Source: Pseudomonadota bacterium
Lineage (GTDB): Bacteria > Desulfobacterota > Desulfobulbia > Desulfobulbales > SURF-16
Reading direction: 5' to 3'
DNA: 36,618 nucleotides
NCBI GenBank assembly: GCA_018897105.1
Contig: JAHILF010000043.1
Coordinates: 1-36,618, forward strand
In this document: positions 1 to 36,618 of the stretch, piece by piece
Layout of the letters: each line of letters opens with the position of its first letter
How positions within the stretch are numbered: the stretch's first letter is position 1
Program-made: the position numbers and the translations under genes
Notes under the pieces: model-generated
Told to the model about the DNA's origin: nothing
The model's input: only the letters and a program-made list of their open reading frames with translations
Database searches by the model: none

Positions 1-123
1 CTTGCTCACTTTCTTCCACGGAGGGATATAACTCACGAAGAAGTCTTCCGGCAGATGAGTGTCAGACACCGGCAAAGGCAAGCATCCATTGACTCTGCAT
101 ACAAACGGCAGAGTGATGGGTAA
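1..123 (+). CDS. Possible 3' end of a truncated gene at the left edge
   Basis: Frame 1 is open from the first base to a TAA at 121-123, giving 40 residues rich in Arg, Gln and His (for example RQMSVRHRQRQ). The other two plus-strand frames close early. It could be the C-terminus of a gene beginning outside the window. The piece is too short to recognise, and a chance open frame is quite possible. Confidence 0.2.
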   Translation, partial: LAHFLPRRDITHEEVFRQMSVRHRQRQASIDSAYKRQSDG

Positions 124-193
124 TGTGACAAAGTAGAATTATCTTCGTCTGTTTTAACCCAGAAACCAGAGAAGCTTATGAGGCAGCCCTGCA

Positions 194-1375
194 ATGAAAA
201 ACTCTCTCACCCCTGACTCTCAACTGATTTCCTGGATGACTGATATCCGCAGGTCGATTCATCAATATCCGGAACTTGCCCTGCAGGAATACCGTACCGC
301 GGAGTATGTTTCCGGAAAACTTGAAGAACTCAGCATATCTTATAAAAAACGAGTAGCCAGCACAGGCATCGTGGCCTTTATCGGGGAAAAGAAAAGCGGC
401 GCAAAGTCAGTCGCGCTACGCGCTGACATGGACGCCCTGCCAATAACGGAAAAAACAGGACTCCCGTTCTCCTCTAAAAATGCGGGAATCATGCATGCAT
501 GCGGCCATGACGGCCATATGGCCATGCTCCTGGGTGCCGCTGCACTCCTAAAAAATCAGCCCCAACTGCCGGGGCAGATCGTTTTGCTCTTTCAGCCTGC
601 CGAAGAGGATGAAGGAGGAGCGGAAAAAATGATCGCAGCGGGAGCGCTGGAGGGGGTAGACGCCATTTTTGGCGGCCATATTGAACGTCATTACGGGGTT
701 GGCGAAATTTCCGTGCAGCCCGGAATCATCTGCGCCTTTACCGATGAATTCCAAATCATCATCAGAGGCCCTGGAGGGCATGCGGCCAAACCCCATGAAA
801 GCGTTGACTGCATTGTTGCCGCCTCTTTTCTGGTGGCCAGCCTCCAGACCCTGGTTTCGAGGGAAACAAACCCTGTTTTTCCGGCGGTTATCACGATAGG
901 CAAAATCAATGGTGGCACCGCCACCAATGTCATTGCCGACCAGGTTGTGCTGGAAGGCACTATCCGCACAACCCATGCCGAGGCACGGGAGAAAATTTTC
1001 GAGAGCCTGAGGAGAATGGTTCTGGCTGTTCAGGATCTGTACAAGACGGAAACGGAATTAACCTTGACTGCAGGCTACCCGCCTGTCATCAATGACACGC
1101 TTATCACCGAGGTGGCGAGAGAGGCCGCCTGGCAGACGGTGGGAGAGCATGGGGTGAAAAATCAGCCATACCCGAGTCTCGGCGGCGAGGATTTTTCATT
1201 TTACCTCAAACGGGTCCCTGGCTGCTTTGTACGATTTGGCGCCAGACGCGATGACCTCCCCCATGCCAATGCCCACAGTCCCATCTTTGATTTTGATGAA
1301 CGGGTTCTGCCCATCGGCGCCGAATACCTGGCCCGTTGCGCCCTCCTCTTTCTGCAACAGTCTATGCAAATTTAA
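194..1375 (+). CDS. M20D-family metallopeptidase / N-acyl-amino-acid amidohydrolase (HipO-like)
   Basis: This 393-residue cytoplasmic protein has the marks of the M20D amidohydrolases (hippurate hydrolase, N-acetyl-diaminopimelate or IAA-amino acid hydrolases), which remove acyl groups from amino acids with a two-metal centre. Visible motifs in order are RADMDALP (about 76-83), HACGHDGH (101-108, with the Cys and His metal ligands), QPAEED (134-139, with the catalytic Glu), a GGH motif at 160-162, the dimerisation-lid motif GGHAAKPHES (194-203), and SLGGEDFSFYL near the C-terminus. Length is normal for the family. The ATG at 194 is preceded by a GAGG about ten bases upstream. No signal peptide is seen. 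The gene converges on the rRNA methyltransferase gene, sharing a TTAA that gives both stop codons. The substrate cannot be read from sequence; an acylated amino acid or small peptide is the family expectation. Confidence 0.9.
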   Translation: MKNSLTPDSQLISWMTDIRRSIHQYPELALQEYRTAEYVSGKLEELSISYKKRVASTGIVAFIGEKKSGAKSVALRADMDALPITEKTGLPFSSKNAGIMHACGHDGHMAMLLGAAALLKNQPQLPGQIVLLFQPAEEDEGGAEKMIAAGALEGVDAIFGGHIERHYGVGEISVQPGIICAFTDEFQIIIRGPGGHAAKPHESVDCIVAASFLVASLQTLVSRETNPVFPAVITIGKINGGTATNVIADQVVLEGTIRTTHAEAREKIFESLRRMVLAVQDLYKTETELTLTAGYPPVINDTLITEVAREAAWQTVGEHGVKNQPYPSLGGEDFSFYLKRVPGCFVRFGARRDDLPHANAHSPIFDFDERVLPIGAEYLARCALLFLQQSMQI

Positions 1376-2700
1376 AGGGGATGCCGAAGCGAAACTATGG
1401 TTTCAAGATGATGGGTCTGGGGAAACATATCTACCATTTTCATCTTTTCCACCACATACCCTTCCCTTTCCAGCAGAACGAGATCCCGACATAAGGTTGC
1501 CGGGTCGCAGGAGATATAGATGACCTGCCCGATCCCGAGTTTAGGCAGATAAGGGATGACTTCCGCACATCCCTGCCGTGGTGGGTCAAGCAGGGCAATA
1601 TCGAATTTCTCCCCGCCTGCTGCAAGGCTTTTTGCCCCTTCCAGGGCTGAACTCTGGCTGAATGTACTGTTTTCAATACCGTTTATCTCGGCATTGCGTT
1701 TGGCGCTACGGATGGCTGAGCGCTGCAGGTCCATGCCGACAACTGATTGCGCCTGCCAGGCAAGAGGCAGAGAAAAATTCCCCATCCCGCTGAAGAGATC
1801 AAGAACCTTGCACCCGATTTCAAGCTTTGCCCATTCCATCACCAGGGCTATGAGCTTCTCATTCTGGTCCGAATTAACCTGACAGAATCCTCCCGGCTCG
1901 ATGGTCATCCTGAGGCTTTCTCCATTAGGCAAGGAATGGGAGAAAGAAAGCAGGGGTTGCTCATTACCTGTTTTGTTTCCGGGGAGAACATCAGCAACGC
2001 CTGAGCCTGTTGCCGTAACAATCACATTTTTTATGCTGCAGTGACCTCCGGCGAGCTCCTCAAGAAGCTTTCGTTCGGCCGGTCTCTGTTTTCTGGAAAG
2101 ATGCATGAGGATAACAACGAGTTCTTCGGCAGGACTCAGTAACAGTTCAACCGAGGTCGCCAACCCAGCAAGCATGGCAAAGGGCGACTTGTTGATCAGA
2201 TAACCCAGAACGTCGTTCAGCTGTTGCCTGGCCAGCAGACAGGCGCTGATGGGTATCACCTCATGGGATTGACAGCGGTGAAAACCGAGTTCTCCATCCT
2301 TTCCCACATGCAACCTGATACGCTGTCGGTAGTGAAAACCCTTTGGTGCAGGCAAGGGAGGAAGAAGAAATGATCTGCTGTCTTGTTTTAAGCCTGATCG
2401 TTCAAGCTGCTCATGCAAAATCTGATTCTTCAGATCAGCCTGTTTTGCAAAACGGACATGCAGGAAGTCACAACCACCACATTGGGAAAAGTATGGGCAG
2501 GGAGGATCTACACGATCGGCTGATGGTTGCAGAATTTTTACAGCCCGTGCCTCAACATAATTCTTTTTTTTTATGATAGGCCGTATTTCTACTTCTTCTC
2601 CAGGAAGAACATAAGGCACAAGAACCACTTTACCATCAGCAAGCCTGCTTAATCCGTTGCCGCCGATCACCAGTTTTTCAATTTGTATGATTAATGCCAT
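1372..2700 (-). CDS. rlmD: 23S rRNA (uracil-5-)-methyltransferase, RlmD/TrmA family
   Basis: This 442-residue enzyme would transfer a methyl group from S-adenosylmethionine to C5 of a uracil in RNA, as RlmD does at U1939 of 23S rRNA. An N-terminal TRAM domain covers about residues 1-60. A 4Fe-4S cluster site follows, with Cys68, Cys74 and Cys77 (CPYFSQCGGC) and a fourth Cys near 154. The Rossmann domain contains DLFSGMGNFS (301-310), DPPRQGC (372-378), SCDPATLCRDL (397-407) with the nucleophilic Cys at 398, and HHLETI (430-435) with the general-base Glu. All key residues are present and the length is usual. Within the family RlmD and RlmCD are hard to separate by eye, so the exact target base is inferred. 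The gene ends 4 bp inside the convergent amidohydrolase gene. Confidence 0.9.
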   Translation of the reverse strand: MALIIQIEKLVIGGNGLSRLADGKVVLVPYVLPGEEVEIRPIIKKKNYVEARAVKILQPSADRVDPPCPYFSQCGGCDFLHVRFAKQADLKNQILHEQLERSGLKQDSRSFLLPPLPAPKGFHYRQRIRLHVGKDGELGFHRCQSHEVIPISACLLARQQLNDVLGYLINKSPFAMLAGLATSVELLLSPAEELVVILMHLSRKQRPAERKLLEELAGGHCSIKNVIVTATGSGVADVLPGNKTGNEQPLLSFSHSLPNGESLRMTIEPGGFCQVNSDQNEKLIALVMEWAKLEIGCKVLDLFSGMGNFSLPLAWQAQSVVGMDLQRSAIRSAKRNAEINGIENSTFSQSSALEGAKSLAAGGEKFDIALLDPPRQGCAEVIPYLPKLGIGQVIYISCDPATLCRDLVLLEREGYVVEKMKMVDMFPQTHHLETIVSLRHPL

Positions 2701-2775
2701 TCAAAATATTTTTTTTAAGAGTAAGGAATTGAGAGAGAGAGACTAACCGCATAATATTCTTCCATTTATTTTGCC

Positions 2776-2819
2776 AAAAAAAATTCCCGGCAAACGAAGC
2801 TACCGTCTGCCGGGAATTT
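2776..2819 (-). terminator. Rho-independent terminator after the VPLPA-CTERM gene
   Basis: A perfect 12-bp stem (2781-2792 with 2808-2819, AAATTCCCGGCA and its complement) encloses a 15-base loop. Read on the minus strand it is followed by a run of eight T (complement of the A run at 2776-2783). It starts about 30 bp beyond the stop codon of the VPLPA-CTERM gene and should end the two-gene surface-protein transcript. Confidence 0.85.
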
Positions 2820-2847
2820 TATTTATAAAATGCTGAAAAAAGAAATA

Positions 2848-3426
2848 TTATCTGTTTTTCCGCCTTAAGGCAACCAAGCCGGCTAAACCTGAACCGAGGA
2901 GCCATAAGGCACCAGGGATTGGTACAGCATTAACTGTAAATGTAGAGGTAGCTTCATTAAAATTCACAAAAACATTTTTGCCAAAAACAAATGTATCTTT
3001 ATTCCCCGTTGCATCGGAAAGTTCCCAATAAGTAGTAATAAAATCGTCGGCTGTTTCAAATGATAAAATGTGGCCCGATACCAGAGGGTCATCACCCAAT
3101 GTATAAGCAAGGATCGTATTGCCAATGTCACTAATATCCCAATCAGTATTTGGCTCCATACCAAAATAACTCATATCTGTACCCGGCACAGCCGCATCAG
3201 TAACAGTCTCCAAACCAGCAGGTCCTATTTTAGTTGTATAATAAATATTCAGATCGGAAGTAGATAAAGATCCTCCTCCAGAGAGATTGTAATCAATCTG
3301 CAATCCGTACACACTATCAAGAAGGATTCCAGTCGCATCAATATCAATATAATAAATAGCAGCTTCTGCATTCGACGCAATTGAAAGCAAAAAACCCAAC
3401 ATCATTATTTTTTTCAAATTTTTCAT
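2848..3426 (-). CDS. Secreted protein with VPLPA/PEP-CTERM type sorting tail
   Basis: This is a 192-residue exported protein of otherwise unknown function. It begins with a short signal peptide (MKNLKKIMMLGFLLSIASNA). It ends in a classic sorting tail: the motif VPIPGALWLLGSG, a hydrophobic stretch and the basic end RRKNR. In known systems this tail holds the protein in the inner membrane until exosortase/XrtA cleaves it and passes it to the envelope or matrix. No exosortase gene lies in this window. The central part (about 25-165) is rich in Thr, Ser, Asp and aromatic residues and looks all-beta. The start at 3426 is chosen over an in-frame upstream one because GAGGG lies just before it and the signal peptide then begins at residue 1. 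It lies 16 bp after the dockerin gene, so both are probably one operon. Confidence 0.85.
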   Translation of the reverse strand: MKNLKKIMMLGFLLSIASNAEAAIYYIDIDATGILLDSVYGLQIDYNLSGGGSLSTSDLNIYYTTKIGPAGLETVTDAAVPGTDMSYFGMEPNTDWDISDIGNTILAYTLGDDPLVSGHILSFETADDFITTYWELSDATGNKDTFVFGKNVFVNFNEATSTFTVNAVPIPGALWLLGSGLAGLVALRRKNR

Positions 3427-3442
3427 TTTTTCGCCCTCTTCA

Positions 3443-4168
3443 TTATATTTTTGATTTAATGCACAATATATCCTGAACACTAATATCGCCAGAATCATTG
3501 CAATCAGAATATACAGGAAAATCAGTTGTTCCAATCAATGATTTAGCCCGCAATATATCTTGAACACTTATCGTCCCGTCTGCATTCGCGTCACCACGCT
3601 CACGAATAATAACATTACTCATATCCAGAGATGCTGTATTATCCAGCACCGCCTCACCTGTGGTGACAAAGTTGGCAAATTCACCGCCATCGGTCCTTGT
3701 GACGCCAAGCTCGAGTGCGGAACCAAAGTACGTTTCAGGTGAAGTCCCCGGGGCAGCACTTTCTGTCCTGTTAAATGTTGCCTTGCCGATGAGTTTGCGT
3801 GTGCCTGTCACTCCTTCAGTGGGAGTAATCTCGTCAATTTTGCCACAGAGAAAAACAACGGAACTGCCGGTATCTTGGGGATCCTGATAAGGATGTTTTA
3901 GCGCGCTTGTACCGAAATACCAGTCAGTATCGTTTTTTATCGCCGAAGCGAAAGTCAACTTGCTGCTGTCATAGCTCAGCTTCACCCCGGCGCTGACCAG
4001 GGGATCGGCCGTATTGATATCCGCATAGATATAGACAACCAGATCCGTATCTGTATAAGCCCCCTCGGCATACACATCCACATCAGCCGCCAATGCCGTG
4101 ATACTCGAAGCAGCTATAACAGCTGAAGAAATAATTCCCGCAATACTGCATAGTGTTTTTTTCTTCAC
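3443..4168 (-). CDS. Secreted cohesin-like plus dockerin type I protein
   Basis: The protein has 241 residues if read from a GTG at 4168. That start follows a strong GGAGGGG and places the signal peptide (VKKKTLCSIAGIISSAVIAA) at the N-terminus; the ATGs upstream at 4186 and 4225 lack such a site. Residues about 30-160 resemble a cohesin-like beta-sandwich (for example AGVKLSYDSSKLTFASAI). The C-terminus carries two calcium-binding dockerin repeats, with loops DANADGTISVQD and DCNDSGDISVQD, each followed by a helix. Dockerins bind cohesins in cellulosomes, but they also occur in non-cellulosomal bacteria. Here a cohesin-like fold and a dockerin share one chain, which could allow self-association; this is inference. 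The gene heads a two-gene operon with the VPLPA-CTERM protein and sits below a sigma-54 type promoter. Confidence 0.8.
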   Translation of the reverse strand: MKKKTLCSIAGIISSAVIAASSITALAADVDVYAEGAYTDTDLVVYIYADINTADPLVSAGVKLSYDSSKLTFASAIKNDTDWYFGTSALKHPYQDPQDTGSSVVFLCGKIDEITPTEGVTGTRKLIGKATFNRTESAAPGTSPETYFGSALELGVTRTDGGEFANFVTTGEAVLDNTASLDMSNVIIRERGDANADGTISVQDILRAKSLIGTTDFPVYSDCNDSGDISVQDILCIKSKI

Positions 4169-4263
4169 TTCAGCCCCTCCATTCATTGATCCCCAACCTG
4201 TAATCCAGTAATTGGGGAGAAACATGACACTTTAAGACTGCTAGAATTCATTAGTTTAAATCA

Positions 4264-4279
4264 AGCAAATCAGGTGCCA
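4264..4279 (-). promoter_or_regulatory. Sigma-54 (-24/-12) promoter of the dockerin/VPLPA-CTERM operon
   Basis: Read on the minus strand the site is TGGCACCTGATTTGCT: a perfect TGGCAC, five bases, then TTGCT, with exactly ten bases between GG and GC. This matches the RpoN consensus. Transcription would start near 4252, giving an untranslated leader of roughly 85 bases before the GTG at 4168. Such promoters need an ATP-driven enhancer-binding activator, and the dyad at 4383-4419 is a candidate binding site. Confidence 0.8.
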
Positions 4280-4608
4280 TCATATAAAACTTGAAAATAA
4301 AACTAAAAAAAATCTTTTATTTCAAAGGGTAAGCAATGCTGCGCCAAGATCAAACAGTTACAAATTATAAAAAAAACCCGAAAATAATATCCATTTTCCT
4401 GGAATTAATGGATATTATTCCGTAAAATTGGAAACAAATCCATAATAACTTGGCGGAGAATTGTTTGCCATCAAAAAATATACTCAGATCCCTTTTAATA
4501 ATTACTTAAATAAATAAATACAATACTGATAGCTTGTCAAGCAAATCCAGAGAAAACCTGACAAAAAAATAAACATCCCATCAAATACAACTGTTCGTCG
4601 GGAACGAA
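4280..4608. other. AT-rich intergenic region upstream of the sigma-54 promoter
   Basis: No gene is visible. The stretch is strongly AT-rich, with A/T tracts around 4303-4320, 4368-4378 and 4500-4520. Its one clear structure is the perfect dyad at 4383-4419. It lies between the dockerin operon and the leuD remnant, and plausibly holds activator-binding DNA for the sigma-54 promoter. Confidence 0.6.
4383..4419. promoter_or_regulatory. Perfect 13-bp inverted repeat, candidate activator site or terminator
   Basis: The arms AATAATATCCATT (4383-4395) and AATGGATATTATT (4407-4419) match perfectly around an 11-base centre. The centre lies about 125 bp upstream of the -24 element at 4279, the distance usual for sigma-54 enhancer-binding sites. 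On the minus strand an A/T stretch ending in a T run (complement of 4369-4377) follows the hairpin at about nine bases, so a terminator for transcripts coming from the beta-helix gene is an alternative. Confidence 0.5.
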
Positions 4609-4722
4609 TTAATATTTTTTATCAGCATAGGCCAACCAACCGCCGGCCAGCACCAGATCCTTATCACAAGAATTCAGGGTAAATTTGCAGGTGAATTTCT
4701 TTGTGCCGCTGGCGGTATGTTT
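4609..4722 (-). pseudogene. leuD 3'-end remnant (last ~37 codons)
   Basis: Read on the minus strand, this piece encodes the C-terminus of a 3-isopropylmalate dehydratase small subunit and ends in TAA. Its last 18 residues (DKDLVLAGGWLAYADKKY) are identical to those of the intact leuD at 6305-6820; further upstream it diverges (FTCKFTLNSC against FTCKFALNSF) and loses similarity near 4720. An in-frame stop lies just upstream (TAG complement at 4732-4734). By my alignment the two DNA copies differ at about 7 of the 88 bases nearest the stop. The differences in the last 18 codons are silent. This suggests the tail of a once-functional, slightly divergent leuD rather than a decaying copy. Together with intact leuD it brackets the beta-helix gene as direct repeats. 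Confidence 0.88.
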
Positions 4723-4752
4723 TTTCCCATGCTAATTTTTCCATACGCTACA

Positions 4753-5997
4753 TCATTGAGCCCTGCCGAACTCCGCCGCAAAGAGAGCGACATCAAGACC
4801 GTCTACCACCCCGTCATTGTTCAGATCAGCCCTGCTGGGCGTAAGAGGCGGCGGTGCCGGAATCCCGTCAAATTCATCCGCACCCATGTCGTAACCCTCC
4901 CCTGCCGGCCGCAATTCATCATCAAGATCACTATCCGGGGCATTATCCGGCGATGCCGTATCTATGCAGGGAGATAATGCAGAGAGATGAAAATCGCCGC
5001 CGGCAACAAATTCGGGATTTTCATCGATATTGCCTTCTCCTGTATAGCCGCCCATGATATCGGAATAGGTTATCGTAATAGTCCCCGCAGCGCTGTATAT
5101 TTCCTGTAAGGCGGAATCAAAGTAAAAAATACTGTTGCGAATATAAGTGTAACTACTAGATCTACTATAAAGTCCGCCACCTGACTTCGCGTTATTCCAG
5201 GCAAAGGTACAATTGGTGAAGGAATGCGCACCCCCTCCAATATAAATTCCTCCTCCATTACCAGTGGCACTGTTACCAGTTATGGCACAGTTGGTGAAGG
5301 CCCCCCCGTATGAACAAATTCCTCCTCCATTATTACCGGTACTGTTACTGATTATGGTACAGTTGGTGAAAGAGAGAGTTCCGGTAGAATAAATTCCCCC
5401 CCCAGTATTACCGGCAGTGTTATCATTTATGATGCAGTTGCTGAAGGTACCGCCACTAGAGGTATAAACTCCCCCCCCAGTACCACCGGCACTGTTATCA
5501 TTTATGATGCAGTTGGTAAAGGAAGGGGTTCCCCCGGTAGAATAAATTCCCCCCCCAGTACCACCGGCACTGTTATCATTTATGATGCAGTTGCTGATCT
5601 GCGGAGAAGCGGAAGAACAATATATGCCGCCACCATAAGGTTCAGTACCAGCAACCGAGCCGTTGATAATTTTAAACCCGTCCAGCACGGTTAAATTACT
5701 TACATTCGTAAAGGAAACCCCCCTTCCAACCCCCTCACAGTCTATGATGGTATTTTCCGGGCCTTCTTCCGATTTGATCGTTATGATTTTATTTATTGTT
5801 ATGTTTTTGTTTCCCTCTCCCGTATAGGTCCCGGCCCTGACAATGATGGTCTCACCACCCCAGGTTGCATCCACCGCCGCCTGGATGGTCGGATAATCAT
5901 CAGGCACATAATAGGTGGCGCAGAAAGCCGGTTCATGCAAAACAACAAGGAATAACAACCCGACTAACGAAATCCAGAAAGCTTTTTTCCCCCACAT
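4753..5997 (-). CDS. Secreted right-handed beta-helix protein with EF-hand/dockerin-like tail
   Basis: The 414-residue protein has a signal peptide (cleavage probably after FCA, residue 27), then a short TYYVPDDYPTIQAAV motif typical of secreted parallel beta-helices. About residues 60-310 are Asn/Gly/Ser-rich coils, each near 25-26 residues and built on the theme GGGIYSTGG...FTNCIINDNSAG. A choice-of-anchor-Q-like segment follows (NIDENPEFVAGGDFHL through DMGADEF). The end is one calcium-loop motif (ADLNNDGVVDGLDVALFAAEF), half of a dockerin pair. Beta-helix proteins of this kind are surface adhesins or polysaccharide-active proteins; no catalytic residues can be named. The start is supported by GAGGAG eight bases upstream. 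The gene lies between the leuD remnant and intact leuD, suggesting acquisition by recombination at leuD. Confidence 0.85.
   Translation of the reverse strand: MWGKKAFWISLVGLLFLVVLHEPAFCATYYVPDDYPTIQAAVDATWGGETIIVRAGTYTGEGNKNITINKIITIKSEEGPENTIIDCEGVGRGVSFTNVSNLTVLDGFKIINGSVAGTEPYGGGIYCSSASPQISNCIINDNSAGGTGGGIYSTGGTPSFTNCIINDNSAGGTGGGVYTSSGGTFSNCIINDNTAGNTGGGIYSTGTLSFTNCTIISNSTGNNGGGICSYGGAFTNCAITGNSATGNGGGIYIGGGAHSFTNCTFAWNNAKSGGGLYSRSSSYTYIRNSIFYFDSALQEIYSAAGTITITYSDIMGGYTGEGNIDENPEFVAGGDFHLSALSPCIDTASPDNAPDSDLDDELRPAGEGYDMGADEFDGIPAPPPLTPSRADLNNDGVVDGLDVALFAAEFGRAQ
5262..5593. repeat. Imperfect 75-78 bp tandem repeats inside the beta-helix gene
   Basis: About five diverged units code for successive beta-helix coils. 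The three best conserved share a 30-base core at 5411-5440, 5486-5515 and 5564-5593, so the periods are 75 and 78 bp, 25 and 26 codons. The cores at 5486 and 5564 are identical. Poly-C runs next to the cores vary in length. Such repeats can gain or lose coils by slippage or recombination without shifting frame. Confidence 0.8.
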
Positions 5998-6304
5998 GGC
6001 ATTTTCTCCTCAATTTCTGGTTATGGCCAGCAGTGTTTCTCAAAAAAACAAATCAACACGTAAAAACTCATATGGATGCAAGAAAATGTTACACCAGAGT
6101 CATTTGCATGCATAGAGAAACTCGCAAGTGCCTGACAAATATGGAATTTCTGGTTGACACGGCAACTGTCCAAACTAAAAAATACCCTAACAAATTCCAT
6201 AAAAGCGGTCAAGCCTTATTAATGTAAAAAAAAGCAGCATCGCAATACCATGACCGGCAAAGGGGGGATGACGAAACCGTTGTGATTGTATTTATGCAAT
6301 GCCC
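5998..6304. other. Intergenic region between leuD and the beta-helix gene
   Basis: No gene is supported here. It should hold the minus-strand promoter of the beta-helix gene; a weak candidate is TTGTCA (6133-6138) with TATGCA (6109-6114), spacing 18. A 10-bp inverted pair, TATGGAATTT at 6140-6149 and AAATTCCATA at 6192-6201, lies just upstream of that candidate and could be an operator. No clear terminator is seen after leuD. Confidence 0.4.
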
Positions 6305-6820
6305 CTAATATTTTTTATCGGCATAGGCCAGCCAGCCGCCTGCCAGCACCAGATCCTTATCAAAAGAATTCAGGGCAAATTTACAGGTGAATTCTCTGCT
6401 GCCGCGGGCAATGAGGGTTTCCTTATCCATGTCAACCGAGATGGTTACCCCTGACCCAAGAGCAAAAAGCGCATCAATATCTTTTTTCGGCAACTCAATG
6501 GCCAGCATACCGCAGTTGAACATATTCTGCCGGAAAATTCTGGCAAAACTTTCGGCAATAACCACATTGATGTCATTCACCTCAAAAACCCACACAGCGT
6601 GTTCCCTGGAGGAACCGCAGCCGAAATTGGAACGGGTGACGATGACTTTCGCACCTTTCGCATCTGCCGCCGGATCAAATCCCGGCAGTTTCAGGTCTTC
6701 CAGGATAAAGGGCTTTAAGTCCTCCTTGGCATTTTCGGTCAGATATTTCGCCGGAATAATCTCATCTGTATTGATATCGTTTCTGTCCAGAAAAAGTACC
6801 GGACCACCGAATGTCTTCAT
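6305..6820 (-). CDS. leuD: 3-isopropylmalate dehydratase small subunit
   Basis: LeuD pairs with LeuC to isomerise 2-isopropylmalate to 3-isopropylmalate in leucine biosynthesis in the cytoplasm. The 171-residue size fits the short archaeal/HacB-type small subunits. The N-terminus shows DRNDINTDEIIPAKYL, and the substrate-binding loop FGCGSSREHAVW is followed by VVIAESFARIFRQNMFNCG. The start at 6820 (MKTFGG) has a GAGG six bases upstream; the in-frame TTG at 6913 would add residues coded by the intergenic repeat and is rejected. The gene lies about 190 bp downstream of leuC in the same direction, separated by the repeat region at 6837-7011. Its 3' end is the copy matched by the remnant at 4609-4722. 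Confidence 0.95.
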   Translation of the reverse strand: MKTFGGPVLFLDRNDINTDEIIPAKYLTENAKEDLKPFILEDLKLPGFDPAADAKGAKVIVTRSNFGCGSSREHAVWVFEVNDINVVIAESFARIFRQNMFNCGMLAIELPKKDIDALFALGSGVTISVDMDKETLIARGSREFTCKFALNSFDKDLVLAGGWLAYADKKY

Positions 6821-6836
6821 AAAAACCTCATTATCT

Positions 6837-7011
6837 GATTGCGGATTGGGGATAGCGGATTGGGGATTGAAAAGAGTAATCCGCAATTTACCATACAGTT
6901 TCCACCAGCCCAAAATTCATGTTTAGCCCGTTCTACCGATTTATTTCGATTTCGGAACGCTACAATCCCCAATCCGCGTTCCGAAATCCCAAATCCCAAA
7001 TCCCAAATCCC
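6837..7011. repeat. Heptad-type repeats and inverted repeats in the leuC-leuD spacer
   Basis: The right part has four perfect tandem copies of AAATCCC (6984-7011), starting three bases beyond the leuC stop, with AATCCCC variants just before. The left part (about 6840-6870) carries the complementary sense (GGATTGGGGAT words), so the spacer RNA could fold into a long imperfect hairpin. A perfect 11-bp inverted repeat, TTTCGGAACGC at 6950-6960 and GCGTTCCGAAA at 6976-6986, sits between them. It may modulate leuD expression relative to leuC or be a remnant of a small repeat element. Confidence 0.75.
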
Positions 7012-7014
7012 CAA

Positions 7015-8298
7015 TCACATCATTTCCCGGGGATCAACGATATAACCTTTTACCGCCGCCGCCGCTGCACTCACCGGGCTCATCAGGTGAACCATGCCGC
7101 CTTTGCCCATGCGTCCGTTAAAATTACGGTTTGTCGTTGAGGCACAGACCTCGCCGGGGGCCAACACACCGTTACTCATGCCCAGACAGGCGCCGCAGGT
7201 GGGATTGGTCACACAGAAACCAGCATCCATGTAAATTTTAATAAGCCCTTCTTCCATGGCCTGGTTGTAAACCTTGGGGGTGGCCGGAGAAAGAATGGCA
7301 CGCACATTATCGGCGATTTTCCGGCCCTTAAGGATTTCCGCACCGGCCCGCAGATCTTCAATACGGCCGTTGGTGCAGGAACCCATGTAAACCTGGTCGA
7401 CTTTTGTCCCCACCATGCCGGTGATGTCCTTGACCTCATCGGGCTTGAAGCCGTAAGTCACCTGGGGCACAAGCGCTGAAACGTCAAAGGTCTTTTCCGC
7501 CACATATCTGGCGTCGGCATCGGAATGCCATTTGCGGAAAGCCTCCACCGCGGCATCGATATCCGCATACTCATCCTGAATAAAGGGCCAGAGGTACTCA
7601 GCGGTAACCCGGTCAGGCAGGCACACCCCGCAGGTAGCGCCGGCCTCGATGGCCATATTACACAGGGTCATGCGGCCCTCCATGCTCATACCGTCCACCA
7701 CCGGACCGCAGAACTCCATCACCTTGTCGGTGGCCCCGTTTACGGTCAGCTCCTTGATGATCCTGAGGATGACATCCTTGGCGTACACTCCTTTGGCAAG
7801 CTTGCCGGTGATAGTGATCTTCATCGTTTCCGGCAGACGGAAGGAACAGACCCCCTTGAGAATACCCACCTCCAGGTCCGTGGTGCCGACGCCCGCGGCA
7901 AAGGCGCCGAAGGCTCCGTGGGTGCAGGTGTGCGAGTCGCCCATGATTACCGTGCAGCCGGGACGGATGAATCCTTTTTCCGGGAACAGGGCATGGCAGA
8001 CCCCGTTTGCGCCGATATCAAAAAAATCCGTAATATTGTTCCGTCTGGCCCAGTCACGCAGGATTTTTGCCTGGGTGGCGGTTTTTGAATCCTTGGACGG
8101 TGTAACGTGGTCAATCACCACTTTAATCTTCTTCGGGTCAAAAACCCTGTCCATTCCCCTCGCCTTCAAATCATTGACCGCGATAGGGGTGGTGATCTCA
8201 TGGCACATGACCACATCTATATCAAGCACGACATTATTATCCGAGGGAACGTCCCTTTTGTGGGCCGCAAAAATTTTCTCAGTGATGGTTTTACCCAT
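7015..8298 (-). CDS. leuC: 3-isopropylmalate dehydratase large subunit
   Basis: LeuC is the catalytic, 4Fe-4S aconitase-fold subunit of isopropylmalate isomerase. The 427-residue length and sequence fit the HacA-type (archaeal/deltaproteobacterial) LeuC rather than the roughly 465-residue enterobacterial form. Cluster ligands are seen at Cys308 (MGSCTNGR), Cys368 and Cys371 (NPTCGACLGMSNG). GDSHTCTHGAFGAFAAGVGT (120-139) and the ending TTNRNFNGRMG are also typical. The ATG at 8298 follows a GGGAGGA; the upstream in-frame start at 8370 has no such site. The promoter should lie in the AT-rich 196-bp divergent spacer shared with the HD-GAF gene (8299-8494). No leucine leader peptide was recognised there. 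Confidence 0.95.
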   Translation of the reverse strand: MGKTITEKIFAAHKRDVPSDNNVVLDIDVVMCHEITTPIAVNDLKARGMDRVFDPKKIKVVIDHVTPSKDSKTATQAKILRDWARRNNITDFFDIGANGVCHALFPEKGFIRPGCTVIMGDSHTCTHGAFGAFAAGVGTTDLEVGILKGVCSFRLPETMKITITGKLAKGVYAKDVILRIIKELTVNGATDKVMEFCGPVVDGMSMEGRMTLCNMAIEAGATCGVCLPDRVTAEYLWPFIQDEYADIDAAVEAFRKWHSDADARYVAEKTFDVSALVPQVTYGFKPDEVKDITGMVGTKVDQVYMGSCTNGRIEDLRAGAEILKGRKIADNVRAILSPATPKVYNQAMEEGLIKIYMDAGFCVTNPTCGACLGMSNGVLAPGEVCASTTNRNFNGRMGKGGMVHLMSPVSAAAAAVKGYIVDPREMM

Positions 8299-8494
8299 TG
8301 TTTGGTATCCTCCCAATAAACAGTAAAAAAATCCCAGTCCCGCAGACCGGAATATGCAGAACTGCAACATTAATAGATACTGTCAAGTTAATCAATTTTT
8401 TTTATAGTTTGTATCCTGCCAATAATATGCTATAAAAATCAATATATTGTCATTTAATACTCTTTTATCAGCTTATTTTAAGCCAAATTTCCCC

Positions 8495-10180
8495 ATGTCG
8501 AAAAACAAGCAGCAACCCTTACCCGCAAATCTGCCGCCTGAACAATCAGATTCATCCCCTCAGACCATGATTGAGCAGATTTACTCCATTTGCCAAACGG
8601 AATACGGCCGGGTTGACCCAAAACTGAAACAGCTTTTCACCGACGTGACAGCCCTGTATGCCGGCGAGTGGCCGCAATTTGAGGCCTGCCAGGTGGGTTA
8701 TCATAATCTGCTACACTGCCTGGAAGTTGCCCTTGCCACGGCCCGCATGACAGGCGGATGGAACAAAGCCAATTCCGACCGGGCCATTGCCAGACCCATA
8801 TTTCTCGCCGGTATCGCCGCATCGCTGCTGCATGACTCAGGCTACCTGAAAGACAAAAATGATCGCCAGGGCAAAGGCGGAAAGTATACCTTTTCACATG
8901 TGGGCCGCAGCCGGGATCTCGCCTGCAATTATCTTAGCAGAAAAAAATGGAGTAAAAAAGACATCACTTTTATCTGCCGGATGATTGGGGCCACTGAATT
9001 CGGCGAACAGCCGGATATGACCGTCTTCGAAAACGATGAGCACCTGGTCATGGCACAAATGGTTGCCTCGGCGGATCTCATTGCCCAGATGGCTGACATC
9101 AACTATATCAGACGCCTTCATGACCTCCATGATGAATTTCTAGAGGCATACGATGCGGAAGACAGAAAAAATCTCCGGAAACGGGCTGTCCATGTATACG
9201 ATTCCTTTCAGGAAATGCTCAACACCACCCCGGAATTCTATGAGAATTTTATTCTGCCGAGATTGAAACTCTTTAAGCGAATGGACAACTATCTTGTCTC
9301 CTTTTTCGCCGATGGCAGAAATCCCTATTTTGAAAGCATCACCGCCAATCTCTCGGGCCAGCTTTTAAGCAAGCGGGTCCAATGGCAGATGCTTGGTGAT
9401 ATTTTGCAGGGGCTTGGTCTGGTGGACCCCGATGTCCTCAATGAGGCCCTGACCAGACAGCAGCAGGGAAAAGCGGCCCAGAGTTCTGACACGCAACAAT
9501 CCATAGAACAACAGGATATCGGTGCACAGTTACTTGACTGGCTGCAATTAAGATGTACAGGACAGGCCCGCCTGGGCGATATTCTCATGGAGATGAATGC
9601 CGTCGATCCACGCGCACTGCGCACTGGACTGATTTCTCAACTGCTGCCGCAACAGCTCACAAAAGAACTGACCTACGATGAACTTCTCGCCCTGTTGCAG
9701 ATATCGCTCCTGGCGCAAAACCTCTATGATGATCCATGGGTATTTGCCCAGATCATTGAAATGGCCGTCAAGCTTCTCGGCAGCGAATCAGGTTCACTCA
9801 TGCTGGCCCACCGCCGGAAAAACGAATTGGTCACCGCCATTCACTTCGGCACACACAAAGAGCAGCTCGAAGGCAGATCTATCCCCATAGACAAAGGGCT
9901 TTCCGGCTGGGTCTATCGCCATGCCCGGGCCGCCTTTGTCACCAAATCCGCCATTGGCGATGTTGCCTGGGAAAATTCCTTTCCCGGCGGAGAAGAAATT
10001 CACAATGTCCTTGCCGTTCCCCTGCATATCAATGGCGAAATCATCGGCGTCGCCGAAGTGATCAACAAACAACATGGCAATTTCAACGACCATGACGTCG
10101 ATATTCTCACCCTGCTCGCCAATGTCATGACCTATTCCCTGTCATTGGTAAAAAAATTACAGCTCAATAAAAAATCATGA
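8495..10180 (+). CDS. HD-domain phosphohydrolase with C-terminal GAF domain
   Basis: This soluble protein has 561 residues from the ATG at 8495. An in-frame TTG at 8447 is a weaker alternative; neither has a strong ribosome site. Residues about 60-210 form an HD/PDEase-type domain with His at YHNLLHCLE (near 70), the HD pair in SLLHDSGYL (near 111), and further His and Asp residues in FSHVGRS and ASADLIAQ. Residues about 300-390 contain two copies of a short MshEN-like helical motif (LGDILQGLGLVDPDVL and LGDILMEMNAVDPRAL). Residues about 400-555 are a GAF domain (SGSLMLAHRR, GLSGWVYRHA, VLAVPLHINGEIIGVAEVIN). A ligand-gated nucleotide phosphodiesterase is likely, substrate unknown. Its stop overlaps the yejA start by 4 bp, so it is probably cotranslated with the importer. 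Confidence 0.85.
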   Translation: MSKNKQQPLPANLPPEQSDSSPQTMIEQIYSICQTEYGRVDPKLKQLFTDVTALYAGEWPQFEACQVGYHNLLHCLEVALATARMTGGWNKANSDRAIARPIFLAGIAASLLHDSGYLKDKNDRQGKGGKYTFSHVGRSRDLACNYLSRKKWSKKDITFICRMIGATEFGEQPDMTVFENDEHLVMAQMVASADLIAQMADINYIRRLHDLHDEFLEAYDAEDRKNLRKRAVHVYDSFQEMLNTTPEFYENFILPRLKLFKRMDNYLVSFFADGRNPYFESITANLSGQLLSKRVQWQMLGDILQGLGLVDPDVLNEALTRQQQGKAAQSSDTQQSIEQQDIGAQLLDWLQLRCTGQARLGDILMEMNAVDPRALRTGLISQLLPQQLTKELTYDELLALLQISLLAQNLYDDPWVFAQIIEMAVKLLGSESGSLMLAHRRKNELVTAIHFGTHKEQLEGRSIPIDKGLSGWVYRHARAAFVTKSAIGDVAWENSFPGGEEIHNVLAVPLHINGEIIGVAEVINKQHGNFNDHDVDILTLLANVMTYSLSLVKKLQLNKKS

Positions 10181-12006
10181 AACTCGATAAAATATTTTGC
10201 ATAATGCAAAACAGGTCCCGTTCTCTGCTGGCTTTCCTGTTTCTCCTCAGCTGCTGGTCATGCCTGTATATTCCCGACAAGGCCCTGGCAGCCCACGGGG
10301 AAAGTATTGACGGCAAGTTGAAATACCCTGCAGGGTTTGACCGCTTTGCCTACACTTCCGACAAAGCCGTCAAGGTCGGAGATGTTACCCTGCATGCCCT
10401 GGGCAGCTTTGACAAGATGAACCCCTTCACCCTGAAAGGCAACCCGCCCGAAGGTATTGCCGAACTTGTCTTTGAAACCCTTGCCTCACCCAGCCTGGAT
10501 GAACCTTTTGCCGAGTACGCTTTACTCGCCAAGGATATCGACCTTGCCCCGGACCGGATGTCCGTCACCTTTACCTTGAATGACAAAGCGCGTTTTTCCG
10601 ATGGCTCTCCGGTCACCGCCGAAGACGTCAAGTTTTCCCTGGAAACCCTGCAAAGCAAGGATGCTCATCCTTTTTTCTCCTCCTATTACCAGGACATCAG
10701 CCGGGCCGAAATTATCAATCCCGGTAAAATACGTTTTTATTTCGCCCGGCCCAATCGTGAAATCCACATGATAGCCGGGCAGCTCCCTGTGTTTTCCAAG
10801 GCATTTTATCAGAAACACCCATTTAACGCAGCGGACATGACCCCGCCGGTGGGCAGCGGTCCCTATATCATCAGCGATTTCAAACAGGGGAAATCCATCA
10901 CCTACAAGAGAAATCCGAATTACTGGGGCAATGATATCGCCTGCCGCCGGGGCATGTTTAATTTCGATACCATTACCTTCAAATATTTCCAGGATCAGAT
11001 CGTGGCGGTGGAGGCCTTCAAGGCAGGCGAGTTTGACTTCATGCATGTCAATATCGCCAAGCAGTGGGCACGGGATCTGGAGGGGTCCCAATTCGACAGC
11101 GGCAAAATCATCAAGAAACTCTTTCCCCACAAAAACGACCAGGGCATGCAGGCCTTTGTCTACAATCTCCGCCGGCCGCTGTTCCAGGACATCCGCGTCC
11201 GCCAGGCTCTGGGCATGGCCTTTGACTTTGCCCGAACCAACAAGACCCTCTTTTTTGACCAATATACCCAGACGCAAAGCTATTTCAGCAATTCCGATCT
11301 GGCCGCAACCGGCCTGCCCCAGGGCCTTGAGCTGGAAATGCTGCAACCTTTCAAGGATCAGGTGCCGCCCGAGGTTTTTACCACCCCCATCACCCCCGTC
11401 AAGACCGGTTCCCCCCAAGACCTGCGCAATAATCTCCGCGCGGCGATGAAACTGCTCGCCGAGGCGGGCTGGACGGTGCACAATGGTAAACTGACCGATA
11501 AGGATGGTAAGCCTTTTGCGTTTGAAATCCTGCTTTCTTCCCCCTCCTTTGAACGGGTCATGGCGGATTTTGTCAAGAATCTGCAGGTACTGGGGATTAA
11601 CGCCACGTACCGCACCATCGACCAGGCCCTGTATACCCAGCGCCAGCAGGACTTTGACTTTGACATGACCGTCGAGGTCTTCGGCCAGTCCCAGTCACCG
11701 GGCAACGAGCAGCGCGACTACTGGACATCGGCGGCGGCGGACCGCAAAGGATCCCGCAACATCATCGGCATCAAGAATCCGGTGGTTGATAAACTGGTGG
11801 ACCGCATCATCTACGCCAGAACCCAGGAGGAACTGACCGCAGCCTGCAAGGCGCTGGATCGGGTGCTCTGGTATAACTATTACCTCATTCCCAACTGGTA
11901 TCTTGCCACCTACCGCATCGCTTTCTGGGACAAATTCTCCCGCCCGGAAAGTCTGCCCCTTTATTACACGCCCTTTCAACTGCTGATGACCTGGTGGTCC
12001 AAGTAA
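10177..12006 (+). CDS. yejA: Peptide ABC transporter substrate-binding protein YejA
   Basis: This 609-residue periplasmic solute-binding protein of the SBP_bac_5 (oligopeptide/dipeptide) family captures peptides for the YejBEF importer, which in enterobacteria also takes up microcin C. The hydrophobic signal segment (SLLAFLFLLSCWSCLYI) covers about residues 16-32, with possible cleavage after ALA. Family features include GSFDKMNPF, FSDGSPVTAEDVKFSLETL and VGSGPYIISDF. The size is close to E. coli YejA. The ATG at 10177 overlaps the HD-GAF stop (ATGA); a second Met at 10204 would give a shorter signal peptide. The gene is the first of yejABEF in the usual order. Which peptides it binds cannot be read from the sequence. 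Confidence 0.9.
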   Translation: MKLDKIFCIMQNRSRSLLAFLFLLSCWSCLYIPDKALAAHGESIDGKLKYPAGFDRFAYTSDKAVKVGDVTLHALGSFDKMNPFTLKGNPPEGIAELVFETLASPSLDEPFAEYALLAKDIDLAPDRMSVTFTLNDKARFSDGSPVTAEDVKFSLETLQSKDAHPFFSSYYQDISRAEIINPGKIRFYFARPNREIHMIAGQLPVFSKAFYQKHPFNAADMTPPVGSGPYIISDFKQGKSITYKRNPNYWGNDIACRRGMFNFDTITFKYFQDQIVAVEAFKAGEFDFMHVNIAKQWARDLEGSQFDSGKIIKKLFPHKNDQGMQAFVYNLRRPLFQDIRVRQALGMAFDFARTNKTLFFDQYTQTQSYFSNSDLAATGLPQGLELEMLQPFKDQVPPEVFTTPITPVKTGSPQDLRNNLRAAMKLLAEAGWTVHNGKLTDKDGKPFAFEILLSSPSFERVMADFVKNLQVLGINATYRTIDQALYTQRQQDFDFDMTVEVFGQSQSPGNEQRDYWTSAAADRKGSRNIIGIKNPVVDKLVDRIIYARTQEELTAACKALDRVLWYNYYLIPNWYLATYRIAFWDKFSRPESLPLYYTPFQLLMTWWSK

Positions 12007-12015
12007 TTCTCCATT

Positions 12016-13071
12016 ATGTTTGCCTATATCCTGCGCCGCATACTGCTCATGATCCCCACCCTGTTCGGGATCATGCTGATTACATTCACTGTCACCCAGT
12101 TTGTGCCAGGCGGCCCGGTGGAGAGAATGCTTGCCGATATGCAGCGCTCCTCCCGGGGCGGAGCTGAAGTCAGCGGCGGGGGCTCAAATATCTACCAGGG
12201 CAACAAGGGCCTTGACCCGGAACGCATCCAGGAGATCCGGGCCATGTATGGCTTCGACAAACCGCCGGTGGAGCGCTTTATTTCCATGATGGGCAACTAT
12301 CTGGTCTTCGACTTCGGCAAATCCTACTACCATCATCAGTCCGTGGTCGATCTGGTCATCTCCAAGCTGCCTGTTTCCATGTCCCTGGGGCTCTGGTCTT
12401 TTCTCATCGTTTATGGGGTCTGCATTCCCTTGGGCATTAAAAAGGCGGTGCGGGACGGCTCCCGCTTCGATGTATTTTCAAGCACCATGATTCTGGTGGG
12501 CTACGCCATCCCCGGCTTTGTGCTGGCCATTGTGCTCATCGTCCTCTTTGGCGGCGGCAGCTTCTGGAATATCTTCCCACTGCGTGGACTTGTTTCGGAC
12601 AACTGGTCCGAACTGAGCCTGGTGCACAAGATCCTGGATTACCTGTGGCACATGGTGCTGCCCATTATCTCCAGCGCAGTGGGCAGCCTTGCGGTCATGA
12701 CCCTGCTCACCAAAAACAGCTTTCTGGAAGAGATTCGAAAACAGTACGTGCTCACGGCCCGGGCCAAGGGCTTAAGTGAAAACCGGGTGCTTTACCGCCA
12801 TGTGTTCAGGAATGCCATCATCCCCATCATCACCGGCTTTCCCGGTTCCTTTATCACTGCCTTTTTCACCGGCAGCCTGCTGATCGAGACCATCTTTTCG
12901 CTGGACGGCATGGGATTGCTGGCCTATCAATCGATCCTTAATCGCGATTATCCCGTGGTGCTGGGCACCCTGTACTTTTTCACCATTATCGGTCTGATCT
13001 CCCGGTTGTTGTCCGACCTCAGCTATGTGGTGGTTGACCCGCGCATCACCTTTGAAAGCGTGGAGCAGTAA
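12016..13071 (+). CDS. yejB: Peptide ABC transporter permease YejB
   Basis: This 351-residue inner-membrane permease has about six membrane segments. The N-terminus MFAYILRRILLMIPTLFGIM and the segment TVTQFVPGGPVERML are typical of YejB/DppB permeases. The ATPase-coupling EAA loop is visible as VLTARAKGLSENRVLYRHVF near residues 243-262. YejB-type insertions, including the Gly/Ser-rich loop around residue 50, are kept. It begins 9 bp after yejA with no clear ribosome site, so coupling to yejA translation is likely. It forms the pore with YejE. Confidence 0.93.
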   Translation: MFAYILRRILLMIPTLFGIMLITFTVTQFVPGGPVERMLADMQRSSRGGAEVSGGGSNIYQGNKGLDPERIQEIRAMYGFDKPPVERFISMMGNYLVFDFGKSYYHHQSVVDLVISKLPVSMSLGLWSFLIVYGVCIPLGIKKAVRDGSRFDVFSSTMILVGYAIPGFVLAIVLIVLFGGGSFWNIFPLRGLVSDNWSELSLVHKILDYLWHMVLPIISSAVGSLAVMTLLTKNSFLEEIRKQYVLTARAKGLSENRVLYRHVFRNAIIPIITGFPGSFITAFFTGSLLIETIFSLDGMGLLAYQSILNRDYPVVLGTLYFFTIIGLISRLLSDLSYVVVDPRITFESVEQ

Positions 13072-13077
13072 AAAAAT

Positions 13078-14115
13078 ATGTCTGCACGAGCACTCAAGAA
13101 AAACACCATCTTCCAGCGGCGCTGGCGGAAATTCAAGAGCAACAGGCGCGGCTACTGGAGCCTGGTCATCTTTTCCATTCTTTTTGTCATGAGTCTTGGC
13201 GCCGAAGTGATCAGCAACGACCGGCCCTTTCTCATCATCTACAATGGTTCCTTTTATTTTCCGCTGGTTAAAAGCTATGCGGAAACCACCTTTGGCGGCG
13301 ATTTTCCCACCGAAGCCGATTACCGGGACCCCTATATTCTTGAAAAAATCACCACGGGCGGCAACAAGGCCTTTTTCCCGCTTAATCCTTACAGCTACGC
13401 CTCAATCAACCCCAACCTGGACGTGCCGGTTCCCTCTCCCCCAACCAGGGAGAACCTGCTGGGCACCGATGACCGGGGTCGTGATGTGCTGGCCCGTCTT
13501 ATCTACGGCTTCCGCCTTTCCGTCGTCTTCGGTCTGCTGCTTACCGCGGTGGGCACCCTGCTGGGCATAGCGGCCGGGGCCATACAGGGCTATTTCGGCG
13601 GCAGAACCGATCTTTTCTGCCAGCGTTTCATTGAGATCTGGGGTTCCATGCCCGAACTCTATCTGCTGATCATCTTCTCCTCTATCTTCAAGCCGAGTCT
13701 GCTGCTGCTCTTGATCCTGCTCTCCATGTTCGGCTGGATGGGACTGTCCGACTACGTACGGGCGGAATTTCTCAAAAGCCGCAACCTGGATTATGTCACA
13801 GCCGCCCGGGCCATGGGGGTGGGCAACGTCACTATCATGATCCGCCACCTGCTGCCCAACGGTATGACCCCGGTTATCACCTTTCTGCCCTTCCGCATGT
13901 CAGGGGCGATTCTTGCCCTGACCAGTCTTGATTTCCTTGGTCTCGGCGTTCCCCCTCCCACCCCCAGTCTCGGGGAACTGCTGGCCCAGGGCAAGGCCAA
14001 TATCGATGCCTGGTGGCTGTCGCTCAGCACCTTTTTTGTTCTGGTGGGCACCCTGATTCTGCTGATTTTTATCGGCGAGGCGCTGCGGGAAACCTTTGAT
14101 CCGAGGAAGGTATGA
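13078..14115 (+). CDS. yejE: Peptide ABC transporter permease YejE
   Basis: This 345-residue inner-membrane permease is close in length to E. coli YejE. The N-terminal cytoplasmic part (RRWRKFKSNRRGYWSLVIF) leads into the first membrane helix. A long periplasmic segment follows, with the YejE-specific FGGDFPTEADYRDPYI. Then LLGTDDRGRDVLARLIYGFR introduces the permease core, with the EAA loop near VTAARAMGVGNVTIMIRHLL. It starts 6 bp after yejB and ends overlapping yejF by 4 bp (ATGA). With YejB it makes the membrane channel of the importer. Confidence 0.93.
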   Translation: MSARALKKNTIFQRRWRKFKSNRRGYWSLVIFSILFVMSLGAEVISNDRPFLIIYNGSFYFPLVKSYAETTFGGDFPTEADYRDPYILEKITTGGNKAFFPLNPYSYASINPNLDVPVPSPPTRENLLGTDDRGRDVLARLIYGFRLSVVFGLLLTAVGTLLGIAAGAIQGYFGGRTDLFCQRFIEIWGSMPELYLLIIFSSIFKPSLLLLLILLSMFGWMGLSDYVRAEFLKSRNLDYVTAARAMGVGNVTIMIRHLLPNGMTPVITFLPFRMSGAILALTSLDFLGLGVPPPTPSLGELLAQGKANIDAWWLSLSTFFVLVGTLILLIFIGEALRETFDPRKV

Positions 14116-15710
14116 AGACGCCACTGCTGCAGATTCATGCTCTCAATGCCGGCTTTAAGGGCCAGGACGGTTTTCAGCCGGTCCTCCATGATGTGTCATT
14201 GACCATTCATCATGGGGAGACCGTGGCCCTGGTGGGTGAATCCGGTTCGGGCAAATCCGTAACCGCCTTTTCCATCCTGCAATTGCTTGACCGCGACTCT
14301 TTCAGCTGCCAGGGAGAGATCCTTTTTAATGATCAAGACCTGCTCACCAAAAGCGAGACCCAGCTGCAGAAAATCAGGGGCAATGATATCGCCATGATCT
14401 TTCAGGAGCCAATGACATCGCTCAACCCTGTTTACCCCATCGGGCACCAGCTCATCGAACCGCTGATGCAGCACCAGCATCTCGACCCGAAACAAGCCAG
14501 GGTCAAGGCGGTGCAGCTTCTGGACAAGACCGGCATCCCTGACCCGGAAAACCGGATGCTGAGCTTTGCCCACCAGCTCTCAGGAGGCCAACGACAACGG
14601 GTAATGATCGCCATGGCCCTGGCCTGCCGGCCCAAACTGCTCATCGCCGATGAGCCGACCACGGCTCTGGACGTGACTATCCAGGCCCAGATCCTCACCC
14701 TTCTGCAGGAGCTGCAGAAAGAGCTGAATATGGCCGTGCTGCTCATTACCCATGACCTGCACATGGTCAGAAAAATCGCTGATTACGTCAATATCATGCA
14801 CCAGGGCCGCATCGTCGAACACGGCCCCTGCACCAGCATCTTTGCCTCGCCCAGTGACCCGTACACCATCAAACTGCTCAACAGTGTACCCAAGGGTGAA
14901 CCAGACCATAAACAAGGTGCCAAACCACTGCTCACCATTGCCGATTTCCATTGCCATTTCAGTATCAGAAGGGGTTTTTTCAAACGCAAGGTGGGTGAGA
15001 TCCGGGCTGTCAACGGTGTCAGCCTCATTGTCCGTGAAGGGTCAACCTATGGCATTGTCGGCGAATCAGGTTCCGGCAAAAGCACCCTCGGCCTGGGAAT
15101 CCTGCGGCTCATTGAGGGCACGGGAAGCATCAGTTATGGGGAGACGGATCTGCTGGCCAGAAACCGAAGGGAGATGCGCGGACTGCGCCGAGAACTGCAG
15201 ATCGTTTTCCAGGACCCGTTTTCATCGCTTTCCCCGCGCATGTCGATTTTTCAGATCATCGAAGAAGGGCTCAAAGTGCATCATATCGGCCGGGGCAAAC
15301 AGCAGCGCCGGGAAATTGTCGAACGTGTTCTCAATGAGGTGGGGCTGACCCCGGAGATGCTGGACCGCTATCCCCACGAATTTTCAGGCGGACAGCGCCA
15401 GAGGATCGCCATTGCCCGGGCCATTGCCCTGCAGCCGAAATTCATCGTGCTCGACGAGCCCACCAGCGCACTCGACATGACCATCCAGGCCCAGATCATC
15501 GATCTGCTGCGCTCCCTGCAGGAAAAATACGCCATCACCTACCTCTTCATATCCCACGATCTGCGCGTGGTCCGGGCCCTGGCTGACGAGGTGGCGGTGA
15601 TGAAAGACGGGATGATCGTTGAAAGCGGTCCGGCCGAAGAAATTTTTGCAAATCCCACTCACCCTTACACCCAAAAGCTTTTCAGCGCAGCTTTTGAGCT
15701 TAAGGCATAA
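14112..15710 (+). CDS. yejF: Peptide ABC transporter, fused dual ATP-binding protein YejF
   Basis: This 532-residue protein joins two ABC ATPase domains in one chain, as in E. coli YejF. Domain 1 shows Walker A GESGSGKS (42-49), Q-loop IFQEPMTSLNP, signature LSGGQRQR (about 156) and Walker B LLIADEPTTALD. Domain 2 shows GESGSGKS (about 317), signature FSGGQRQR (about 423) and FIVLDEPTSALD. After each domain comes the peptide-importer tail (SDPYTIKLLNSVP; THPYTQKLFSA). All catalytic motifs are intact, so both sites should hydrolyse ATP to drive YejBE. It is the last gene of the operon. An inverted-repeat element 49 bp downstream may help end transcription. Confidence 0.95.
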   Translation: MKTPLLQIHALNAGFKGQDGFQPVLHDVSLTIHHGETVALVGESGSGKSVTAFSILQLLDRDSFSCQGEILFNDQDLLTKSETQLQKIRGNDIAMIFQEPMTSLNPVYPIGHQLIEPLMQHQHLDPKQARVKAVQLLDKTGIPDPENRMLSFAHQLSGGQRQRVMIAMALACRPKLLIADEPTTALDVTIQAQILTLLQELQKELNMAVLLITHDLHMVRKIADYVNIMHQGRIVEHGPCTSIFASPSDPYTIKLLNSVPKGEPDHKQGAKPLLTIADFHCHFSIRRGFFKRKVGEIRAVNGVSLIVREGSTYGIVGESGSGKSTLGLGILRLIEGTGSISYGETDLLARNRREMRGLRRELQIVFQDPFSSLSPRMSIFQIIEEGLKVHHIGRGKQQRREIVERVLNEVGLTPEMLDRYPHEFSGGQRQRIAIARAIALQPKFIVLDEPTSALDMTIQAQIIDLLRSLQEKYAITYLFISHDLRVVRALADEVAVMKDGMIVESGPAEEIFANPTHPYTQKLFSAAFELKA

Positions 15711-15758
15711 TTTTAACTTGTTATTGCCTTTCCCATAACGTTATGATCTAGGCAAATA

Positions 15759-15859
15759 TGATGAACTCGTAAAAAGTCCCAAAAACGTTTTTTTTGCGTC
15801 GTAACTCATTGAGTTAGTGTCATCATTTTTTGAAATTTTGACTTTTTACGAGACCATCA
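15759..15859. repeat. MITE-like element, copy A (20-bp terminal inverted repeats)
   Basis: The ends TGATGAACTCGTAAAAAGTC (15759-15778) and GACTTTTTACGAGACCATCA (15840-15859) are inverted repeats matching at 18 of 20 positions. The short direct repeat CAAATA occurs at 15753-15758 and 15858-15863, partly inside the right end. The interior is AT-rich and non-coding, with a small palindrome AACTCATTGAGTT. The same ends occur at 23016 and 35802. It follows yejF, where a perfect CATAACGTTATG palindrome (15734-15745) also lies. Confidence 0.8.
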
Positions 15860-15899
15860 AATATACTTATTAACCAATTAAAAAATTCCGGTGCCGACT

Positions 15900-16760
15900 A
15901 TGATAAAAACTCGATTTGCCCTGCTTCTGCTTTGCCTCTTTCTCAGTTTTTCCCTCTGCACAACCGCCTTTGCGGAAAAAAATCCCTGGGACATAAAACT
16001 TCCCTTCAGGGAAGCAACCATCCAGTACAGCATCACCGGGTCCGAGACAGGCTCGGAAACCCTCTATATACGTGATTATGGCAAGGAAAAAGCAAGCCAC
16101 CGCAAGTCAACGTCAAAAATGATGTTTATGACCACCCAAACGGATCAGATCGAAATCACCAGTCCCGACTGGGTTTATACCATTGACATGAAGGAAAGGA
16201 CCGGCACCAAAGTAACCAATCCCGTCAAGTTCATGATCGAGGAATACAACAGGCTGTCATCCAAGGATAAGGACATGGTCAATAAAAATGTCCAGGAAAT
16301 GGGCACATCCCTCATGCAGGGCATGCAGGGCTCCGTCCAGCAGAATGCCGAGAAAATCCTGGGATACAACTGTGATCTCGCCTCCGTTGCCGGCACCACG
16401 TCATACTCAATGCACGGCACGGATATCACCCTGAAATCCGATGTGAGCATGATGGGCATGAAATTTTCCACGGTGGCCACCAAGATCACTGAGGGATCAG
16501 TGCCCGGTGACGTCTTTGCCCCTCCCCCCGGCATCCAGGTCACCCATGACAAGGAGGCTGATGACGCGGCCAGGGCCATGGCCAAATCCACCATTGACAC
16601 ATTGAAATCACCGGATGCCTCCCAGAAAATGCAGGAACAGGCCGGAGATGCCATGAATCAGGCCGAATCCGCCGGACAGCAGGCTCCCCCGGCAAACCAG
16701 GGATCTGGCCAGGATATGCAGAAGGCCATGGATGCCCTGAAAGGTATGTTTGGTAAATAA
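15900..16760 (+). CDS. Exported protein of unknown function
   Basis: This 286-residue protein has a clear Sec signal peptide (KTRFALLLLCLFLSFSLCTT, cleavage probably after AFA). I do not recognise the family with certainty. The mature part (about 30-210) looks like an all-beta periplasmic domain similar in style to DUF4412/LolA-like proteins: an ITGSETGSETLYIRDYGKEK strand pair, then a domain with one Cys in ILGYNCDLASV. The last 70 residues are low-complexity, rich in Ala, Gln, Met and Lys (EQAGDAMNQAESAGQQAPPA). The ATG at 15900 is preferred over the GTG at 15891. It ends 19 bp before malic enzyme, so the two may share a transcript, though no functional link is evident. Confidence 0.7.
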   Translation: MIKTRFALLLLCLFLSFSLCTTAFAEKNPWDIKLPFREATIQYSITGSETGSETLYIRDYGKEKASHRKSTSKMMFMTTQTDQIEITSPDWVYTIDMKERTGTKVTNPVKFMIEEYNRLSSKDKDMVNKNVQEMGTSLMQGMQGSVQQNAEKILGYNCDLASVAGTTSYSMHGTDITLKSDVSMMGMKFSTVATKITEGSVPGDVFAPPPGIQVTHDKEADDAARAMAKSTIDTLKSPDASQKMQEQAGDAMNQAESAGQQAPPANQGSGQDMQKAMDALKGMFGK

Positions 16761-16779
16761 TCTTAACTGAGAGAACTCT

Positions 16780-18519
16780 ATGACGGAAGACATCTACGCT
16801 TTCAAATACGGCGAGTACGGCAACACCGAGGCGATTATCGCTAAAAAACCCGGCCTTGCCCTGCAATACTTCAATTACATCAACAAAGGCACGGCCTTCA
16901 GCGAGGAAGAACGGAAAAAGCTGGGTCTTGACGGCGCCCTGCCCCCCTCGCCCCGTTCTCTGGTTAGCCAGGTGATCAACAGTGCCGAAAAGGTGAAAAA
17001 CAAGGAAGATGATATTGAACGCTACATCTATATCCGCGCTCTTTTCGACCGCAACGCGACCCTGGCCCACGCCTTGATCCGCAGTGATATCAAAACCTAT
17101 ATGGGCATCATCTACACCCCCACCGTGGGACTTGCCTGCCAGCGTTATTCGTCGATTTTCCGTAATGCCAACGGCGTTCACTTCTATCCCGGCAACATCG
17201 AACGGGCGGAAGAGATCCTGCGCCGCTATGTGCACCTGGGGATCAGGGTGGCCGTGGTGACGGACAACCAGGGGATCCTGGGCATCGGCGACCAGGGGGC
17301 CGGCGGCATCGCCATCTGCCTCGGCAAACTCATGCTCTATACCCAGGGGGCGGGCATCGCCCCCTGGCACTGCCTGCCCATCTCCCTTGACGTGGGCACG
17401 AACAACAAGGCGCTGCTGGACGATGAATTTTACCTGGGCTGGAGGCATGAAAGGCTCTCGGGCAGTGATTATCTGCGTTTCGTACAGCGCTTTGCCAAGG
17501 CCTTCAGGGCTGTTTTCCCCAATGCCCTCTGCCAGTGGGAGGACTTTTCCAAACAGAACGCCTTTGCCATCAGGGACTCCTACCTGCACGATCTGATTTC
17601 CTTTAATGACGACATCCAGGGCACCGGGGCGGTCACCCTGGCCGGTATACTCACCGCCATGCGCATCAAAAAGGAGAAACTGGAAGATCAGGTCTATCTG
17701 ATCCATGGTGCCGGGGCCGGTGGAGTGGGCATTGCCGAACAGATCGAAACCGCCCTGCTTGAAAACGGTTTAAGCCCTGAAGCGGCACGCAGCCGTATTT
17801 ATACCCTGGACAGCCACGGGCTGGTCACCTCGGACCGCAAACTCGAACCGTACAAGGAAAAATTCGCCAAAGACCCGTCCCAGCTCCCATGGTTGAAAGA
17901 GACCGGTGGCGGCAGCCTGGAAAACGTGGTGAAATTTGAGAAGGTGACCGTGCTCATCGGCACCTCGGGTCAATCCGGTTGTTTCACCAAAGAGGTGGTG
18001 CAGGCAGCAGCGGCCAATACCCCGCGGCCGGTCATCCTGCCGCTCAGTAACCCCACCTCCATGACAGAGGCCCTGCCGGAAGACATCTACAAGTGGACCG
18101 ACGGCAAGGCCCTGGTGGCCACCGGTAGCCCCTTCCCGAATGTGGCGCACAACGGCAAGACATTCACCATCGGTCAGTGCAACAATGTTTTTGTTTTTCC
18201 CGGGGTGGGACTGGGTATCATTGCCTCAGGGGCCAAGGAGGTACTGCCGTCCTTTTTTACCGCAGCCGCCCATGCTGTTTCCCAGTGCGTCCAGCCAGAC
18301 GCCATGGACAGGGGCGAGCTGCTGCCGCCGGTTTCGGAACTGCAGAACGTCAGCATCAAGGTGTCCCAGGCTGTGGGACTCACCGCCATCAGGGCCAATG
18401 TCGGTCATCTCTGCGCCTTCAGCGACTTCCAGCATGACAACGATGAGGAGAAGTTGAACAAGCTGATCACCAACATGCGCTGGCAGCCGGAGTATTTGCC
18501 TATTGAGCTTGCTTCGTAA
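16780..18519 (+). CDS. maeA: NAD-dependent malic enzyme (oxaloacetate-decarboxylating)
   Basis: Malic enzyme oxidatively decarboxylates malate to pyruvate and CO2 with a divalent metal and NAD(P)+. The 579 residues match the large MaeA/SfcA type. Motifs in order are YTPTVGLACQRYSSIFRN with the catalytic Tyr (about residue 110), VTDNQGILGIGDQGAGGIAI (about 160), metal ligands in QWEDF and FNDDIQGTGAV (about 255-285), and the nucleotide-binding GAGAGGVG (about 311). The C-terminal LPLSNPTSMTEALPEDIY and TGSPFPNV are also typical. NAD preference is inferred from similarity to MaeA. A GAGAG lies before the ATG. Its end is only 9 bp from the convergent gene, with no room for a separate terminator. 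Confidence 0.95.
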   Translation: MTEDIYAFKYGEYGNTEAIIAKKPGLALQYFNYINKGTAFSEEERKKLGLDGALPPSPRSLVSQVINSAEKVKNKEDDIERYIYIRALFDRNATLAHALIRSDIKTYMGIIYTPTVGLACQRYSSIFRNANGVHFYPGNIERAEEILRRYVHLGIRVAVVTDNQGILGIGDQGAGGIAICLGKLMLYTQGAGIAPWHCLPISLDVGTNNKALLDDEFYLGWRHERLSGSDYLRFVQRFAKAFRAVFPNALCQWEDFSKQNAFAIRDSYLHDLISFNDDIQGTGAVTLAGILTAMRIKKEKLEDQVYLIHGAGAGGVGIAEQIETALLENGLSPEAARSRIYTLDSHGLVTSDRKLEPYKEKFAKDPSQLPWLKETGGGSLENVVKFEKVTVLIGTSGQSGCFTKEVVQAAAANTPRPVILPLSNPTSMTEALPEDIYKWTDGKALVATGSPFPNVAHNGKTFTIGQCNNVFVFPGVGLGIIASGAKEVLPSFFTAAAHAVSQCVQPDAMDRGELLPPVSELQNVSIKVSQAVGLTAIRANVGHLCAFSDFQHDNDEEKLNKLITNMRWQPEYLPIELAS

Positions 18520-18528
18520 AAAGGGTCT

Positions 18529-19035
18529 TTACTCCTTGCCGTGACGGCGCAGGAAGGGAATTCTGTCAATATTCGCCACCTGTGAACGGCCATCGGCCCT
18601 GATCAGCCAGTAGCGTTGCGGGTTTTCGCCCATCTCCAGCTGCAGGGCGTCAGACACCCAGTGCGAGTCGTCGATCAGATTATAAAATGCGGAATCTATC
18701 CCGAAAAAACCGTCCAGCAGATGGGCGATTTCATGGACGGTTTTACTGGGATAGCCTTGGGGCATGGCCAACCAGTTACCCAGGTCGTCGAATCCCTCCT
18801 GCCGCAATTCCCCAAGCAGCTGTTCCACCCGCTGCCTGTTCTGCCCCATCCCCTCCGCCAGTTTCTCCTTGAACTCATCCTGCAGGGCGGACACCGATTC
18901 TTCGGCAATAACGTCCACCCGGTCATATTTCACCAGAATGGTATTGTGAAAAAAACGCAGCACATTGTCTCTGCATGATTCAAAACCCTGGCCTGTCACC
19001 AGCAGCAGATGCGAGCTTATCAATTCAGAATCCAT
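18529..19035 (-). CDS. Unknown protein with an HExxH motif
   Basis: The family is not recognised. The chosen ATG at 19035 follows a strong GGGGGAG and gives 168 residues; an in-frame start at 19083 would add 16. No signal peptide or membrane segment is visible. Residues about 50-80 are charged and probably helical (SALQDEFKEKLAEGMGQNRQ). Residues 101-105 read HEIAH within KTVHEIAHLLDGFFGID, the zinc-metallopeptidase HExxH pattern, followed by acidic and His residues that could give a third ligand (IDDSHWVSD). Whether this is a real zincin or a chance match cannot be decided here. It converges tightly on maeA. Confidence 0.65.
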   Translation of the reverse strand: MDSELISSHLLLVTGQGFESCRDNVLRFFHNTILVKYDRVDVIAEESVSALQDEFKEKLAEGMGQNRQRVEQLLGELRQEGFDDLGNWLAMPQGYPSKTVHEIAHLLDGFFGIDSAFYNLIDDSHWVSDALQLEMGENPQRYWLIRADGRSQVANIDRIPFLRRHGKE

Positions 19036-19165
19036 GTCTCCCCCGATATGGTTCATGCCGGAAATATTATAATACGAACTCAACAGTATTCGCTTGCAAG
19101 TCTGTCATCATATAAAAAAATAAGGTAACAATCCAGATCAAGGTGAAAAACGGATGGAATCTTTA

Positions 19166-19211
19166 ATCGCGGGCAAGGCCCGCTCTTACGGAAGCGGGCC
19201 TTGCCCGCGAT
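19166..19211. repeat. Perfect 19-bp GC-rich palindromic hairpin (REP-like)
   Basis: Arms 19166-19184 and 19193-19211 (core GCGGGCAAGGCCCGC) are perfectly complementary with an 8-base loop (CTTACGGA). There is no T run on either side, so it is more like a repetitive extragenic palindrome than a simple terminator. It lies between the antiporter gene and the small HExxH gene, both on the minus strand. Confidence 0.8.
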
Positions 19212-19293
19212 AACGAATGGATAGTTACCAATTTTTTTCAATAACATGTAATGGCGGCAAAAAAAAGGAAAGTTTTCCTCAGATAGCCAAGCC

Positions 19294-21456
19294 TCAGCGC
19301 AGCTGCCGATCAGCCAGCAGGGTCTCATTGGCCGGCCGGTAAACAATCAGCAGGGGTTTGCGGATCCGCCGGGAAACCGTCTCCACCAATGAGCCGAAAA
19401 ACAGCTTTTTCAGTACATTCTTTTTCGAGGTGCCCATGACCACCAGATCATGCTTTTCCGATTCCTTGAGAATCGTTTCCTGCCTGGCCTCAGTCTTGTC
19501 GATCTGAAAAGTGATCTGGGCCGTAATTTTCAGCCTTTTTACCCAGTCTGCCAGCTGCTGCTTCTTGAATTCCACTCTCTCATCAGGCTCATCGGCGGGT
19601 AACAGATAGAGGATGGTCAACTGATGATCACCCACCCGTGACAGGGCATGCACGATGGGACCCACGTCATTAAGCTCATCCAGGCTGCGCACCGGCACCA
19701 GTATCCTTTCCGTATGCAGCTCGCCATAAAACCTGACCAGCACCACCGGACAGGCGACGTTTTTCGCCACCTTCTCCAAAATCTCCTGAAAGCTCTGAAA
19801 GGTCCCTTCAATGGGATAGCCGAGAACAACCGCCCTGGCATCGTTGTATTCCACCGCAGCTACCAGACCCGAGGCGATATCCTTGTCCGGCACCAGTTCC
19901 GTGTGCAGATCATAGCCTAGTTTCTCCACCTCCTCCCGCTCCCCGCTGAAAAGAAAATCCATGGCTCCCTGCAGGATATATTCCCTGCTGTACGGTTGCA
20001 CCACCCGCACGGACATGGGCACCGCATTATAATGATGGGCCAAAATCGTTGCCATACGGGCCAGACCGACGACTTTAGCCGATTGTTTTGCCCCGAAAGC
20101 CACCACCCCGTCAGGGATTGGGTGAGGAACGAGTTTTTCCCAGGTCCATGGCACAAGGGAAAAAACTTCGTGTTGTTTGTTGCCGTTGTGATCCCTCTTT
20201 TTTCCTGCTCTGCCGACTGGTTGCACCTCTTTGTCAACGATCTCGCAGGACTCACCGGCCCTGGCTATTGCCAGCCGAGCGCAGACCGGTCCGGAAAGCT
20301 CGGAGAGTACCACGCCGGCGAGTACAACCGGGGTGATGATGGCGGAAAAGACAGCCAGATTTTCATCACTGCTGATCAGAAAGATAAGACCGATGGCCAC
20401 ACCGGCCTGGGGCATGAGCGCCAGGCCCAGGTAATTGCGCACGGCAATCGGGGCCCTGGTAAAAAATGCCCCGGTAAAAGCCCCGCAGTATTTACCGATA
20501 ATCCTGAACAGGTAATAGACAAGCCCGACCCAGCCCGCGTTGCCGAGGGAGGCCAGATCGAGGTGGCAGCCGGCCAGGGTGAAAAACAGCACATAAATGG
20601 GGGGCTCAAAGGCATTCAGGGCACGGAAAAGACGGACATCCCTGGTCACCCTGTTGATCACGGTAAACCCGGCTGCCATTCCGGCAAGCAGCGGGGAAAG
20701 ATGAAAAGCCCGGCACCCTTCACCGCAGAGCAGCAGCAGGGCCAGACCGGCGGTAAGCATCTCGTCATGCCGCTTGAGATGATGCAGCACAAAGGAGATC
20801 ACAAGGCCGGTGATCAACCCGGCAGAGAGGGAAAAAGAGATCTCCATCATGCTGCTAAGTATGGCTCCGGCCACCGAACCGCTGCCGCCAACGGCAATCT
20901 GCCCGGCAAAGGACATGGCCAGACCGAAAAAGATAATGGCCAGACCGTTGTCAATGGCCACCACCGCCATCAGCGTCGAGGTCAGCGGCCCTTTGGCCTT
21001 CAGCTCCCGCATGACATGCAGGGTGGTGGCGGGTGCGGTGGCCACGGAAACGGCCCCCAGCAGCAGGGCCATGACAAGATAATCAGCCATGCCCCAGACC
21101 GCGGCTTGCAGACCGCATAACCGGGCCGCGAAAAAAGAAGCGAACGCCACGAAGAGCAACGCACCGGTTGCCTCGGCGACGCCGATGGCACCAATGCTCC
21201 TGGCAGATTGGCGTAGACGTTTGACTTCGATCTGTTCGCCGATGCCAAAGGCGATCAGCATCAGGGCAATCTGGGTAAAATGGTGCAGCTTATTGCCCAC
21301 CGACTCCATGGTGACGATGCCGAAGCCCGACGGACCAAGCAGCAATCCGGCCAGGATGTAGCCGGTGACGGAAGGCAGTTTCAGCAGCTGTCCGGCCTTT
21401 GCCGCCAGCATTCCCGCAGCCAGCAGCACGGCAAGCCCCAAGGTGACGTCTTCCAT
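19294..21456 (-). CDS. CPA2-family cation:proton antiporter with C-terminal UspA-like domains
   Basis: This 720-residue protein (from the ATG at 21456) has an N-terminal Na+/H+ exchanger domain of about 12-13 membrane helices (residues about 3-395; for example LPSVTGYILAGLLLGPSGFG near 30-50). Its roughly 325-residue cytoplasmic tail resembles tandem universal stress protein domains. The first holds VVAFGAKQSAKVVGLARMA; the second starts at RILVPVRSLDELNDVG and ends DLVVMGTSKKNVLKKLFFGS. The USP ATP loop is usually G-x2-G-x9-G-S; here the second Gly is replaced, so ATP binding may be weak. Exchange of Na+ or K+ for H+ gated by the tail is likely, with ion specificity unknown. An upstream in-frame start at 21555 would run toward the divergent gdhA promoter and is not preferred. 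Confidence 0.9.
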   Translation of the reverse strand: MEDVTLGLAVLLAAGMLAAKAGQLLKLPSVTGYILAGLLLGPSGFGIVTMESVGNKLHHFTQIALMLIAFGIGEQIEVKRLRQSARSIGAIGVAEATGALLFVAFASFFAARLCGLQAAVWGMADYLVMALLLGAVSVATAPATTLHVMRELKAKGPLTSTLMAVVAIDNGLAIIFFGLAMSFAGQIAVGGSGSVAGAILSSMMEISFSLSAGLITGLVISFVLHHLKRHDEMLTAGLALLLLCGEGCRAFHLSPLLAGMAAGFTVINRVTRDVRLFRALNAFEPPIYVLFFTLAGCHLDLASLGNAGWVGLVYYLFRIIGKYCGAFTGAFFTRAPIAVRNYLGLALMPQAGVAIGLIFLISSDENLAVFSAIITPVVLAGVVLSELSGPVCARLAIARAGESCEIVDKEVQPVGRAGKKRDHNGNKQHEVFSLVPWTWEKLVPHPIPDGVVAFGAKQSAKVVGLARMATILAHHYNAVPMSVRVVQPYSREYILQGAMDFLFSGEREEVEKLGYDLHTELVPDKDIASGLVAAVEYNDARAVVLGYPIEGTFQSFQEILEKVAKNVACPVVLVRFYGELHTERILVPVRSLDELNDVGPIVHALSRVGDHQLTILYLLPADEPDERVEFKKQQLADWVKRLKITAQITFQIDKTEARQETILKESEKHDLVVMGTSKKNVLKKLFFGSLVETVSRRIRKPLLIVYRPANETLLADRQLR

Positions 21457-21567
21457 TAATAATGTCCCGATTGCGCAAATGAATTTGTCAAAAAAATCCC
21501 TTACCCATTCTAATGGTAATGGCTGAATTTCACCATATTTAGATGGATACCGCAAAAAACTTCTTCT

Positions 21568-21596
21568 TTGGTTTTCCGAAATTTATGTGCTAAAAT
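21568..21596 (+). promoter_or_regulatory. Candidate sigma-70 promoter of gdhA
   Basis: TTGGTT (21568-21573) and TAAAAT (21591-21596) are spaced by 17 bp and lie about 60 bp before the gdhA ATG. The -35 is weak (TTG only) and the -10 matches five of six positions. It faces away from the antiporter gene. Confidence 0.5.
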
Positions 21597-21655
21597 CATC
21601 AAATATTTCAAGGATATTCGCCGTTATTCCCTTTTTTTTACGAGGTGCTCACAGG

Positions 21656-23005
21656 ATGAATGAGCTGATGCAGAAGATCAAAGACCGGGACCCGGCCGAA
21701 AAGGAATTTCACCAGGCGGTTTACGAGGTATTGCAGACCGTTAAACCGGTGCTTGACCGCTATCCCCAGTACCGTCAGAGCGCGGTGCTCGAGAGGATTA
21801 CCGAACCGGAGCGGATGATCATGTTCCGGGTGCCCTGGATGGATGACCAGAACCAGGTCCATGTCAACCGCGGTTTCCGGGTGGAGATGAACAGCGCCCG
21901 GGGCCCCTATAAAGGAGGACTGCGGTTTCATCCCTCGGTCAATCTCGGCATCATCAAATTCCTGGCCTTTGAGCAGGTTTTTAAAAACAGCCTGACCACG
22001 CTGTCCATGGGCGGCGGCAAGGGCGGTTCCGACTTTAACCCCAAAGGCAGATCCGATAACGAGGTGATGCGCTTCTGCCAGAGTTTCATGGCCGAACTCT
22101 TCCGTCATATCGGCGCCAATACCGATATCCCGGCAGGCGACATCGGCGTCGGCGCCCGGGAAATCGGCTTTCTCTTCGGCATGTATAAAAAACTGCGCAA
22201 CGAATTCACCGGCGTGCTCACCGGCAAAAGCCTCAACTGGGGCGGCAGCCTGATCCGCCCGGAGGCCACCGGCTACGGCAACGTCTACTTTGCCGCAGAA
22301 ATGCTGGCCACCAAAAACCAGACCTTTGCCGGCAAAACCTGCCTCATTTCCGGCTCGGGCAACGTGGCCCAGTTTACCGCGGAAAAAGCGCTTGAACTCG
22401 GCGGCAGGGTGCTGACCCTGTCTGATTCATCGGGCTACATCCTGGATGAGCAGGGGATTGATGCGGAAAAGCTCGCCTTTGTGAAAACCCTGAAAAACAT
22501 CAGGCGGGGCCGGATACGGGAATATGCCGAAAAATACCCGAATACGATTTATACGGAAAGAGATCCGAGCCTTGGCTTTAATCCCCTGTGGAACCACAAG
22601 GCGGACTGCGCCCTGCCCTGCGCCACGGAAAACGAGATCAACCGGCAGGATGCGGAAAACCTGGTGCGCAACGGGGTCAGCCTGATCAGCGAAGGGGCCA
22701 ATATGCCCTCCACCCCGGAGGCAATCGACCTCTTTCTGGACCATAGGCTGCTCTATGCCCCGAGCAAGGCAGCCAATGCCGGCGGAGTGGCGGTTTCCGG
22801 CCTGGAGATGGCCCAGAATTCCATGCGCATCAACTGGCCCAGGGAGGAGGTTGACGGCAGGCTAAAAATCATCATGAAATTCATCCATAAAACCTGTCTC
22901 GATGCGGCGGCAGAATATGGGGAGCCCGGCAATTACCTGGCCGGGGCCAACATCGCAGGCTTTGTCAAGGTAGTGGACGCCATGCTGGATCAGGGATTGG
23001 TGTAA
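21656..23005 (+). CDS. gdhA: NADP-specific glutamate dehydrogenase
   Basis: GdhA forms glutamate from 2-oxoglutarate and ammonium with NADPH. The 449 residues match the hexameric bacterial GdhA (E. coli 447). Substrate-site motifs are MNSARGPYKGGLRFHPSVN (about 78-96), the catalytic-Lys region SMGGGKGGSDFNPKG (about 120-134) and ANTDIPAGDIGVGAREIG (about 156-173). The coenzyme domain shows ISGSGNVAQFTAEKA (about 233-247). The ATG at 21656 has GAGGTG upstream; the longer reading frame starting at 21587 is rejected because it overlaps the likely promoter. NADP use is inferred from overall similarity to the NADP class. Confidence 0.95.
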   Translation: MNELMQKIKDRDPAEKEFHQAVYEVLQTVKPVLDRYPQYRQSAVLERITEPERMIMFRVPWMDDQNQVHVNRGFRVEMNSARGPYKGGLRFHPSVNLGIIKFLAFEQVFKNSLTTLSMGGGKGGSDFNPKGRSDNEVMRFCQSFMAELFRHIGANTDIPAGDIGVGAREIGFLFGMYKKLRNEFTGVLTGKSLNWGGSLIRPEATGYGNVYFAAEMLATKNQTFAGKTCLISGSGNVAQFTAEKALELGGRVLTLSDSSGYILDEQGIDAEKLAFVKTLKNIRRGRIREYAEKYPNTIYTERDPSLGFNPLWNHKADCALPCATENEINRQDAENLVRNGVSLISEGANMPSTPEAIDLFLDHRLLYAPSKAANAGGVAVSGLEMAQNSMRINWPREEVDGRLKIIMKFIHKTCLDAAAEYGEPGNYLAGANIAGFVKVVDAMLDQGLV

Positions 23006-23015
23006 TGCAAATATG

Positions 23016-23146
23016 TGATGAACTCGTAAGACTTTTTTCACCACGGAGCACACAGAGAGCACAGAGAAATATTTTTCATTACAGTTAGTTAGCTCTGTGT
23101 GCTCTGTGCTCTCTGTGGTTAATTTCCCGGTTTTACAAATCCATCA
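23016..23146. repeat. MITE-like element, copy B (degenerate, CACAGAG-rich)
   Basis: The left end TGATGAACTCGTAA starts at 23016. The right end TTTTACAAATCCATCA (23131-23146) is a degenerate inverted match. Inside are complementary CACAGAG/CTCTGTG tracts at 23041-23066 and 23093-23118 that can form a long hairpin. It fills the space between the convergent gdhA and glycosidase-like genes, with no other terminator visible. Confidence 0.7.
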
Positions 23147-23162
23147 GAAAAGTGCCATGGGC

Positions 23163-25268
23163 TCAGGGCGACTTGGGAAACAGTTTCATCCAGAAAGGAT
23201 TGACGTCCTGCCTGGCCAAAAGATACCAGGAGGTTGCGCCGATATGCAGCCGCCGGGGATAGGTCCACTGTCCCGACCAGTCACCGATCTCCCGATAAAA
23301 GCCGGTTTCAGCCTTATCCGGGCAGGCGGCATACATGCCCATCCCCCGGCCGCTGCCCGGTTTGCTCTCGGCAGCAAAACCAGGACCGGACAGATAACTG
23401 ATGATCTGCTCGGCCTGCTCTTTGCGGCCGAGAAAGTAGTAGACAGCCGCCACCTGGGCCGTGCCCTCAGACCAGACCCCCTTGCCTTCCCGGCTGAATC
23501 TGTAACCCCAGATACCGTCACAGGCGGGATCCGGCTCCAATTCCCGCACATTGGCATCAAGCCACAGGATGGGAGACGGAAGCGCTGTATCATCCTGCCA
23601 GCCGATAATCCTGCGAAACTCCGGGTCATGGCCCATGGCCAGCAGACTCCAGGTCTGCACGTCCAGCGGCGCCACATCCCGGTTGAGCGAGCCGTCAAGA
23701 TCACTGGTCCCTGCCAGAAAATGCCCCTCTTGGGGATCATACATCTTCAGGACAAAACTGCGGGCATGCCTTGCCCGCTCAAGCCAGGCCCGGTCACCGG
23801 TGAGATCGGCCAGTTGCATAAAGGCCACATAGAGATCGATGTTGTGCTCGGTGCTGCGCCACAGTAAACGACTCGGTCCACCACCACTACCGGCGTCCTC
23901 CCAGCCGTCGAATCCGCCGCTATAGCCACCGCCTTTGCCCACCAGGACATCAGGATTGTCGGCTGATTCATTAACCCGGCAATTGTGCTCAATCCACTCT
24001 GCTCCCTGCAGGGCAGCGCGCAGGTAAGGCTTATCCCGGCCCGGCACAGAAAACTTACGATGGGCGGCCAGCAGGGAGATAACGGTCCAGGCCATATTGC
24101 CCGTATCCGTGCTGATCTGGTAGCGGTCCTCCACCCAGGAGGCGGCGGAACCGTTCGGCTTTCCCTGTTCATCTGTCGGAATCTGCCACCAGCCGGGCAG
24201 ACGGGCTGAGTCATCGGCAAGCAGATCCACAGGAACGGCCAGATAGGCGTTGCGCCACCTGCCATCACTGTAAGACCGGTCATGATTCTGCAGCCAGACC
24301 AGGGTATCGGCCAGGATTTTCGCCCGCTTGGCACTTTCAGCGTCCCCTTTGGCCAGAAATGCCAACAGGGTCAGCGCATTGTCGTACAGAAAGGCGGCAT
24401 TGCGCAGCGACTTGTCCTCATTCTTGCCTGTTGCCCGGTATGATCTGATAAGCCGCAGCATGTTCTTGTCCGCATTGTTGTACCTGACATCATCAAGATA
24501 AACCGTGGCACCCTGACGATTTTTGCCCGCATCGAAAAAGACCGTGAGCCCACCGATCACCCCGGTGAGGTTGGATCCCGGCGGGATCTCAATCTTAAAC
24601 GGCTGCCAACTGGTGGTCAGTTTCAGGAGTTTTGGGGTGTTTTTCAGTCGGTCCAGGGTGTCGCGGTTCGGTTGGTCGGAATTACTGCGGCCCTTCTCAT
24701 TAATGCCGCCGATCTCGATTCTGACTTGCTCACCGCCGAGTTTACCGCGGATCCACCCGGTCAACTCGGTGGCCCCCACCAGTACCCGCCCCCGCCGCTC
24801 CCCCCAGTTTCCTCCACTCAGGTTGGGGAAGGCCCAGGTCACCCCGACCCATCCTCTTTTTTTCGCCGGCTGATAGGTGATGCGCAGGCAGGTATTACCG
24901 GAAAAAGGGCTTTCCCGGCTGTCAGGGGCCAGGGTGAGATCGTTCACATCACCCGCCCAGTTGATGGGGTAAAAGCCGGCCGCCCCAGTGTCATACTCGT
25001 CATACACCACCGTGCCATCGGTCAGGCGGTCCATCTCCCGATCCAGGTAGCCATAGAGGGCATCCAGAGGGACTGTGGGAACGGGGCTCTCGGTTGCCAC
25101 GGTTGGGGTTGGGGCAAGTAGTGTTTCCTGCTGCTCGGTTTCTTGGGCAAGCAGATTGCTGCCCAAACCGGTCAAAGGCAGAGAAAACAGGCAAAGGATG
25201 ATGACAGCCGGCAGGTGGCGGGACAGAGACTGCAGAAGGATACGGAAAGCATCAATTCTGTTTTTCAT
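23163..25268 (-). CDS. Secreted alpha/alpha-toroid (six-hairpin glycosidase-like) protein
   Basis: From the ATG at 25268 the protein has 701 residues; an upstream ATG at 25367 would add 33, and neither has a clear ribosome site. A signal peptide or anchor (LPAVIILCLFSLPLTGLGSN) covers about residues 20-40, followed by a Thr/Pro/Glu linker. Residues about 70-270 look like a carbohydrate-binding-type beta-sandwich (FSGNTCLRITYQ; FKIEIPPGSNLTGVIGGLTV; TVYLDDVRYNN). Residues about 275-700 carry repeated helical hairpins with aromatic and acidic residues (GNMAWTVISLLAAH; GGYSGGFDGWEDAG; GVWSEGTAQVAAVYYFLG; GATSWYLLARQD), as in (alpha/alpha)6 glycoside hydrolases and lyases. A polysaccharide-acting role is likely; the family and catalytic residues are not assigned. 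No polysaccharide synthesis genes adjoin it. Confidence 0.75.
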   Translation of the reverse strand: MKNRIDAFRILLQSLSRHLPAVIILCLFSLPLTGLGSNLLAQETEQQETLLAPTPTVATESPVPTVPLDALYGYLDREMDRLTDGTVVYDEYDTGAAGFYPINWAGDVNDLTLAPDSRESPFSGNTCLRITYQPAKKRGWVGVTWAFPNLSGGNWGERRGRVLVGATELTGWIRGKLGGEQVRIEIGGINEKGRSNSDQPNRDTLDRLKNTPKLLKLTTSWQPFKIEIPPGSNLTGVIGGLTVFFDAGKNRQGATVYLDDVRYNNADKNMLRLIRSYRATGKNEDKSLRNAAFLYDNALTLLAFLAKGDAESAKRAKILADTLVWLQNHDRSYSDGRWRNAYLAVPVDLLADDSARLPGWWQIPTDEQGKPNGSAASWVEDRYQISTDTGNMAWTVISLLAAHRKFSVPGRDKPYLRAALQGAEWIEHNCRVNESADNPDVLVGKGGGYSGGFDGWEDAGSGGGPSRLLWRSTEHNIDLYVAFMQLADLTGDRAWLERARHARSFVLKMYDPQEGHFLAGTSDLDGSLNRDVAPLDVQTWSLLAMGHDPEFRRIIGWQDDTALPSPILWLDANVRELEPDPACDGIWGYRFSREGKGVWSEGTAQVAAVYYFLGRKEQAEQIISYLSGPGFAAESKPGSGRGMGMYAACPDKAETGFYREIGDWSGQWTYPRRLHIGATSWYLLARQDVNPFWMKLFPKSP

Positions 25269-25449
25269 TTTTTTATTTTCGTTATGGAATGTTGGGAAAG
25301 ATGTATTGGATAGCGAGGGTCTGGGTTGAACTGAGGCATGATTTCCGTTTCGGGATTTATTCATCATAGTAATATAACGCTTAGTCCTGACTCTGGTTCA
25401 ACGGTATTTTCTGATTTAACCTTGAAGGCGGACCGTGTTGACGTGAAAT

Positions 25450-26037
25450 TTAGACATCAGTCCCTTTGCTGAATGCATCCAAAAGTTCCTTTGCCTCGCC
25501 CTTGAAATCTCGCATTCGCTGAATGCCTGACGGGATAAAATTATTGATCCCAAACAATTCTTGGTCTTCCGCATGCATCAAACGCACAGCCTGCTCCAAT
25601 GCCTGTTCTTGCGTAAGCTGATCGTTACGTATTTTGAGATCACGAATAACATCATTAAGCTTTGACTGGATATCGTATTTACGACGTTGCTGGTTCTCGA
25701 GTAGATTTATGTGGTCAGCACTACGATGGTAATATTTGAATAGCTTTTGTCTGAGAACTTCATCATTGATTAGGACCATCCAATCGCGATTCTTGAGATA
25801 GGTTTGCCGCGATTCTCTCAATTCGTTCAGAGTAGTAAACCATACAATTTGGCTCTTCTCCCACTCGTCTATTACGCGATCATATAGCTCGATGGACGAT
25901 TTCAGGTCATCGGAAATTCCGACAATAAGAAGTTGCTTGAGACGCTTCAAACGAGACACTTCGATCCTATTTTGCAAAAACCACCCAGTCCCTGCTGCAA
26001 GAAAGCCCCCAACGAGTGCTGCAATAATTTGATCCAC
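25450..26037 (-). CDS. Membrane-anchored coiled-coil protein of unknown function
   Basis: The GTG at 26037 is taken as start because GAGGA lies six bases before it; the in-frame TTG at 26049 overlaps that site. The 195-residue product has one N-terminal membrane segment (IIAALVGGFLAAGTGWFLQN). A long, mostly helical, charged cytoplasmic or periplasmic part follows (for example LENQQRRKYDIQSKLNDVIR and LTQEQALEQAVRLM). I do not recognise the family. Base composition is AT-richer than its neighbours and it has no evident operon partner, which hints at acquired DNA. It stands alone between the glycosidase-like gene and the TetR operon. Confidence 0.65.
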   Translation of the reverse strand: MDQIIAALVGGFLAAGTGWFLQNRIEVSRLKRLKQLLIVGISDDLKSSIELYDRVIDEWEKSQIVWFTTLNELRESRQTYLKNRDWMVLINDEVLRQKLFKYYHRSADHINLLENQQRRKYDIQSKLNDVIRDLKIRNDQLTQEQALEQAVRLMHAEDQELFGINNFIPSGIQRMRDFKGEAKELLDAFSKGTDV

Positions 26038-26205
26038 AATGTTCCTCAAACTTGACGTTCAACTAACAATTATATGGTTTCCAGATAATTATCATATCCT
26101 AAATAGATTGCCAAACGATATTGTAAGTCCAGTTATTTTTCTACCTCAATATCCTTCCAAATATTTGTAATAATAGATTTTCGCATTATCCATAACAAAA
26201 TATTC

Positions 26206-26234
26206 TTGACACAAACCAACCACCCTTTTATTAT
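26206..26234 (+). promoter_or_regulatory. Sigma-70 promoter of the TetR-MMPL operon
   Basis: A perfect TTGACA (26206-26211) is followed after 17 bp by TATTAT (26229-26234), five of six matches to the -10 consensus. The ATG of the TetR gene is about 50 bp downstream. The first operator-like palindrome begins at the last base of the -10 element, so a bound repressor would block RNA polymerase. Confidence 0.8.
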
Positions 26235-26264
26235 TAAACATGTTTAACTACAAAACACGTTTAA
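26234..26264. promoter_or_regulatory. Twin palindromic operators, probably for the adjacent TetR protein
   Basis: TTAAACATGTTTAA (26234-26247) is a perfect 14-bp palindrome. A second near-palindrome, AAAACACGTTTAA (26252-26264), has its centre 17 bp away. Two AAAC/GTTT dyads placed on the -10 and start region of the operon are what an autoregulating TetR-family repressor would be expected to bind. Confidence 0.7.
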
Positions 26265-26282
26265 TTTCTCTATAAGCACACC

Positions 26283-26906
26283 ATGAGCCGACGCGAAACC
26301 ACAAAACTTGAGACCAGGCAACTTATCCTGGAGGCTGCACGGAAACTCTTTCACACCAAGGGGCCCGAGCAGTGCACCATGAGGGACATTGCCAAAGAGG
26401 CGGGGGTGTCGCCGGCATCGGTGGTGGTCCATTTCAAAAGCAAAACCGCCCTGCTGGAAGTGGCCCTGTATGAGGACATCGAACGCACCATTGCCAACGC
26501 GGTTGCCACCATGCCCCATGAGAATGCCTCCCTGCATGACCGGCTCATGCACATCGCCCACTGCATGTACGGTTTTTATGATAACGACCGTGAGCTCTAC
26601 CGGGTGCTGATCCGTGATACGACTTTTGAGAAGGCAGGTGAAAACCCTTATCTGACCCAGCAACTTGAGGATTATCTGCAGTTTTTCGGGGCCATGATCG
26701 AGCAGGAGAAGGCGCAGGGTACGGTGCAGCCTGCCGCCGATGCGCGGATTGCCGCCGCCTCGCTTTTTTCGCTCTATTTCACTGTACTGATGGAGTTTCT
26801 GAGAAATCCTAACATGACGCTTGACATGGCCTTGGGGTGGCTCGCCGCCACGGCACACCAGCATCTTACCGGCATTCTGACCCCAAAGGAGGTTAAGGAA
26901 AAATGA
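26283..26906 (+). CDS. TetR/AcrR family transcriptional regulator
   Basis: This 207-residue repressor has the usual TetR layout. The N-terminal helix-turn-helix spans about residues 10-60 (LILEAARKLFHTKGPEQCTM, then DIAKEAGVSPASVVVHFKSK). A C-terminal helical ligand and dimer domain fills the rest, with no recognisable ligand signature. Its stop overlaps the MMPL gene start by 4 bp (ATGA), so it is cotranscribed with the transporter it most likely controls. The twin AAAC/GTTT palindromes on its own promoter suggest autoregulation. Induction by a substrate of the exporter would fit but is inference. Confidence 0.9.
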   Translation: MSRRETTKLETRQLILEAARKLFHTKGPEQCTMRDIAKEAGVSPASVVVHFKSKTALLEVALYEDIERTIANAVATMPHENASLHDRLMHIAHCMYGFYDNDRELYRVLIRDTTFEKAGENPYLTQQLEDYLQFFGAMIEQEKAQGTVQPAADARIAAASLFSLYFTVLMEFLRNPNMTLDMALGWLAATAHQHLTGILTPKEVKEK

Positions 26907-29317
26907 CCACGGTGCATAAGAAGTTCGAGAACTGGTTCTCCCGGCTCGCCGCCTTGGTTTATCGGCGCAAATACACATCCCTGCTGCTCATTCTGCTCAT
27001 GACCGCAGCCCTGGCCGGGCAGATGACAAAACTCACCATCGATACCCGGGACGAAAGCTTCTTTGCCGCGGATGATCCGGCTCTGATCGCCTACAACAAT
27101 TTCCGGGACACCTTTGGACAGGACGACATGTTCATCATTTCCATGCGCCCGACCCATGGCCTGACCCGGGATTTTCTGGCCACCTTAAGTGAACTGCACC
27201 ACGAACTGGAGACCAAGGTCCCCTACTTAGACGACATCACCAGCCTGGTCAACGGCCGCATCGTCTACGGCAAGGGCGACACCCTGGTTGTCGACGAGTT
27301 GATGCCCCAGCCGCCCCAGACAGAGGAAGAGCTGAGCCAGATGCTGTCCCAGATCGACCGCTACCCGCTTTATGATAAACTGCTGGTCTCCTCGGACAGA
27401 TCCATGACCTCCATTCTCATCAAGGCCCAGGCAGTCAAGCCGGTGGCGGAAAAGGACCTGCTGTCCGGATTCGATGATGAAGCTCCACCCCAAATCCCGG
27501 CAGAGCATCGGTATCTCAGCAATGAGGAGAGCATCGAGATCGCCGGGGCAATCAACAAGGTGGTGGCCGGCTTCCAGGGCCGGGGCATTGATTTTCATAT
27601 GACCGGCACCCCCTTTGTGGTGGCCGAACTGACCAGCGGCATTGCCGATGATCTGCGCACCATGGTGCCGCTCTCTTTTTTGCTCATTGTTCTTTTTCTT
27701 GCCGCACTTTTCCGCAGGATCTCCGGGGTGCTTTATCCGCTGCTCATCGTCTTTCTGTCACTGATCACCACCATGGGCATCATGGGCCTGTGCGGCATCC
27801 CCATCACTACGGTCATCCAAATCCTGCCGTCCTTTCTTGTGGTGGTGGGCATTGGCGACAGCGTGCACATTCTGACCATCTTCTACCGTCTGTACCGCAA
27901 GACCAACGATAAAGAGCAGGCCATTGTCGAGGCCATGGGCTATGCCGGCCTGCCGGTGCTGATGACCAGCGTTACCACGGCCTGCGGACTGCTCTCCTTT
28001 GCCTGGGCCGATCTGGACAATGTGGCCCACCTCGGCCTTGTGGCTCCGGCAGGCGTCATGCTGGCCCTGCTCTATACCGTGGTGCTGCTGCCGGCACTCA
28101 TCGCCATTTTCCCGATCAGGCCGGGCAAAGCCGCGGCGGCGGAAAGACTGCCCCTGGCCGACCGGCTCTTTACCTGGATCGCCGCGGTCACCACCAGGCG
28201 GCCGTTGCTGGTTTCCTTGCTTGCGGCAATCATTGTCAGCGTTGCGCTGTGGAGCGCGCTTTCCGTCAAGTTTGCCCATAATGCCCTGACCTGGTTTCCC
28301 CAGGGCTCTCCCATCCGGGTGGCCACGGAACTGCTGGACAGGGTCAACGGCGGCACGGTCATGCTCGAGGTGCTGGTAGATTCAGGCCGGGAAAACGGGC
28401 TGCATGATCCTGACCTGCTGCGCCGCATGAGCGAGGCTGAGGAGGCGATCCCCACTATTGAGGCGCAGGGCATCCGCGCGGCCAAGGCCTGGTCCCTGGC
28501 CGATGTGCTCAAGGAAACCAACCGCGCCCTGCATGAGGGGCGGGATGAGGCTTACGCGGTACCCGTCAGCCGGGAACTCATCGCCCAAGAGCTTATTCTC
28601 TTTGAATCCGGCGGCAGCGATGACCTGGATGATTTCGCGGACAGCTCCTATCAGACCGGACGTCTCTCCATCCTTGCCCCGTGGAAAGACGCAGTCCTGT
28701 ACAAGGATTACATTGACCTGGTTTCGACCTATCTCGCCAGACAGTTTCCAGGTGAGAAGGTGACGCTCACCGGTCACATCGTCCTGTTCATGCAGATCAT
28801 CAAAAACGTCATCACCAGCATGGCCAAAAGCTATGTCATTGCCCTTGTGATGATCTCGCTCTTGATGGTGCTGCTGGTGGGCCGGGTGCGCATCGGTCTG
28901 CTCAGCATGATTCCCAATGTGGTGCCGATTATCTTTATCCTGGGGCTGATGGGCATGCTCAATATCCCCCTGGACCTGAGCACCATGCTGATCGGCAGCA
29001 TTGTTCTCGGCCTGGTGGTGGATGACACCATCCATTTTCTGCACCATTTTCGCAGGGCCTTTGAAGAGAGCGGCGATGTGGAAACAGCAGTGCGCGAGAC
29101 CATGTTCACTACGGGCCGGGCCATGGTGATCACCAGCCTGGTGCTGTGCGGCGGTTTTTTTATCTACACCGCCGCCTATCTGGCCAGCAGTGTGCGCTAC
29201 GGACTCCTCACCGGCTGCGCGGTAATCTTTGCCCTGGTGGCCGATTTCTTCCTGGTGCCTGCCCTGCTCAGTCTGGTTTATAAAAAAGATACAATCAGAA
29301 GAGTGAGACCAATATGA
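26903..29317 (+). CDS. MMPL-family RND transporter (HAE3-like lipid/hydrophobe exporter)
   Basis: This 804-residue inner-membrane protein has the two-fold RND layout. TM1 (about 27-42) leads to a large periplasmic loop (about 45-250), then a five-helix bundle (about 255-400). TM7 (about 435-452), a second periplasmic loop (about 455-635) and a second bundle (about 640-800) follow. Proton-relay type motifs are seen in each half: VGIGDSVHIL (about 314-323) and VVDDTIHFLHHFRRAF (about 706-721). MMPL proteins move lipids or hydrophobic molecules using proton motive force. No separate RND adaptor or TolC gene is present. Instead it is chained to a LolA-like protein and an outer-membrane barrel, which argues for delivery to the outer membrane. 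The start overlaps TetR (ATGA) with AAGGA upstream. Confidence 0.92.
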   Translation: MTTVHKKFENWFSRLAALVYRRKYTSLLLILLMTAALAGQMTKLTIDTRDESFFAADDPALIAYNNFRDTFGQDDMFIISMRPTHGLTRDFLATLSELHHELETKVPYLDDITSLVNGRIVYGKGDTLVVDELMPQPPQTEEELSQMLSQIDRYPLYDKLLVSSDRSMTSILIKAQAVKPVAEKDLLSGFDDEAPPQIPAEHRYLSNEESIEIAGAINKVVAGFQGRGIDFHMTGTPFVVAELTSGIADDLRTMVPLSFLLIVLFLAALFRRISGVLYPLLIVFLSLITTMGIMGLCGIPITTVIQILPSFLVVVGIGDSVHILTIFYRLYRKTNDKEQAIVEAMGYAGLPVLMTSVTTACGLLSFAWADLDNVAHLGLVAPAGVMLALLYTVVLLPALIAIFPIRPGKAAAAERLPLADRLFTWIAAVTTRRPLLVSLLAAIIVSVALWSALSVKFAHNALTWFPQGSPIRVATELLDRVNGGTVMLEVLVDSGRENGLHDPDLLRRMSEAEEAIPTIEAQGIRAAKAWSLADVLKETNRALHEGRDEAYAVPVSRELIAQELILFESGGSDDLDDFADSSYQTGRLSILAPWKDAVLYKDYIDLVSTYLARQFPGEKVTLTGHIVLFMQIIKNVITSMAKSYVIALVMISLLMVLLVGRVRIGLLSMIPNVVPIIFILGLMGMLNIPLDLSTMLIGSIVLGLVVDDTIHFLHHFRRAFEESGDVETAVRETMFTTGRAMVITSLVLCGGFFIYTAAYLASSVRYGLLTGCAVIFALVADFFLVPALLSLVYKKDTIRRVRPI

Positions 29318-30123
29318 CCAAAAAGATCATCATCCTCCTGCTGTTGCTGCTGCCTGTTGTCGCCTATGCCGGGACTGACAACAACGAGGCCAGGTCCATC
29401 ATGCAACAGGTCGACGCCAGGGATGACGGGGACCGGTCCATTGCCGACATGCAGATGGTTCTCATTGACAGACACGGCAAGAAACGCAGCCGCACCATCC
29501 GCTCCTATGGCCTGGACCGGGGCAAGGACCGATACAATTTAATGTTCTTTCTCGCCCCGGCCGATGTCAAGGAAACCGGCTTTCTCACCTATGACTACGA
29601 TGAGGCGGGCAGGGATGATGATCAGTGGCTTTATCTGCCGGCCCTGAAAAAAACCAAGCGCATTGCCTCAAGCGATAAGAGCGGCAGTTTCATGGGCTCG
29701 GATTTCAGTTATGCCGATCTGACCAAGCGACGGCTCGACGATTACACCTATTCGTTCAACAAAGAGCAGCCCGAGGCAACGGTGTATGGGCAGAAGACCT
29801 GGGTCATCAACTGCCTGCCAAGCAGTGAGCGGGTGATTGAGGAAACCGGCTATACCCGTTCAATGCTCTTTGTCAGACAGGACAACTTGATGGTGGTGCG
29901 TGCCATCTATTTTGTCAAACACGGAGGCCTGCGCAAGTATTTTGATGTGAAAAGGATGGAGCTGGTTGACAACATCTGGACCAGTCTGGAAATCCATATG
30001 ACCGCGAGAAAAGGAGATGATGTTGTGCACCGGACCATACTCACCCTTGACAATGTCCGCTATAACCAGGAAGCAGTGGATGAAAAGCTGTTCACGGTCC
30101 GCACCCTTGAAAAAGGGCTGTAA
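29314..30123 (+). CDS. Outer membrane lipoprotein-sorting (LolA-like) periplasmic protein
   Basis: This 269-residue exported protein has a signal peptide (KKIIILLLLLLPVVAYA). It shows the LolA-like fold typical of MMPL-associated carriers (Pfam LolA_like/DUF1329 type). Recognisable stretches are NEARSIMQQVDARDDG, MFFLAPADVKETGFLTYD, QWLYLPALKKTKRIASSDKS and SFMGSDFSYADL. In LolA the half-barrel holds a lipid; a hydrophobic cargo from the MMPL pump is the natural inference. It overlaps the MMPL stop by 4 bp (ATGA), and the barrel gene begins inside its 3' end in another frame, so the three proteins are made together. Confidence 0.88.
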   Translation: MTKKIIILLLLLLPVVAYAGTDNNEARSIMQQVDARDDGDRSIADMQMVLIDRHGKKRSRTIRSYGLDRGKDRYNLMFFLAPADVKETGFLTYDYDEAGRDDDQWLYLPALKKTKRIASSDKSGSFMGSDFSYADLTKRRLDDYTYSFNKEQPEATVYGQKTWVINCLPSSERVIEETGYTRSMLFVRQDNLMVVRAIYFVKHGGLRKYFDVKRMELVDNIWTSLEIHMTARKGDDVVHRTILTLDNVRYNQEAVDEKLFTVRTLEKGL

Positions 30124-31465
30124 GCCGATCGCCCTGGCCTGGGTGCTGGGCGGATTGCTTCTGCTCACGGCTGGCCCGGCAGCGTCAGGTGAATCTGATC
30201 TGTTCGGCGGCTTTGAGGAAACCCCTGCTCCAGGTAGAGAGGCGATCACTCCGGCCAATGATTTTGCCGGCCTTTTCAGCGGCTATGCCAAGATGGGAAC
30301 CACATTTAATACCGCCCACCATGCCCCGGCGGCGGGAGAGACCGACTGGCGCGGACTGTCACGGCTGCGGGCCGAGTTGCAGCTGGAGGCGGATTACAGG
30401 CTGCAGCAGTGGAGACTCTTTGCCTCTGCCAAGGGGTCATACGATTTTGCCTACTCCCTCAATGGCCGTGGCGAATATACCGCAGATGTGCTGGATGAGT
30501 ATGAATGGGAGGCTGAACTGCGGGAGGCATTTGTCCAGAGGGAGATCAGCGACAGCCTTGATGTGAAGCTCGGCAGACAGATCATCGTCTGGGGTCGCTC
30601 GGACAACTTCCGGGTCACCGATATCCTCAACCCCTTGGACAACCGGGAACCGGGGCTCACCGACATCGAGGATCTGCGGCTGCCAACCACCATGAGCAAG
30701 CTGGATTATTTCCGCGGCAACTGGCAGCTTTCCGCAATCGCCGTCCACGAACATCGTTTTGATAAACTGCCGCCATTCGGCTCTGATTTCTACCCCGCCT
30801 CTCTTCCTGCCCCCCCCGAGGAGAAACCGGCCGCCACCCTTGGCAACACCGGCCTTGCCCTTGAGGTGCAGGGTATCTTTTCCGGCTGGGATATTTCCTT
30901 TTACGGGGCAGATATCTATAATGACCAGAGCACCATCGTTCCCTCCTCCCCTCTTACCCAGGAGCATCGCCGCATCAAAATGGCCGGAGCCGCCATGAAC
31001 CTTGCCCAAGGAAATTTTCTCTACATCCTGGAAGCCGCCCATTTCAGAGGCCTGTGTTTCCTGACCGATTACGATTATGATTATAGCCGCACGGACCTGC
31101 TGGCCGGCATCGAATACAGGGGCTTTACCGACACCGCCATCAGTGTTGACCTGGTCAACCGCCACCTGCATGACTACCGTCCCATCCTGAAAGACTCTCC
31201 GGAATTCCCGCAACAAGACGCGAGCCAGGCAGCGCTGCGCATCACCCGCGAGTTGTTAAACGACAGGCTGAACCTCACCGCCCTGCTGATCGTCATGGGC
31301 GAACGGGCCCAGGAGGGAGCGTTGGAACGTTTCACCGCAACGTATGATCTGGCCGACAATTGGAGCATGACCTGCGGCATGGTCTTTTATCAATCCGGCA
31401 ACAGGGCAATGGTCAACGCCGGTGACAATGATCGGGTCTTTCTGGAGGTTCGCCTTGATTTCTGA
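30080..31465 (+). CDS. Outer-membrane beta-barrel protein (DUF1302-like) of the MMPL cassette
   Basis: From the ATG at 30080 (AGGA upstream) the protein has 461 residues and begins inside the LolA-like gene by 44 bp. The longer reading frame from 30017 is less likely. The signal peptide core is IALAWVLGGLLLLTAG. The mature part shows alternating amphipathic strands (LRAELQLEADYRLQQWRLFA; FVQREISDSLDVKLGRQIIV) and a terminal Phe (FLEVRLDF), all signs of an outer-membrane barrel. The GRQIIVWGRSDNFRVTDILN segment is typical of DUF1302 proteins. It could be the exit or acceptor for the MMPL/LolA-like cargo. It is the last gene of the operon, facing a convergent methyltransferase. Confidence 0.8.
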   Translation: MKSCSRSAPLKKGCKPIALAWVLGGLLLLTAGPAASGESDLFGGFEETPAPGREAITPANDFAGLFSGYAKMGTTFNTAHHAPAAGETDWRGLSRLRAELQLEADYRLQQWRLFASAKGSYDFAYSLNGRGEYTADVLDEYEWEAELREAFVQREISDSLDVKLGRQIIVWGRSDNFRVTDILNPLDNREPGLTDIEDLRLPTTMSKLDYFRGNWQLSAIAVHEHRFDKLPPFGSDFYPASLPAPPEEKPAATLGNTGLALEVQGIFSGWDISFYGADIYNDQSTIVPSSPLTQEHRRIKMAGAAMNLAQGNFLYILEAAHFRGLCFLTDYDYDYSRTDLLAGIEYRGFTDTAISVDLVNRHLHDYRPILKDSPEFPQQDASQAALRITRELLNDRLNLTALLIVMGERAQEGALERFTATYDLADNWSMTCGMVFYQSGNRAMVNAGDNDRVFLEVRLDF

Positions 31466-31517
31466 TGAGTGATTCTCTGCCAGGGCTCAGCCAGGCGGCA
31501 GCCTCGGGTGGGGCAAT

Positions 31518-32294
31518 TTATTTCCTCGCGGATAAATTGATACGCCTGAAAGTCTCAAAGCATCGTCCATCTTCCTGCTTTGTTTCTGCGATCATCTCCG
31601 CCACCACATATTGCCGGAATGCGGTTTTATCCTTATCCGCCACGCATGCCAGAAAAGGAACAAGACTTGGTTGATCAATCCAGCCGATCAAGGCTTTTGT
31701 ATCAGGGAAAAAACGGTCCGCATTTTCTCCCCACACCTTGACATCCCTGAGTTCACTCTTTTCGCTCAAGAGCCGGTATTCCTCAATGGTCGGCATGTAC
31801 CAGGGCCAGACAAAATCTGCGAAATATACCAAAAACTCCTCATGTGCCATTGTTTTGCGTATCACTTTGAAAAAGTGGGCGCAATTCCCGTCAGCGGCAA
31901 AATTAAACCGTGCCCGCCCACCCCGGCGCAGGCATCGGCATACGTTGTCCAGAAGCCTGGGGTGATCTTTCACCCAATGCAGGGCGGCATTGGAATAGAT
32001 CACATCAAATTCTTCGGTGAAGGCCATTGCGTCAATATCCATGAGAAAAAATTTCAAATTGCCTTGTTCTTTCGGCCTGGCTGCCTCGATCATCCCTCTT
32101 GAGGCATCAATGCCAACTACTTGTCCATCAGGGACAAGCCCTGCAAGCAGCGAGGTATTGGTCCCATCGCCACACCCCAAATCAAGAACACGCTCATCAC
32201 CCTCGAGAGACAATTCCGCTATAAGCCGCGCTCCCCACTCTTTCTGATGAGCAGATGCCTTCTCATATTTCTTGCCGTCAAATTCGTGTGTCAT
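31518..32294 (-). CDS. Class I SAM-dependent methyltransferase (trans-aconitate methyltransferase-like)
   Basis: The 258-residue cytoplasmic enzyme starts at the ATG at 32294, preceded by CAGGAG; the start at 32324 is less likely. SAM-binding motif I reads VLDLGCGDGTNTSLLAGL (about 36-53), followed by VVGIDASRGMIEAAR (motif II), FLMDIDAMAF and DVIYSNAALHWVKDHPRLL. The SNAALHWV signature and overall length resemble Tam/malonyl-ACP O-methyltransferase (BioC) type enzymes acting on carboxyl groups. No biotin genes adjoin it, so trans-aconitate or a related acid is the better guess. It converges on the MMPL operon and diverges from a second methyltransferase across a 375-bp spacer. Confidence 0.85.
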   Translation of the reverse strand: MTHEFDGKKYEKASAHQKEWGARLIAELSLEGDERVLDLGCGDGTNTSLLAGLVPDGQVVGIDASRGMIEAARPKEQGNLKFFLMDIDAMAFTEEFDVIYSNAALHWVKDHPRLLDNVCRCLRRGGRARFNFAADGNCAHFFKVIRKTMAHEEFLVYFADFVWPWYMPTIEEYRLLSEKSELRDVKVWGENADRFFPDTKALIGWIDQPSLVPFLACVADKDKTAFRQYVVAEMIAETKQEDGRCFETFRRINLSARK

Positions 32295-32669
32295 GCATTC
32301 TCCTGCCGTATTCCAGCCAAACAAATCCTGACAAATAAATAATTTAAAATTACCTCTTTTTTTACCTTACATTTACCACGTTTTATGAGTAAATTTATAG
32401 AAATGATTCAATGTCGTTAACTTAAGGCCGAGAGACAGATTTAATTTTTCTTCCAGACTGAGGGGACTGAATTTTTTTCGCGGTTTTGGCGAAAATCATT
32501 CTGTCCCCGGCTTGGGCAAAAGAAAAATAAAATCAGTCCCTTCTGCAACTCACTCTTGAGTTAATGGCATTGATTAATGATTTATCAGGGTTACCCTCTG
32601 CTGAGGGAACTGGTTGTGGATTCTACCTCCTGAACCGATTCGTAATCCCGGCGATTGAAGGATCCGACA
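32295..32669. other. 375-bp spacer between divergent methyltransferase genes
   Basis: No open frame here is convincing. The left part (32325-32420) is AT-rich and should hold the promoter of the minus-strand gene. The middle has an imperfect inverted repeat built on GGGACTGA (32461-32478) and TCAGTCCC (32522-32542) flanking a small CGCGGTTTTGGCG hairpin and another TGTCCCC word. The right part (32543-32669) shows nothing clear besides the AGGA site before the next gene. Confidence 0.5.
32461..32542. repeat. Inverted GGGACTGA/TCAGTCCC repeat (REP-type)
   Basis: AGGGGACTGAATTTTTTT (32461-32478) faces GAAAAATAAAATCAGTCCCTT (32522-32542), an imperfect inverted repeat of about 18-20 bp. CTGTCCCC also lies between the arms at 32501-32508. 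The arrangement recalls REP elements mobilised by RAYT transposases, but no transposase lies nearby and only one copy was seen in the window. Confidence 0.5.
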
Positions 32670-33347
32670 ATGAAACAGCAACAGGTGAAAGAACATTTTG
32701 CCCGGCAGGCGGATGAATATGAAAAACTGATGGTGAAGCTTGTCCCGCAATATCTCTTTCAGCACCAGGTCATTCAGGATCAGCTGCCCCATGAGGACAG
32801 AGAGTACCGTGTTCTTGACCTGGGATGCGGCAACGGCATTCTCTCGGAACTGGTTTTCAGCAATCTTCCCCGCGCTCATGTCGTTGGCTTTGATCTGACG
32901 GAAAACATGCTGCAGGCATACCGGAAAAAACTGGCCCGTTTTGCTGACAGATTTTCTCTACAATCAGGTGATTTCCGCGTTGACCCCATCGGTAGCGACT
33001 ATGATATCATCCTTGCCGGGCTCACCCTGCATCATCTCACCTGGTGGGAAAGAAGGTCTTTTTATCGGCACCTTTACGCTGCCTTGAACAGTGGCGGAAA
33101 ATTTATTGCCAGGGATATCATCATCGATGAGGACCGGGACGTGACGGAGGATCACTACTCCCTGTGGAAAAAATTCATGCTGTCCCAGGGAGAAAACCCG
33201 GAGTTCTGGTACCAAAAACATCTTGAAAAAGATCACCCCATGACCTTGACTGATCATTTTTCCTGGCTGCATGAGGCCGGGTTCACCAAAACAGCCTGTC
33301 ATTGGCGGCTGTATAATTTTGCCGTCACATCAGCCGAGAAACAATAG
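32670..33347 (+). CDS. Class I SAM-dependent methyltransferase
   Basis: This 225-residue enzyme starts at the ATG at 32670, seven bases after AGGA; a TTG at 32655 is in frame but less likely. Residues 1-20 (QVKEHFARQADEYEKLMVKL) resemble the entry helix of ubiquinone/menaquinone and tRNA-cmo5U (CmoA-like) methyltransferases. SAM motif I is VLDLGCGNGILSELV (about 47-61), followed by VVGFDLTENMLQAYRKKL, then DIILAGLTLHHLTWWERRSF and GGKFIARDIIIDEDRD. The substrate is unknown. It is followed in the same direction by a zinc-knuckle miniprotein and a cupin, spaced about 70 and 30 bp, so a loose operon is possible. Confidence 0.85.
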   Translation: MKQQQVKEHFARQADEYEKLMVKLVPQYLFQHQVIQDQLPHEDREYRVLDLGCGNGILSELVFSNLPRAHVVGFDLTENMLQAYRKKLARFADRFSLQSGDFRVDPIGSDYDIILAGLTLHHLTWWERRSFYRHLYAALNSGGKFIARDIIIDEDRDVTEDHYSLWKKFMLSQGENPEFWYQKHLEKDHPMTLTDHFSWLHEAGFTKTACHWRLYNFAVTSAEKQ

Positions 33348-33419
33348 AGAACTTCCTCTGGCAGCAGGATTTACCTGTTGCAGGGTACGATTAAAACCAG
33401 AAAGTAAAAGGAGACGATC

Positions 33420-33605
33420 ATGGCTCAGGAAAACACAACCATATGCCCGACCTGCCAGGGTAAAAAAGTTATTGCCGGCAGATGCGAATGCAGCATGGAG
33501 TGGCGCGGGACCCAGGAAGGAGAAAACTGGGAAGACTGCCAGTGCACTCCTGAGGTACAATGCCCCACTTGCCACGGTACAGGATATATTGAGTCAGGCA
33601 AGTGA
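33420..33605 (+). CDS. 61-residue zinc-knuckle protein (DnaJ central-domain-like)
   Basis: This small protein has a strong ribosome site (AGGAG seven bases upstream), so it is likely real. It has eight Cys: CPTCQGKK near residue 9, a CEC pair, a CQC pair, and CPTCHGTGY near residue 48. The first and last match the CxxCxGxG zinc knuckles of DnaJ and related chaperone zinc domains, and two zinc ions could be bound. There is no J domain. Roles seen for such stand-alone knuckles include protein folding and metal or redox sensing, but none can be assigned here. It is 31 bp upstream of the cupin gene. Confidence 0.75.
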   Translation: MAQENTTICPTCQGKKVIAGRCECSMEWRGTQEGENWEDCQCTPEVQCPTCHGTGYIESGK

Positions 33606-33635
33606 TATATCGCCGCAATTCCCTCAGGTGAAACA

Positions 33636-34001
33636 ATGAGAGCAAAAATACAAAAAGGCTTATCTGCCAAGGAATTCATGACTGATGAGCGATGCTTGAT
33701 TGCGGAAATTGCCAACGACCCGGACGATGAAGAGGTTTCCATCGCCCGCGCCCGGGTAAGGAGCGGCACCGCCACAGCCTGGCATAGACTGAGTGGCATA
33801 ACGGAACGTTATATCATTGTTGCCGGTCAAGGCCGGGCCGAAGTGGAGGGCCTGGAGCCTGCGGATGTGACGGCGGGAGATGTGCTCAGAATCCCCGCTC
33901 AATGTGCCCAGCGGATCATCAATACCGGTGAGACCGACCTGATTTTCTACTGTGTTTGTTCGCCGCGATTTCGGCCGGAAAACTATGAGACGCTTGAATA
34001 G
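33636..34001 (+). CDS. Cupin-domain protein
   Basis: This is a single-domain cupin of 121 residues. Motif 1 is seen as GTATAWHRLSGITERYIIVAG (about 47-67), with one clear His (WHRL) and a Glu (TERY) in metal-ligand positions. Motif 2 reads VTAGDVLRIPAQCAQRIINT (about 78-97), where the usual His of PxxxxH is replaced by Gln. Metal binding is therefore uncertain and a binding or isomerase-type role is as likely as an oxygenase. AGGTG lies before the ATG. It follows the zinc-knuckle gene by 31 bp. No pathway can be named. Confidence 0.82.
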   Translation: MRAKIQKGLSAKEFMTDERCLIAEIANDPDDEEVSIARARVRSGTATAWHRLSGITERYIIVAGQGRAEVEGLEPADVTAGDVLRIPAQCAQRIINTGETDLIFYCVCSPRFRPENYETLE

Positions 34002-34118
34002 CTCAGCCTTTCCCGCAGCCTGCGGACGAAACAAATCACTTGTCGGAAATCACCCAGCCGACAGACTCTGTCCATCACAGACAAGTTCTCATTCATTCAT
34101 AACTTTTTCAGGCCGCTC

Positions 34119-34790
34119 ATGACAATCATCGAGTACCCGGTGTTATCCGTGCCCCTTGCCTTTGAACTGCAGAAAGAGTGGGACAGCCCTCTCTGGCAGC
34201 AAGCCCCTGCTTTACCCATCGCCGCCTTCCGGCCCGAAAGTACCAACCATCGTCCGCAGACCGAGGTGAAACTGCTCTGCAGTCCCGTGGCATTGCATGG
34301 TTTCTTCAGGGTCAGGGACCGCTATGTCCGCTGTGTCCATGACCGCTTTCAGCAACCGGTCTACCAGGACAGTTGCGTTGAATTTTTCGTCCAGCCCCAA
34401 GTAAGCGGCGGCTACTTCAACTTTGAGTTCAATTGCGGCGGAAGCATGCTTGCTTCCTACATTGTCGATCCCACCCGGACCGAACACGGCTTCAGGGATT
34501 TCACGCCTCTAACCATGGAACAGGGCAGCCAGGTCAGCATCTATCATTCTCTTCCTGTACTGGTTGAGCCGGAGATTACCAACGACCTCACCTGGTTCAT
34601 CGAGTTCCGCCTGCCGTTTGCCCTGCTGGAAAAGTATGTCGGCCCGCTGGGCGAGATCAAGGGACAGGTCTGGCGGGCCAATTTTTATAAATGCGGTGAC
34701 AAGACCTCCCACCCGCACTGGGCAGCCTGGTCGCCGGTGGATGAACTGAATTTTCACCTGCCCCACTGTTTCGGCAGAATCACCTTTTGA
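34119..34790 (+). CDS. Carbohydrate-binding family 9-like (CBM9/DOMON-type) protein
   Basis: The 223-residue protein matches the stand-alone CBM9-like family by its layout. Features are LQKEWDSPLWQQAPALPI at the start, LHGFFRVRDRYVRCVHDRFQ near 66-85, and the hallmark DSCVEFFVQP (about 88-97) followed by FNFEFNCGG. ITNDLTWFIEFRLPFALLEK and WRANFYKCGDKTSHPHWAAW come near the C-terminus. No signal peptide is evident, which is odd for a carbohydrate-binding domain and suggests a cytoplasmic role or a missed start. A GNRA-type hairpin follows the stop. Family assignment is fairly sure; ligand and role are not. Confidence 0.8.
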   Translation: MTIIEYPVLSVPLAFELQKEWDSPLWQQAPALPIAAFRPESTNHRPQTEVKLLCSPVALHGFFRVRDRYVRCVHDRFQQPVYQDSCVEFFVQPQVSGGYFNFEFNCGGSMLASYIVDPTRTEHGFRDFTPLTMEQGSQVSIYHSLPVLVEPEITNDLTWFIEFRLPFALLEKYVGPLGEIKGQVWRANFYKCGDKTSHPHWAAWSPVDELNFHLPHCFGRITF

Positions 34791-34798
34791 AGCACCCC

Positions 34799-34816
34799 GG
34801 CAAATGAAAATTTGCC
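34799..34816 (+). terminator. Hairpin after the CBM9-like gene
   Basis: GGCAAAT (34799-34805) and ATTTGCC (34810-34816) form a perfect 7-bp stem closed by a GAAA tetraloop, eight bases after the stop codon. Only a mixed T-containing tract (GTCTTTGTCC) follows, so it may be a weak terminator or a 3'-end stabiliser. Confidence 0.5.
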
Positions 34817-34947
34817 GTCTTTGTCCAATTTGTATATCACTGTATTTCGCAGGTTATCACTTGCCTTTTGCCATGCGAACCTACTAAGGTTTGACAAGGC
34901 GGCAGCTAACCGTTTCAAAAAATACATAATGATGAGAGAGGTGCCAT

Positions 34948-35718
34948 ATGACTTTGCCGATAAAAAGTTTTCAGCAGTTAGCAGTTGTAATCGCCATTTC
35001 AGGCTGCATGACCATTCCCTTCCTTGCCCCCGGGGTGCATGCCCAGGGCAACTGGCTTGAACAGGGAGCGAAAATGCTTGGAACATTGCAGTCGGATAGC
35101 GGGAAAACCAACCTTTCCAATGAAGAAATCGGCAAGGCATTCAAGGAGGCGCTGAACATCGGCACGGAAAAAGTGGTGAGCAGGCTGGGCAGCCTGGACG
35201 GATTCAATGCCGACCCCTCCATTCATATTCCCTTACCCTCGCAACTCGATACGGCAAAAAAAATGCTGTCCCAGGTCGGCATGTCCAATCTTCTCGACGA
35301 TCTCGAACTGAAGCTGAACCGGGCGGCCGAGTCGGCAACACCCAAGGCCAAGGAACTTTTCCGGCAGGCCATTAAGGATATGACCTTTGATGACGTCATG
35401 AAAATCTATAACGGGCCGAAAGACTCGGCCACCAAGTATTTTCAGGGCAAGATGACCCCTGCCCTGACCAAGGAGATGCAGCCCATCGTGCAACAGAGCC
35501 TGTCAGAGGTCGGGGCGGTCCAATCCTATGACAATGTCATGGCAAAATACAGGAACATCCCCTTCGCGCCTGATGTCAAAGCCGATCTGACCAATTATAC
35601 CGTGCAGAAAGGGCTGGACGGCATTTTCCATTATGTGGCCAGTGAGGAGGCCGCTATCCGCGAAAATCCCGCCCGGCAGACCACTGAACTGTTGAAAAAG
35701 GTGTTCGGAGCAAAATAG
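34948..35718 (+). CDS. DUF4197-family exported protein
   Basis: This 256-residue protein has a signal peptide (about residues 1-32, ending near VHA; a Cys at 20 is not in a good lipobox). It matches the DUF4197 family, recognisable by LSNEEIGKAFKEALNIGTEK, the segment from LPSQLDTAKKMLSQVG, ELKLNRAAESATPKAKELF, AIKDMTFDDVMKIYNG and the ending VQKGLDGIFHYVASEE. Members are mostly helical periplasmic proteins of unknown function. A GAGAGAGGTG precedes the ATG. No neighbouring gene gives a functional clue. Confidence 0.88.
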   Translation: MTLPIKSFQQLAVVIAISGCMTIPFLAPGVHAQGNWLEQGAKMLGTLQSDSGKTNLSNEEIGKAFKEALNIGTEKVVSRLGSLDGFNADPSIHIPLPSQLDTAKKMLSQVGMSNLLDDLELKLNRAAESATPKAKELFRQAIKDMTFDDVMKIYNGPKDSATKYFQGKMTPALTKEMQPIVQQSLSEVGAVQSYDNVMAKYRNIPFAPDVKADLTNYTVQKGLDGIFHYVASEEAAIRENPARQTTELLKKVFGAK

Positions 35719-35801
35719 GCCCAGCTTACTGGTGCAACTTTTGGCGGGTATGCATGGCCATCTGGATGACCGTCAGTTCCTATTTGATGTCAGCCAAGCC
35801 T

Positions 35802-35936
35802 TGATGAATTCGTAAAAACTAAAAATTAACCACAGAGAGCACAAAGCCCACAGAGATAACTTGCTGAAAATAAAAATATTTTCTCTGTGATCTCTGTGGG
35901 CTCTGTGGTGAAAACAGACTTTTTACGAGTTTATCA
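35802..35936. repeat. MITE-like element, copy C (full length, with flanking direct repeat)
   Basis: The ends TGATGAATTCGTAAAAACT (35802-35820) and GACTTTTTACGAGTTTATCA (35917-35936) are inverted. Inside them, CCACAGAGAGCACAAAGCCC (from 35830) faces GGGCTCTGTGG (35898-35908), a second nested inverted repeat. AAGCCT flanks both sides (35796-35801 and 35936-35941, overlapping the last base of the right end). It lies between the DUF4197 and nfeD genes, both on the plus strand. Confidence 0.8.
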
Positions 35937-35994
35937 AGCCTTTTGACCCCTTCCCGTATATCCTCGGGTTGCTTTTATTCATAACGGAGGGCAG

Positions 35995-36456
35995 ATGGAC
36001 TTAACAATCGTTTACTGGCACTGGCTGGTATTCGGCATGGTACTCATTATTGCCGAGATGTTTATCCCCAGCTTTACCATCTTCTGGTTCGGACTGGGTG
36101 GTCTCATCGTGGGAGGAGCACTCTGGCTTATCCCTGCACTGTCCCTGAGCTGGCAACTCTTTCTCTGGGCCGTGGCATCATCGCTCTTTACCTTTCTCTG
36201 GTTCAAATTCTTCAAGCCTCTCATGACGGATCGAACCAAGGCCGGTATTTCCCGAGAGGCCATCTTGGGTGAAACCGGCCTGGTCGTCAAAATTCCAATG
36301 GAAAAGAATGAGGGGATAGTTCGTTTCACCACCCCGGTACTGGGTTCGGATGAATGGCCCTTTATCTGTGAAGAAAAAGTCAATCCCGGCGATCGGGTAT
36401 TTATCAAGGATATCTCCGGCAACACCTTGATTGTCGGCAAACGTGCAGCAAATTAA
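35995..36456 (+). CDS. NfeD-family membrane protein
   Basis: This 153-residue protein matches the short NfeD (NfeD1b/YbbK-type) proteins. Membrane helices lie at about 8-24 (WLVFGMVLIIAEMFIPS), 28-48 (IFWFGLGGLIVGGALWLIPA) and 52-72. The C-terminus (about 85-150) is a soluble OB-fold (AILGETGLVVKIPMEKNEG; WPFICEEKVNPGDRVFIKDI; NTLIVGK). NfeD proteins usually act with a stomatin/SPFH partner (QmcA/YbbK) in membrane quality control. The expected partner gene would follow, but here an insertion-sequence-like gene begins about 80 bp downstream and may have split the pair. GGAGGG precedes the ATG. Confidence 0.9.
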   Translation: MDLTIVYWHWLVFGMVLIIAEMFIPSFTIFWFGLGGLIVGGALWLIPALSLSWQLFLWAVASSLFTFLWFKFFKPLMTDRTKAGISREAILGETGLVVKIPMEKNEGIVRFTTPVLGSDEWPFICEEKVNPGDRVFIKDISGNTLIVGKRAAN

Positions 36457-36479
36457 GAGCTTATTTACGAACAAGCTCT
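36456..36479. repeat. Small inverted repeat after nfeD
   Basis: AGAGCTT (36456-36462) and AAGCTCT (36473-36479) form a 7-bp stem starting at the last base of the nfeD stop codon. No T run follows. It may be a weak terminator or mark the junction with the insertion sequence that follows. Confidence 0.4.
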
Positions 36480-36537
36480 AAGGAGCTGTAAAATAATAAC
36501 ATGGCCATTTTTTTGATAAATGTGTTAATATGGCAGC

Positions 36538-36618
36538 ATGGATATTGAATCGGCAATCAGGGAACGTTATCAAAATCTCGAATGGGCCTTGGATGAAAGG
36601 CTTAGGCGCTTATATGCC
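36538..36618 (+). CDS. N-terminus of an ISAzo13-like transposase (runs off the window)
   Basis: An ATG at 36538 opens a frame that stays open to the last base (27 codons). The start MDIESAIRERYQNLEWALDE, followed by RLRRLYA, resembles the conserved N-terminus of ISAzo13-family transposases, which typically read as an Arg-Tyr segment and then LDER-RRL. The left end of the element would lie in 36481-36510 (AGGAGCTGTAAAATAATAAC and onward), but its partner end is outside the window and the inverted repeat cannot be confirmed. Confidence 0.55.
   Translation, partial: MDIESAIRERYQNLEWALDERLRRLYA

Follow-up and report, generated by a model that had tools for sequence, protein, structure and literature searches.

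A predicted sigma-54 promoter with paired candidate activator sites precedes a dockerin/VPLPA-CTERM operon that probably belongs to a PEP-CTERM regulon

In Zoogloea, RpoN together with the PrsK/PrsR pair reportedly controls PEP-CTERM proteins, and a preliminary description of the locus studied here proposed the same circuit on this basis. A second RpoN-linked example comes from Aquincola tertiaricarbonis, a betaproteobacterium. In the accessible text of Haft et al. (2006; PMC1569441), a 17-nt motif 1 ending in TTTACA lies on average 62.8 nt (32–92) before a sigma-54 motif 2, with PrsR as the regulator. The accessible parts of two further reports describe pepA of Aquincola as RpoN1-dependent, with a TGGCAC/CTGCTT promoter and a mapped start (PMC9850573), and five predicted PEP-CTERM targets as enriched in DAP-chip with DVUA0057 of Desulfovibrio vulgaris (PMC3333781). 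As far as the accessible portions of this literature extend, the activator sites published for PEP-CTERM genes are those of a single system, with a regulator deduced from phylogenetic profiling, and the words PEP-CTERM and exosortase are absent from the available main text of a survey published in 2025 on sigma-54 regulons (PMC12316311).

The window, meaning the whole 36,618-nt stretch of DNA that was analysed, contains a two-gene operon (Table 1) whose first product appears, from its sequence features, to be a secreted scaffold-type protein and whose second appears to be surface-sorted. The type I dockerin of the first gene scores 23.4 bits with PF00404 (cut-off 22.9), PDB profiles likewise match this protein to dockerins, and the second gene scores 27 bits with the VPLPA-CTERM model TIGR03370 (cut-off 25.35). 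A Pfam profile search returned no cohesin match for the first-gene protein. Its AlphaFold2 model, built from 8 sequences (pLDDT 70.9), gave cohesins as the top Foldseek matches (best E 2.2e-06, TM to target about 0.5), pointing to a possible cohesin-like domain. The two-gene operon is kept in three congeners (G018, G020 and G021), where a VPLPA gene likewise adjoins the first-gene homolog; the homologs L071, L072 and L074 are 78, 73 and 52% identical to the first gene product. We think it likely that RNA polymerase with sigma-54 would transcribe the operon from 4279–4264, that an NtrC-family enhancer-binding protein would bind two inverted 17-nt sites at 4390–4432 and activate the polymerase by looping from about 110–150 bp upstream of the -24 element, that the operon falls within an exopolysaccharide-linked surface-protein regulon, and that the activator is most likely a PAS-AAA+-Fis protein encoded on contig C113 of the same genome (G000), rather than PrsR.

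Table 1 Location of the features discussed, in the window unless a contig or locus is named
Feature	Position	Strand	Remarks
Likely operon terminator	2776..2824	minus	inverted repeat and T-run after the operon
Second gene	2848..3426	minus	VPLPA-CTERM protein (TIGR03370)
First gene	3443..4168	minus	signal peptide (by eye), possible cohesin-like domain, type I dockerin
Predicted sigma-54 -24/-12 promoter	4264..4279	minus	TGGCACCTGATTTGCT (TGGCAC-N5-TTGCT); GG-N10-GC spacing
Perfect 13-bp inverted repeat	4383..4419		arms 4383-4395 and 4407-4419, 13/13 paired; 11-nt loop
Candidate activator site B	4390..4406	minus	AATTCCAGGAAAATGGA; 20.3 bits; within the dyad
Candidate activator site A	4416..4432	plus	TATTCCGTAAAATTGGA; 15.7 bits; inverted relative to site B
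Candidate activator gene	G000:C113, L121:4048-5544	minus	PAS, sigma-54 AAA+, Fis helix-turn-helix
Two histidine kinase-activator-PEP-CTERM clusters	C161, C91; L119:2058-6393, L120:2940-6865		with sigma-54 sites
PEP-CTERM gene carrying a TTTACA-type box, and the adjoining prsR	L069:7014-8420, 8421-9023 and L208:941-6253		G000, G019

The preliminary description had read the promoter element as a full RpoN consensus at an apt distance from a GTG start, and both points hold. The element begins 111 nt before the GTG at 4168, which has GGAGGGG upstream of it, and predicts a transcript start near 4253. Consensus, GG-N10-GC spacing and an rpoN gene in the genome (444.9 bits), the last as that description had expected, are thus all present. 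A genome search for the TGGCAC-N5-TTGC-type pattern, proposed at the same time, returned 17 exact TGGCACN5TTGCW sites in G000 vs 2 for the reversed pattern. By eye, several of the 17 precede genes that we take to resemble amtB, nitrogenase-type, modE-like and flagellar rod genes. Seven fall within a stop-to-stop frame 100 codons or longer, so not every exact match need be a promoter, which lends something to the reading that the window match is due to chance and that an ordinary promoter drives the operon. We regard this as extremely unlikely, given that the consensus is kept in three orthologs despite divergent flanks (L071, L072 and L074, at -111, -113 and -91) and that sigma-54 sites are enriched across the whole PEP-CTERM gene set. 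Conservation in relatives, another expectation of the earlier work, is nevertheless partial: the consensus promoter is absent from the other four (L073, L075, L076 and L077) of the seven named homologs compared, a set that leaves out L083 and L084, for which the script found no start. L073 has GG-N10-GA in place of the consensus and keeps the enhancer at 21.2 bits. On this sequence evidence we consider the sigma-54 promoter before the window operon to be real.

The suggested link between RpoN and PEP-CTERM genes also extends beyond the window. Searching for VPLPA-CTERM matches yielded 25 places in G000 and 75 in five congeners (G017–G021), from which 88 genes were scored (21 + 67). Four of the 25 own places (L060, L065, L066 and L067) lacked a CTERM-like frame; of the congener places four were left out (two from G019 and a single one from each of G018 and G021), the remaining 71 represent 70 loci, L181 covering two places and being scored once, and L167, L177 and L192 gave no ORF. 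With start codons chosen by script and a site counted at a score of at least 12.5 of 15.2 within -330 to -20, coding-strand sigma-54 sites were found before 34 of the 88 genes and reverse-strand sites before 2, compared with 10 (forward) and 8 (reverse) of 185 ordinary ORFs. Excluding duplicate and mis-framed rows (L132 and L161 are a single gene entered twice, and L191 is mis-framed), the count is 32/86. The window operon, L053 and L055 are counted among the 88 as lacking a site, their promoters lying further upstream. Genes with PEP-type tails carry a site in 6/7 own and 13/17 congener cases, and those with VPxPx tails in 3/14 and 12/50, the other 11/14 and 38/50 having none in the scanned stretch. 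Several of the congener genes represent conservation rather than independent cases, because their ends suggest orthologs of the own genes. At L053 (G000:C81), a gene for a secreted proline-rich protein lies 12 bp before a VPLPA-CTERM gene, and the region upstream holds two enhancer sites in addition to the sigma-54 site.

Upstream of the window promoter, a perfect 37-bp dyad had been reported; the 13-bp arms are indeed exact, but only 26 of the 37 bases pair. An equally good dyad (loop up to 20) arose in one of 300 first-order random sequences derived from the 527-bp intergenic region. The dyad spans all of site B and four bases of site A, whose centres are 21 bp apart. Site B reaches its score with a matrix built without the window, a value attained by 1 of 1000 random sequences. 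A counterpart of site B is present in L071, L072, L073 and L074, and the geometry of the pair is repeated in L072 and L074, with one site only in L071. We infer that the pair at 4390–4432 comprises putative binding sites of the activator. The dyad had itself been suggested as the activator's operator, and that suggestion survives in part: an activator-site motif overlaps the dyad, but its AATAATATCC arms are unconserved, unlike the pair of TTCCGGAA-type sites. Dyads of the same type, which the preliminary description suggested looking for elsewhere in the genome, were not found; the inner 10-bp arms have no other occurrence in the genome at spacings 5–20, and on comparison by eye the arms AATAATAT are not kept in the orthologs. 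AATAATATCC was accordingly rejected as a genus-wide operator. The dyad seems to point to the right place, with a predicted conserved operator, the TTCCGGAA-type pair, that differs in sequence from the earlier proposal.

The dyad might instead be the terminator of the upstream beta-helix gene, unconnected with activation. A T8 run follows it and the minus-strand RNA folds at -14.6 kcal/mol (random -7.6, s.d. 3.8), as a terminator might; however, the stem is A+T-rich, the dyad starts 334 bp beyond the beta-helix stop codon, and the fold is lost in L072 (-7.1) and L074 (-9.6), where it is no better than random and the activator sites are kept. We therefore judge this explanation unlikely and favour a role of the region in activation, although the dyad may serve both purposes.

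The 17-nt motif common to many PEP-CTERM promoters is WATTCCGGAAAANYGGA (34 instances). The 8-mer TTCCGGAA had been spotted by eye before an enumeration of 8-mers in 12 own promoters, chosen by their sigma-54 sites, ranked it first, with 10/12 promoters matching at no more than one mismatch and 3/12 exactly; the background at no more than one mismatch is 10.7% of 169 AT-rich chunks. No exact TTCCGGAA was found within 260 bp upstream of 15 other G000 sigma-54 sites. An EM run on the own promoters, leaving out the weak L049, returned ATTTCCGGGAAAATGGA, and a matrix was built from 8 of its 11 matches, those of L047, L057 and L064 being dropped because they lay elsewhere. On 25 congener promoters this matrix averaged 11.7 bits (random 4.3, highest random mean 6.7). 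At least 12 bits were reached in 12/25 of them vs 1.7% of 1860 random 160-bp chunks, and at least 9 bits in 16/25 vs a random mean of 2.56 and a highest random count of 6. The 9-bit level was also reached in 1/15 other own sigma-54 promoters, in 7/36 PEP-CTERM genes that lack a sigma-54 site and in 7.3% of the random chunks.

Sites of at least 12 bits lie between -500 and -120 in 7/21 own genes, 23/66 congener genes and 7/185 ordinary ORFs. Enhancer (-500 to -120 of the start) and promoter occur together in 6/21 own and 14/66 congener genes, and no ordinary ORF (0/185) has an enhancer site within -210 to -50 of a promoter, a count taken relative to the promoter rather than, as in the PEP-CTERM sets, to the start. 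When 180 bp were searched, 24/40 promoters had a 12-bit site, with the best centre at -97 to -185 in 23/24; the exception, L057, has its best site at -211. Because enhancer and sigma-54 sites recur in this way before many PEP-CTERM genes of the genus, the window operon probably belongs to an exopolysaccharide-linked regulon. As a regulon marker alone, one-mismatch TTTTCCGGAAAA was rejected as too noisy genome-wide (99 places vs 46 for the reversed control). Exact TTTTCCGGAAAA occurs at 8 places, two of them upstream of PEP-CTERM genes, nearby on C113 and distant on C38. Two PEP-CTERM genes, L158 and L176, have enhancers of 20.6 and 13.5 bits and no recognised sigma-54 site. Searches of open-access main texts turned up no description of an enhancer of the TTCCGGAA type acting on PEP-CTERM genes.

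The window set resembles the PEP-CTERM box/PrsR system, as set out in the accessible text of PMC1569441, in joining a sigma-54 motif to an upstream 17-nt motif and in its exopolysaccharide link. It differs in the motif, WATTCCGGAAAANYGGA instead of a box ending in TTTACA, in its position, usually centred 97–185 bp before the -24 element instead of 62.8 nt on average (32–92), and in that PrsR does not track the motif. The operon could nonetheless be a target of the classical PrsK/PrsR circuit, as first proposed. One PrsR-family protein in G000 exceeds its cut-off (509.3 vs 502.6 bits), at C31 and adjoining a PEP-CTERM gene; G019 has PrsR, PrsK (310.4 vs 300 bits) and a PEP-CTERM gene on one contig; and the Desulfovibrio regulator, in the available part of that report, enriches its five predicted PEP-CTERM targets (PMC3333781). 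Yet no PrsK exceeds the cut-off in G000 (best 104.1 of 300 bits, with 79 of 158 candidates scored) and no kinase was found among the scanned neighbours of its prsR, so that of a pair usually found in tandem G000 shows PrsR but not PrsK. PrsR gave no match at 1e-125 in G017, G018, G020 and G021 (47 candidates scored in each), and G018, G020 and G021 nonetheless keep enhancer and sigma-54 sites at PEP-CTERM genes. Above its cut-off, PrsR is present in 6/22 family genomes, and within the genus only in G000 and G019 (2/6).

The distribution of the box points the same way. TGTCG-N6-TTTACA, like TGTCGATTTTTTTTACA and TGTCGATTTTCTTTACA, occurs before L064 and L135 only, 2/88 PEP-CTERM genes, which adjoin the prsR of G000 and G019. 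TTTACA alone precedes 9/88, and the 260 bp upstream of the window promoter do not contain it, so a Haft-type motif 1, as judged from its described ending and not from the published logo, was not found there. A classical module with its own box thus exists in the genus, and the window, which lacks that box, is set apart from it. PrsR was rejected as the window activator, with the box absent and no PrsR match at 1e-125 in 4/5 congeners, three of which carry the enhancer, and we consider control by PrsK/PrsR quite improbable. A parallel search for prsK, prsR and an exosortase in G000, also put forward in the preliminary description, recovered prsR and neither of the others.

The best candidate activator is, most likely, the C113 PAS-AAA+-Fis protein rather than PrsR. 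Its gene lies between a nucleotide-sugar dehydrogenase gene and a PilZ gene and adjoins a PEP-CTERM gene; PEP-CTERM genes beside activators of this type have enhancers of 16.4 to 23.4 bits. In the stretches of G021, G018 and G020 compared, the activator is 97, 95 and 88% identical, and all three genes of the group (dehydrogenase, activator and PilZ) are conserved with a PEP-CTERM gene alongside, in opposite orientation in G021. The activator's DNA-binding region is nearly unchanged in these three congeners and differs from that of PrsR; the neighbouring PEP-CTERM proteins are themselves divergent. Because G000 has about 40 sigma-54 activators, the choice of C113 draws on its neighbourhood and its presence in the three congeners compared. 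DVUA0057, from a sulfate reducer, offers a parallel as an activator tied to PEP-CTERM genes; according to the accessible text it is a response regulator (PMC3333781), whereas the C113 candidate has a PAS domain and gave no match to a receiver domain. Similarly, Aquincola pepA shares with the window an RpoN-type promoter before a PEP-CTERM gene, but Aquincola has prsK and prsR, with prsT as the downstream gene, and the accessible part of the report describes no dockerin pair there (PMC9850573). The PilZ gene beside the candidate activator (L013) also has a sigma-54 site, but it was rejected as an enhancer case, its upstream stretch remaining below 9 bits.

No exosortase was found in G000 or G018, while 13/22 family genomes have one. 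In G021 it lies about 10 kb beyond the C113-type activator; synteny between this region and the G000 contig is only patchy, and the contig breaks off about 3 kb before the corresponding position of the exosortase gene. A true lack in G000 was set aside in favour of the contig end as the simpler explanation. In the two histidine kinase-activator clusters the enhancer matches are weak or displaced (L047, 9.0 bits at -246; L057, 13.4 bits at -222 and 10.3 bits nearer), so local circuits may exist too.

We see evenly balanced prospects for a second, PrsR-independent PEP-CTERM circuit, in which a PAS-type orphan activator beside exopolysaccharide/exosortase genes would read paired WATTCCGGAAAANYGGA sites and co-regulate surface-sorted proteins together with a cohesin-dockerin protein. 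If true, the two types of circuit can coexist within one genus, and even within G000 alone. A second tight-consensus enhancer with a named candidate activator provides a testable prediction and a regulon list, and the placing of cohesin-dockerin proteins under surface-protein control becomes a question open to study in uncultured relatives of Desulfobulbaceae and Desulfurivibrio.

Two copies of the leuD 3' end lie in the window (4610-4713 and 6306-6409; 105 bp, 89.5%), flanking the beta-helix gene at 4753-5997, whose dockerin match is weak and below cut-off. By eye, leuD ends just upstream of the operon in L073 and L074. The beta-helix gene looks inserted, because leuD 3' copies flank it and leuD abuts the operon in those two homologs.
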